A DNA stretch of 47,740 bases, taken from contig CANLII010000018.1 of assembly GCA_947491315.1 (NCBI GenBank), positions 1 through 47,740 on the forward strand, read 5' to 3'. The DNA comes from Ignavibacteria bacterium (GTDB lineage: Bacteria > Bacteroidota > Ignavibacteria > Kapaibacteriales > UBA961). Position 1 is the first letter of the stretch, and each line of letters begins with the position of its first letter. The notes below the pieces were generated by a model that was not told where the DNA came from, made no database searches, and saw nothing but the letters and a program-made list of their open reading frames with translations. Both the position numbers and the translations under genes were made by a program. Positions 1 through 47,740 of the stretch are shown here, in pieces.

Positions 1-12
1 TGAAAATTACGG

Positions 13-20
13 TAAATTTG
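13..20 (+). promoter_or_regulatory. -7 promoter element upstream of the mlaD-like gene
   Basis: The octamer TAAATTTG matches the Bacteroidota-type -7 consensus TAnnTTTG and lies 40 nt before the MCE gene start. The -33 box would fall at or before the window edge and cannot be judged. Confidence 0.5.
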
Positions 21-60
21 CAATGCAGCATTCTTGAATTCCTATTAGGTTTCCTTTATC

Positions 61-1008
61 ATGATGACAGACAGAAAAAAAGAGGTCAGAGTCGGCATTG
101 TTGCCCTACTCTCTCTCATTGTGCTCATTGCGGGAATAACCATAGGAAAAGGTCTAATTGTTGGGGTATCTCAAAACACATTGTCTTTTACATTCCCTTC
201 ATCAGGTGGCATTGAGATTGGCGCACCAATCTTCATCAATGGAGTCAAAAGAGGCTCGGTCATTTCCATAGAGAATGTCAATGGTGGTGTTGCAATAGCC
301 GGTTCCATCGATGATATATCTGATTTACACCAGGATGCTCAGGCTAAAATCAGCATGCTTGAGATTACAGGTGGGAAGAAAATCGATATCACTCCAGGAA
401 TTGCCTCCGGAAATCTTGATATCTCAAAACCAATAGCAGGTACAATAAGTGCTGATGCAACTGAACTCATAAGTCTTGTTGGTGATTTGGGTGCGGATGC
501 CTCAGTTATCGTAAAAAGATTGGACAGTGTCTTGGCACAGGCAAATTCATTGCTTTCCGATGGCATCGTTGTGAAACAATTACGCAATACCATCAAAAAT
601 GCAGATGAATTGATGATCACGCTTAATGCGCTCATGGGTGATAATAAAGAAAATATGCGGAATCTCATAAAGGATCTTGGTGCTTTGGCAAAAGATGCAA
701 AATCCGCCGTGAACAATAATGAGCCGAAACTTCGATCAATCCTCATAAAACTGGATTCACTCGCGGGAAGCGGACAAAGACTTATGGCCAAGACGGACAC
801 CGCTTTGGCAGGAGTAACCGATCTTACAGTTGAGACCAAGGACATGATGAAAGACATCAAGACAAATGGGAGTTTTATCAATAAGCTGCTGTATGACAAA
901 ACAACTTCCAAGTCTATTGATACCACATTGCAAAGGGTGAATGACCTCTTGCTCAAAATTCATGAGCATGGTTTGAATGCGAATATCCGCTTGGGTACAA
1001 GACCATAA
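61..1008 (+). CDS. MCE/MlaD family lipid-transport protein
   Basis: This is an MCE (MlaD-like) protein of 315 residues. Proteins of this family are anchored in the inner membrane and form periplasmic rings that carry phospholipids between the inner membrane and the outer membrane. Residues 11-30 form a single hydrophobic anchor directly after a short charged N-terminus. Residues about 40-118 form the MCE domain, with the typical GVKRG turn and the strand ending in TGGKKIDI. The rest, to residue 315, is alpha-helical and probably coiled coil, as in MlaD/PqiB-like proteins with helical tails. Start codons at 61 and 64 are both possible. The permease and ATPase partners (MlaE, MlaF) would be expected upstream, outside the window. 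The cyclase gene follows after 27 bp with no terminator, so the two are probably co-transcribed. The family call is firm; the exact lipid cargo is unknown. Confidence 0.88.
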   Translation: MMTDRKKEVRVGIVALLSLIVLIAGITIGKGLIVGVSQNTLSFTFPSSGGIEIGAPIFINGVKRGSVISIENVNGGVAIAGSIDDISDLHQDAQAKISMLEITGGKKIDITPGIASGNLDISKPIAGTISADATELISLVGDLGADASVIVKRLDSVLAQANSLLSDGIVVKQLRNTIKNADELMITLNALMGDNKENMRNLIKDLGALAKDAKSAVNNNEPKLRSILIKLDSLAGSGQRLMAKTDTALAGVTDLTVETKDMMKDIKTNGSFINKLLYDKTTSKSIDTTLQRVNDLLLKIHEHGLNANIRLGTRP

Positions 1009-1035
1009 TCTTTTTTTGAACATCCACTATTCCTC

Positions 1036-2802
1036 ATGACTCACATGGAAGATAAGCAACAGATGCTCGGAACTGAACATGATGCCGAGAAATCTTCTCG
1101 TGCATTGTTCGAAAGAGCATTGCAACTCCAAAGTGAGGCTTCTTTCGAAGATTCTTATGTGGAAGCTCAAAAGGCACTGGAGCTTGCTCTCACAACAGAA
1201 GAGCAAATTCTCATAGCTGAGATATATGCACTTCTAGGATCCTTGAGCCACGAACTCGCATTGTATAGACAATCCATTGAATATATTCGCAAAAGTGGAA
1301 GCATCTATGAAAAAAAGGGGATGATGAAAGAAACAGCCGAGTTATGCAATAAGCTTGGCGCTTCTTATGCTTCGAATAGCGATTATACCAAAGCCATCGA
1401 TTATCATCTTAAAGCATTGGGAATTTCCGAAGAAAATGAAAATGAGCGAGAAACTGCATTGAGTTATATGCATATCGGTAATGCATACAGTTCCATCTTG
1501 GAATATGGCTCAGCATTAGAATATCAAGAAACCGCATTGTCGATATCGAAAAAAAGTAATGACAAAAAGTTAACTGGCACCATACTTTGTAATCTTGGTA
1601 TCTCTCATAGTAATCTTGGAAATAATGAACAAGGCCTTGCTTTCATCTTGCAATCAATTGGCATCTTCAGAGAATTGGATGAAAAAAGACCACTTGCGGC
1701 TCTTCTTGCCAATCTTGCACATATGTATATGCAACTCAGTGAATTCGATAAGGCACTGGAATATTCCGAGCAAAGTTTGGCTCTCGCCGAAGAAATGCAT
1801 CATATCTCGCTCTTGATTCAGAATTATAATAATCTTGGAATCATCTACAGTGAACCAGATTGCGTATTTCTTGATAATGAAAAAGCCAAGTCCTATCTAT
1901 ATAAAGCGCTGGATATCGCAACAGAACATGAGATGAAAGAAAAGCTCATGTATATTCACAAAGATTTGAGTTCTCTTTGGGAATATGCCGGAGAATACAA
2001 GAAAAGTTTGGATCATTTCAAATCACATGTTGCCATCGAAAAAGCTTTGTTCAATGCCGATGTCAAAAAACAAGTACAAGAACTTGAAACAGAAAGAGTG
2101 AAGCTTTTGCAGGAAAAGGAATTCGAGGAAGAACGCATAGTCGCCGCTGAACGATCAGCCATTTTGGAAAATATCCTTCCTCCCGCAGTTATAGCAAGAC
2201 TACTGCAAGGTGAAAAGAAGGTAATTGATAAATTCACGGGCGTATGTGTACTATTCCTTGATATTGCTAGTTTTACTGAGATATCCGAAGGACTCGAACC
2301 CGAAGAATTGCTCGATCTCATGGACTCTGTTTTCTCAGAATTCGATGAGATATCAAATAGATTTGGTTTGGAGAAAATCAAAACCATCGGCGATGCATAT
2401 ATGGCCGTTTGCGGGGCACATGTGAAGGTTGAGCATCATGCACTCAAATCAATTTATGCCGCACTTGAAATGATGAAGGTCAAAAGAGAAATCACGATTG
2501 CCGATGAGAAAAAACTCATGTGTTTCAGAGTTGGACTCCATTGTGGAAATGTTGTGGGAGGAATCATCGGAGAAAACAAATATTCCTATGATTTATGGGG
2601 CGATGCCGTTAATACAGCAAGCAGAATGGAAACATATTCTGAACCGGGTCATGTGCATGCAAGTATGGAATTCATCGAAATTGCAAGACAGCAAAGCGAT
2701 CTGGTGGAAGAGCAACTGGTGCCTTTCATGATTGTCAAAAGGGAACCAATTCATGTGAAAGGAAAAGGCATCATGCAAACCTATTTTATAGAACCGGCCT
2801 GA
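1036..2802 (+). CDS. TPR-repeat class III adenylate cyclase
   Basis: This 588-residue soluble protein has tetratricopeptide repeats over about residues 20-335, a coiled-coil signalling helix at about 340-395 ending in the NILPP motif, and a class III nucleotide cyclase domain at about 400-588. Both metal-binding aspartates are visible (D409 in FLDI, D453 in GDAYM). The substrate residues K449 and D523 point to ATP rather than GTP, and the transition-state residues N526 and R530 are in place (WGDAVNTASR). It is therefore predicted to make cAMP, with the TPR array sensing a protein partner. No membrane segment is seen. It follows the MCE gene closely. Its last 22 bp overlap the convergent trmO gene, so transcripts from the two strands overlap there. 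Confidence 0.9.
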   Translation: MTHMEDKQQMLGTEHDAEKSSRALFERALQLQSEASFEDSYVEAQKALELALTTEEQILIAEIYALLGSLSHELALYRQSIEYIRKSGSIYEKKGMMKETAELCNKLGASYASNSDYTKAIDYHLKALGISEENENERETALSYMHIGNAYSSILEYGSALEYQETALSISKKSNDKKLTGTILCNLGISHSNLGNNEQGLAFILQSIGIFRELDEKRPLAALLANLAHMYMQLSEFDKALEYSEQSLALAEEMHHISLLIQNYNNLGIIYSEPDCVFLDNEKAKSYLYKALDIATEHEMKEKLMYIHKDLSSLWEYAGEYKKSLDHFKSHVAIEKALFNADVKKQVQELETERVKLLQEKEFEEERIVAAERSAILENILPPAVIARLLQGEKKVIDKFTGVCVLFLDIASFTEISEGLEPEELLDLMDSVFSEFDEISNRFGLEKIKTIGDAYMAVCGAHVKVEHHALKSIYAALEMMKVKREITIADEKKLMCFRVGLHCGNVVGGIIGENKYSYDLWGDAVNTASRMETYSEPGHVHASMEFIEIARQQSDLVEEQLVPFMIVKREPIHVKGKGIMQTYFIEPA

Positions 2803-3485
2803 GACATTGAATCCAAGATGACATTTCCTTCCTGGATTATTCTGTATTGAATTCTCCACTCCTTGATTGCAACTTCATACATATTCTCCTTCACTTGCTT
2901 GATCCTGCGATACGGATGTGGATATGGAGAATCTCTCAGAATCTGCTTTGCATGCATGATGATATGCGCTAACTCAGAATCTTTCATCGACAATTGCATT
3001 TCTTCAGAAAGTATAATCTCAGTTTCATTATGATTCAATGAATCAATCCATCCGGCATTTGCATCAGATATGCTGTCTGCATATGGAATATATGGCTTGA
3101 TATCATAAATCGGAGTGCCATCAAGGAGGTCAGTGCCGGTGACATACATTTTCAATCCTGAAATATTCACCAATTTGACCACGGACATACCAATAGGATT
3201 GGGTCTATAGGGCGAGCGAGTGGCAAAAACACCCCTTTTTTTGTCTCCTCGCGGAGGCAAGACCATCGGCTTCCAACCCTTTGCGGAATGAAATCCATAG
3301 ATCAACCAGATATGTGAAAAGGTATCAAGATCCTGTAATGCCTGTTCAAAATCTTGGCCTTTCACTAATTCAATGGTACCATCAATTCCAAGTTTTGCAT
3401 CCGGCTGTCTTGGCGCTCGATGCTTGGATGTGGTATTTCCATGAAAAAAACCAATAACTTTGAGAGTAAAGTGTTCTTCTTCCAT
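2781..3485 (-). CDS. trmO: tRNA (N6-threonylcarbamoyladenosine(37)-N6)-methyltransferase TrmO
   Basis: This is a TrmO (TsaA/YaeB) family methyltransferase of 234 residues, close to the 235 of the E. coli protein. It uses S-adenosylmethionine to methylate t6A at position 37 of certain threonine tRNAs. The family hallmarks are a conserved N-terminal beta strand followed by RAPRQPDA, the SPYRPNPIG motif, and the DLLDGTPIYDIKPY motif that forms the substrate pocket. The ATG at 3485 gives a standard N-terminus. The gene converges on the cyclase and overlaps it by 22 bp. TsaD, which makes the t6A that TrmO modifies, is encoded at 14200-15231 in the same window. Confidence 0.9.
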   Translation of the reverse strand: MEEEHFTLKVIGFFHGNTTSKHRAPRQPDAKLGIDGTIELVKGQDFEQALQDLDTFSHIWLIYGFHSAKGWKPMVLPPRGDKKRGVFATRSPYRPNPIGMSVVKLVNISGLKMYVTGTDLLDGTPIYDIKPYIPYADSISDANAGWIDSLNHNETEIILSEEMQLSMKDSELAHIIMHAKQILRDSPYPHPYRRIKQVKENMYEVAIKEWRIQYRIIQEGNVILDSMSQAGSIK

Positions 3486-3552
3486 GAGTCAGTCAATAAA
3501 GTGCTTATAGATTCGTTTGAGCACCCGGTTTTCGACAAAATAAAGGTGATAT

Positions 3553-3780
3553 ATGCCAATTTATGAATATCAATGCCGTAAATGCGGAAAAAACTTTGAA
3601 GTATTGCAATCAATTTCCTCCGATGCACTCACGCTTTGCCCTGTAGAGCAATGCGATCAAGAAGAAAAATCCACGGGTGAAGTATTCCGAAAAATCAGCG
3701 GTGGATCAGGCCTTGTATTCAATGGTACCGGATTCTATCTCACCGATTATGTAAAAAAAGGTGATTCAAGTGAATCCTAA
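3553..3780 (+). CDS. FmdB family zinc-ribbon protein
   Basis: This is a 75-residue FmdB-type putative regulatory protein. It opens with the standard MPIYEYQC sequence and has a zinc ribbon made of a CxxC pair (C8, C11) and a second pair written CPVEQC. The family is widespread, small and mostly uncharacterised; a role in gene regulation has been suggested. An AAGGTGAT ribosome-binding site lies just before the ATG. The C-terminal part is glycine-rich, then polar. A strong terminator follows at 3802-3840, so the gene is a single-gene transcript, divergent from trmO. Confidence 0.85.
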   Translation: MPIYEYQCRKCGKNFEVLQSISSDALTLCPVEQCDQEEKSTGEVFRKISGGSGLVFNGTGFYLTDYVKKGDSSES

Positions 3781-3801
3781 ATTGTTCGGGAAGTAGATTT
3801 G

Positions 3802-3840
3802 AACGACATATGTCAATAGTGATATATGTCGTTTTTTTTT
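3802..3840 (+). terminator. Rho-independent terminator after the FmdB gene
   Basis: A perfect stem AACGACATAT / ATATGTCGTT is followed directly by a run of nine or more T. It ends the FmdB transcript before the peptide-binding lipoprotein gene. Confidence 0.9.
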
Positions 3841-3872
3841 CCACCATTCATCTGAAAACAAGACCCAAACAG

Positions 3873-3880
3873 TAGTTTTG
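3873..3880 (+). promoter_or_regulatory. -7 promoter element for the peptide-binding lipoprotein gene
   Basis: TAGTTTTG matches TAnnTTTG and lies 42 nt upstream of the ATG at 3922, after the preceding terminator. No clear TTG box is present 19-21 nt upstream. Confidence 0.5.
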
Positions 3881-3921
3881 CACAGTTCAAAGCTATTGAT
3901 TCAACTTCTTTGGTGTATTCT

Positions 3922-5685
3922 ATGAGTTTGAAGCGTTTACTTATGCAATCCATCTTCATGATGGCATTCATTGTTATTTGTGTCGGATGTGGAGGCGGAG
4001 AGCAACAAACAGGCGGTGCCCTCACAGAAATGAAGGGTGGTAAATTCAAGGGTGGAATATATAGAGCCAATGAAATGGCGGAATTGCGCTCACTTGACCC
4101 TATTGGTGTCAATGATGCAACTTCGCATCATATCGCGGATCAAATCTATGAAACCTTACTCACTTATGATGGAGATCTCCATCTGCAGCCGGAACTCGCG
4201 GAATCTTGGGAGATTTCTCCGGATGGAATGTCATATACATATCGCTTGAGAAAAGGTGTGAAATTTCATGATGATCCTTGTTTCAAAAATGGCAAAGGAA
4301 GAGAAATGACCGCAGAAGATGTGGTCTATTCTTTCACCAGAATTTGCGATGCAAGAACTAGAACACTTGGCGCTGAATATTTCAAGGAAAAAGTTCGTGG
4401 TGCAAAAGAATATTATGATGCAACCATTGAAACGCAAGCGAATAATACTCCACTGAAAGTGAAGAGTATTCCGGGTTTTGTGGCTGTTGACAAATACACA
4501 TTTCGCATTGATCTCGTCAAACCATTTGCACCATTCGAGTATTATGTCACTCTCGGCGTTACGCTCATTCATCCGAAAGAAGCCGTTGAGCATTATGCCA
4601 AAGATTTCTTCCAGCATCCCGTTGGAACAGGTCCTTTCACATTCATTTCTTGGTCGCCCGAGCGTGAATGCATTCTTAAGCGCAATGAACAGTATTGGGG
4701 CAAAGACAAAGACGGAAATCAGTTACCATATCTCGATGGAATCACATTCAGTTTCATGAAAGACATCACCAATCAATTCATTGGTTGCAAGAATGGAAAT
4801 CTTGAAGAAAGCTATCGCATACCGAGTGAGTTTTTTCAAGATGTTGTTGATGAAAATAAAAAGGTCAAAAGTGAATATTCCAATTTCCAAGTATTACATA
4901 TTCCTGCTTTGTCAACGCAATATTATGGTATGCTCTTCACCGGAAAAGTATTCGGTAATGTGAATATCCGTAAAGCATTGAATATGGGAATTGATCGAGC
5001 CCAGATTAGAAAATTCGTATTGAAGTCGCAATCCTCGGGACCCGGCATTCATGGTCTTGTGCCACCATCTATGGTAGATTATAAGGGCACTGAGATTAAG
5101 GGCTATGATCTCGATTTGGAACAAGCTCGCGAACTTCTCGCTCAAGCGGGTTATCCCGGAGGGAAAGGACTTGAAATCTCCCTTCAACTCAATAATGGCG
5201 GTGGGCGCAATCTCCAATTGGCTGAAGCAATTCAATCACAATTGAAGAAGAATCTCGGCATAGATGTAACCATGAAGCAAGTGGAATTTGCCCGTCATCT
5301 CGATGAAGTGGATGCAGGAAAAGTGGAATTCTTCAGACTCGGCTGGATTGCCGATTATCCCGATCCTGAATCATTCCTCAATTTGATGTATGGGAAACTC
5401 GTGCCAAGCGCACCGAATCGACCAAGTCCGATCAATCACACCAGATATAAAAATCCAGCATTCGATGTCTTGTTTGAACAGGCATTATCAGAAACTGACA
5501 GAACAAAGCGCATGGAACTGTATCGCAAAGCAGAGCAAATCGCCATGAATGATGCACCAATGATGATTTTGCAATATGATGAGGATTGGAGACTATTGCA
5601 GAAATATGTCGAAGGCTATGTGACCAATGCAATGGACAAACGCATGTATAAGTTTGTGTGGCTCAATCCTGCGAAGATGCAATGA
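3922..5685 (+). CDS. ABC transporter peptide-binding lipoprotein (SBP_bac_5 family)
   Basis: This is an extracytoplasmic solute-binding protein of the DppA/OppA (SBP family 5) type, about 587 residues. The N-terminus is a lipoprotein signal peptide: charged start, hydrophobic core, then a cysteine after ICVG, so the mature protein is lipid-anchored. After that come the family features: a region reading RSLDP, a LAESWEISPDG segment, RKGVKFHDD, and a C-terminal lobe with GWIADYPDPESFL, which is typical of dipeptide and oligopeptide binders. A TTG at 3910 is possible, but ATG 3922 starts the signal peptide properly. No permease or ATPase genes are adjacent, so it is an orphan binding protein here. 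Its stop overlaps the start of a peptidase-like hydrolase gene (ATGA), which suggests shared expression and perhaps linked peptide use. Confidence 0.9.
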   Translation: MSLKRLLMQSIFMMAFIVICVGCGGGEQQTGGALTEMKGGKFKGGIYRANEMAELRSLDPIGVNDATSHHIADQIYETLLTYDGDLHLQPELAESWEISPDGMSYTYRLRKGVKFHDDPCFKNGKGREMTAEDVVYSFTRICDARTRTLGAEYFKEKVRGAKEYYDATIETQANNTPLKVKSIPGFVAVDKYTFRIDLVKPFAPFEYYVTLGVTLIHPKEAVEHYAKDFFQHPVGTGPFTFISWSPERECILKRNEQYWGKDKDGNQLPYLDGITFSFMKDITNQFIGCKNGNLEESYRIPSEFFQDVVDENKKVKSEYSNFQVLHIPALSTQYYGMLFTGKVFGNVNIRKALNMGIDRAQIRKFVLKSQSSGPGIHGLVPPSMVDYKGTEIKGYDLDLEQARELLAQAGYPGGKGLEISLQLNNGGGRNLQLAEAIQSQLKKNLGIDVTMKQVEFARHLDEVDAGKVEFFRLGWIADYPDPESFLNLMYGKLVPSAPNRPSPINHTRYKNPAFDVLFEQALSETDRTKRMELYRKAEQIAMNDAPMMILQYDEDWRLLQKYVEGYVTNAMDKRMYKFVWLNPAKMQ

Positions 5686-6584
5686 TGTTTGACGGACAAT
5701 TGATCGAAATACATCCCGAACCAATTCCGAAGTCAATGCTTAATATTCAAAAAAGAGCAATGAGTCCGGAAGATTTTCTTGCATTTTCATCTGTGCAGTT
5801 ATTTCGGATAGTATATCATCATGCCGGCTTGCGCATTGCTGGTTTTCTTGCTTTGCCTCCGGCTCAAGCGAATACTGAAAAATATCCTGCAATTATTTTC
5901 AATCGTGGTGGCACAGGACACAAGGGTGCGCTTACGCCTGAATCCGCGTCTATGTATGCTGTTATGTATGCAAGTTGGGGATATGTGGTTGCAGCAAGCA
6001 ATTATCGAGGTTGCGGTGGAAGCGAAGGAAAAGAAGAATGGGGTGGCAATGATGTACTCGATGCGGCGGCATTGCTACCACTTCTCAAATCTTTGGAATA
6101 TGTAGATCATGATCGCATTGGTCTCATCGGCGGAAGTCGTGGTGGCATGATGGCCCTCATGATGCTGAGAACGATGTCCGATTTCAGGGCGGCTGTCACG
6201 ATCGGTGCACCATCCACCTTCGACAAAATATCGAAGGATTCCTATATCTATAAGACCTTTGCACAATTTCAAACATCAGGTTCTGATTTTTCAAGAGAGG
6301 AATTGAAACGCTCATCTGAACATTTTTGCAAAGAATTGTGCAAAACCACACCGCTGCTTGTTTTGCATGGCACGGGCGATAAAAGAGTCGATCCAAAGCA
6401 TGGATATAAACTCGGAATGGCATTACAGGAAGCATTGCATCCATATAAACTCGTGATGTATGAAAATGCAGATCATATCCTTGCAGGCAGAAGGCAGGAG
6501 AGCAATCTAGAGATAAGAGCATGGATGGATTCTTATGTCTATAAAAAACAAGCACTTCCAAAGGTTGGACCACATGGCACATAG
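5682..6584 (+). CDS. Alpha/beta hydrolase, prolyl oligopeptidase (S9)-like
   Basis: This is a serine alpha/beta hydrolase of about 300 residues resembling the catalytic domain of the prolyl oligopeptidase family, without the beta-propeller. The nucleophile elbow reads GGSRGG (Ser about residue 152). The acid and base follow in HGTGDKRVDP and NADHIL. An oxyanion-type segment FNRGGTG and the SNYRGCGGSEG motif are also typical. No signal peptide is visible. The chosen start (5682) overlaps the upstream stop as ATGA and implies translational coupling to the peptide-binding lipoprotein; a GTG at 5658 is less likely. It may cleave imported peptides, but a carboxylesterase role cannot be excluded. 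Confidence 0.82.
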   Translation: MMFDGQLIEIHPEPIPKSMLNIQKRAMSPEDFLAFSSVQLFRIVYHHAGLRIAGFLALPPAQANTEKYPAIIFNRGGTGHKGALTPESASMYAVMYASWGYVVAASNYRGCGGSEGKEEWGGNDVLDAAALLPLLKSLEYVDHDRIGLIGGSRGGMMALMMLRTMSDFRAAVTIGAPSTFDKISKDSYIYKTFAQFQTSGSDFSREELKRSSEHFCKELCKTTPLLVLHGTGDKRVDPKHGYKLGMALQEALHPYKLVMYENADHILAGRRQESNLEIRAWMDSYVYKKQALPKVGPHGT

Positions 6585-6620
6585 GACAATTTTCAGTGCC
6601 AAACATTGGTGAAAATTGCG

Positions 6621-6628
6621 TACTTTTG
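6621..6628 (+). promoter_or_regulatory. -7 promoter element upstream of gyrB
   Basis: TACTTTTG is an exact TAnnTTTG match in the gap between the hydrolase stop and gyrB. No TTG box is found at the ideal distance upstream, so this is a partial promoter match. Confidence 0.5.
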
Positions 6629-6710
6629 CATAATATATTTTGACAGTTGAATGTCTTGTTTTGCCTTTCAAAGCAAATCAATACTTTACCCACCAATACT
6701 TCCAAATACG

Positions 6711-8699
6711 ATGGCTGAATCTACAGAAGAACAAGAACTAAACGGTAATGGAAACCAATATTCCGAAGACAGTATCAAGGTGCTCGAGGGGCTTGAAGCA
6801 GTCAGATTGCGCCCCGCGATGTATATCGGTGATATAGGTGATCGCGGATTGCATCATCTTATACAGGAAGTGGTCGACAATTCAATCGATGAAGCTCTTG
6901 CAGGATTTTGTAAAAAAATCATTGTAACGCTTCATAATGATGGCTCCTGTTCCGTTCAAGATGATGGACGCGGTATTCCAACAGGACCTCACCCAGTTAA
7001 GAAAGTCTCCACCCTTGAAGTGGTGCTCTGCACATTGCATGCAGGTGGTAAGTTTGACAAAGGAAGTTATAAAGTTTCCGGTGGTTTGCATGGCGTTGGT
7101 GTTTCCTGCGTGAATGCACTTTCAAAAAAATTGGAAGCAACCGTCAAAAGAGAAGGCAAAATATATCGCCAAGAATATTCCAAAGGAAGTCCGGTAAGTG
7201 ATGTCGAAGTAATGGGTGAGACCAAAGAAAACGGAACGATGATTCGCTTCTATCCAGATGATTCAATTTTTAAGACTGTTGAATTCCGTGCTTCACGCGT
7301 GGCTGATCGCTTGCGTGAATTGGCGTTCTTGAATCCTGAAGTAAGTTTAATACTGATTGATGAAGCCAATGCAACAACGGAAGAATATCGTTATCCAGGT
7401 GGACTCTCAGAATTTGTTCGTCATGTTGATTCGCATCTTACTGCATTGACCGAAACAGTCTCAATCTCTGGTTCTGGAAAAAGTGATGTCGGTGCTGATA
7501 CTATTGTTGATGTTTGTTTTGAATACAATGATTCTTATAGTGAAACATTACTTTCCTATGTAAACAATATCAATACGATTGAAGGTGGAACGCATGTGTC
7601 CGGTTTTAGATCAGCGCTTACACGTACGATCAATGCATATGCTGCCTCAAATAATCTTACCAAGGCAGCACTTACAGGTGAAGATTTCCGAGAAGGATTG
7701 ACTGCGATCATAAGCGTGAAAGTTGCCGAACCTCAATTTGAGGGTCAGACAAAAACCAAATTGGGTAATGGCGATGTTGAGGGTATTGTTCGCCAAGTGG
7801 TGAATGAAAGTCTTTCCATGTTTCTTGATGGAAACCCCAAGATTGCAAAAAAAATTATTGAAAAAGCAACGCTTGCAGCAGAAGCTAGAATGGCGGCAAA
7901 GAAATCTCGTGAACTCGTTCGTAGACAAAATGCGCTCGAGAGCTCAGCTTTGCCCGGTAAGCTTGCGGATTGCTCTCTTCGCACTGCTGAAGACACTGAA
8001 ATCTATCTTGTTGAGGGTGATTCAGCGGGTGGTTCCGCAAAGCAGGGAAGAGATCGTCGCTTTCAAGCAATCCTTCCTCTTCGTGGTAAGATTTTGAATA
8101 CGCATCGCGCGCGAATCAATAAGATTTTGGACAATGAAGAAATCAGAACGATCATCGCAGCTCTCGGTGCTGGGTTCGGTGAAGATTTTGATGCAGAGAA
8201 AAGTCGTTATGGAAAAATCATTCTCATGGCTGATGCCGATGTGGATGGTTCGCATATTCGTACATTGCTCCTAACATTCTTCTTTCTCAATATGCGGGAT
8301 CTCATCAATTCAGGTAGATTGTTCATTGCTCAGCCACCTCTTTATAAGGTAAAGAAAGGGAAGCAAGAATATTATGCTTATAATGAAGCAGAGCGGGATG
8401 AAATTATCAAGCGTATCAGAAAAGACAAAGGACTCATCGATGATGTGAATCCTGAATCAGTTGAAAGTACAACTGCCGATGGTATCAATATTCAGCGATT
8501 CAAGGGTCTTGGAGAGATGAATCCTGATCAATTGTGGTCCACAACCATGAACCCCGAAACGCGTACGCTTCTTCAAGTGAGCATTGAAAATGCCGCAGAA
8601 GCCTCATTGGTATTCGATACTTTGATGGGTGATAAAGTTGAGCCTAGACGAGAATTCATAGAGAAAAATGCCCAGTATGTGAAGAATCTCGATGTGTGA
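6711..8699 (+). CDS. gyrB: DNA gyrase subunit B
   Basis: This is the ATPase subunit of DNA gyrase, a type II topoisomerase that introduces negative supercoils. The GHKL ATPase motifs are clear: EVVDNSIDEA, DDGRGIP and GGLHGVGVSCVNA. The TOPRIM domain has EGDSAGGSA and the DADVDGSHI metal site. The C-terminus has QRFKGLGEMNPDQLW. From ATG 6711 it is 662 residues, usual for the short-type GyrB of Bacteroidota relatives, without the extra insert of enterobacterial GyrB. An in-frame ATG at 6651 would add 20 residues (MSCFAFQ...) that do not look conserved; given the promoter at 6621 that start is possible. ParE is a related alternative, but the sequence is much closer to GyrB. A terminator follows. 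Confidence 0.95.
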   Translation: MAESTEEQELNGNGNQYSEDSIKVLEGLEAVRLRPAMYIGDIGDRGLHHLIQEVVDNSIDEALAGFCKKIIVTLHNDGSCSVQDDGRGIPTGPHPVKKVSTLEVVLCTLHAGGKFDKGSYKVSGGLHGVGVSCVNALSKKLEATVKREGKIYRQEYSKGSPVSDVEVMGETKENGTMIRFYPDDSIFKTVEFRASRVADRLRELAFLNPEVSLILIDEANATTEEYRYPGGLSEFVRHVDSHLTALTETVSISGSGKSDVGADTIVDVCFEYNDSYSETLLSYVNNINTIEGGTHVSGFRSALTRTINAYAASNNLTKAALTGEDFREGLTAIISVKVAEPQFEGQTKTKLGNGDVEGIVRQVVNESLSMFLDGNPKIAKKIIEKATLAAEARMAAKKSRELVRRQNALESSALPGKLADCSLRTAEDTEIYLVEGDSAGGSAKQGRDRRFQAILPLRGKILNTHRARINKILDNEEIRTIIAALGAGFGEDFDAEKSRYGKIILMADADVDGSHIRTLLLTFFFLNMRDLINSGRLFIAQPPLYKVKKGKQEYYAYNEAERDEIIKRIRKDKGLIDDVNPESVESTTADGINIQRFKGLGEMNPDQLWSTTMNPETRTLLQVSIENAAEASLVFDTLMGDKVEPRREFIEKNAQYVKNLDV

Positions 8700-8720
8700 T
8701 TGAATCATGCACGACAAATC

Positions 8721-8755
8721 AAAGGATATCTCTTTATTGAGATATCCTTTTTTGT
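8721..8755 (+). terminator. Terminator between gyrB and uvrA
   Basis: A perfect 12-bp stem AAAGGATATCTC / GAGATATCCTTT with loop TTTATT is followed by T on the plus strand. The uvrA stop codon (8734-8736, complement) lies in its loop, so the hairpin probably serves both convergent genes. Confidence 0.9.
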
Positions 8756-11679
8756 TGAATGAGCTTACTACGCTCAAGTTCCTTTTTTAGATATTTTCCC
8801 GTTATGCTTTTCTTGCTCTTGATAATCTGTTCCGGAGTACCTTCGGCAATGATTTCACCACCGCCTATGCCGCCATAAGGACCAAGATCAATCACCCAAT
8901 CAGCACATTTAACCATGTCAAGATTATGCTCTATGACAATCACGGTATTACCTTTTTCAACTAGTTTATTGATGATGCGGACAAGATGCGTGATATCCTG
9001 GAAATGCAACCCTGTTGTCGGTTCATCCAATAAATACAGCGTTTTTCCTGTTGAGATTTTCGATAATTCCGTTGCAAGCTTCACGCGTTGTGCCTCACCG
9101 CCGGATAAGGTGGGAGCTTGCTGACCGAGCGTGATATACCCCAATCCCACATCATCCAAGGTTTGCAATTTTCGCTTGATGGAAGAAAGCTCACTGAAAA
9201 AATCAAGCGATTCTTCAATGGTCATGGCGAGTATGTCCGCAATGGTTTTACCTTTATATTTCACTTGCAATGTTTCATTGTTATAACGCTTGCCGCCGCA
9301 CATATCACAGCTGACATACACATCAGGCAAATAATTCATCTCAATTTTTTTCATCCCTGCGCCCTCGCATTCTTCACAACGGCCACCCAGAACATTGAAT
9401 GAAAAGCGACCTTGCTTGTACCCACGGACCTTTGACTCTGGAAGTTGCGTAAAAAAATCACGTATCTGGGTGAATACGCCTGTATATGTAACCGGATTAC
9501 TTCTTGGCGTTCTTCCAATGGGCGCTTGATCGATTTCAATCACTTTGTCAATATGCTCCAAACCCTCTATGGAACCATAGGGAAGCGGAGAAATCAAAGC
9601 ATGGTGAAAATGTCGGGAAAGAATCGGATACAAAGTATCATTCATGAGCGTAGATTTACCGCTTCCACTCATGCCCGTGATGCAAGTCCATGTGCCAAGA
9701 GGAATGCGCACATCGATGCCCTTCAGATTATTTCCCGTGGCATGTTTGAGTTCCAGAAATTTTCCATTACCCAAGCGCCTTTGATCGGGTAATTCAATGT
9801 CATCTTCGCCGGATAAATATCGTGCGGTGGTGGACTCAGGAAACTTGAGTGTATTCTTTTTGGTATAGACATTGATTTCATTGGGTGAGCCCTGAAAGAC
9901 GATGCGACCGCCATGCACACCGGCACCCGGACCAATATCAATCAAATGATCCGCCTGCTCAATCATCTCACGATCATGCTCGACGATGAGGACTGTATTG
10001 CCAAGATCGCGTAATTGCTTGAGTGAATGAATCAATTTTCCATTGTCATGCTGATGAAGTCCGATACTTGGTTCATCGAGTACATAAGTCACACCAACGA
10101 GTTGCGAACCAATCTGCGAAGCGAGTCGAATACGCTGAGATTCACCACCCGAAAGCGTTCTTGCAGAGCGATCGAGAGAGAGATAATCCAAGCCGACATT
10201 GAGTAAAAATTCCATGCGCGAAATGATCTCTTTCAAAATTACGGAAGCAATCATCATCTCTCTTTCAGTTAAGATTTCTGAAAGAGAATGCATGTATTCA
10301 ATGCCATGAGTGATATCGAGTCGAGTGATTTCAGAAATTGACTTTCGATTAATCTTCACGGCAAGAGAGTTAGCTTTGAGTCTGCCACCCGAACATGTCT
10401 CACATTTAATTTCACTCATTGCTTGTTCAAGTTTTTGCTTGATATCTGATGATGCCGTATGATGATAAATTTCTCTGAAATGTGGAATCACTCCTGAAAA
10501 CCTGACTTGAGCCGTGAATATGGAGCTTGTTCCAGGCACCTTTATATTCACTTTATCTCTGCTTCCATGCAATATGATCGAGCGAATATTTTCGGGTAAT
10601 TCCGAATATGGTGAGGTGAGATTAAATCGCAATTGCTTGGAGAGTTGAATGATCTGATCCCATAATTGGGTCTTTCGTTTTTTACCTATTGGTCCAATCG
10701 CACCTTCTACAAGTGAAAGTGAAGGATTAGGAATCAGTAAATCCTCTGAGAAATCACTCACGATGCCAAGTCCTTCACAATCCGAACAAGCACCGAATGG
10801 GGAATTGAAAGAGAAGGCATTTGGAGCAAGCGTATCATATCCTGAACCGCATTGTGGACATGTATTGAGTGTTGAATGCAATGATTCAGTCCATTCACCA
10901 AGCTGTTGTTCGGAGATAATCATTACAACGGATTCACCCAATTTGAGGGCGATTTCAAGTGATTCCGTGAGACGAGATTCAATATCTTTACTGATCATCA
11001 AGCGATCAATAATGAGTTCAATAGAATGTGTTTTATATCTCGAAACCTGCATGCCTTCGGAAATCTCGGTGATTTCTCCATCGATGCGAACTTTTGTATA
11101 ACCCTGTTTACGGAATTGCTCGAAGAGTTCTTTATAATGTCCTTTCCGGCCCTTCACCACAGGCGCAAGAACCATAATGCGCATGCCTTCCGGCTTGGTG
11201 AGAAGCATCTCTACCAATTGCTCTGTAGTTTGTTTATGTACGGGAATGTCACAGGATACGCAATGCTGAATGCCGATTTTCGCATAAAGCAAACGCAGAT
11301 AATCATAGACCTCGGTTACAGTTCCAACGGTGGAACGAGGACTTTTTCCAATAGATTTCTGCTCAATGGATATGGCGGGTGAAAGACCTTCAATACTATC
11401 GATTTCAGGCTTTTTCATCATTCCCAAGAATTGTCTGGCATAGGCCGATAGACATTCCACATAGCGCCTTTGACCCTCCGCATAAATCGTATCGAATGCC
11501 AATGAAGATTTACCAGATCCAGAAATTCCCGTGATTACTACCAATTCATCGCGCGGAATATCGCATGAAATATTGCGAAGATTATGCTCTCTTGCACCTC
11601 GAATCGCAATATGCGTGAGTTCCTCGGGGATATCGGAAAGAGGGTTTATTGTACTTTTCTTACTAGTATTGCGACTCAT
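8734..11679 (-). CDS. uvrA: Excinuclease ABC subunit A
   Basis: This is the damage-recognition ATPase of nucleotide excision repair, about 981 residues. It has two ABC ATPase modules with Walker A GISGSGKSS and GMSGSGKST, ABC signatures TLSGGESQRI and TLSGGEAQRV, and the Walker B regions YVLDEPSIGL and YLLDEPTTGL. The zinc-binding pairs CPQC/CSDC and CEEC/CDMC are present. The open frame extends upstream to 11853, but conserved sequence starts after ATG 11679 (MSRNTSKKST), which also avoids overlap with mutS2. The lysine-rich C-terminal tail beyond the last ATPase motif is about 35 residues. It is transcribed divergently from mutS2. Confidence 0.96.
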   Translation of the reverse strand: MSRNTSKKSTINPLSDIPEELTHIAIRGAREHNLRNISCDIPRDELVVITGISGSGKSSLAFDTIYAEGQRRYVECLSAYARQFLGMMKKPEIDSIEGLSPAISIEQKSIGKSPRSTVGTVTEVYDYLRLLYAKIGIQHCVSCDIPVHKQTTEQLVEMLLTKPEGMRIMVLAPVVKGRKGHYKELFEQFRKQGYTKVRIDGEITEISEGMQVSRYKTHSIELIIDRLMISKDIESRLTESLEIALKLGESVVMIISEQQLGEWTESLHSTLNTCPQCGSGYDTLAPNAFSFNSPFGACSDCEGLGIVSDFSEDLLIPNPSLSLVEGAIGPIGKKRKTQLWDQIIQLSKQLRFNLTSPYSELPENIRSIILHGSRDKVNIKVPGTSSIFTAQVRFSGVIPHFREIYHHTASSDIKQKLEQAMSEIKCETCSGGRLKANSLAVKINRKSISEITRLDITHGIEYMHSLSEILTEREMMIASVILKEIISRMEFLLNVGLDYLSLDRSARTLSGGESQRIRLASQIGSQLVGVTYVLDEPSIGLHQHDNGKLIHSLKQLRDLGNTVLIVEHDREMIEQADHLIDIGPGAGVHGGRIVFQGSPNEINVYTKKNTLKFPESTTARYLSGEDDIELPDQRRLGNGKFLELKHATGNNLKGIDVRIPLGTWTCITGMSGSGKSTLMNDTLYPILSRHFHHALISPLPYGSIEGLEHIDKVIEIDQAPIGRTPRSNPVTYTGVFTQIRDFFTQLPESKVRGYKQGRFSFNVLGGRCEECEGAGMKKIEMNYLPDVYVSCDMCGGKRYNNETLQVKYKGKTIADILAMTIEESLDFFSELSSIKRKLQTLDDVGLGYITLGQQAPTLSGGEAQRVKLATELSKISTGKTLYLLDEPTTGLHFQDITHLVRIINKLVEKGNTVIVIEHNLDMVKCADWVIDLGPYGGIGGGEIIAEGTPEQIIKSKKSITGKYLKKELERSKLIQQKRISQ

Positions 11680-11821
11680 GCGGGAGATATTTCTGTGATA
11701 TTGGAATGTTAGGCCAACAATGCTTGTTATACTGCGGTTCCTGTTTCGTATGAATGCAGTTAAATCCGTAATTTTAACAAAAATACGCTGTTTTCCCTCA
11801 ACACATCCCAAATCAAGTTCA

Positions 11822-14203
11822 ATGAGTGCTTCATTGCCCAAACAACAAAACAAAAACCGACTGATGGAAGATTCTTTGCAAGAATTGGAATTTCCTCAAG
11901 TTCTGCAATTGATTGCGCAATGCGCCTTATCGGAATTGGGTAAAGAGATCATTCTCAATGCTCGTCCCATTGATGATATCGCATGGTTAACTCTTGAGCA
12001 TAATCGTATCGGCGAATTACGGGATTTACTCGTAAAAGGCGAAGTCCTGCCATCTGAGGGCATTTCCGATATCCGCAATGCCGTACAAAAAGCAATGATA
12101 GTTGGTAGTTTTTTGAGTGCATCCGAATTATTGGATGTCTATGAAGCCATGCGGGCTTGCAGATTGCTTTCATCGTATTTCAAAAATAAAGCGGAAACCT
12201 CTCCCATTTTAGCTCAATTTGCCGATGGGTTTTATGAAAATCGATTCCTTGAAAAACATATCACTGATGCCATAGATGACACGGGTGCAATGCGTGATAC
12301 AGCCAGTAAGGAATTATCGCATATCAGAAGAGAAATTGTTGAAACATCATCTCGCCTGCGTTCAAGACTGAATAAACTTCTTTCGAAAGTATCAGCAGAA
12401 GATTTGGTGACTGAAGAATTCATCACGCAAAGGGAAGGTCGTTTCGTATTGCCGATGCGCGCCTCGGAAAAACGCACGCTACCCGGAATCATCCATGGAG
12501 TGTCAAATACGGGTGCAACAGTATTTGTCGAACCCTCAGAAATCGTGGAAATGAACAATCAGCTTTCTCTGCTACTTGGCGAAGAGCGCAGAGAAATGAT
12601 TCGAATACTCACGATGCTGACAGCAGAGATTGCCTCGGAAGCCGCTTTGATATTGGGTTCCACGGATGTCCTCGCACATTTTGACGCTCTCTTTGCAAAG
12701 GCGCGATATGCGCTCGACATGAATGGGATGAAACCCGTGATTTCCAGAGATTCAGAAATTGAATTACGACATGTCTATCATCCATTGCTTTTTGGAAGAC
12801 AAGGAAAAAAAACAATTCCACTATCCATTGAATTTGATTTGGGTATTTTGGGACATCTCATTTCGGGTCCGAATGCCGGAGGAAAAACAGTCGCACTGAA
12901 AAGCATTGGACTCAATATCGCAATGGCATTGTCGGGAATCTTTCCTCTTGGGGAATGTCGCACAAGCCCGAAATCTCTCTTCTGCGCAATCGGTGATCAT
13001 CAATCCATTGAACATAATCTGAGTACATTTTCTTCACAAGTGATGCGACTCAAAGACATCGTTGATCATGCCGATGATTCTTCGCTCATTTTGATTGATG
13101 AGATTTGTTCAGGTACAGATCCGCAAGAGGGAAGCGCGCTAGCTTCAGCGATACTCGATCATTGTATTGAGAAAAAGTCTATGTTCATCGTGACGACGCA
13201 TCAGTCTTCGCTGAAAAGTTATGCGCTCAATCGCAAAGAATTACTGAATGCATCGATGGAATTTGATCCAGTGCATCTTGTACCGACTTATACATTTCTC
13301 TCAGGCATTCCCGGCAATAGTTATGCATTTGCGCTTGCGAATTCGATTGGCATGTTGAAAGATGTTATGGAACAAGCCCGCGAATATCTGGGTGATAAAC
13401 ATTCGGAACTTGAGGAAAGTATTGCATCACTTCAAGCATTTCGGATGCAAGCTGAGGAATCTCTGAAATCCGCAAGAATGGAACTCTCGAAAGCGCAAAC
13501 ACTTCGAGAAGAATATGAAATCAAGGCATCGGAGATCAAAAAGAGAAAGGCAGAGTATATGCAGTCCGCCAGAGAAGAAGCCAAAGAACTTCTTGCATCG
13601 GCGAATGGACTCATTGAGCAGACAATAAAGGAAATCCGCGAGCAACAAAAAGATGTGGGAGATATTCGTAAACAATATGAATCCGTCAAAAAAGAACTCA
13701 ATCAAAAGCTCCATGAAAAGCCAAAGAATGATGAAAAATTATCAAGTGCATTTGCAATCGGAGATTCTGTAATCATAGGTGAGAATATTCGAGATGTGGG
13801 AATCATTATCATGATAGATCCCGAGAGCAAGTCAGCCATCGTGGAATTCAATGGAATCAAATTCAAAACGCAATTGTCGCAGTTGAAACTTGCTAATCGT
13901 GCCGATAAACGCAAAGCAGAGTATTCGAAAAATTCGATGTCCAGTGTCCTGAAACTCGATGCAAAAACCAGCATCGATCTTCGTGGATTCCGCGCGGATG
14001 AAGCATGCAAAGATGTGGAAAGCTTGCTATCCGATGCAATACTTGCGAATATCTCTATGGTGACAATCATTCATGGAAAAGGCACGGGAGCATTGCGTAA
14101 AGCCATTCATGAGCAATTGTCTTTTCATCCCGCCGTGAGTTCTTTCAGAATTGGTACCATCCCCGAAGGTGGAGATGGCGTAACCGTGGTGGACCTTGCA
14201 TGA
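11822..14203 (+). CDS. mutS2: Endonuclease MutS2
   Basis: This is MutS2, an ATPase related to MutS that acts on branched DNA and, in some bacteria, on collided ribosomes. The core and lever domains are followed by a MutS V ATPase domain with Walker A GPNAGGKT, a GDHQSIEHNLSTFSSQ segment and Walker B LILIDEICSGTDP. A long coiled coil follows at about 520-650. The C-terminus has the Smr nuclease domain, with LDLRGFRADEA and the IIHGKGTGALR motif. The LDLR segment needed for Smr nuclease activity is intact. ATG 11822 is chosen; ATG 11864 (MEDSLQELEF) is also credible, and the open frame from 11720 is not conserved. Its stop overlaps the tsaD start as ATGA. Confidence 0.93.
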   Translation: MSASLPKQQNKNRLMEDSLQELEFPQVLQLIAQCALSELGKEIILNARPIDDIAWLTLEHNRIGELRDLLVKGEVLPSEGISDIRNAVQKAMIVGSFLSASELLDVYEAMRACRLLSSYFKNKAETSPILAQFADGFYENRFLEKHITDAIDDTGAMRDTASKELSHIRREIVETSSRLRSRLNKLLSKVSAEDLVTEEFITQREGRFVLPMRASEKRTLPGIIHGVSNTGATVFVEPSEIVEMNNQLSLLLGEERREMIRILTMLTAEIASEAALILGSTDVLAHFDALFAKARYALDMNGMKPVISRDSEIELRHVYHPLLFGRQGKKTIPLSIEFDLGILGHLISGPNAGGKTVALKSIGLNIAMALSGIFPLGECRTSPKSLFCAIGDHQSIEHNLSTFSSQVMRLKDIVDHADDSSLILIDEICSGTDPQEGSALASAILDHCIEKKSMFIVTTHQSSLKSYALNRKELLNASMEFDPVHLVPTYTFLSGIPGNSYAFALANSIGMLKDVMEQAREYLGDKHSELEESIASLQAFRMQAEESLKSARMELSKAQTLREEYEIKASEIKKRKAEYMQSAREEAKELLASANGLIEQTIKEIREQQKDVGDIRKQYESVKKELNQKLHEKPKNDEKLSSAFAIGDSVIIGENIRDVGIIIMIDPESKSAIVEFNGIKFKTQLSQLKLANRADKRKAEYSKNSMSSVLKLDAKTSIDLRGFRADEACKDVESLLSDAILANISMVTIIHGKGTGALRKAIHEQLSFHPAVSSFRIGTIPEGGDGVTVVDLA

Positions 14204-15231
14204 GTAGTCATATCATACTTGCTATCGAAAGTTCTTGCGATGAAACATCAGCTTCCGTCATTCATGATGAAGTGGTTCTGAGCAATGTGATATCATCACA
14301 AACCATTCATGAGCAATATGGCGGAGTGATTCCCGAACTTGCTTCCAGAGCGCATCTGCAAGCGATTTCCGCGATTGTTGACAAAGCGATGAAGGAATCA
14401 GGGAAAGCATATCAAGATCTTACTTCGATTGCCGTGACCACTCAGCCCGGACTTGCCGGCGCATTGCTTGTGGGTTCATCTTTTTCGAAAGGACTCGGCC
14501 TGAAACTCGGGATTCCCGTGATTCCGGTTCATCATATTGAAGGTCATATGTATAGTGGAATGATCGAATATCCCGAATGTGGATTTCCATTCATCGCGCT
14601 CATCGTGAGTGGCGGTCATACCAGTATTTTTCTTGTCAGAGAATTCGGCGAAGAAATCGTGCTCGGAAATACTAAAGATGATGCTGCGGGTGAGGCATTC
14701 GATAAAATCGGGAAGATGCTTGGTCTTGGCTATCCTGCAGGACCCCGCATTGATGCTCTTGCGAAAGAAGGAAATCCCAAAGCATATACTTTTCCGCGTG
14801 CATTGATGCATGAAGACAATTATAATTTTAGTTTTTCAGGACTCAAAACATCGGTCAAATATTTCCTTCAAAAAGAATTTCCAAATGGCATTCAGGATGA
14901 ATCTACACTCAAAGATATATGCGCATCAGCGCAAGAAGCAATTGTTGAAGTTTTGATTCATAAACTCTTTCGAGCATCCAAAGAGCATAGTATAAAAAAT
15001 ATCATTGTGGCTGGTGGTGTATCTGCCAATTCACGCCTGCGATCTGCATTGCAGGAAGCTTCCGAGAAAAGACCGATCACTGTGTTTCTTCCCAAACTTT
15101 CCTATTGTATGGATAATGCCGCGATGATTGGATTTCTTGGGGCTCTTAAACTCAAATATCTTGGCGAGCATGCTTTTCATTCACTTCAATTCACCGTCAA
15201 TCCACGCTCAATGCGTTCGGAAAGGATATAA
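14200..15231 (+). CDS. tsaD: tRNA threonylcarbamoyladenosine synthase catalytic subunit TsaD
   Basis: This is TsaD (Gcp/YgjD/Kae1), which transfers the threonylcarbamoyl group to A37 of ANN-decoding tRNAs, working with TsaB and TsaE. Length is 343 residues, the normal size. It opens with ILAIESSCDETS, has the metal-binding HHIEGHMYS histidines, the GGHTSI nucleotide loop, and the C-terminal ASK fold motif VAGGVSANSRLR. The gene overlaps mutS2 by 4 bp and the SDR gene follows 2 bp after its stop, so translation is probably coupled through this run. Confidence 0.96.
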   Translation: MSSHIILAIESSCDETSASVIHDEVVLSNVISSQTIHEQYGGVIPELASRAHLQAISAIVDKAMKESGKAYQDLTSIAVTTQPGLAGALLVGSSFSKGLGLKLGIPVIPVHHIEGHMYSGMIEYPECGFPFIALIVSGGHTSIFLVREFGEEIVLGNTKDDAAGEAFDKIGKMLGLGYPAGPRIDALAKEGNPKAYTFPRALMHEDNYNFSFSGLKTSVKYFLQKEFPNGIQDESTLKDICASAQEAIVEVLIHKLFRASKEHSIKNIIVAGGVSANSRLRSALQEASEKRPITVFLPKLSYCMDNAAMIGFLGALKLKYLGEHAFHSLQFTVNPRSMRSERI

Positions 15232-15233
15232 TC

Positions 15234-15941
15234 ATGGAACTTCAAAACAGTAGAATACTCATCACCGGTGGCTCGCTCGGCATCGGAAAAGAAACCGCAA
15301 AATGTTTGGTCGATGCAGGTGCGCTTGTCGGCATCACAGGCAGAAATGCCGAGAGATTGCAAATCGCAGCAGACTATTCCGGGGCATTTCCGATTGTGGC
15401 TGATATCACAAAACCGGAAGATATCGAAAGAACATATCAAGAGTTTTTGGCGCATGCCGATGGGCTCGATGTACTCATCAATAATGCTGGTTTGGGTGCA
15501 TTTCCAACCCTTCTTGATGCAACATTGGAACAATATGAGCATATTTTCAGAACCAATGTATTTGGTCCGGCGCTCATGGCCCAAAAAGCCGCGGCGATAT
15601 TCATCGAACAACAAAAAGGGGCCATCATCAATATCGGTTCAACCGCATCATTACGCGGATTTGAAAGAGGTGGCATATATGCCGCGAGTAAATTCGCGCT
15701 TAGAGCAATGACCGAAAGTTGGCAACATGAACTTCGCAAGCATTCCATTCGCGTGATGCAAGTGAATCCAAGTGAAGTTGCTACTGCATTCAATTCCGAT
15801 GAAAGAATCGAGCGTACCGCGGCTGACAATAAACTTCGCTCACAGGAAATCGCCTATATGATCAAGTCTATATTGGAACTCGATGACAGAGCCATGATCC
15901 CTGAATTTTCCGTTTGGGCTACCAATCCTTGGAAACAGTAG
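15234..15941 (+). CDS. Short-chain dehydrogenase/reductase (3-oxoacyl-ACP reductase-like)
   Basis: This is a classical SDR oxidoreductase of 235 residues. The NAD(P)-binding TGGSLGIG motif sits near the N-terminus, NNAG in the middle, and the catalytic Ser, Tyr and Lys in STAS and YAASK. A basic residue after the second strand (TGRN) suggests NADPH. Its substrate cannot be deduced; similar sequences are annotated as 3-ketoacyl-ACP reductase or sepiapterin-reductase-like proteins. It lies between tsaD and the cytochrome c maturation genes in one tight transcript. Confidence 0.85.
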   Translation: MELQNSRILITGGSLGIGKETAKCLVDAGALVGITGRNAERLQIAADYSGAFPIVADITKPEDIERTYQEFLAHADGLDVLINNAGLGAFPTLLDATLEQYEHIFRTNVFGPALMAQKAAAIFIEQQKGAIINIGSTASLRGFERGGIYAASKFALRAMTESWQHELRKHSIRVMQVNPSEVATAFNSDERIERTAADNKLRSQEIAYMIKSILELDDRAMIPEFSVWATNPWKQ

Positions 15942-15993
15942 TGATAATGATTCGGCAAAAAAGTATTTTTGAAGCTCACAATTATCTGATTGC

Positions 15994-17058
15994 ATGAAAG
16001 CTCTCATTCTCTCTCTTGGATTCATCATCGGCATCGGCTGGGGTTTATATCCCGGTTTGCTCAAGCCCAGACCACTTTGGATGCGTATCGGACTCATCTC
16101 CGTGATGACAATCATGGTGTTTTTGGCATTATTTCCACGCATCGCTGGCACACCCGAAGATGTCGCATTGATCTATCGCATGGGCATGCAAAAACCCATT
16201 CCGGTTGTATGCAAGATCGATGTGTCAAAAGCAGAAAAACAAGAATCCGGTGAATGGATGATTCCGATTCAAGGCAAAGAGAAAACCTTTTTCTTGAGAT
16301 TGACCGCTGATAAACTCAATCCCGCTGATTTTGGAAATGGAATTTCCCTCATTGCTGATTTGCAAAGAGGAAATACCGATGCTGAATTGCGCCTTTCGAA
16401 TATCATTCAAATCGATCCGCTTATCACGCTACCATATATTGTTGGACTGGAAGAAAGAGCGCGCATACTCTATTTTCATGTGCCGATGTCATGGATAGCA
16501 TTTTTAGCCTATATCGTCTCGATGATCATGTCGATTCGCTATCTCAGAAATCCATCTCCACGACTTGATATCATTGCATCTTCATCTGCCGCATTGGGTA
16601 CGCTATTCTGTATTCTTGCCACGGTATCAGGCGCGATTTGGGCAAAATTCAATTGGGGATCTTTTTGGAATTGGGATCCTCGTGAGACATCCATCTTTGT
16701 TCTGCTCTTGATTTATGGAGCATATTTCGTACTTCGTTCCGCGATCGAACAAGAAGAAACTAGAGCGAGATTATCTTCGGTATATTCCATCATCGGTGCT
16801 ATAGCCGCAGTATTTTTTATTTATATCGCTCCTCGCATTTATGGCGGACTCCATCCCGGATCTGCCGATGATTCCAATGCAGGACCCGTCATTAGTCAGC
16901 AGGCAGGAACACTCGATCTTTTGAAACAAATCATTTTAAGCATGGCATTCTGTGCATTCACCATGCTGTATTTCTGGTTACTCAATCTTGCTGCGCGCAT
17001 TCGCATTGCAGGAAGAGAATTACAATCTCGCATGCTTCATAAGGAATCACTTTCATGA
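15994..17058 (+). CDS. ccmC: CcmC-type heme handling protein with N-terminal extension
   Basis: This is a heme handling protein of the HMWP/CcmC family used in system I cytochrome c maturation, where it loads heme onto CcmE at the outer face of the inner membrane. The CcmC core spans about residues 145-340, with the tryptophan-rich WGSFWNWDPRETS motif (221-233) and two candidate heme-ligand histidines, H162 in FHVPMSW and H287 in GGLHPG. About 145 residues precede this core: two membrane segments (about 3-19 and 32-50) and a polar domain of about 85 residues rich in beta strands. A standard CcmC is about 230 residues, so this extension is unusual. Its stop overlaps the next start as ATGA. Confidence 0.86.
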   Translation: MKALILSLGFIIGIGWGLYPGLLKPRPLWMRIGLISVMTIMVFLALFPRIAGTPEDVALIYRMGMQKPIPVVCKIDVSKAEKQESGEWMIPIQGKEKTFFLRLTADKLNPADFGNGISLIADLQRGNTDAELRLSNIIQIDPLITLPYIVGLEERARILYFHVPMSWIAFLAYIVSMIMSIRYLRNPSPRLDIIASSSAALGTLFCILATVSGAIWAKFNWGSFWNWDPRETSIFVLLLIYGAYFVLRSAIEQEETRARLSSVYSIIGAIAAVFFIYIAPRIYGGLHPGSADDSNAGPVISQQAGTLDLLKQIILSMAFCAFTMLYFWLLNLAARIRIAGRELQSRMLHKESLS

Positions 17059-17195
17059 TGTCATTCTTCGAACAACATGCCATCTATGTCGTCCTCGTCA
17101 TCGCACTTGTAATTTGGCTTGGACTCGCATTCTATGTCAATAAGTTAAACGGCTCCGTCAAAGAACTTGAACAACAAATCAAGCTAAAGGATTAG
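17055..17195 (+). CDS. CcmD-like small membrane protein
   Basis: This 46-residue open frame begins at ATG 17055, overlapping the ccmC stop as ATGA, and ends at TAG 17193-17195, two bp before ccmE. It has a short polar start, one hydrophobic helix (about residues 9-27, YVVLVIALVIW...) and a charged amphipathic tail. This layout is typical of CcmD, which holds CcmC and CcmE together. CcmD is too variable for certain recognition, so the call rests on size, topology and position. Confidence 0.8.
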   Translation: MMSFFEQHAIYVVLVIALVIWLGLAFYVNKLNGSVKELEQQIKLKD

Positions 17196-17197
17196 AA

Positions 17198-17590
17198 ATG
17201 AAAACTCGATATTGGATTGGCATCATAATGAGCCTTGCATTTCTTGGAATTGGCATCACAGTACTAGATTCGAGTAAAATTGAATATGGTACGATTGAAG
17301 CCGCTCGTGCTACCGGTAAGAAAATGCAGGTAAAAGGTATATGGGTGCGTGAGCAGGGAGCCAATTATGATGCAGAGAGAAATCTCTTCACATTCTCTAT
17401 GAAAGATGAAATAGGCGAAGTGATTCAAGTGGAATATCAAGGCGCAAGACCCAATAATTTCGATATTGCTGAGAGCATTGTAGTGAAGGGTCTTTTTGAA
17501 GACAAACAATTCATAGCGAATGAAATTCTCACGAAATGTCCTTCCAAATATGAAGGCAATGCCGATCAACTTCGCAAATCGGGTATTTAA
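17198..17590 (+). CDS. ccmE: Cytochrome c maturation protein CcmE, CxxxY type
   Basis: This is a CcmE heme chaperone of 130 residues: an N-terminal membrane anchor (about 5-23) and a periplasmic OB-fold. CcmE normally binds heme covalently through a histidine in an HxxxY motif. Here the corresponding place reads CPSKY, with Cys114 in place of His and the conserved Tyr118 kept. CxxxY-type CcmE is known from some archaea and from Desulfovibrio relatives whose Ccm systems differ from the standard one. The gene lies directly after ccmC and the ccmD-like gene. A second CcmE-like gene follows 9 bp later. Confidence 0.87.
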   Translation: MKTRYWIGIIMSLAFLGIGITVLDSSKIEYGTIEAARATGKKMQVKGIWVREQGANYDAERNLFTFSMKDEIGEVIQVEYQGARPNNFDIAESIVVKGLFEDKQFIANEILTKCPSKYEGNADQLRKSGI

Positions 17591-17599
17591 TCAACAGGA

Positions 17600-17980
17600 A
17601 TGTTCATGCTGAAACGCATCATCATCATCGCTCTCATTGTATTGCTTCCCTTTATTTTCTGGTATGCCACGCAGTTTGGTGCATTGCAATCCGTGCCATT
17701 TACCACTGCCATGAAAATGAGTGAACAAGCATCCGATGTGGAGCAAGCACAGAAAGTGAAGATCGATGGTAAGTTTACAGTGAAAGATGATGGACATGAT
17801 CATGAGGGACATGAAGGACATTTCCATGCAAAAGATCTTCAGGGGACAATCTTCAAAGTGGAATATACCGGGAAAGACCCACTTCCCGAGATGAAAGAGG
17901 GGAGCGAAATCTCAGTGTTTGGTCATGTGCATGGAGGCGATGAGCCTTATGTTCATGCCTCGCAGGTGATTGCGCGTTAA
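17600..17980 (+). CDS. CcmE-like OB-fold protein with histidine cluster
   Basis: This 126-residue protein has an N-terminal membrane segment (about 6-22) and a periplasmic domain whose last half (LQGTIFKVEYTGKDP ... GSEISVFGHV) reads like the OB-fold of CcmE. It stops right after the final strand (SQVIAR) and so lacks the C-terminal H/CxxxY heme-binding segment. Instead residues 64-76 carry five histidines (GHDHEGHEGHFH), a plausible metal- or heme-binding loop between strands. It is probably a tandem paralogue of the adjacent ccmE, with a changed role such as heme or metal relay. ATG 17600 and 17606 are both possible starts. The stop shares the TTAA with the stop of the convergent flavoprotein gene. 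Confidence 0.75.
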   Translation: MFMLKRIIIIALIVLLPFIFWYATQFGALQSVPFTTAMKMSEQASDVEQAQKVKIDGKFTVKDDGHDHEGHEGHFHAKDLQGTIFKVEYTGKDPLPEMKEGSEISVFGHVHGGDEPYVHASQVIAR

Positions 17981-19560
17981 GATTTCTTGCGTTTTTCGCT
18001 CAGCGTGAATCCAATAAAATTCAAAGCCCATCTGAGCAAACCCCAAAACCCATGCGTGCGTATCAACATCTTATAGGACATCGGATGTCTTTTCGGCACG
18101 GTGCTCATCATGATATTATAGGATTCCCACTTCATCGTATCTCGAAACACTTCTTGAGCAATATGATTCGGTAAATGAGCAAGCACATCCATGAAAAGAT
18201 TCATGGTTTCATTGACTGTATTTGCTGGTTGACCCTTCTTGCCCTGCAGGAATGCCGCAAAGTTCGACATGATTGCAACGCGCGATTCAAATGCATTAAT
18301 AGTTTTGAGCGAATTCTTAGTGAGCTGTTTTGACTCAATCGCTTGATGCAATGCTTTTGTCATGCGCGGAAGATTGCGTACAAATGATCCGAATCCGCAA
18401 TAGGAAAGTGGCGAACTGAGTGCTGCGGCATCGCCAATGCAAAGGATATTGTCATCAGCTGAAATGCGCGCATTGCCAAGAGCTTTATGAGAATAGGATG
18501 GAATGATTCCAAAGAGTGGTCTTCCGATGTCAAAATGCTCGCCCGGTTCTTTATATGTTGGAAGTTTTTCAAAAAACAATTCATATAAATTCAGGAGTGA
18601 TTTATCGGATGGGGAATCAATCGCATCATAGAAAAAGAGATACGTAACAAAGCGATCATTCGAGCTGGGAAAACCTTCCCAAATAAGTTGCCTGCCATCC
18701 GGGAGCATGTCTTCATTCGTGACAAGAATTTCGCCAACACTGAAATCCACATCGCGCTCGCCTATACCTGTTTTGAAACCCGATGAAATCGAGCCGACAG
18801 TAGGACAGCAATGCGTGAATGGCGCTTCAGGATTCAGGGATTTGGCTATCGGAGAAAATGCGCCCATTCCATCAATAAAGAGAGGGGTGATCAGTGTGCG
18901 TTCAATACCTTGCTCTTTAATTCTCACATGAGCCATTGTTCCATCAACTTCGATTGAAGTAAATTCCGCATTATCTAAAATCACACCGCCATGCGATACT
19001 ACAATTTCTCTTGCGGCAGATAATAATGCATTTGCATCCAGCGCATTATCGAGCACATGGTCCATCCACAAATGCGGGGTCTTGATGGCGGAATTCGCAT
19101 CATAAAATTTCACGAAACCACTGCGATAAGTGCAAGTAATGAATGATTGCAATTGCTCCTCAGTGAAGAGTTCGCAATCACGCAAAACAAGTAATTCCTG
19201 ATAGCTGATATTCCAATCGCGATGCGTGAGACCAACGCCATATTTATCGAATAAACAAACCGAATAACCATATACCTTCGACATCAAAGCCGCATGAATG
19301 ATGGCAAGACCACCACCTCCATAGACAATGTCAAAATCTTTCTCACCATTCAAATTCTTTGCATATGAAATCACTGGTTTCGGAATGTCTTTCACATTTC
19401 TCATGAAGGAAGATTCAATCGTGAGAAGCCTTTGAAACCAATATGTTCCATCCTGCATTTGTTTGAAATGCTTGACAGTCAGAGGATACGATATTTCATA
19501 TTCCGAAAAGATATGTACATCGGGGATCAACTGAGCTTTTGGTATGGCGCAAAGTGACAT
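17977..19560 (-). CDS. CruA/CruP-family lycopene cyclase-like flavoprotein
   Basis: This is a 527-residue FAD-dependent protein that I match to the CruA/CruP lycopene cyclase family of green sulfur bacteria and cyanobacteria. Visible family features are an FAD Rossmann segment near residue 78 with a glycine-rich GGGG (slightly degenerate), the HRDWNIS motif followed by ELLVL, a LFIDGMGAFSPIA segment, and a C-terminal FAD motif with GDAAALSSPLSYCGFG. Members cyclise lycopene or related carotenoids, although CruP paralogues have a protective, poorly defined role. No other carotenoid gene is in the window; ispG at 22573-23691 supplies isoprenoid precursors. A general geranylgeranyl-reductase-like flavoprotein is the alternative. 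It is convergent with the Ccm cluster and downstream of the ald terminator. Confidence 0.72.
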   Translation of the reverse strand: MSLCAIPKAQLIPDVHIFSEYEISYPLTVKHFKQMQDGTYWFQRLLTIESSFMRNVKDIPKPVISYAKNLNGEKDFDIVYGGGGLAIIHAALMSKVYGYSVCLFDKYGVGLTHRDWNISYQELLVLRDCELFTEEQLQSFITCTYRSGFVKFYDANSAIKTPHLWMDHVLDNALDANALLSAAREIVVSHGGVILDNAEFTSIEVDGTMAHVRIKEQGIERTLITPLFIDGMGAFSPIAKSLNPEAPFTHCCPTVGSISSGFKTGIGERDVDFSVGEILVTNEDMLPDGRQLIWEGFPSSNDRFVTYLFFYDAIDSPSDKSLLNLYELFFEKLPTYKEPGEHFDIGRPLFGIIPSYSHKALGNARISADDNILCIGDAAALSSPLSYCGFGSFVRNLPRMTKALHQAIESKQLTKNSLKTINAFESRVAIMSNFAAFLQGKKGQPANTVNETMNLFMDVLAHLPNHIAQEVFRDTMKWESYNIMMSTVPKRHPMSYKMLIRTHGFWGLLRWALNFIGFTLSEKRKKS

Positions 19561-19571
19561 GATTTCCGCTT

Positions 19572-19607
19572 ATAAAAAAAGGGTGAATGCATTCGCAAAC
19601 ACCCTTT
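19572..19607 (-). terminator. Rho-independent terminator of ald
   Basis: Read on the minus strand, AAAGGGTG pairs with CACCCTTT around a 14-nt loop and is followed by a T run. It lies between the ald stop and the flavoprotein start. Confidence 0.85.
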
Positions 19608-19626
19608 GAAAGAAAATAATTCATTC

Positions 19627-20733
19627 TTAGAGTTTGAGCTCGCTATATGGCATGTCGAATGCTTCTGCAACCGCTTGATACACGATTGTTCCGCTGACGG
19701 TATTCACGCCATAATACAATTCAAGATTGTCTAAGCATGCCTTTTCCCATCCTTTATTTGCAAGTTGAATTGCATAGGGAAGTGTGGCATTTGTGAGTGC
19801 TACGGTTGAAGTATATGGTACAGCGCCGGGCATATTCGCAACGCAATAGTGAAGAATGCCATCCACAACATATGTTGGATTTTCATGCGTTGTAGGCTTG
19901 CAAGTTTCAATACATCCACCTTGATCCACAGACACATCGACCACAACCGCGCCATGCTTCATTGTTGAAAGCATGTCTTTGGTGATCAAATGTGGCGCTT
20001 TTGCACCAGCGATCAATACAGCACCAATAACGAGATCAGCTTGCTGAGCATGACGACGGATATTGTCCGGAGTGGACATGACTGTGTTCACATTCTTTGC
20101 CATCACATCATCGAGATAGCGTAATCGATACAGATTATTGTCCATGATTGTCACTTTTGCGCCAAAGCCAGCTGCAATTTTTGCTGCATTAGTACCGACG
20201 ATACCACCGCCAAGCACGAGTACATTTGCGGGTTCTGTGCCGGGTACGCCACCAAGCAATACACCGCGACCGCCCATAGTGCGCTCAAGATATTTCGCGC
20301 CTTCTTGTGGAGCCATTCTACCGGCAACTTCACTCATTGGAATCAAAAGAGGAAGGGAATTGTCCGGCTTCATAACGGTTTCATAAGCAATACAAATCGC
20401 TTTTGCTTTTATCATTGCATCTGTAAGTTCACGAGAAGCGGCAAAGTGGAAATATGTAAAAAGTACTTGATTTTCTTTGATGAGACCATATTCGGGTGCG
20501 ATCGGCTCTTTCACCTTCATGATCATATCAGCTTGTCCATAGACTTCTGCTGCTGTTGGAATGATCTTTGCGCCTGTTCTGATATACATTTCATCGGAAA
20601 AACCACTGCCGACACCGGCATCTTTTTCGATGATCACTGTATGTTTATTTGCAATCAATAATTCTGCACCGCCGGGAGTGAGTGCGACGCGATTCTCATT
20701 CGGCTTGATTTCGCGTGGAACGCCGATAATCAT
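19627..20733 (-). CDS. ald: Alanine dehydrogenase
   Basis: This is an NAD-dependent L-alanine dehydrogenase, interconverting alanine with pyruvate and ammonia. It has 368 residues, standard for the family. The N-terminus MIIGVPREIKPNENRVALTP is diagnostic. The NAD-binding motif VLGGGIVGTNAA lies mid-protein, followed by DNNLYRLRYLD, and the C-terminus carries the VANMPGAVPYTST motif. An AGGAG site precedes ATG 20733; the longer open frame to 20874 is not conserved and covers the promoter. The promoter has a -7 element at 20806-20813 abutted by a 7-bp inverted repeat. Regulation by a dimeric repressor or activator is likely. Confidence 0.95.
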   Translation of the reverse strand: MIIGVPREIKPNENRVALTPGGAELLIANKHTVIIEKDAGVGSGFSDEMYIRTGAKIIPTAAEVYGQADMIMKVKEPIAPEYGLIKENQVLFTYFHFAASRELTDAMIKAKAICIAYETVMKPDNSLPLLIPMSEVAGRMAPQEGAKYLERTMGGRGVLLGGVPGTEPANVLVLGGGIVGTNAAKIAAGFGAKVTIMDNNLYRLRYLDDVMAKNVNTVMSTPDNIRRHAQQADLVIGAVLIAGAKAPHLITKDMLSTMKHGAVVVDVSVDQGGCIETCKPTTHENPTYVVDGILHYCVANMPGAVPYTSTVALTNATLPYAIQLANKGWEKACLDNLELYYGVNTVSGTIVYQAVAEAFDMPYSELKL

Positions 20734-20805
20734 GGGAAGCTCCTGAAAAGTCTGAAAATGGTGGCGATACCGGAAGCAATGCTCCGGATGAATAGTTCTA
20801 TCACG

Positions 20806-20834
20806 CAAAATTACCACAGAATTTCTATCTGTGG
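20806..20834 (-). promoter_or_regulatory. ald promoter -7 element with abutting inverted repeat (candidate operator)
   Basis: On the minus strand TAATTTTG (20806-20813) matches TAnnTTTG. Immediately upstream is the perfect inverted repeat CCACAGA-N7-TCTGTGG (20814-20834), filling the spacer and -33 region. A bound protein there would block or replace normal promoter contacts. Which regulator binds is unknown. Confidence 0.5.
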
Positions 20835-20981
20835 AATATATATTATGCGATTTTTTCCCCAGAAAAGCCCTCAATTCCTTGTTTTTTCAAGAAAGGTGGA
20901 GAATTTCTTGTTTGTGGACATTGGACTTTTCCTTAACTTAGTATTCTGTTTCTAAATGAAATCTGCCTTAAGGAGTATATA

Positions 20982-21365
20982 ATGTCATTGAAAGTTCAGC
21001 TCGTAGAGCAAAAATATGTGCAGGCCGCGCATGAAGTACGGAATCAAAAGAATGAGTCCGGTAATTTCATCATGCCTGATTTTCGTCCTGGCGATACAAT
21101 TAATATCGCTGTACGTGTTATTGAAGGTGAAAAAGAGCGTGTACAAAATTTCCAAGGGATTGTTATCGCTCGTCGTGGTTCCGGCATCAATGCCACATTC
21201 CGCGTTCGTAAAATTTCTAATGGAATCGGTGTTGAGCGTATCTTCCCACTGTATTCACCCATCATTTCCAATATTGATGTTGTGAAGCGTGGATCTGTTC
21301 GCAGAGCGAAGTTGTATTATCTTCGTGGCATGAGCGAGCGTAAGATTCGTCAAAAAACAAGCTGA
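20982..21365 (+). CDS. rplS: 50S ribosomal protein L19
   Basis: This is ribosomal protein bL19, 127 residues, located at the interface of the two subunits. Recognisable segments are [29 protein letters not shown] and [19 protein letters not shown] strong ribosome-binding site AAGGAG precedes the ATG. It is a single-gene transcript here, without the usual rpsP-rimM-trmD partners upstream, and ends at the terminator 21388-21426. Confidence 0.97.
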
Positions 21366-21387
21366 TATCAACTCAGAACTTCTCTAT

Positions 21388-21426
21388 GGCAGGTATCACT
21401 CAAAGCGTGTGCCTGCCTTTTTTTTT
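21388..21426 (+). terminator. Rho-independent terminator after rplS
   Basis: GGCAGG (21388-21393) pairs with CCTGCC (21412-21417), followed by a nine-T run. It separates rplS from purM and shows that the purM frame from 21386 cannot be the true start. Confidence 0.88.
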
Positions 21427-21445
21427 ACCTTTCATTCCAATTGCC

Positions 21446-22432
21446 ATGTTAACCTATTCATCTGCCGGTGTCAGTATTGATGCTGGAGACAAAACAGTTG
21501 ATGCCATCAAGCCATATATTCGCCGGACTTTTTCACCGGCAGTCATGACAGATATTGGTTTATTTGGTGGACTCTATGATGGGCGATTTCCTGAGCTCGA
21601 GCATCCTGTGCTCGTGGCCAGTACTGATGGTGTTGGAACGAAATTGAAGATTGCTTTCATGACTGGCATTCATGGGACTGTCGGACAAGATCTCGTGAAT
21701 CATTGCGTGAATGATATTCTTGCCTGTGGCGCAAAACCACTTTTCTTTTTGGACTATTTTGCAACTGGTGTATTGAAACCTGAAGTGGCTACTGAGGTCA
21801 TCAAAGGTTTAGCGCTTGCTTGTGAGCAAAATGGTTGTGCACTAATTGGTGGAGAAACAGCCGAGATGCCATCGATGTATGCAGAAGGTGAGTATGACAT
21901 GGCCGGGACGATTGTCGGCGTGGTGGATAAACCCCAAATCCTCCCCCGTAAAACACTTGCCAAGGGTGATATTCTCATTGGTTTGGCATCTACAGGTTTG
22001 CACACGAATGGATATTCTCTTGCGAGAGCTGCATTATTCCCGAAATATGATGTCAATCAACATATTGATGAACTCGGTGGAACATTGGGTGAAGTATTGC
22101 TCGCGGTGCATCGCTCTTATGCGAATCTTTTGCTTCCTTTGATTAATAAAGGAAATATAAAGGCTTTGTCACATATCACGGGTGGTGGTATTGTCGGCAA
22201 TACAAAGCGTATTGTTCCAGAAGGTTTGGAATTACATATTGATTGGTCAAGTTGGACAGTCCCCCCGATTTTCTCGATCATTCAGCAAGCAGGTTCGATC
22301 ATTGATGAAGAAATGCGCATGGCATTCAATCTTGGTATCGGCATGATCATCGCGGTAGCGCCTGAAGATGTGGATGAAATCATGCAGGCATGTGCTAGCG
22401 AGAAGCCCGTCATCATCGGTTTGCTTAAGTAA
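21446..22432 (+). CDS. purM: Phosphoribosylformylglycinamidine cyclo-ligase
   Basis: This is PurM (AIR synthetase), which closes the imidazole ring in purine synthesis using ATP. It opens with TYSSAGVSIDAGD and has the conserved DGVGTKLKIA, NDILACGAKPLFFLDY and IGGETAEMP motifs, then GDILIGLASTGLHTNGYSLAR and HITGGGI. From ATG 21446 it is 328 residues, slightly shorter than the usual 340-350. The open frame begins at 21386, but that start lies inside the rplS terminator and adds a hydrophobic stretch that is not conserved. No other pur gene is next to it. Confidence 0.94.
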   Translation: MLTYSSAGVSIDAGDKTVDAIKPYIRRTFSPAVMTDIGLFGGLYDGRFPELEHPVLVASTDGVGTKLKIAFMTGIHGTVGQDLVNHCVNDILACGAKPLFFLDYFATGVLKPEVATEVIKGLALACEQNGCALIGGETAEMPSMYAEGEYDMAGTIVGVVDKPQILPRKTLAKGDILIGLASTGLHTNGYSLARAALFPKYDVNQHIDELGGTLGEVLLAVHRSYANLLLPLINKGNIKALSHITGGGIVGNTKRIVPEGLELHIDWSSWTVPPIFSIIQQAGSIIDEEMRMAFNLGIGMIIAVAPEDVDEIMQACASEKPVIIGLLK

Positions 22433-22448
22433 TAGTACTCTTTTAGGC

Positions 22449-22478
22449 AAAAAAAAACCCGGAATATGATATTCCAGG
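22449..22478 (-). terminator. Rho-independent terminator on the minus strand
   Basis: On the minus strand CCTGGAAT pairs with ATTCCGG (one bulged base) and is followed by nine T. It lies 95 bp beyond the ispG stop and may end either the ispG transcript or a separate small RNA. Confidence 0.75.
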
Positions 22479-22555
22479 TATGAGCATCGCGCGTGGCTCT
22501 CAGGGGAGAGATAGCCACTCAACTCATGCGCAACTTAGGCCATTTTTAAGTACTT
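22449..22555 (-). ncRNA. Possible structured RNA or 3' UTR downstream of ispG
   Basis: On the minus strand this stretch holds a nested fold: ATGAG/CTCAT (22523-22527 with 22480-22484) encloses AGTGGCT-type pairing GTGGCT/AGCCAC (22513-22518 with 22493-22498) capped by a short CTC/GAG helix. The terminator hairpin and T run follow. No open frame of note fits. I do not recognise the family, and no exact promoter match was found, so it may simply be the ispG 3' UTR. Confidence 0.35.
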
Positions 22556-22559
22556 ACCA

Positions 22560-22580
22560 AAAACTATTTTTATTAGTTTT
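22560..22580. terminator. AT-rich hairpin over the ispG stop codon
   Basis: AAAACTA / TAGTTTT forms a 7-bp palindrome around the ispG stop (22573-22575). A five-T run follows on the minus strand. It is a weak candidate terminator. Confidence 0.4.
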
Positions 22581-23691
22581 CTTCAGGTATGAAGTCCAAT
22601 ACTTCCTGCACGACTGCATCAACGATTTCTTCTTCTTTAACGCGTCTAACCACCACACCTTTACGATAGAGAATACCAACGCCTTTGCCTGCAGCAATGC
22701 CAATATCAGCTTCGCTGGCTTCACCAGGACCATTTACCACGCAACCCAAGAGTGCAATTTTAACCGGCTTTTTCACGCCTTTAAGTCGTTCCTCGATTTG
22801 AGCGGTGATCTTGAATAGATCCACTTCGAGTCTTCCGCAAGTCGGACATGAAATAATTTCAACGGATCTTTGCGTCAAACCCAGTGATCGTAAAATTTCT
22901 TTTCCCACTTCAATCTCTTTTTCTGGCTCATCGGTAAGAGAGACTCGAATAGTATCACCGATTCCTTCAGCGAGTAATGTGCCAATGCCGACTGAAGATT
23001 TGATTGTTCCAACGCGTGAGGTACCTGCTTCGGTCACTCCCAAATGCAAAGGAAAATCCGTCTTTTCTGCAAGCATGCGATATGCTTCAATCATGAGGCG
23101 TACATCAGTGGATTTCACGGAAAGAATTACATCATCCACACCGTAATCAGCAGCGATTTCCGCATGGCGCATTGCGCTTTCAAAAAGAGCTTCGGGAGTT
23201 GGGTAGCCATGTTTTTCGAGAATATCTTCTTCGAGTGAACCCGAATTCACGCCCACTCTGATGGGAGTACCGCGTTCTTTTGCTTTTGTGAGCACCTCTT
23301 TGATGCGATCTCTTGATCCGATATTTCCAGGATTGATGCGCACTTTTGCAACGCCTGCTTCAATAGCTTTGAGTGCAAAAATATGATTGAAATGAATGTC
23401 GGCGACAATGGGAATCGTTGTGCGTTTTACGATTTCAGCAATCGCTTCAGCTGCTTCTTTGTCATTTACTGTCACGCGAACGATATCGACGCCTGCTTCC
23501 TGACAGCGCTGTATTTGCTCAACGGTTGCATTGACATCAGCGGTTTTTGTTTTGGTCATCGTTTGTACACTAATCGGGGCATTGCCACCAACAGGTACGG
23601 AGCCAACCATCACTTGACGACTAATTCTTCTACGGAAAGGTCGTACCACATACGGAGATTCTATCTGATTATCGATAATTGGGAGATTCAT
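22573..23691 (-). CDS. ispG: 4-hydroxy-3-methylbut-2-enyl diphosphate synthase
   Basis: This is IspG (GcpE), a 4Fe-4S enzyme of the MEP isoprenoid pathway that reduces MEcPP to HMBPP. The 372-residue length fits the bacterial single-barrel type, without the insert seen in plants and Bacteroides-like forms. Visible motifs are PISVQTMTKTKT, VADIHFN, KVRINPGNIG and GVNSGSLE. The Fe-S ligands are CPTCG near residue 280, CVVNGPGE further on, and the downstream conserved glutamate. It gives the organism the MEP route, in line with the CruA/CruP-like gene nearby. It precedes the structured stretch described at 22449-22555. Confidence 0.95.
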   Translation of the reverse strand: MNLPIIDNQIESPYVVRPFRRRISRQVMVGSVPVGGNAPISVQTMTKTKTADVNATVEQIQRCQEAGVDIVRVTVNDKEAAEAIAEIVKRTTIPIVADIHFNHIFALKAIEAGVAKVRINPGNIGSRDRIKEVLTKAKERGTPIRVGVNSGSLEEDILEKHGYPTPEALFESAMRHAEIAADYGVDDVILSVKSTDVRLMIEAYRMLAEKTDFPLHLGVTEAGTSRVGTIKSSVGIGTLLAEGIGDTIRVSLTDEPEKEIEVGKEILRSLGLTQRSVEIISCPTCGRLEVDLFKITAQIEERLKGVKKPVKIALLGCVVNGPGEASEADIGIAAGKGVGILYRKGVVVRRVKEEEIVDAVVQEVLDFIPEEN

Positions 23692-23751
23692 GAGTTTTAA
23701 CCAATAAGATGTTGAGTATTAACCACCGCTATGGAATAATTGTTCCGAGCT

Positions 23752-24675
23752 TTAATCAAGTTTCTTTGAGACTTCATAGAGTATGCGTTTTTCTTGTTCC
23801 GTTAAGTTCGCAAAACCCTTTGCCGTGATTTTTTCGAGAATTGTATCTATTTCTTCTGTCGTAATTTCTCTACCATCCATGAATACACCCGTTATGGTGC
23901 CTTTTGGTTCGGGCGGTTTCACCTTATCTACGACTTCAACATAGGTTTTTTCAAATGGATAATCAATAATATTGCCATAATCTGATTGCTGTTTTGATCG
24001 ACTAAATATTTTGTCAACCAGTGCATAAATCTTCAAATCATCGCCATGTTTCAGCATGATATATCCAAAGAATGCACCGCCCAAATGCGCGAAATGTGCA
24101 ACGCCGGAATTGGTTGAGAAGAGTCCTGAGAAGAGATCTATGCCGGCATAAATCAACACAAAATACTTTGCTGGAATTGGGATGAACAAAGGAAACATCA
24201 TGACGGGTCGATCCGGGAAGGTGAGTCCGAAACCAAGCAAAATGCCCATCACTGCGCCCGAAGCACCGATTGTGGGCGCGCCTTCAAAGCCGGGAAGCAT
24301 TTGCATACCCAAATGAACAAGTCCGCCACCCATTCCCGCAATCACATAATAGGTGATGAATCTTCTGCTACCCCAAATCATTTCAAGTTCAGCGCCAAAC
24401 ATCCACAATGCGAGAAGATTGAAGAAAATATGTGAAAATCCCGCATGTAGGAATTGATACGAAATCAATTGCCATGGCCAGAAGAGTCCGCTTTGAATGG
24501 GATGTAATGCAAAATATTCCATGATATAGGAAGAAAGCGAGACACCATTGAAAGCGAGCACTTCAAAAATGACAGAATCGAGCAGAAAAATCGCACCATT
24601 CAAAATGAGCAATAATTTCAGCATTGGTGGAAAAAGGGAAAAACCCATTCCGCGATTATCTTGATAATAACTCAT
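23752..24675 (-). CDS. Rhomboid family intramembrane serine protease
   Basis: This is a rhomboid protease of about 307 residues with six predicted membrane helices and a polar tail of about 90 residues. The catalytic Ser lies in GASGAVMG and the catalytic His in AHLGGAFFGY. The helix-one loop has WGSRRF and the early HxxxN-like region reads HAGFSHIFFNLLALW. These proteases cut membrane proteins; the substrate is unknown. Two starts are possible: ATG 24675 or GTG 24693, the latter overlapping the pgk stop as GTGA. It is co-transcribed with pgk in either case. Confidence 0.9.
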   Translation of the reverse strand: MSYYQDNRGMGFSLFPPMLKLLLILNGAIFLLDSVIFEVLAFNGVSLSSYIMEYFALHPIQSGLFWPWQLISYQFLHAGFSHIFFNLLALWMFGAELEMIWGSRRFITYYVIAGMGGGLVHLGMQMLPGFEGAPTIGASGAVMGILLGFGLTFPDRPVMMFPLFIPIPAKYFVLIYAGIDLFSGLFSTNSGVAHFAHLGGAFFGYIMLKHGDDLKIYALVDKIFSRSKQQSDYGNIIDYPFEKTYVEVVDKVKPPEPKGTITGVFMDGREITTEEIDTILEKITAKGFANLTEQEKRILYEVSKKLD

Positions 24676-24689
24676 AGACTCCGTAAGAA

Positions 24690-25874
24690 TCACAATTCCA
24701 GGGCTTGAATGCCCGGAAGTGTCGTACCTTCCAAAAATTCGAGTGAAGCGCCTCCACCCGTTGATACATGGCTGACTGCATCTGCGAGACCCATTCCGGA
24801 AATCGCCGAAGCGGAATCTCCGCCTCCGACAATCGTGATGGCACCTAATTGTGTGACTTGTGCCAAGGATTCAGCAATCGCTTTTGTTCCATGCGCGAAT
24901 GCGGGAATTTCAAATACTCCCATCGGACCATTCCAGAGAATTGTTCGAGCACTACTGATGATGGATGCGAATTCCGCGATGGTTTCGGGTCCGATATCGA
25001 GTCCCATCCAACCACTCGGAATCGACTCACATGATGAATGCTGTGTATGTGCTTCGCCCGAAAAAGCATCAGCAATGATGCAATCGCGTGGTAGGACGAT
25101 TTTGGAAGCAAATTCGCTTTCAAGTAATGATTTTGCTATGTCGATGCGATCTTCTTCGATCAAGGAAGAGCCGACTTCATATCCTTTGGCTTTCAGAAAT
25201 GTGAACATCATCCCGCCACCAATGAGAATTTGATCGCATTTGGGGAGCAGGGCATTGATGACATCAATTTTACCGGAGACTTTTGAACCACCGAGAATGA
25301 CCACAAAGGGTCGCTCAGGAGTATTCACCGCATTGCCAAGATATTGAAGTTCCTTCAGCATGAGGAGTCCTGCCGCTTTTATAGGCATGAATTCCGCAAT
25401 GCCCGCTGTTGAAGCATGCGCTCTGTGAGCGGTACCGAAGGCATCATTCACATAGACATCCCCGAGAGAAGCCAATGCTTTGGCAAATCCCGCATCATTG
25501 TTTTCTTCTTCGGCATGAAATCGTAAATTTTCAAGGACCAAGATTTCGCCTGCATTCATGGATGCAATTGCTGTCGCAGGAATCTCGCCAATGCATGCAG
25601 ATGCAAAGTGTACGGGAGCAGAGACAAGCTTGGCAAGATGTGTAGCGACCACTTCGAGTGAATACTTTGGATTCACTGTACCTTTGGGTCTGCCGAGATG
25701 CGACATCAACACCACTTTCGCGCCTTGTTTCAAAAGGGCATAGATCGTTGGAAGGGATTCACGGATGCGTGTATCATCGGTGATGAATCCATGTGCATCA
25801 ATAGGAACATTGAAATCCACGCGGACCAAACATACTTTGCCTTGAGCATTTATATCGAGAATTGACTGAATCAT
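24690..25874 (-). CDS. pgk: Phosphoglycerate kinase
   Basis: This is phosphoglycerate kinase, 394 residues, standard length. It makes ATP from 1,3-bisphosphoglycerate in glycolysis. The signature VCLVRVDFNVP is near the N-terminus, followed by LMSHLGRPKG and ENLRFHAEEENND. The hinge reads VILGGSKVSGKI, and the C-terminus carries WNGPMGVFE and the GGGDSASAI nucleotide loop. It is the first gene of a pair with the rhomboid protease. A near-consensus -7 element (TTATTTTG) lies upstream. Confidence 0.96.
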   Translation of the reverse strand: MIQSILDINAQGKVCLVRVDFNVPIDAHGFITDDTRIRESLPTIYALLKQGAKVVLMSHLGRPKGTVNPKYSLEVVATHLAKLVSAPVHFASACIGEIPATAIASMNAGEILVLENLRFHAEEENNDAGFAKALASLGDVYVNDAFGTAHRAHASTAGIAEFMPIKAAGLLMLKELQYLGNAVNTPERPFVVILGGSKVSGKIDVINALLPKCDQILIGGGMMFTFLKAKGYEVGSSLIEEDRIDIAKSLLESEFASKIVLPRDCIIADAFSGEAHTQHSSCESIPSGWMGLDIGPETIAEFASIISSARTILWNGPMGVFEIPAFAHGTKAIAESLAQVTQLGAITIVGGGDSASAISGMGLADAVSHVSTGGGASLEFLEGTTLPGIQALEL

Positions 25875-25945
25875 GGGCTATTGTAATGAAACTCTATGAC
25901 AAAATAAGAACTTGAGCAGTTCCAATCGGCATAATTAGCATGAAC

Positions 25946-26785
25946 TCATGGGTTAATATCCTGCAATCCAAAATGTTTCCTCGAAATACTCTGTGTATGC
26001 TCGCGCAAATAGTCCAAAAATGCCTTCACCGCCGGTGAATGTTTCTTGCCTTTCAACCAAATGATGCGCCAAGTGGTGTGAATGGGGAGTCCCTTCAATG
26101 GCACGATCATCAATTGTTTATTGGCAAGTTCATTGCGAATCCCGATCAGAGGCATGATGGAATATCCCAAATTCGCCATGATTGCCTGTTTTACTGCTTC
26201 ATTTGAGGTAAGCTCCAATTTCTTTTGTACAGTGATATGTCTTTGACTCAAAAAACGCTCCATCATTTGTCTTGTGCCTGAACCAAGTTCTCGGTATATC
26301 AAATGCATGTCTTGCAAATCAATCGGCGAGAGTTCTTTATTCTTCCATTTGGGATCATAAGCACCGATGAGATGCATGCTATTCTTTACAATGGTAATAC
26401 TCTGCGTTTTGAGATGTTCGGGAACAAGTGATACAAGTGCGAAGTCGATGGAGTTTGATTTCAAACTTTCCACAACCCTTTCTTTATTGGTCACATCAAT
26501 TTCAAATTCAATGGCAGGATGTTCTTTGAGAAAATCCGTCAGCAAATAAGGCATCACATATTTACCCGTTGAGACGATTGCAATTTTTATTCTTCCTACC
26601 AATTGTCCTTTATAGGACTGCATTACTTGATCCAATTCACTTGCTTGATCCAGAATCTTCTCGGCAAAGGCCAAAATTTCGCGACCAAAATCAGTGAGAT
26701 AAAGTTTCTTACCAACAATTTCCGTCAGTGGAATCTCAAATTGTTCTTGAAAATTTTTGAGTTGAATCGAAAGGAAACTGGCTGA
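25946..26785 (-). pseudogene. LysR-type regulator lacking most of its HTH domain
   Basis: This is the C-terminal 80 % of a LysR-family transcription regulator, of a CbbR-like kind. From ATG 26674 the frame gives a full substrate-binding domain (VGRIKIAIVSTGKYVMPYLL and beyond). Reading upstream past that ATG without a stop, the frame encodes LSIQLKNFQEQFEIPLTEIVGKKLYLT, the second half of the winged HTH. The similarity then breaks off near 26770-26785, where serine recombinase sequence begins on the other strand. About 35 N-terminal residues are missing, so it is unlikely to bind DNA normally. The residual ORF might still be translated from 26674. Confidence 0.75.
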
Positions 26786-27293
26786 TCTTGAGAATGGATT
26801 GGTAAAGGTTGAAACTGAGTATTTAATTGGCAGTTACCCCTCTGTAGCAGTCTATAAATCCATTAAACATGACCTCAATAAAAAATATAATAGGACAAAA
26901 GTTGAAATAGAGGACTTAAGGAATTCCCTTACCACACTCGAAGATAGGAATATGTGGATTCAATGGATAGAGAGATTTGGAAATGAAATGCGCGATAAAA
27001 AGCAAATATCTGAATCTTCCAAGTATGAGATCTTGCGAGGGGTCCTGAGGGAGATCATTGTGTCATTTGACCATGAAAAACAGGTTCATATGTTCACAAT
27101 CAACTTCAATATCCCCATTTTCATGGAAGATAAAAGTGGTAAAAACAGCCTACGACAAAAGTCTAATAAATCCACCAAGCCGTGTTTTCCATCCTCAATA
27201 CCAAACACCGACCTTACATACTACTCCACAGTGACTGACTTTGCCAAATTGCGTGGTTTATCAACATCGCATCCGCGAAGCACTGCTATATGA
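26766..27293 (+). pseudogene. Serine recombinase C-terminal remnant
   Basis: This open frame matches the C-terminal coiled-coil region of large serine recombinases (resolvase/integrase family). It starts RKLADLENGL and continues with a helical stretch, then LEDRNMWIQWIERFG and a strand-rich end (HMFTINFNIPIF). The catalytic resolvase domain and recombinase domain are missing. Upstream the frame is cut by TGA at 26763 and the LysR remnant. After about 27160 it is no longer recombinase: the last 24 codons are the antisense of the glmS 3' end. Formal start codons (TTG 26799) are probably meaningless. Base composition is more A-rich than the neighbours, in keeping with acquired DNA. I judge it a dead mobile-element fragment. 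Confidence 0.7.
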
Positions 27294-29053
27294 TAGGCCA
27301 ATAATTGGAGTGGAATAACCGACAATGCGGGTGTGAGCATAGGAAGAGTGTCGGGAATATAAATCACATGATTCGCAACGGATTCAATGTGAGTATCACC
27401 TTCGGTTGCGATGGCAATGACTTTCCCTTTGCGCGCGCGGACTTCCTGAATATTGGAAATCACTTTATCATAAATATCATCTTTGGTCGCGATGAATACC
27501 ACGGGCATATTTTCATCCACGAGTGCAATCGGACCATGCTTCATTTCCGCGGCGGGATATCCTTCGGCATGGATATAAGAAATCTCTTTTAATTTCAAAG
27601 CGCCTTCGAGAGCAACAGGGAAATTATAACCGCGACCCAAATACAAGAAATTACGAGCATCTTGATATTCCTCGGCGATTTGTTTTATGGTATCTTCTTG
27701 TTTTAGAATTTCTTCAATTTTTGAAGGGATAGCATCCAAGGCTTCGGCAATTCTTTTGCCTTCGATCGAAGACACTTTATTCATTCTGCCGAGATGCAAA
27801 GCTAGGAGTGACAATACAGCAAGTTGGGAAGTGAATGCTTTGGTTGAAGCCACCCCGATTTCGGGTCCGGCATGAGAATAGACGCCGGCATGCGTCTCAC
27901 GCGCGATTGAACTTCCCACCACATTCACGATTCCGAGTACGGTCGCGCCTTTCAAACGAGCTTCTTTCAAAGCCGCCAAAGTATCGGCGGTTTCACCGCT
28001 TTGAGAGATTGCGATGATCACATCATCAGGATAAATGATCGGGGTGCGATAGCGGAATTCTGAGGCATATTCCACTTCCACGGGAATTTGCGCGAGGCGT
28101 TCGATCATGTATTCACCGACGAGTCCGGCATGCCATGAAGTACCACAAGCAAGGATGATGATTCTTCGCGCACTGCGCAATTCTTTTGCGACTGGGTTTA
28201 AGCCACCGAGTTTGACATTACCTTCTTCGGTGAGTAAACGACCGCGCAATGCATCGCGGAAAGTGGAAGGTTGCTCATAGATTTCCTTGAGCATGAAATG
28301 ATTATAGCCACCTTTTTCAATCGCATCCAAGTCGAATTCGATTTGTTCGATTTGTTCATTCGTGATCACATTGTCAATCGTTTTTGTGGTCACGCCATGA
28401 CGAGAAATTACCGCCATTTCATTATCAGCTAGATAAATCACTTGTCTTGTATGCTGTATAATTGCCGATGCATCAGATGCCACGATGAATTCGCCATCGC
28501 CAATGCCCACCACGATCGGACTTCCTCTGCGGGCTGCGATCAAGGTATTGGGATCATCAGAGCACATCACGCAGATGCCGAAAGTGCCTTCCACTTCATT
28601 GAGGGCAAGGCGCACGGAAGTTTCGAGATCATTACCATTGGCATAGATAGAGCCGATAAAGACTGCGAGCACTTCGGAATCTGTTTCTGAAGCAAAGGAA
28701 TAGCCATCTTTGATGAGTTTTTTACGGAGTGCTGTATAATTTTCGATGATGCCATTATGCACAAGCGCGATTTTTCCGGTGCTATCGGTATGCGGATGCG
28801 CATTCACATCATTGGGTTCGCCATGTGTGGCCCAGCGCGTATGACCAATCCCGATATTGCTCTGCATGGAGCTAAAGTTCAATATCTTTTCTAAGTCTTT
28901 CACTTTACCCGCTTTCTTCTGAATCAAGAGATGACCTGATTCATTCGTCACGATGCCGGCGGAATCATATCCACGATATTCGAGGAGTTTCAATCCATTG
29001 ATGATGATGTCTGAAGCCTTTTGATGACCGATATATCCAACGATTCCGCACAT
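27221..29053 (-). CDS. glmS: Glutamine-fructose-6-phosphate aminotransferase (isomerizing)
   Basis: This is GlmS, which makes glucosamine-6-phosphate for peptidoglycan and lipopolysaccharide. It has 610 residues, the normal length. The N-terminal glutaminase domain starts MCGIVGYIG with Cys2 as nucleophile and has HTRWATHGEPN. Two SIS isomerase domains follow, with ACGTSWHAG, ISQSGETADT and LGRGYNFPVALEGALKLKEISY. The C-terminus ends in the universal DKPRNLAKSVTVE. Its 3' end is next to mobile-element remnants. No glmS ribozyme is recognisable in the 213-bp leader. Confidence 0.97.
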   Translation of the reverse strand: MCGIVGYIGHQKASDIIINGLKLLEYRGYDSAGIVTNESGHLLIQKKAGKVKDLEKILNFSSMQSNIGIGHTRWATHGEPNDVNAHPHTDSTGKIALVHNGIIENYTALRKKLIKDGYSFASETDSEVLAVFIGSIYANGNDLETSVRLALNEVEGTFGICVMCSDDPNTLIAARRGSPIVVGIGDGEFIVASDASAIIQHTRQVIYLADNEMAVISRHGVTTKTIDNVITNEQIEQIEFDLDAIEKGGYNHFMLKEIYEQPSTFRDALRGRLLTEEGNVKLGGLNPVAKELRSARRIIILACGTSWHAGLVGEYMIERLAQIPVEVEYASEFRYRTPIIYPDDVIIAISQSGETADTLAALKEARLKGATVLGIVNVVGSSIARETHAGVYSHAGPEIGVASTKAFTSQLAVLSLLALHLGRMNKVSSIEGKRIAEALDAIPSKIEEILKQEDTIKQIAEEYQDARNFLYLGRGYNFPVALEGALKLKEISYIHAEGYPAAEMKHGPIALVDENMPVVFIATKDDIYDKVISNIQEVRARKGKVIAIATEGDTHIESVANHVIYIPDTLPMLTPALSVIPLQLLAYHIAVLRGCDVDKPRNLAKSVTVE

Positions 29054-29126
29054 AGAGTGAAGTCCTTAGAGAAAATGTCTTTGCATTTCAGAATGAGAGA
29101 ATGGTTTTTGCAAATTGTCAAGTCCG

Positions 29127-29134
29127 TATATTTG
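29127..29134 (+). promoter_or_regulatory. Candidate -7 element for the desaturase gene
   Basis: TATATTTG fits TAnnTTTG but lies 133 nt before the desaturase start. The rest of the 29054-29266 gap shows no other feature. Weak call. Confidence 0.3.
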
Positions 29135-29266
29135 GACAATTGCCCGAGAGCAGGATTGAGTGACGGACCCATAGCCATCCTTGATGTCTGCAAAAATACG
29201 GAATAAGTATCAGAACTGCTTCAGGGCAAAGAAAGCAAGATTCATCACCACAATGTCTCAATATTT

Positions 29267-30136
29267 ATGGACAATTCTGTGAATAAACCCTATTCTCACC
29301 AAATGCAGGTGATATTATATTTTCTGATGTTGATTGTTTTGCCCGGTTTGGGAACGATCACAGCTATCATTTTGGCCTTTCAGGGTCATATTTCTTGGCA
29401 GGATGTGATTCTCTGTATATCACTCACGATTTTGACCGAGCTTGGTATCACGCTTGGTTTCCATCGCATGCTTGTGCATCAGAGTTTCACTGCGAATCCC
29501 GTTGTGAAATTCATTCTTCTTATGCTTGGCTCCATGGCTTTGCAAGGAGCTCCTTCATCTTGGGCGAGCATACATTTGAAGCATCATGCAAATACTGATG
29601 TTGAGGATGATCCACATAGTCCCACATTCAAAGGATGGCTTCATGCGCATTGCGGATGGATTTTTACGATGGATCCCGAAGTGCAATTGCAGGCAAGACA
29701 AACCTTTGGCAAGAAATTTCAGCAGGATAAGATGGTCACTTTTTTTGATGCCACCTTCTTTGCTTGGTCAATGCTTGGTTTGCTCATTCCATTTCTCATT
29801 GGTGGACTCAATGGTTTGCTCTGGGGTGGTTTTGTAAGATTATTCCTTGCATTGAATTTCACATGGAGCGTCAATTCAATCTGTCATATTTTCGGCAGGA
29901 AGATGTTTAAAACAGATGATGCATCAAAGAATAATTTCCTTGTCGGCATTCTTGCCATGGGTGAAGGTTGGCATAATAATCATCATGCATTTCCACGCTC
30001 GGCTTTTCATGGTCTTGCTTGGTGGCAATTCGATCTTTCCGGTTATATCATCTGGATACTCGAAAAACTCCGCCTCGTCAAACATGTGTATCGCGTTCCG
30101 GAAGATATTTTTCAAGACAAACTCATCACGAAATGA
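29267..30136 (+). CDS. Acyl-CoA/fatty acid desaturase
   Basis: This is a membrane diiron fatty acid desaturase (delta-9 type) of 289 residues, introducing a double bond into a fatty acyl chain with O2. The three histidine boxes are complete: HRMLVH, HLKHHA and HNNHH. Four or more hydrophobic segments bracket them. A WGGFVRLFLALNFTWSVNS stretch precedes the last box, as in stearoyl-CoA-desaturase-like bacterial proteins. It indicates aerobic growth and membrane fluidity control. It stands alone, with a terminator directly after it. Confidence 0.92.
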   Translation: MDNSVNKPYSHQMQVILYFLMLIVLPGLGTITAIILAFQGHISWQDVILCISLTILTELGITLGFHRMLVHQSFTANPVVKFILLMLGSMALQGAPSSWASIHLKHHANTDVEDDPHSPTFKGWLHAHCGWIFTMDPEVQLQARQTFGKKFQQDKMVTFFDATFFAWSMLGLLIPFLIGGLNGLLWGGFVRLFLALNFTWSVNSICHIFGRKMFKTDDASKNNFLVGILAMGEGWHNNHHAFPRSAFHGLAWWQFDLSGYIIWILEKLRLVKHVYRVPEDIFQDKLITK

Positions 30137-30139
30137 TTC

Positions 30140-30171
30140 AATGCCTCACAGAAATGTGGGGCATTGTTTTT
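30140..30171 (+). terminator. Rho-independent terminator after the desaturase gene
   Basis: AATGCC-TCACA pairs with TGTGG-GGCATT (one mismatch) around GAAA, followed by a T-rich tract. It begins 3 bp after the stop codon. Confidence 0.85.
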
Positions 30172-30232
30172 ATATATTCCCCTCATGTTGAGGGGTGCCC
30201 GAAGGGCGGGGTGAGTTCTTCCACTTCTTTCT

Positions 30233-30301
30233 AACTGCTCGTCGAGCGAAGCCGAGACGAGAATCTTATATGTATATGTACCCCTCGGCTCCGCTCGGGG
30301 T
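30233..30301. repeat. 69-bp fold-back repeat, copy 1
   Basis: Copy 1 of a 69-bp element. Its arm GAGCGAAGCCGAG (30244-30256) pairs with CTCGGCTCCGCTC (30284-30296) with one mismatch. It differs from copy 2 at two positions. Confidence 0.88.
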
Positions 30302-30308
30302 AAAAAAC

Positions 30309-30351
30309 ATTTCGCCCCTCTGGGGCTATTATGATTTCGCCCCTCTGGGGC
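30309..30351. repeat. 18-bp tandem palindromic repeat, two copies
   Basis: ATTTCGCCCCTCTGGGGC occurs at 30309-30326 and 30334-30351, 25 bp apart, each containing a GCCCC/GGGGC hairpin with loop TCT. Confidence 0.85.
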
Positions 30352-30382
30352 GGGATTCTAGTAACAGCTCCTAGGCTCCACA

Positions 30383-30451
30383 AACTGCTCGTCGAGCGAA
30401 GCCGAGACGAGAATCTTATATGTATATGCACCCCTCGGCTTCGCTCGGGGT
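30383..30451. repeat. 69-bp fold-back repeat, copy 2
   Basis: Copy 2 of the same element, exactly 150 bp after copy 1. Here the 13-bp arms GAGCGAAGCCGAG (30394-30406) and CTCGGCTTCGCTC (30434-30446) are perfect reverse complements. Confidence 0.88.
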
Positions 30452-30539
30452 GCAGACACAACAGCCCCATCGGGGCGACATCATAGTAACGGTCACACCC
30501 CGGCCTTCGGCCACCCCCTATATAGAGGGGAATGAAGTT

Positions 30540-31052
30540 TTACCCCAAAATCTTCTCGCACTCTCTCACATGTGCACATATGAAATCTGCTTCCGGAATA
30601 TCGGAATAATCACCCACAAGAATGGTTTTTGTACCGGCATGTTTTCCTGCTTGTGCATCGGAGATGCTATCGCCGATCATCCAAGAGGATGAAAAATCAA
30701 TATCGAGTTTTTGCGCAGCATCGAGGAGCATGCCGGGTGCGGGTTTACGGCGTGATGAGTTGGTGCTGGCGAGATCACTGCAGAATTCTATTGCATCAGG
30801 AGTAAATCCATGTTCTGCCAGAAGTGAACACATATATGCGTGCACATTGGAAAGATCTTGTTCTGTCATCAGTCCTTTTCCAATGCCTTGCTGATTGGTG
30901 ACAATCACCGTGAGATATCCATGCTCTTTTGCCCATGCGAATAAAGTCAGTGATTCGGGAATGAGTGTGAATTCAGATGGTTTGGTGATATATCCACCGA
31001 TCATACGCTCATTAATGATGCCATCGCGGTCGAGGAAAAGTGCTTTGTTCAT
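30540..31052 (-). CDS. HAD-IIIA family phosphatase (GmhB/HisB-N-like)
   Basis: This is a HAD-superfamily phosphatase of about 170 residues, similar to D-glycero-D-manno-heptose 1,7-bisphosphate phosphatase GmhB and the HisB N-terminal domain. The catalytic FLDRDGIINE motif, VTNQQGIGKG, RRKPAPGML and the acidic GDSISDAQAG motif are all present. GmhB enzymes usually hold a zinc-binding cysteine loop before the RKP motif; here only one Cys is seen (EFCSDLAS), so the zinc site seems lost. The substrate could be a sugar bisphosphate for surface glycan made by the adjacent glycosyltransferase, but that is inference. ATG 31052 overlaps the upstream stop as ATGA. Confidence 0.82.
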   Translation of the reverse strand: MNKALFLDRDGIINERMIGGYITKPSEFTLIPESLTLFAWAKEHGYLTVIVTNQQGIGKGLMTEQDLSNVHAYMCSLLAEHGFTPDAIEFCSDLASTNSSRRKPAPGMLLDAAQKLDIDFSSSWMIGDSISDAQAGKHAGTKTILVGDYSDIPEADFICAHVRECEKILG

Positions 31053-32263
31053 GTGCGCTCCTTGTCTTTTGACCATAAGTCAGAAGTGATTGTGTCGAGT
31101 TCATTGAATATCGCATCCCATGAAAAATGTTCTTCAATCAGCCGGCGACCATTCATTGCCATGCATATGCGAAGTTCATCATTGTTCAATAGCTCGATTG
31201 CATAGTGTGACATCTCTTGATCATTTTGGGCTATGAATGCATGCTCGCCATGAACTATCGGAATGCCTTGACTTCCGGATTTAGTCGTGATCAATGCACA
31301 TCCCATCGCAAGCGCCTGCAAAGCTTTGTTCTGAATGCCAGATGCCCCTTTATGTGGATGCAAGAAAATAGCTGCATTATAATAATGGTCCTCAATTATA
31401 TCCACATTCGGGTGAATGGAAATACCATTTCCTTCCAGTTCCAAAATAGCTTTTCCGGGATCTGAACCGACGATGGAAAGAGTTGTATTTGGAATTGCAT
31501 TGCGGATACTTGGGAACATATCATTCGCGATATGCAATGCCATCATTTCATTTGCATGGACTTGTAATAAACCGATGAACACAATACCTTTTCTTGTTCT
31601 GAGTTGTTCTTCGCTCGAAGCAGGCATGGCTGCAAGATCTATACCATTCGTGAGCAATGCATACTGTGCATTCGGCTTACTTTCCTGCATAGCACGAATA
31701 TCGGTTTCTGTCACACATGTCACGCAATCAAATTGCTCAATGATGCTTGGCTCATAGGATTTGAGTTTCATCACTTCCCATGAACGAATAAATTTTTGTA
31801 CAATATTTGATGTCGTGGATACCGAACGAGATTGATACAGCACGCGACAATCCTCGGCGATGAGTAATTTCGGAATGGGAATATGCTTGATATATTCGGC
31901 GGTACGCATGAAAAATGCGATCAGCAAATCAAAAGATTGCTCGCGAATTTCACGCTGAACAATCTCATGAAAAGCAGGATCATCATAGAATGCAATTTCG
32001 AGCGGTAGATTTGTCCAAAATGTCTTGATACATCGCAAACCATTCTTGAATGGAGTCACTGTCACCGTATGGACTTTTATCCCAAGTTCTGTCAAAGGCT
32101 TGAGTCTCTCGGGTGTCGGTGCCTCTCCATGTATGCAGGAGATGAGTGTAATGTCATGCTTTTTCGACAAATGTTTCAGGAGATGAAATGATTTAATGCG
32201 ATCTCCACCAATGAGAGGAAATGGAAAGCGTGCCGTGAGAAAGAGTATGTTCTTTCGTTTCAT
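31049..32263 (-). CDS. Glycosyltransferase family 4 protein
   Basis: This is a GT-B fold glycosyltransferase of 404 residues, GT4-like. The N-terminal half starts FLTARFPFPLIGGDRIKSFHLLKHL, typical of the acceptor domain in sugar transferases related to exopolysaccharide systems. The C-terminal half holds the donor domain: VFIGLLQVHANE, then IVGSDPG, and an E-rich nucleotide-sugar motif region around GIQNKALQALAMGCALITT. No membrane segment is seen. The sugar and acceptor are unknown. It is coupled by ATGA overlaps to both uvrD and the HAD phosphatase. Confidence 0.87.
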   Translation of the reverse strand: MKRKNILFLTARFPFPLIGGDRIKSFHLLKHLSKKHDITLISCIHGEAPTPERLKPLTELGIKVHTVTVTPFKNGLRCIKTFWTNLPLEIAFYDDPAFHEIVQREIREQSFDLLIAFFMRTAEYIKHIPIPKLLIAEDCRVLYQSRSVSTTSNIVQKFIRSWEVMKLKSYEPSIIEQFDCVTCVTETDIRAMQESKPNAQYALLTNGIDLAAMPASSEEQLRTRKGIVFIGLLQVHANEMMALHIANDMFPSIRNAIPNTTLSIVGSDPGKAILELEGNGISIHPNVDIIEDHYYNAAIFLHPHKGASGIQNKALQALAMGCALITTKSGSQGIPIVHGEHAFIAQNDQEMSHYAIELLNNDELRICMAMNGRRLIEEHFSWDAIFNELDTITSDLWSKDKERT

Positions 32264-34272
32264 GCTTGTTCATCTCCATCGGGCAATAAGGCGAAGCGAC
32301 CCGCAATTTGTTCTTCTACGGAATCAAGAAATCTTGAGGGAGAACCAAGCACCATTCCACTTTCTCGGTCGAAAATGTCAATTGGATAGAGCAAATATAA
32401 ATGCTCTTTTGCACGGGTGATCGCCACATATATCAGGCGACGCTCCTCCTCGATATGTTCTTCATCGACCAGAGCTTTATTCGGAGGAAACTTGCCATCC
32501 AAAACCCATGGTATAAAAACCGTATTCCATTCCAGGCCTTTCGAGGAATGTATCGTTGAAATCGTGAAAAACTCATCTTCATTGAATTCTTCACCTGCTT
32601 CTGCTGACTCGGTTGGTGGTTCCAATGCCATTTCGGATAGCATGGTCGCGATATCGGTATAGCGCTCAGCAATAGCGGAAAATGTTTCAATATCTTTCCA
32701 TCGCTTGGCACTATCATCATGTTTTTTGCGAAGAATCGGACGATAAAATTCTCCGGCCAAAAATAATTTCTCATTCATACTCAGCGATGGATCTTGCATA
32801 TTTCTCAAAAGGGCAATCAATCGAAGAATTTCATCTTTTCCGCGTTTGATATCTTGCCAACCATTATCATTCATGATATTGAGTTTTCCTGAAGATATAT
32901 CATCGGTGATGATGGATGCAGTGCCTGGTCCTACTCCCTCAAGAAGCAATAGCAATCGATGCAAGGCAAGAATATCACTCGGATTATTTGCTATGCGGAA
33001 AAATGCGAGCATATCTTTCACATGCGCTGTTTCTATGAATTTGAATCCGCCAAATTTTCTGAATGGTATTTGCGCTTTTGCGAGTTCAATTTCAAGATCG
33101 AAAGACATATAACCGGATCTCACCAAAGCAGCCATAGCATTGAGAGAAATACCTTCTTCTCGAAGTTCCAAAATCTGCTGTACGATAAATGCCGATTGCT
33201 CTTGCTCATTTCTCGTTGAAATGATCATCGGCTTTTCATCAGAAATCAGTGAACTGAATAATACCTTTTTATATCCGAATGATGCCGATTGAAGAACATG
33301 ATTTGCGCAATCCAAAATTGGTTGAACCGAGCGATAATTTTGCTCGATGGCATAGAGCGCGCAATCTTTAAATAGGGAAGGGAATTCCAAGATATTCGCA
33401 TGATTAGCACCACGAAAGCTATAAATGCTCTGTGCATCATCCCCAACCGCCATCACATTTGCTTGTTCACCGGCAAGTCCTTTCACGATGCGATGTTGGA
33501 GACTATTCGTATCCTGATATTCATCAATCATGATGAATTGATGCTCTTTTTGAAGAATCGAGGCGATATGAGGTTTACTTTCAAGGAGCATCAAAAGATA
33601 CACAAGCAAATCATCATAATCCATCAAATGATGTTGCCTTTTATAATTCACATATTGCGTGAACAGTGCGATGATTGCATCAAGCTCTTGAATGAATTGT
33701 GGATATTGCTCATGCACGATGGAATCTACTGTCTTGCACATATTGACAGATAATCCATAAATCTTTGCGAGTGTATGCTTTTGCGGAAATCTTCTTTTTG
33801 TTTTTTGAGCGGAACTCCGATTTCGAATGAGATTCATCGCATCTTCCACATCCGATTGATCAATCACGGAGAATGTTTGATTGAATCCTAGTTCTGTTGC
33901 AAATCGTCTGAGTGTTCGATGAGCAAATGAGTGGAATGTACCTCCATTCACTTTATCGCATCTTCCCGCCAGCATGGTAGATGCTCTGCGAAGCATTTCA
34001 GAAGCGGACTTTCGGGTGAATGTGAGAAGAAGAATACGCTCAGGAGGAATGCCTGATTCAACGAGCCGGGCAAGACGATAGACTAATACGCGGGTTTTAC
34101 CTGTTCCTGCGCCGGCAAGCACGAGTGCCGGACCATAGACATGACATACCGCGGATAATTGAGCCGGATTCAATTCCTGTTCATAAGGAATTGTATAGCG
34201 TGCCTCTGCAGTCTTGTCCGATTGTACAATCGAATGTGATATAGTAGAGCTGCGTAGGACGAGTTTTTTCAT
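32260..34272 (-). CDS. UvrD/PcrA/Rep-family ATP-dependent DNA helicase
   Basis: This is a superfamily 1A 3'-5' DNA helicase of 670 residues. Motifs in order: Q-motif LNPAQLSAV, Walker A AGAGTGKT, motif Ia LLTFTRKSASEM, motif II MIDEYQDTN, motif III VGDDAQSIYSFRGA, motif IV QNYRS, motif V TIHSSKGLEW and motif VI VAITRAKEHLYL. It is likely to unwind DNA in repair or to remove blocked protein complexes. The length is a little below UvrD (720), and the C-terminal tail after motif VI is short. It sits between an acidic orphan gene and a glycosyltransferase, an unusual mix for one operon. Confidence 0.93.
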   Translation of the reverse strand: MKKLVLRSSTISHSIVQSDKTAEARYTIPYEQELNPAQLSAVCHVYGPALVLAGAGTGKTRVLVYRLARLVESGIPPERILLLTFTRKSASEMLRRASTMLAGRCDKVNGGTFHSFAHRTLRRFATELGFNQTFSVIDQSDVEDAMNLIRNRSSAQKTKRRFPQKHTLAKIYGLSVNMCKTVDSIVHEQYPQFIQELDAIIALFTQYVNYKRQHHLMDYDDLLVYLLMLLESKPHIASILQKEHQFIMIDEYQDTNSLQHRIVKGLAGEQANVMAVGDDAQSIYSFRGANHANILEFPSLFKDCALYAIEQNYRSVQPILDCANHVLQSASFGYKKVLFSSLISDEKPMIISTRNEQEQSAFIVQQILELREEGISLNAMAALVRSGYMSFDLEIELAKAQIPFRKFGGFKFIETAHVKDMLAFFRIANNPSDILALHRLLLLLEGVGPGTASIITDDISSGKLNIMNDNGWQDIKRGKDEILRLIALLRNMQDPSLSMNEKLFLAGEFYRPILRKKHDDSAKRWKDIETFSAIAERYTDIATMLSEMALEPPTESAEAGEEFNEDEFFTISTIHSSKGLEWNTVFIPWVLDGKFPPNKALVDEEHIEEERRLIYVAITRAKEHLYLLYPIDIFDRESGMVLGSPSRFLDSVEEQIAGRFALLPDGDEQA

Positions 34273-34296
34273 GGATGAACATCAGTGATATTGAAA

Positions 34297-34728
34297 TCAG
34301 AATTGATCTTCTTTTGTTTCCTCATCATCGAAGAGCGGATCATCATCTAGATCATTTTCATCGAATATGAGTTCATCATCGAATGTGTCATCAGAGTCCC
34401 AGCCACCGTTTTTGAGATTAGATTCCAAGTACTCTTCAAGTTGTTGAAAATTGGATTCTTGAGAAAGGAGTGGAATAATTTTTTTCGCAAGAGCATCTGC
34501 ATCTGCAGAAGTACAATTCCAAATCTCTTCTTTCATATATGATGGAGTCTTCTTCGCATTGGTAATCATCCGGACAATTACAGATTGATTTGTGATCGTT
34601 GTCGTCACATCCGTATCTGCATTTGTTGCTCTCACTTCAAACATTGCTGGCTTATCACCAGTGGTCCAGATGATGTCGATATAAAAAAGATCCCCTTCAA
34701 AACTTTTCAAATGTTGTTTGTTCTTCAT
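34297..34728 (-). CDS. Hypothetical acidic protein
   Basis: I do not recognise this 143-residue protein. Residues about 10-65 look beta-rich (alternating hydrophobic, with many Thr and Asn), and 66-105 look helical. The last 35 residues are strikingly acidic: a D/E-rich tail with repeated DD and DDEE, ending EDQF. No signal peptide or membrane segment. It has its own well-formed promoter (34775-34804) and lies 24 bp before the uvrD-type helicase gene, so the two are probably expressed together. Acidic tails of this sort are seen in proteins that contact nucleic-acid-binding proteins or basic partners; that is only a suggestion. Confidence 0.75.
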   Translation of the reverse strand: MKNKQHLKSFEGDLFYIDIIWTTGDKPAMFEVRATNADTDVTTTITNQSVIVRMITNAKKTPSYMKEEIWNCTSADADALAKKIIPLLSQESNFQQLEEYLESNLKNGGWDSDDTFDDELIFDENDLDDDPLFDDEETKEDQF

Positions 34729-34774
34729 GATGTTTCTGTCGGAAAGAATAAAGAAAGATATGTTTTAATGAGGA

Positions 34775-34804
34775 CAAAGATAAGAAAATGATAAGGAAGC
34801 TCAA
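34775..34804 (-). promoter_or_regulatory. Full Bacteroidota-type promoter (TTG-N19-TATCTTTG)
   Basis: On the minus strand TTG (34802-34804) is followed after exactly 19 nt by TATCTTTG (34775-34782), matching TTG-N19-21-TAnnTTTG. It precedes the acidic protein-helicase-glycosyltransferase-phosphatase operon by 46 nt. The TTG box touches the end of the TPR lipoprotein gene. Confidence 0.75.
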
Positions 34805-36489
34805 TCTTGGAGAAGCTTGGTTCTGAATGCTTGATATTCAGGTGCATTCTTGATTTCAAGTGCTTTGTCAATATGCTCCCATGCTTTTTCATTCTCAGAT
34901 ATAGATTGGTAGATCATACTCAGATGATAATGGAGAATCCCGCTTCTATCCATATCTTGATATAAGACTTTTTGAAGAATCTCAATTGCCGATTGTGTAT
35001 TACCCATTTTGAATTGCAACCAAGCATAGGTGTCAAGATAGGATTGATTGTCGGGATACTGTGAAATCGCCAGCAGAGACATCCGCAATGCTTCATCGAG
35101 ATTCTCATTTCTTTCCGAGAGAGAATAGGCATAATTATTATTATACATCGCATTCATGCTATCAAGTTTGAGTGCTTCTCCAAAGCAGGAGTCGGAAGCG
35201 CGAAATGCTTTCTCATGACCGAATATTCCGCCCATTTCTGCCCATGCATCACCCTCTTTTGGGTTTCTATGAATCGCTTCTTGCAAATAGGATTTTGCTT
35301 CAGACAACTTATCCTGCCCCCGCGCCTGTATTCCCAAGAGAAAAGAGAATCTGTATTCCTCGGGATATTTTTGAGCATATCGTTTGCAATGCGTGATGAA
35401 CAGTGATATTTGTTCCATTTGCATTAATTCATATGCAAGACCGATTGCTTGTTTGGCAGTACTTGTATCGGCTCTGTTGAATGCCTTTTGATGCAATGCT
35501 TCAGCCATTTCATGTTGTGCAAATTCTGCCATTAAAGCCAGTGAAATCAACATGTTCCAGGAAGATGTGTTATAGTCCTTGACCTTCATCAGATGTCTAT
35601 CTATCATCCCATTTACATACAGCGTGTCTTTTCGAATGAGAATATTCATGAGAAGCGCTTGATAATATTCTTCCAATTCTTGATCAATTGCCGTTGGAAG
35701 AAAACCTTCTATTGTAGTGAGAACCTCTTCGCTGCGACCATACAACTGCAATCCTTCAATGAGCAAGGAACGAGCTTTGGAATTATCTGGATGCATTGCA
35801 TACTGCTCTCTCATCAATGTTATGAACTCTTCTTCTTTTCCATTTCGCACAAGCAACATGCCAAATCGATTGACGATATCTGTTGCATATCCGGTGGAAT
35901 TGATGAGTGTACGAAAATGTTTTCCTGCTTCTTCAGGAAATAAGATTTCCGTCAAAGCAGCAAGGGCATAGGTATATTTGATATCGGACTTCATGCTGTC
36001 CAAATCGATATATGCAATCAATGCTTTGTCATATTGCTCATGATCAATATAGAATTCAGCTAGGGCTTCACGGGCAATGATCAAATTAGGTTCGAGCAAT
36101 ACTGCTTTTTTCATGTATTCAATGGCAAGATCTGTCTTGAGGAGTTTATAGTAAGACTTACCCATTGAATAAAATGTCATTGCAGAGCTATCGAGATGGA
36201 GAATACGCTTATAGATTTTGAGAGCTTCATCATGCTGATCGCGTAATTGCAATTCAGATGCTTGAAGGTAATAATCCAAAACTATACCGGCCATTCTGCT
36301 GGAATCAGCTTTGGAAAGCGGCGATGGTTTTGTTCTGAAAATGGAAGGGAGCGGCTTTACAATGCGTTTGTTTACGGTATTGATATTTATTTCAGGAAGC
36401 GGTGAGGTACATCCCCAGAATACCATTATTCCGAGAAGGATCATGGATAGATTAAGGAGTGATATACCTGAGTTGATTTTCATCTTCAT
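34801..36489 (-). CDS. TPR-repeat lipoprotein
   Basis: This protein of about 562 residues begins with a lipoprotein signal peptide (hydrophobic core then Cys after MVFWG). It then contains many tetratricopeptide repeats, identifiable by YYKLL/AIEYMKKAV-type helices and NAMYNNNYAYSLSE. Such lipid-anchored TPR proteins act as scaffolds in the cell envelope. Two starts are close together (36489 and 36483); the longer frame to 36567 covers the rpmB terminator. I see no obvious catalytic domain. The gene follows rpmB after its terminator and probably has its own transcript, although no clear promoter was found. Confidence 0.82.
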   Translation of the reverse strand: MKMKINSGISLLNLSMILLGIMVFWGCTSPLPEININTVNKRIVKPLPSIFRTKPSPLSKADSSRMAGIVLDYYLQASELQLRDQHDEALKIYKRILHLDSSAMTFYSMGKSYYKLLKTDLAIEYMKKAVLLEPNLIIAREALAEFYIDHEQYDKALIAYIDLDSMKSDIKYTYALAALTEILFPEEAGKHFRTLINSTGYATDIVNRFGMLLVRNGKEEEFITLMREQYAMHPDNSKARSLLIEGLQLYGRSEEVLTTIEGFLPTAIDQELEEYYQALLMNILIRKDTLYVNGMIDRHLMKVKDYNTSSWNMLISLALMAEFAQHEMAEALHQKAFNRADTSTAKQAIGLAYELMQMEQISLFITHCKRYAQKYPEEYRFSFLLGIQARGQDKLSEAKSYLQEAIHRNPKEGDAWAEMGGIFGHEKAFRASDSCFGEALKLDSMNAMYNNNYAYSLSERNENLDEALRMSLLAISQYPDNQSYLDTYAWLQFKMGNTQSAIEILQKVLYQDMDRSGILHYHLSMIYQSISENEKAWEHIDKALEIKNAPEYQAFRTKLLQD

Positions 36490-36503
36490 GTGATGAATAT
36501 GCA

Positions 36504-36534
36504 TAAAAAAACCCCACTTGTAGGCAAGTAGGGT
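36504..36534 (-). terminator. Rho-independent terminator after rpmB
   Basis: On the minus strand ACCCTACTTG pairs with CAAGTGGGGT (one mismatch) around CCTA, followed by seven T. Confidence 0.88.
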
Positions 36535-36553
36535 AAGAGATATACTTTTCCGA

Positions 36554-36778
36554 TTACTTGGAAGCAAGATCTTTCATCATTGCCGCATAACCCTTTTTGT
36601 CGAGTGTACGCAATGCACGAGCTGTTGCTTTCACTGTGATGAAACGGCCTTCTTCTGGAAGCCAAATACGCTTCTTCTGAAGATTGGGAAGAAAGCGTCT
36701 GCGTGTGCGATTATTAGCATGAGAAACATTATTCCCATAACGGACGGTTGTACCAGTCAATTCACAAACCTTTGACAT
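36554..36778 (-). CDS. rpmB: 50S ribosomal protein L28
   Basis: This is ribosomal protein bL28, 74 residues. It starts MSKVCELTGTTVRYGNNVSH and has NRTRRRFLPNLQKKRI and the RALRTLDKKG end. The longer open frame to 36916 is not conserved and spans the promoter. It stands alone, without rpmG, under a complete promoter (36828-36859) and is ended by its own terminator. The zinc-binding cysteine pairs of C+ L28 types are absent; only one Cys is seen. Confidence 0.96.
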   Translation of the reverse strand: MSKVCELTGTTVRYGNNVSHANNRTRRRFLPNLQKKRIWLPEEGRFITVKATARALRTLDKKGYAAMMKDLASK

Positions 36779-36827
36779 TATCTTATACCTTGATATAGAG
36801 GTGTTTTCAATTACTTTTTTTAAACCG

Positions 36828-36859
36828 CAAATATAGGGTATAATCCTTAAATATTCAAA
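36828..36859 (-). promoter_or_regulatory. Full Bacteroidota-type promoter of rpmB (TTTG-N20-TATATTTG)
   Basis: On the minus strand TTTG (36856-36859) is followed after 20 nt by TATATTTG (36828-36835), 49 nt before the rpmB ATG. This is among the best matches to the family consensus in the window. Confidence 0.8.
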
Positions 36860-36884
36860 CTCTTTTCCCTGTATTTTTCTCGAC

Positions 36885-38333
36885 TTATGGCGTTTTTTCC
36901 GCTTCTGTAACCCCAAAAAGTCGTCTTGCGATACCTATATCCACCATTTTCAGTGTTCTCATGGGCATTCCGGCGGATTTGTGTGCTGAAATGATTATTG
37001 CATATACAAGTCCATGATGCACCCAAAAAATCCAATTGATCCAATAGTAGGTAGAAAACGAAAAAGCTACATGTGCAATCATGACATATGGTGCAATGGC
37101 TGTCATGGTGAGCATATCGGGTGACAATCGTGATCGAAATTCTTCATTCCTTGAAGCATGAAATACGCGCTTAAAGAGATATGCAAATACTGATACATAA
37201 GCCGCAAATCCTACAGTACCTCTTTCTGCAAGCAAGCCAGAATGCAGAGAATCCGAAAATGAAATGGGATTTAATTTTGAATAATACTCATAGCATCCTG
37301 CACCAATACCAGTTATTGGAAACTCTGCCCAAATGGAAAAACCCTGAAAAATAGTGGAAAGTCTCCCGAAAAATGATTCGCCGACAATGGAAGTGCCACG
37401 ACCACCGCCGGTTGACAGAACATCTACAATACCGCCGACTCTTTTGGTGAAAAGGTCGAAAACACTAATGCTAACATATTGACTAATGATTGCATCCGTA
37501 ATTAAAATAAGAATGAATCCGCCAACAATAGAAGAGAACAATGCCACTTTTTTATTCGATTTTTCGAATATCATAGCCCAAAGTGTGATGAGCGAAAGAG
37601 AAAATAATGCAGTGAGTGAAAAGGTGAGAAACATGCCGATGATTGCGGGAATGACAATGCAAGCACGCAAGAGTTTTGATTCTAAAAAAGGTTTTGTACT
37701 GCGCAAAAAGGGAATGAGTAGGAAAGTCAATACAAGTGTATTGAATTGCGCATAAAATGATGGCTCGCTAAATATCGATGTTGCACGATAGAAATTCTCG
37801 AAGCGTAGACTAAGCTGCGTCATATTGTCCATCGAATGATAATTCCGAATGCTGATGGACACATTATTGATAGGAATCCAGGCAAGTGGCATATCAAATG
37901 CACGAGCAAAAATCTGATAGATGCCGAAGATATTTATGGCAATGCTGATCACAAGCATGAATCGTATCGCCGATCTGAATGCATCTGCAGAATAGATTCC
38001 GGAGGCAAATGTGATGATGAGAAGCCACTTTGAAAGAAAATTCGTGCTGGTTTTGAGCCACTGAATCTGCATGTCTGCATTATTTGAAATGAGTGGCATG
38101 AAGACGGATGCATATTCAGCAAATAGTATAGCAAAAAGTCCGGTCAATGCCCAACCCGGTAATGTTTGCGTTTGCTCGCCTTTCCAAAGGAATCTATACA
38201 GCGCAAAAAAGATCACCAGCCATGAACTGACATCTGCCGGAGTGATGCCATATGTACTCACATTGAAGAATTGATAGATATTTACCCAACAGGCAACAAA
38301 GACAAGCGATATGATGAATGACTGTGCTTTCAT
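36885..38333 (-). CDS. O-antigen ligase/polymerase-like membrane protein
   Basis: This 482-residue integral membrane protein has about 10-12 hydrophobic helices with one large polar loop at about 290-345 ([16 protein letters not shown] ... [13 protein letters not shown]). That layout matches the Wzy_C / O-antigen ligase (WaaL, Wzy) group, which join or polymerise lipid-linked glycans on the outer face of the inner membrane. Sequence identity in this group is low, so ligase and polymerase cannot be told apart. Its start overlaps the upstream DUF255 gene stop as ATGA, and there is no terminator between them. Confidence 0.75.
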
Positions 38334-40405
38334 GAATAATGTGCCAAAGCATCCTTCAGTGAATTGATATCATGGACCGGCAAAGTACAAGCATAATCCT
38401 TGCATAAGAAAATGGAAAGATCCTCTTTACCTTTTTGACTAGCAAACATGGGGGAAATAGTGTCGAGTTGATTACTGGTTTCATTATATGCAATGACTGC
38501 ATGTGGCAAATAGGTACTCAATATCAATTGTTTACATGCATCTCTTTCCTGGGATATTCCGATTCCTGAAATCATGATTTCAGAGCGTGGTCCTATAAGA
38601 AATGACAATGTCATCAGCATCGCAGAAAATCCATTCGGATAGGATTGAATATTCTTTCCATTGGCATGAATGATTGCATAAGCCGTGGAGAAATACTCTT
38701 GTTTACCTGTCAATGCGCCAAGTTTAGCGAAGACCATCGATGCAATGGATGCTCCTGATGGAATGGCTCCATCATAAGCCGATGCATATTGATGAAAATC
38801 GAGTTCTTGGATTTTCGACACCTTTATGCGACCTTCATCATCCATGAATTGCTCTTTGAAAATCGCGGCATATTGAATGCAATCATGCATATACTGATCT
38901 TTGCCCGTTGCGGTGTACAATTCAAAAGTGGCATGCATGATATAGGCATAATCATCAGCCATTGCTGATATGGATGCTTGTCCATTGCGATAACGATGGA
39001 GTAAGCCGGTGGCACCTCGCATTTTTCCATGAATGAAATCATGGGCTTTTTGGGCTGAAACAATCCACTCTGGTTTATTGAATGATCTTCCAGCGAAGCT
39101 CATCGCATGAATCATCAAACCATTCCAATCGGTGAGGATTTTATCATCGAGCAAAGGAGGAATCCGCTGCTCGCGATAGTTCAGACATTTGTTTCGTATC
39201 GATGCAAAGAGTTCGGGATTGGATTGCGCATGAGTGTCATCAAGAAATAAACTCATGATATTTTTGCCGGTGCGATGTCCACCCGATTCGTCAAAGTAAT
39301 TTCCTTCTTTCGAAATATGAAAGCATGACTTTGCAAGAGCAAATTCTTCTGCATTCAGAATGTCTGACAATTCTGATTCAGTGAAGAGATAATATGTGCC
39401 TTCTTCACCTTCGCTATCGGCATCTTCAGCACAATACCAAGCGCCTTCTGGGGAGAGCAGTCGAGATTGCACATATTCCACGATTTCTTCGGCATATCGC
39501 TCAAAAGCTGAATCTCCTGAATACAAAAATGCCTCGGTCATGGCTGAGAGAATCATCGCCTGATCATAGAGCATCTTTTCGAAGTGTGGGACAAGCCATT
39601 CTCGGTCTGTACTATAGCGATGATATCCATGTCCGATATGATCATGCAAGCCACCATTTGCCATACTCTTCAGCGTATGCATTGCCATATCGGCAAGTTC
39701 AGGTGTACTTTTCAATTTTGCTCGACGCAAAAGGTATATAACATGATGAGGACTCGGGAATTTGGGTCTGCTGCCGAATCCACCATATTCTTTGTCATAT
39801 CGATCGATAAAAGATGCATCCGCTTTTTCAAATACTTCATCCGAGAGCAATTCAGTTTGAGATTTTGCATTATGTGATTTTAATTGCGCAACGATTTCCT
39901 GACCCGATGAAATGATTGCATCGCGCTCATTATTCCAGCCTTCATTGATTCTTGTGAGAATGTCTTTGAAGCCTATGCGTTGAGGAATCGAATCCTTGGG
40001 AAAATAAGTGCCCGCAAAAAAGGGAAGTTTATCAGGCGTCATGAAAATCGAGAGTGGCCAGCCGCCATGACCCGTCATTGCCTGACACATTTCCATCAAT
40101 GCCGCATCGATATCGGGTCTTTCCTCGCGATCTACTTTCACGGCAATGAAATGCTCATTCAGCAAATCTGCGATCTCTTGGTTTTCAAAGGATTCATGTT
40201 CCATGACATGACACCAATGACAAGTCGCATAGCCGATGCTGACAAATAATGGCTTGTTTTGCTTGATTGCAAGTGCAAGCGTCTCATCATTCCATGCTCG
40301 CCAATGCACTGGATTATAGGCATGTTGCAATAAATAAGGCGAAAGCTCATGAATGAGAGCATTCGCCTTTTGATTCTTTGAATTCATTGATTGATTATCC
40401 GCCAT
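38330..40405 (-). CDS. Thioredoxin-domain protein, DUF255 / YyaL family
   Basis: This 691-residue protein belongs to the YyaL/SPATA20 family (DUF255). The N-terminal thioredoxin-like domain starts [14 protein letters not shown] and has the CHWC motif in ATCHWCHVM, followed by DREERPDID and [12 protein letters not shown]. The C-terminal part is an (alpha/alpha) toroid with [12 protein letters not shown] and [12 protein letters not shown], similar to N-acylglucosamine 2-epimerase or cellobiose-epimerase folds. The function is not known. The family is widespread in bacteria and animals. ATG 40405 overlaps the upstream stop by 11 bp; ATG 40387 is an alternative. Confidence 0.9.
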
Positions 40406-41408
40406 AACGCATTTTGATATTGGGGATCAAATACTCTTTGAATGTTTTTTCGGCATCATAGTCAGGTGACCAATTCCAATCATTGCGAGCTTTGGAATCA
40501 TCAACCACACCTGGCCATGAATCAATGATTTCTTGTCTTTTCTCTTGTGGCTTGAAATCAATCGTGGCATTCGGAAATTCCGCTTGAACCATATCTTTGA
40601 TTTCTTCTGCTGTTGGTGAGAATGAAGTAACATTATACACTCTCGTGCTCAAATTCTCGAGAGGCGCAGAAGCAAGATGTAATAAGGATTTTACGGCATC
40701 AGGCATGGCCATGAAGGGGATTTGTGCATCGGGTCTGACAAAACAATCATAATGTTTGCCTTGTGCCGCATTATGTATCATCTCAGGCGCATAATCACTT
40801 GTTCCGCCTGTTGGAACGGTGAATGCAGAAATCAAACCGGGGAATCGGAGAGCGCGGAAATCCACAAATCCAGATTCTTTTTCAGGTGATAATCTGCGAT
40901 AGCAATCGGAATAATATCTACCGAGATGTTCATTGTATAATTTATTGATGCCATACATCGTGATCGGTGAAGCAAAATCATCTTCTCTTGCCGGACCCGA
41001 CATGCGTTTGGTTTCAAGATCGGAAATCCCGAATGCTGCAATGGTACTTGGGAAGAGGACTTTCACGGCTGAATTCGTTCTCTTACCAATGCGATATGCC
41101 AATTGTAATACATTCATGGTGCCATCTACATTCACATGATGTGCGCGCTCAGGATTTTTCTCGCCACTGGTGGAAAGAATCGCCGCAAGATGAAAAATAT
41201 CATTCACATCATGTTTTTCAATATCACGAATCACTTCATCATCGCAGATATCTCCTATGATGACTTCTTCGCATAGGGCTGTATGCTCATCGCTGAGTGG
41301 CGATAAATCCACTGCGATGATGATGGCTTGTTCTTTTGAAAGTGTTTCGAGCAATAAATGACCGATCTCTCCATTGGCTCCGGTGATGACGACTGTTCTT
41401 TTGGACAT
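40395..41408 (-). CDS. tdh: SDR-type L-threonine 3-dehydrogenase
   Basis: This is an NAD-dependent epimerase-fold protein of 337 residues that matches the SDR-type threonine dehydrogenase group. The Rossmann motif is [31 protein letters not shown] and the catalytic YGINK follow, then LRFPGLIS and a TGGTSDYA loop, all features of this enzyme in Bacteroidota and archaea relatives. It would oxidise threonine to 2-amino-3-ketobutyrate. ATG 41408 is chosen: the longer frame to 41522 crosses the promoter. It opens the operon with the DUF255 and O-antigen-ligase-like genes. Confidence 0.88.
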
Positions 41409-41452
41409 AGTGGCAAAGTTGCAAAGTTGAAAATTCTTGTGTTTTGAATGGG

Positions 41453-41460
41453 CAAAACTA
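41453..41460 (-). promoter_or_regulatory. -7 promoter element for tdh operon
   Basis: On the minus strand TAGTTTTG fits TAnnTTTG, 44 nt before the tdh start. No ideal TTG box is placed upstream. Confidence 0.5.
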
Positions 41461-41511
41461 CAAAAACATGAGAGATTTTGGAGATATTCAGCGCTTAAGC
41501 TGTTGAATTGG

Positions 41512-41519
41512 TAAATTTG
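41512..41519 (+). promoter_or_regulatory. -7 promoter element for the nnrED-like operon
   Basis: TAAATTTG fits TAnnTTTG, 22 nt upstream of the ATG at 41542. It is divergent from the tdh -7 element 51 bp away. A GGAG site precedes the ATG. Confidence 0.55.
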
Positions 41520-41541
41520 CAATTATTCAAACGGAGAATTC

Positions 41542-43098
41542 ATGCGATCATATCTCACCCCGGAAGGTCAGAGGAAAGCGGATGCCCATGCCATCAAATA
41601 TGTCGGCATATCCGGTGCTTTGCTCATGGAAAATGCAGCAAGTGGTTCGGCACATTGCATCGCCATGTTGTGCGATGCTTCGACTATTCGCTCAGAAAGA
41701 CCCTCAATCCTCATTCTATGTGGTTCGGGAAATAATGGAGGAGATGGATTCGCAATCGCAAGACACCTTCACTGCATGAATCGATTTGATGTGCAAATCT
41801 ATCATATAGGAAATATCGATGGAATGTCGCCGGAAACCTCGGCGAATCTACAATCTGCGAAAGCTCTCAATATTCCAATAGAACATCTCCAAGAAGAAGA
41901 TATCCGGGGTTTGTCTTTCGAATCCGATTGCATCATTGATGCGATTCTCGGAACGGGAGCAAATGCTGCATTATATGGCATGCCTCATGCAATCCTGAAA
42001 AGAATGCATGAATTGAATGTGTATGAGAAGTCGCTTTGTATTGCAATCGATATTCCCTCAGGCATCGATGCTGAAAGCGGAGAGGCGCATCAATATGCAT
42101 TCAAGTCGCATGGTACTTGCACAATGTTCAGTGAAAAAGTAGGCATGCAATTCTACCCTGCAAAGGAATATTGCGGCGATGTAGAAATTATCATGCTGGG
42201 CATTCCCGAAAGCATTGCTAAGGAACACGCTTCGGTATTTTCTTTAGAAGAGGAAGATATTCGAAATGTGATTGGGACAAGAAATGCTCAATCTCATAAA
42301 TACCAGTATGGCAGAGTTTTGATTATTTCGGGTTCAAGGGATATGTCCGGCGCGCCTGCCTTATGCGCGATGTCTGCATTCCGAATGGGAGTGGGACTCG
42401 TTGAAATCATGACACCAATCATGCATCCCGCTTTGCCACCAGAAGCTCTTCTATCCTTGATTCCAATGGATGAAGATGGCGGTATGAATGTGGGAGCTTT
42501 GATGCAAAAAGTTACAGAATCCCTTCCAAAAACCAATGCGATTATCTGTGGTCCCGGACTTGGTCTTCGAGCAGGACAACTTATCATTCAAGAAGTATTG
42601 AAATTGAATGTATCGATTCCCGTGATACTCGATGCTGATGCAATTCCAAGTGAAATTATGTGTTTACCATCCAATTGGGTGATCACTCCACATGCCGGAG
42701 AATGTTCGCGCATGACGGGAATTATTAGAGAAGAGATCGAGCAAAATCCTCTGAGAAATGTCACACAAATCGCTAAAGAAATGCAATGCATCGTGCATCT
42801 GAAAAGTGTTCCGGCATGCACTTCCGATGGAGTAAAAACATATCTCACAAGAACAGGAAATCCGGGAATGGCAAAAGCCGGTTCGGGTGATATTCTGAGT
42901 GGAATGATTGGAGCATTATTGTCAAGAGGAATCAATCCACTTGAGGCAACCGCATTATCAGCGATGCTTCATGGAGAAGCAGGTGATTTTGCTGCATCTG
43001 TTTTTGGGGAAGAATCGATGTCAGCAAGTGATATAATCGCTTCCATTCCGCATGTGATGGATCGCACATTGATGGACTCATGGGAAGAACAAGAATGA
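41542..43098 (+). CDS. Bifunctional NAD(P)H-hydrate epimerase / ADP-dependent dehydratase
   Basis: This is the two-domain NAD(P)HX repair enzyme (NnrE-NnrD; YjeF_N plus YjeF_C), 518 residues. Residues about 1-225 form the epimerase, with LMENAASG and ILCGSGNNGGDGFAIAR. Residues about 240-515 form the dehydratase, with KYQYGRVLIISGS, ICGPGLG, VILDADAI, VITPHAGE and KAGSGDILSG. The enzyme restores damaged NADH and NADPH hydrates. An ATGA overlap couples it to the next gene. Confidence 0.94.
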   Translation: MRSYLTPEGQRKADAHAIKYVGISGALLMENAASGSAHCIAMLCDASTIRSERPSILILCGSGNNGGDGFAIARHLHCMNRFDVQIYHIGNIDGMSPETSANLQSAKALNIPIEHLQEEDIRGLSFESDCIIDAILGTGANAALYGMPHAILKRMHELNVYEKSLCIAIDIPSGIDAESGEAHQYAFKSHGTCTMFSEKVGMQFYPAKEYCGDVEIIMLGIPESIAKEHASVFSLEEEDIRNVIGTRNAQSHKYQYGRVLIISGSRDMSGAPALCAMSAFRMGVGLVEIMTPIMHPALPPEALLSLIPMDEDGGMNVGALMQKVTESLPKTNAIICGPGLGLRAGQLIIQEVLKLNVSIPVILDADAIPSEIMCLPSNWVITPHAGECSRMTGIIREEIEQNPLRNVTQIAKEMQCIVHLKSVPACTSDGVKTYLTRTGNPGMAKAGSGDILSGMIGALLSRGINPLEATALSAMLHGEAGDFAASVFGEESMSASDIIASIPHVMDRTLMDSWEEQE

Positions 43099-44660
43099 AT
43101 ATGCTGATTGATATAGCATTGTCGCCACTTGAAGCCACGATGAATGATGTGATAGTACAGAGTGCTGTCCGCCAAGCCGGACTGGATGAGGATTCCGTGA
43201 CATCATGGGCAATAAGAAAAAGGTCCGTCGATGCTCGCTCGAGGCATCCCAAGATCATGCTCACGGTGGAAGTATTCGTGAATGAAGAAGCTCCAAAAGT
43301 ACCTTTGATTTCCGAAGGATTTCGTGATGTATCGAAAGGCAAAAGAGTCATCATAGTCGGAGCCGGTCCTGCCGGATATTTCGCGGGACTCGAATGTCTC
43401 TTGCAAGGGCTTAAACCCGTGATTGTTGAGCGCGGAAAAGATGCCCGCGCAAGAAGAAGAGATCTTCGCGCGATTCAACAATTTGGCATCGTGAACCCGG
43501 ATTCCAATTATTGTTTTGGCGAAGGTGGAGCGGGAACATATTCCGATGGAAAATTATGGACGAATTCCAAGAAGCGTGGAGATATTCGCAAAGTATTGCA
43601 ATTGCTTGTCGAACATGGCGCGCATGAACGCATTTTGATAGATACGCATGCACATATTGGATCGAATAAATTGCCCGGTATCATTCAAGCAATTAGAGAA
43701 ACCATAGAGAAATTTGGCGGTGAAATTCACTTTGAATCCCGCGTAAGTGGATTCCTGATGAATAATGATCGCATGCTTGGAGTAACTTGTTCCAATGGGA
43801 ATGAGTTCAGGGGTGATGCCGTGATTCTTGCCACGGGACATTCCGCCAGAGACATCTTCACGATGCTTCTTGATGCCGGAATTCACATAGAATCCAAGCC
43901 ATTTGCGATTGGTGTGAGAGCAGAACATCCTCAGTCATATATCGATGAAATCCGCTATAAGCAAAATCCAAGAGATCCACTGCTTCCCGCATCATCGTAT
44001 AAACTCGTCGAACAAGTGCATGGCCGAGGCGTTTTTTCATTCTGTATGTGTCCCGGTGGACTCATCGTTCCGGCGGCAACCGCGCCCGGTGAAATTGTGG
44101 TGAATGGAATGTCGATGTCACGCCGTGATTCTCCCTATGCAAATTCCGGAATCGTCGTGGCTATCGAACAAGAAGATTTGAGAGAATATTCAAAATATGG
44201 ACCACTTGCAGGCATGCATTTGCAAGCTGAAATCGAGCAAAAAGTATTTGGTATCGGTGATGGATCTCAAAAGGCGCCTGCCCAAAGATTGAAGGATTTT
44301 CTGAAAGGGAAAGAGAGCCAATCAATTCCCAAAACTTCCTATATCCCCGGCGTATATTCAGCAGATATTGCATCATTGTTTCCATCCCATATTGCAGATC
44401 GTTTGAAGAATGGCTTTCGAGCTTTCGACAAAAGCATGCGTGGTTATGTGCATGAGGATGCAGTCATTGTGGGGACAGAATCCAGAACGAGTTCACCCGT
44501 TCGTATCCCGCGTGACCCCGTCAGCCGTGAGCATGCAAGCGTGAAAGGATGTTATCCATGCGGTGAGGGAGCAGGATATGCAGGTGGCATTGTGAGTGCG
44601 GCGATGGATGGACAAAATACTGTAAAAGCCGTGGCGCATGCTTTGGGAGTGCATCAATGA
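43095..44660 (+). CDS. FAD-dependent dehydrogenase, COG2509-like
   Basis: This 521-residue flavoprotein falls in the group of uncharacterised FAD-dependent dehydrogenases (COG2509). After an N-terminal alpha/beta extension of about 75 residues with the AIRKRSVDARSR motif, the FAD Rossmann fold reads IVGAGPAGYFAGLE. NYCFGEGGAGTYSDGKLWTN follows, and near the C-terminus KGCYPCGEGAGYAGGIVSA forms the second FAD site. The substrate is unknown. ATG 43095 overlaps the upstream stop as ATGA; an earlier ATG at 43080 is less likely. It is coupled to hemW downstream by another ATGA. Confidence 0.87.
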   Translation: MNMLIDIALSPLEATMNDVIVQSAVRQAGLDEDSVTSWAIRKRSVDARSRHPKIMLTVEVFVNEEAPKVPLISEGFRDVSKGKRVIIVGAGPAGYFAGLECLLQGLKPVIVERGKDARARRRDLRAIQQFGIVNPDSNYCFGEGGAGTYSDGKLWTNSKKRGDIRKVLQLLVEHGAHERILIDTHAHIGSNKLPGIIQAIRETIEKFGGEIHFESRVSGFLMNNDRMLGVTCSNGNEFRGDAVILATGHSARDIFTMLLDAGIHIESKPFAIGVRAEHPQSYIDEIRYKQNPRDPLLPASSYKLVEQVHGRGVFSFCMCPGGLIVPAATAPGEIVVNGMSMSRRDSPYANSGIVVAIEQEDLREYSKYGPLAGMHLQAEIEQKVFGIGDGSQKAPAQRLKDFLKGKESQSIPKTSYIPGVYSADIASLFPSHIADRLKNGFRAFDKSMRGYVHEDAVIVGTESRTSSPVRIPRDPVSREHASVKGCYPCGEGAGYAGGIVSAAMDGQNTVKAVAHALGVHQ

Positions 44661-45898
44661 GACCAAATCCCGATTTCGGCATCTATCTGCATATTCCATT
44701 CTGCGAAAAGAAATGCGTGTATTGCGATTTTTATTCCCTTGAAAATATGGAGCATAAAGATGTGTTTGTGTCCATACTCAAGAAAGAGATCGCAGAGGGA
44801 GCAAGGAAGTATCAGGACAATCTCAGGCCGGCAACCAGCGTGTTTTTTGGTGGTGGAACGCCATCACTCTTGACGCCCGAACAAATTACATCCATTATGG
44901 AGCAAGTGAGAGCGAATCTTCCCATTCATCCAGATGCGGAAATCACGATGGAATGTAATCCCGGAACAATCACGAAAGAATCACTTGAAGGATACTTGAA
45001 AGCGGGAATCAATCGATTGAGTTTTGGCATACAATCATTCAATCAGGATGAACTCGATTTCCTCCATCGCATTCATTCACCCGAAGAAGGTAAACAAGCC
45101 GTACAGCTCGCTCGGGATGCGGGTTTTGACAATGTTAATATAGATGTGATTTTCGCCCTGCCAAATCAAAGCATCGAGTCATGGCAATCTACATTAGAGC
45201 AAGCAATTGCTTTGAAAACCGAGCATATATCTGCATATAGTTTGATCTTTGAAGAAAAAACACCGCTATTTACCATGCTGCAAAAGGGCTTAGTAAAACC
45301 CCAAGATGAGGAAAAAGATGCCGGCATGTATGCACTTACGATAGAAATGCTAGAGAATGCCGGATATGAGCAATATGAGGTATCGAATTTTGCCAAAAGC
45401 AATCTGCGATGCAATCATAATCGCACCTATTGGCAAGCCAAAGAGTATCTCGCATTTGGTCCATCCGCTCATGGATATATCAATAATACTCGCTATTGGA
45501 ATTTTAGAAATCTCAAGCGCTATTTTGAAGCAGTGCACAAAAATGGTGTCGGTGAAGCAAGCAGGGAAGAACTCAGTCTCACCAATAGACTCTATGAATC
45601 CGCCTTTTTGGGCATTCGATCCGAAGGACTATCAAAAATGAGATTCATGAAGGAATTTGGAATCGATATCATAGAAATCATCAATTCTTCACTCGATTCA
45701 TACATTTTGGATGCATTTCTCATTGTGCAGGTGATTGGTGACGATATTACTATACGGCTTAATTCTCAAGGATTCGCCATTTGCGACGAAATTAGTATCC
45801 GCATTATTACAGCATTGGAGAAAAAAATGGGAACTACATGGGAATCCAAAGGATATGAAGAAGACGAGGAATCACTCATCAATCTTCCCATCATATAG
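44657..45898 (+). CDS. hemW: Radical SAM heme chaperone HemW
   Basis: This is HemW, a radical SAM protein related to coproporphyrinogen oxidase HemN but acting as a heme chaperone. The cluster motif is CEKKCVYCDF: the CxxxCxxC is present and the next position is not Cys, as expected for HemW and not HemN. GGGTPSLL, ECNPGT and NRLSFGIQSFNQDEL follow, and the C-terminal HemN_C-like region begins with AYSLIFEE and FAKSNLRCNHN. It has 413 residues. It sits last in a coupled operon and could deliver heme to respiratory proteins, although it is not near the Ccm genes. Confidence 0.92.
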   Translation: MRPNPDFGIYLHIPFCEKKCVYCDFYSLENMEHKDVFVSILKKEIAEGARKYQDNLRPATSVFFGGGTPSLLTPEQITSIMEQVRANLPIHPDAEITMECNPGTITKESLEGYLKAGINRLSFGIQSFNQDELDFLHRIHSPEEGKQAVQLARDAGFDNVNIDVIFALPNQSIESWQSTLEQAIALKTEHISAYSLIFEEKTPLFTMLQKGLVKPQDEEKDAGMYALTIEMLENAGYEQYEVSNFAKSNLRCNHNRTYWQAKEYLAFGPSAHGYINNTRYWNFRNLKRYFEAVHKNGVGEASREELSLTNRLYESAFLGIRSEGLSKMRFMKEFGIDIIEIINSSLDSYILDAFLIVQVIGDDITIRLNSQGFAICDEISIRIITALEKKMGTTWESKGYEEDEESLINLPII

Positions 45899-45929
45899 GA
45901 AAGTATGCGAGATTTGAAGAAAAAGTCCT

Positions 45930-45937
45930 TATCTTTG
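45930..45937 (+). promoter_or_regulatory. -7 promoter element of rpsF
   Basis: TATCTTTG matches TAnnTTTG and lies 69 nt upstream of the rpsF ATG. No TTG box at the ideal distance. Confidence 0.55.
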
Positions 45938-46005
45938 CGATTCCAAATTCCTGCCCAAACTACAGAGTATTGGGCTGTTTAAAACAACAACCACAGGAGC
46001 ACAGA

Positions 46006-46419
46006 ATGAGCATTCGTCGTTTATACGAGAGCACATTCATCATCAATGCCGCCTTAGAGGATCCTGATGTAGAAGCAGTCATTCGTAGAGTGACCGACTA
46101 TATCGAGAATCATGGTGGTACTTTTGTTGAGATGAACAAGTGGGGCCGTCGTCGCCTTGCTTATCCGATTAAGAAAAAATACAATGGCTATTATGTATAT
46201 ATGGCCCTTGAAGCAGCACCCGAGATATTGCCTTTGGTGGAGCGTTTCTTCAACTTGGAAGAAAATGTACTTCGTCATATGACCCTCGAATTGTCAGAGA
46301 AACTCCGTGAGCATCGCAAAGAGCGTGCACTACTTGCAGGATCAACAATTCCTGCCGAACTTGTAGAGGAAAGCGTTGCGCCTGTGAAAGCTGTTGCGGA
46401 AAACAAAACAGAATTTTGA
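46006..46419 (+). CDS. rpsF: 30S ribosomal protein S6
   Basis: This is ribosomal protein bS6, 137 residues. Core motifs are YESTFIINAALEDPDVE, NKWGRRRLAYPIKKKYNGYYVYM and the FFNLEENVLRHM segment. The C-terminal tail past residue 105 is charged, as is common. ATG 46006 follows an AGGAG site; the longer frame from 45970 is not conserved. In most bacteria rpsR follows; here rplI comes next after 48 bp. Confidence 0.96.
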   Translation: MSIRRLYESTFIINAALEDPDVEAVIRRVTDYIENHGGTFVEMNKWGRRRLAYPIKKKYNGYYVYMALEAAPEILPLVERFFNLEENVLRHMTLELSEKLREHRKERALLAGSTIPAELVEESVAPVKAVAENKTEF

Positions 46420-46467
46420 TTAACCCATTGATACACGAGTTATCACACTCCCGAAAGAGATGAACCT

Positions 46468-46911
46468 ATGAAAATCATTCTTCGTCAAGATGTAGAAAAC
46501 CTGGGAAAAATGGGTGATATCGTGATAGTCAAAGATGGCTATGCACGAAACTATCTCATTCCCAGAAGTTTTGCGTATTATGCATCTCCTTCTTACATCA
46601 AAGTATTTGAAAGTGAGAAGAAGCGCCACATGTCAGAGATGGCACGCAAGAAAGAAGCGTCAGAATTGCTCGCTTCGAAATTATCTGAAATTCAGGTCAG
46701 CGTTCCAATGAAAGTTGGTGAAGAAGGCCGTTTGTTTGGATCAGTTACACCACAAATGATTGCGCATGAACTTGCAGTGATGGGATATGACATTGATCGT
46801 CGTTCCATTATCATTGATGATGCAATTAAGTCATTAGGTGTATTTGATGTGAAAGCAAAATTACATCCTGAAGTGATCGCTACTTTCAAAGTATGGATCA
46901 TCAGCGCATAA
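46468..46911 (+). CDS. rplI: 50S ribosomal protein L9
   Basis: This is ribosomal protein bL9, 147 residues, with the N-terminal domain MKIILRQDVENLGKMGDIV, the NYLIPRSFA segment, the long connecting helix (residues about 45-75), and the C-terminal domain starting GRLFGSVTPQMIA. It is the second gene of the rpsF transcript and is ended by a strong terminator. Confidence 0.97.
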   Translation: MKIILRQDVENLGKMGDIVIVKDGYARNYLIPRSFAYYASPSYIKVFESEKKRHMSEMARKKEASELLASKLSEIQVSVPMKVGEEGRLFGSVTPQMIAHELAVMGYDIDRRSIIIDDAIKSLGVFDVKAKLHPEVIATFKVWIISA

Positions 46912-46936
46912 TTTCACGCTGAAAAAAAGTAGATTT

Positions 46937-46963
46937 GAGCACATCATTTGATGTGCTCTTTTT
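46937..46963 (+). terminator. Rho-independent terminator after rplI
   Basis: A perfect 10-bp stem GAGCACATCA / TGATGTGCTC is followed by TTTTT. Confidence 0.92.
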
Positions 46964-46979
46964 ATTTGGAGATATAGCA

Positions 46980-47740
46980 ATGCAAAGATCATATGAATCA
47001 CTGAAGCAATTGGTTGAGATAGATTCACCGACCGGTTTTACGCATGGTGCCGAAGAATTTGTCATGAATCATCTTCGCGGTATGGGATTGCATCCATATC
47101 AAACACATAAAGGTGCGGTGAAACTTGCATTTGGAGAAAGCCCAACACTTGCAATCGCGGCGCATCTTGATACGCTTGGCGGAATTGTGACGGGAATCAA
47201 GTCAAATGGCAATTTGTCTATTTCTCCCATCGGTGGATTGGGTCTTATCAGTTTTGAAGGCGCTTATGCGCGCATAAGAACAATGGATGATAAAATCTAT
47301 ACAGGGACATTTCTATTGAATAATCCTGCATCTCATGCGAATAAAACAACGGATACCGCTCAGCGATCGATTGAATCCATGCATATTCGTTTGGATGAAG
47401 AAGTAAAGACCAAGAAGGAATGCGAACAATTGGGAATTCGTGTTGGTGATTTTGTGTGTTTTGATCCTCGTTATGAAGAATTGCCCAGTGGATATATCAA
47501 ATCAAGATTCATGGACAATAAAGCTTCTTGTTATGTGCTATTCGCAATCGCTGAGCATCTTGCTTCAAAGAATGTGAATATTCCCATAGAGTTATTCTTC
47601 AGTAATTATGAAGAAGTTGGTCATGGTGGCTCAGGAGGTTATGCCGAATCAGTGAAAGATCTTTTGGTACTTGACATGGGAGTGGTTGGTGATCAATGTG
47701 AGGGAAGTGAAACGCATTGTTCGATCTGCGCAAAAGATTC
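46980..47740 (+). CDS. M42 family metallopeptidase (3' truncated by window edge)
   Basis: This is the N-terminal 253 residues of an M42 aminopeptidase (glutamyl-aminopeptidase/endoglucanase-like family, CelM/FrvX). It begins MQRSYESLKQLVEIDSPTG. The first metal site is AAHLDTLGG and the catalytic/metal region EEVGHGGSGG is seen just before the window end. A middle insertion typical of the PDZ-like/dodecamerisation domain lies at about 70-165. The stop codon is beyond 47740. It is cytoplasmic and probably cleaves short peptides. It follows the rplI terminator by 17 bp with no strong promoter visible. Confidence 0.9.
   Translation, partial: MQRSYESLKQLVEIDSPTGFTHGAEEFVMNHLRGMGLHPYQTHKGAVKLAFGESPTLAIAAHLDTLGGIVTGIKSNGNLSISPIGGLGLISFEGAYARIRTMDDKIYTGTFLLNNPASHANKTTDTAQRSIESMHIRLDEEVKTKKECEQLGIRVGDFVCFDPRYEELPSGYIKSRFMDNKASCYVLFAIAEHLASKNVNIPIELFFSNYEEVGHGGSGGYAESVKDLLVLDMGVVGDQCEGSETHCSICAKD

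Follow-up and report, generated by a model that had tools for sequence, protein, structure and literature searches.

The window analyzed here, a stretch of 47,740 nucleotides from an Ignavibacteria bacterium (order Kapaibacteriales; assembly GCA_947491315.1, contig CANLII010000018.1), carries a group of ccm genes on its forward strand. It includes the gene for a second CcmE-like protein, hereafter called E2, which lies directly downstream of ccmE. The genes and the features that matter for their interpretation are the following:

15994-17058, + strand: ccmC, 354 residues, heme-handling WWD protein (PF01578, 95.8 bits, residues 154-285)
17058-17195, + strand: ccmD-like short membrane protein, 45 residues, between ccmC and ccmE (profile scores under cut-off)
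17198-17590, + strand: ccmE, 130 residues, CxxxY-type heme chaperone (PF03100, 57.6 bits, cut-off 24.6)
17537-17551, + strand: CPSKY heme-attachment motif of ccmE, C114-Y118, the CxxxY form as read from the sequence
17600-17980, + strand: E2, second CcmE-like protein, 126 residues, with a predicted membrane helix and OB barrel and no heme-attachment tail
17792-17827, + strand: GHDHEGHEGHFH, histidine-rich segment of E2, residues 65-76, most of it within the beta1-beta2 loop, which the model predicts with low confidence
17921-17959, + strand: GHVHGGDEPYVHA, predicted beta4-turn-beta5 hairpin of E2 with H109, H111 and H119, conserved in the family alignment

The genes upstream of E2 are recognizable with various degrees of ease. 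The best NCBIfam match of ccmC is TIGR01191 (ccmC), with 108 bits under a cut-off of 186. The protein has about 150 extra N-terminal residues ahead of its Cytochrom_C_asm domain, as do its relatives, and within this extension residues ~60-145 look like a small beta domain with no Pfam match. The ccmD-like protein scores 23.8 bits against TIGR04391 (CcmD_alt; cut-off 24) and 17 bits, also below cut-off, against PF20077. As for CcmE, its heme-attachment cysteine proved to be invariant in the 76 CcmE proteins examined. The ccm genes are dispersed in this genome, in which CcmB, CcmC and CcmF are all present: a CcmF-like frame of 760 residues was found on another contig (G000:C6) and CcmB on a third (G000:C19), and the Ccm machine is thus fuller than the window shows. 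Downstream, a FAD-dependent oxidoreductase-like gene (17977-19560, - strand; weak PF12831 match, below cut-off) is convergent with E2, the two ends overlapping by 4 bases.

The open reading frame of E2 begins 9 nucleotides past the ccmE stop codon, and its true start may be at 17606, since relatives start at the position equivalent to M3. In Pfam profile searches, E2 gave no match to PF03100 at E-values up to 1 and no match over cut-off to any other model, and the search of NCBIfam returned no match. As neither collection holds a model for the E2 family, annotation likely overlooks it. The AlphaFold2 model of E2, computed with 28 relatives as input (mean pLDDT 89.8, pTM 0.76), consists of a hydrophobic N-terminal helix (residues 2-27), expected to cross the membrane, followed by a second, short helix (residues 34-43) and the five strands of an OB barrel. 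Both Foldseek and VIA-align returned OB folds for this model, in agreement with the fold anticipated by the original prediction. E. coli CcmE (1sr3) is in the Foldseek list without being at its top, and because many unrelated OB folds are placed above CcmE, the fold alone is no proof of CcmE ancestry. As a positive control, the CcmE encoded in the window, which is also predicted to adopt an OB fold, was modeled and put through Foldseek; its model shows the same order of elements as E2 plus the tail, and CcmE structures rank first among its matches, the best being the CcmE of 8ce8.

The ancestry of E2 is supported by profile-profile comparison, hhalign aligning the E2 and CcmE families over 111 columns with a probability of 97.2% and an E-value of 4.6e-11. 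This homology is visible with profiles only: pairwise BLASTP between the E2 and CcmE of the window returned nothing, and searching PDB sequences with the profile of the E2 family gave no real match. Besides the profile-level homology, E2 shares with CcmE (PF03100) the N-terminal membrane helix, the strand order of the OB barrel and the operon. The two proteins differ in that CcmE has a His/Cys-xxx-Tyr tail, which E2 lacks, while E2 has a GHxH...FHA set, which CcmE lacks. In the hhalign alignment the last residue of E2, R126, pairs with K113 of CcmE, one position before the heme cysteine, Cys114. Consistently, an H/C-xxx-Y motif after A120 is absent from all 43 E2 sequences, and the median distance to the C-terminus is 7 residues after A120 in E2 versus 23 after A107 in CcmE. 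The earlier claim of a CcmE paralogue that ends before the heme-binding segment is therefore confirmed. E2 arose from CcmE, probably by duplication, and no longer has the C-terminal segment to which heme is covalently attached. E2 was tested for the PF03100 profile match and for the heme-attaching tail and has neither, so that it is not to be filed as CcmE; E2 defines a new family of conserved CcmE paralogues inside a known kind of machine.

The original prediction had also drawn attention to a histidine cluster between strands. This cluster, GHDHEGHEGHFH, is indeed present at residues 65-76, but the weight given to it is not supported, as at least three histidines occur in this loop in only 3 of the 43 family members. 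It is a genus-level feature and was rejected as an active feature of the protein. The histidines which are conserved, H109, H111 and H119, had been missed. They belong to a family signature at the beta4-beta5 hairpin, represented here by GHVHGGDEPYVHA and composed of GHxH, a short turn and F/V-H-A (GHxH...FHA), which was found in 43/43 E2 proteins. H109 and H119 are present in all 43 and H111 in 42, the exception being a cysteine in one genome (G217), so that 42/43 have all three. In a family whose median pairwise identity is 34%, these are the sole columns with at least 90% histidine, compared with a histidine content of 1.3% elsewhere. At the matching columns CcmE has Arg or Lys (65/76), Glu (53/76) and, for the third, mixed polar residues (His in 18/76), from which it follows that the three histidines are as a set specific to E2 and that the face which bears them is polar and presumably outer. 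In the E2 of G008 (L094, 3984-4394), GHPH...FH is kept and the Ala that follows is replaced by Cys.

The E2 proteins of two genomes from another order (G463 and G464) retain GHAH...FH, which, like the replacement of H111 by Cys in G217, fits the expectation for a ligand site. In the AlphaFold2 model, the histidines are carried by the strands formed by residues 103-111 and 117-125, and the geometry of such a hairpin would bring the three side chains close together on one face. The GHxH...FHA hairpin, with its three conserved histidines, is the likely candidate for the ligand site of E2.

Among the 99 genomes of the order, E2 was found in 43, CcmE in 93 and CcmF in 95, and every genome with E2 also has both CcmE and CcmF. 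The predicted co-occurrence with a CxxxY-type CcmE thus holds for 43/43 genomes, CxxxY being the form in every CcmE examined. A preference of E2 for CxxxY rather than HxxxY partners is not supported, as the CxxxY form is shared by every CcmE examined from the order, whether E2 is present or not. Outside the order, surveys of the class and phylum added only G217, G463 and G464, all from another order; E2 adjoins CcmE in G463 and G464, and CcmF as well in G464. The other matches in the class and phylum (E-values of about 1e-4 to 1e-9) were, among those examined, CcmE itself. Beyond Bacteroidota, the survey consisted of one peptide-pattern scan of genome contigs, which finds close relatives only.

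Gene order is mostly constant as well. In the fetched loci, which represent a few genomes twice, those with E2 read C-E-E2-F in 30 cases, C-E-E2 in 9 and E-E2-F in 5, and 23 of those without E2 read C-E-F. Whether ccmE and E2 are always adjacent had been raised as a question: they are nearly always side by side, with the exception of G009 and G011, in which other genes lie between them, and of G008, in which E2 is located away from both ccmE and ccmF. E2 is family-wide in several families of the order and absent from others; mapped on the CcmE tree, many forks of which are unresolved, this amounts to no fewer than six changes. As about half of the genomes of the order run the same Ccm system without E2, the protein is not essential to the pathway.

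Several additional genes were noticed at these loci. In one genus, an orphan protein with a length of at most ~185 residues is encoded between ccmE and E2, singly or in two or three tandem copies (L096, 7257-7589; L097, 9109-10894), the one copy scanned having no Pfam match, and a methionine sulfoxide reductase (SelR) gene follows E2. In several genomes of the order, genes for a serine kinase-like ATPase, a STAS protein and a SpoIIE phosphatase, a set of the partner-switch type, are found just upstream of ccmC (L104, 8979-11925, and similar loci).

The System I* of archaea and Desulfovibrio is reported in work by Allen (2006) and Goddard (2010) and reviewed in PMC3601427. CcmH (PF03918) was found over cut-off in none of the 99 genomes of the order, while E. 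coli and other controls were positive. With a CxxxY CcmE and no CcmH, the Ccm system of the order fits System I* as judged by gene content and sequence motifs. In the accounts of System I* and archaeal Ccm contained in PMC3601427 and PMC9084895, which describe this system for archaea and Desulfovibrio, a second CcmE-like protein is not mentioned; the CxxxY CcmE and the lack of CcmH are common to that system and to the order studied here. An open literature search likewise returned no additional CcmE paralogue of this kind.

Comparison of CcmF sequences provided a further lead. At position 178 (G007 numbering; G007 CcmF at L093, 1152-3545), within LNPLLHN....IHPP and seven residues ahead of the conserved HPP histidine, an additional histidine is present in 39 of the 42 E2-bearing genomes versus 4 of 53 CcmF copies without E2, counts which omit two draft genomes of the same genus and two outlier rows. 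In the absence of E2, this position is mostly Gln or Glu. On the tree, this pattern corresponds to 3 independent contrasts on well-supported branches, or 6 on all branches, with a sign-test p of 0.5-1, and exceptions occur in both directions: G065, G008 and G217 have E2 and lack the CcmF histidine, and family f5 and G055 have the histidine and lack E2. Because the independent events are few and the exceptions run both ways, His178 is not counted as evidence and is retained as a lead only. Co-evolution of E2 and CcmF, which the phylogenetic sign test does not support, was set aside.

Based on these data, the reading that we favor, with a probability of roughly 0.4, is that E2 is a dedicated accessory subunit of the CcmH-less Ccm machine, which would coordinate iron through its three-histidine face and assist holo-CcmE in delivering heme to CcmF. 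The N-terminal helix would tether E2 to the inner membrane, and the OB barrel would lie on the periplasmic side. H109, H111 and H119 would be exposed together on an outward-facing side of the beta4-beta5 hairpin, at that end of the barrel from which, in CcmE, the heme-bearing tail would extend. This face may coordinate iron non-covalently, most likely that of the heme carried by the partner CcmE, a bare metal ion being the less likely ligand. E2 would in this way help heme to pass from holo-CcmE to CcmF. An action at this particular step is suggested by the position of the gene between those of the chaperone and the lyase, by descent from the chaperone itself, by a fixed histidine set having been gained while the covalent site was lost, and by the dependence on CcmE and CcmF.

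A narrower form of this proposal is somewhat more tentative. In it, E2 would be a functional component new to cytochrome c maturation, namely a non-covalent carrier or clamp for heme iron. In CcmH-less machines, it would take or hold the heme of a holo-CcmE of the CxxxY type and offer it to CcmF by means of its three-histidine face. The broader division of labor which had been suggested at the outset, in which one CcmE would attach heme and the other would hold or pass heme or metal, is a reasonable proposal.

For three histidines arranged facially on neighboring strands, the resemblance to zinc and copper sites is no weaker than that to a heme site. In an alternative that we consider somewhat less likely than the favored reading, the ligand of this site would be a metal ion (Zn, Cu or Fe) and E2 would have no contact with heme, the ion serving to stabilize E2, to sense the metal or redox state, or to protect apocytochrome thiols and heme. 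Such a site is reminiscent of alpha-carbonic anhydrase, which also combines an HxH with one histidine from a neighboring strand; in E2, the HxH of beta4 and the histidine of beta5 would be brought by the short turn onto one face of the hairpin, and the His-to-Cys exchange in G217 would suit a metal ligand. OB-fold metal chaperones do exist: CusF and SilF, small OB barrels of the periplasm, bind copper and silver, and CusF (1zeq) and SilF are among the weak OB-fold matches in the Foldseek searches. Their ligand set, composed of one His, two Met and one Trp, differs from the three histidines of E2, and the likeness is one of fold. The surroundings of E2 argue against a bare metal site, as the operon is devoted to heme, E2 is descended from a heme chaperone, and no gene for a metal transporter or oxidase was identified beside E2 among its partly annotated neighbors.

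Paralogous subunits often dimerize, and the location of the E2 gene between ccmE and ccmF, together with the lack of detectable CcmH across the order, is compatible with a purely structural adaptor. E2 would then form a heterodimer with CcmE or dock onto CcmF, standing in for CcmH, and its histidines would pack or make contacts without any cofactor. This explanation appears improbable: three conserved surface histidines, in a family with 1.3% histidine elsewhere, would be unusual for a contact surface, and genomes that lack CcmH as well as E2 are common, so that E2 is no needed substitute. The idea that E2 simply replaces CcmH is likewise weak, CcmH being missing whether E2 is present or not. 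Finally, a function of E2 in a different periplasmic process, merely co-expressed with the ccm genes, would agree with its separation from ccmE in G008, G009 and G011 and is very unlikely in view of its strict co-occurrence with CcmE and CcmF and its conserved position between their genes in two orders.

With E2 regarded, as proposed above, as an accessory subunit acting between holo-CcmE and CcmF, this family offers a protein candidate and specific residues for mutagenesis in studies of the CcmE-to-CcmF heme step, above all in systems which combine a Cys-type CcmE with the lack of CcmH. It further points to a division of the Ccm chaperone family into a covalent member and a second, probably non-covalent, one.
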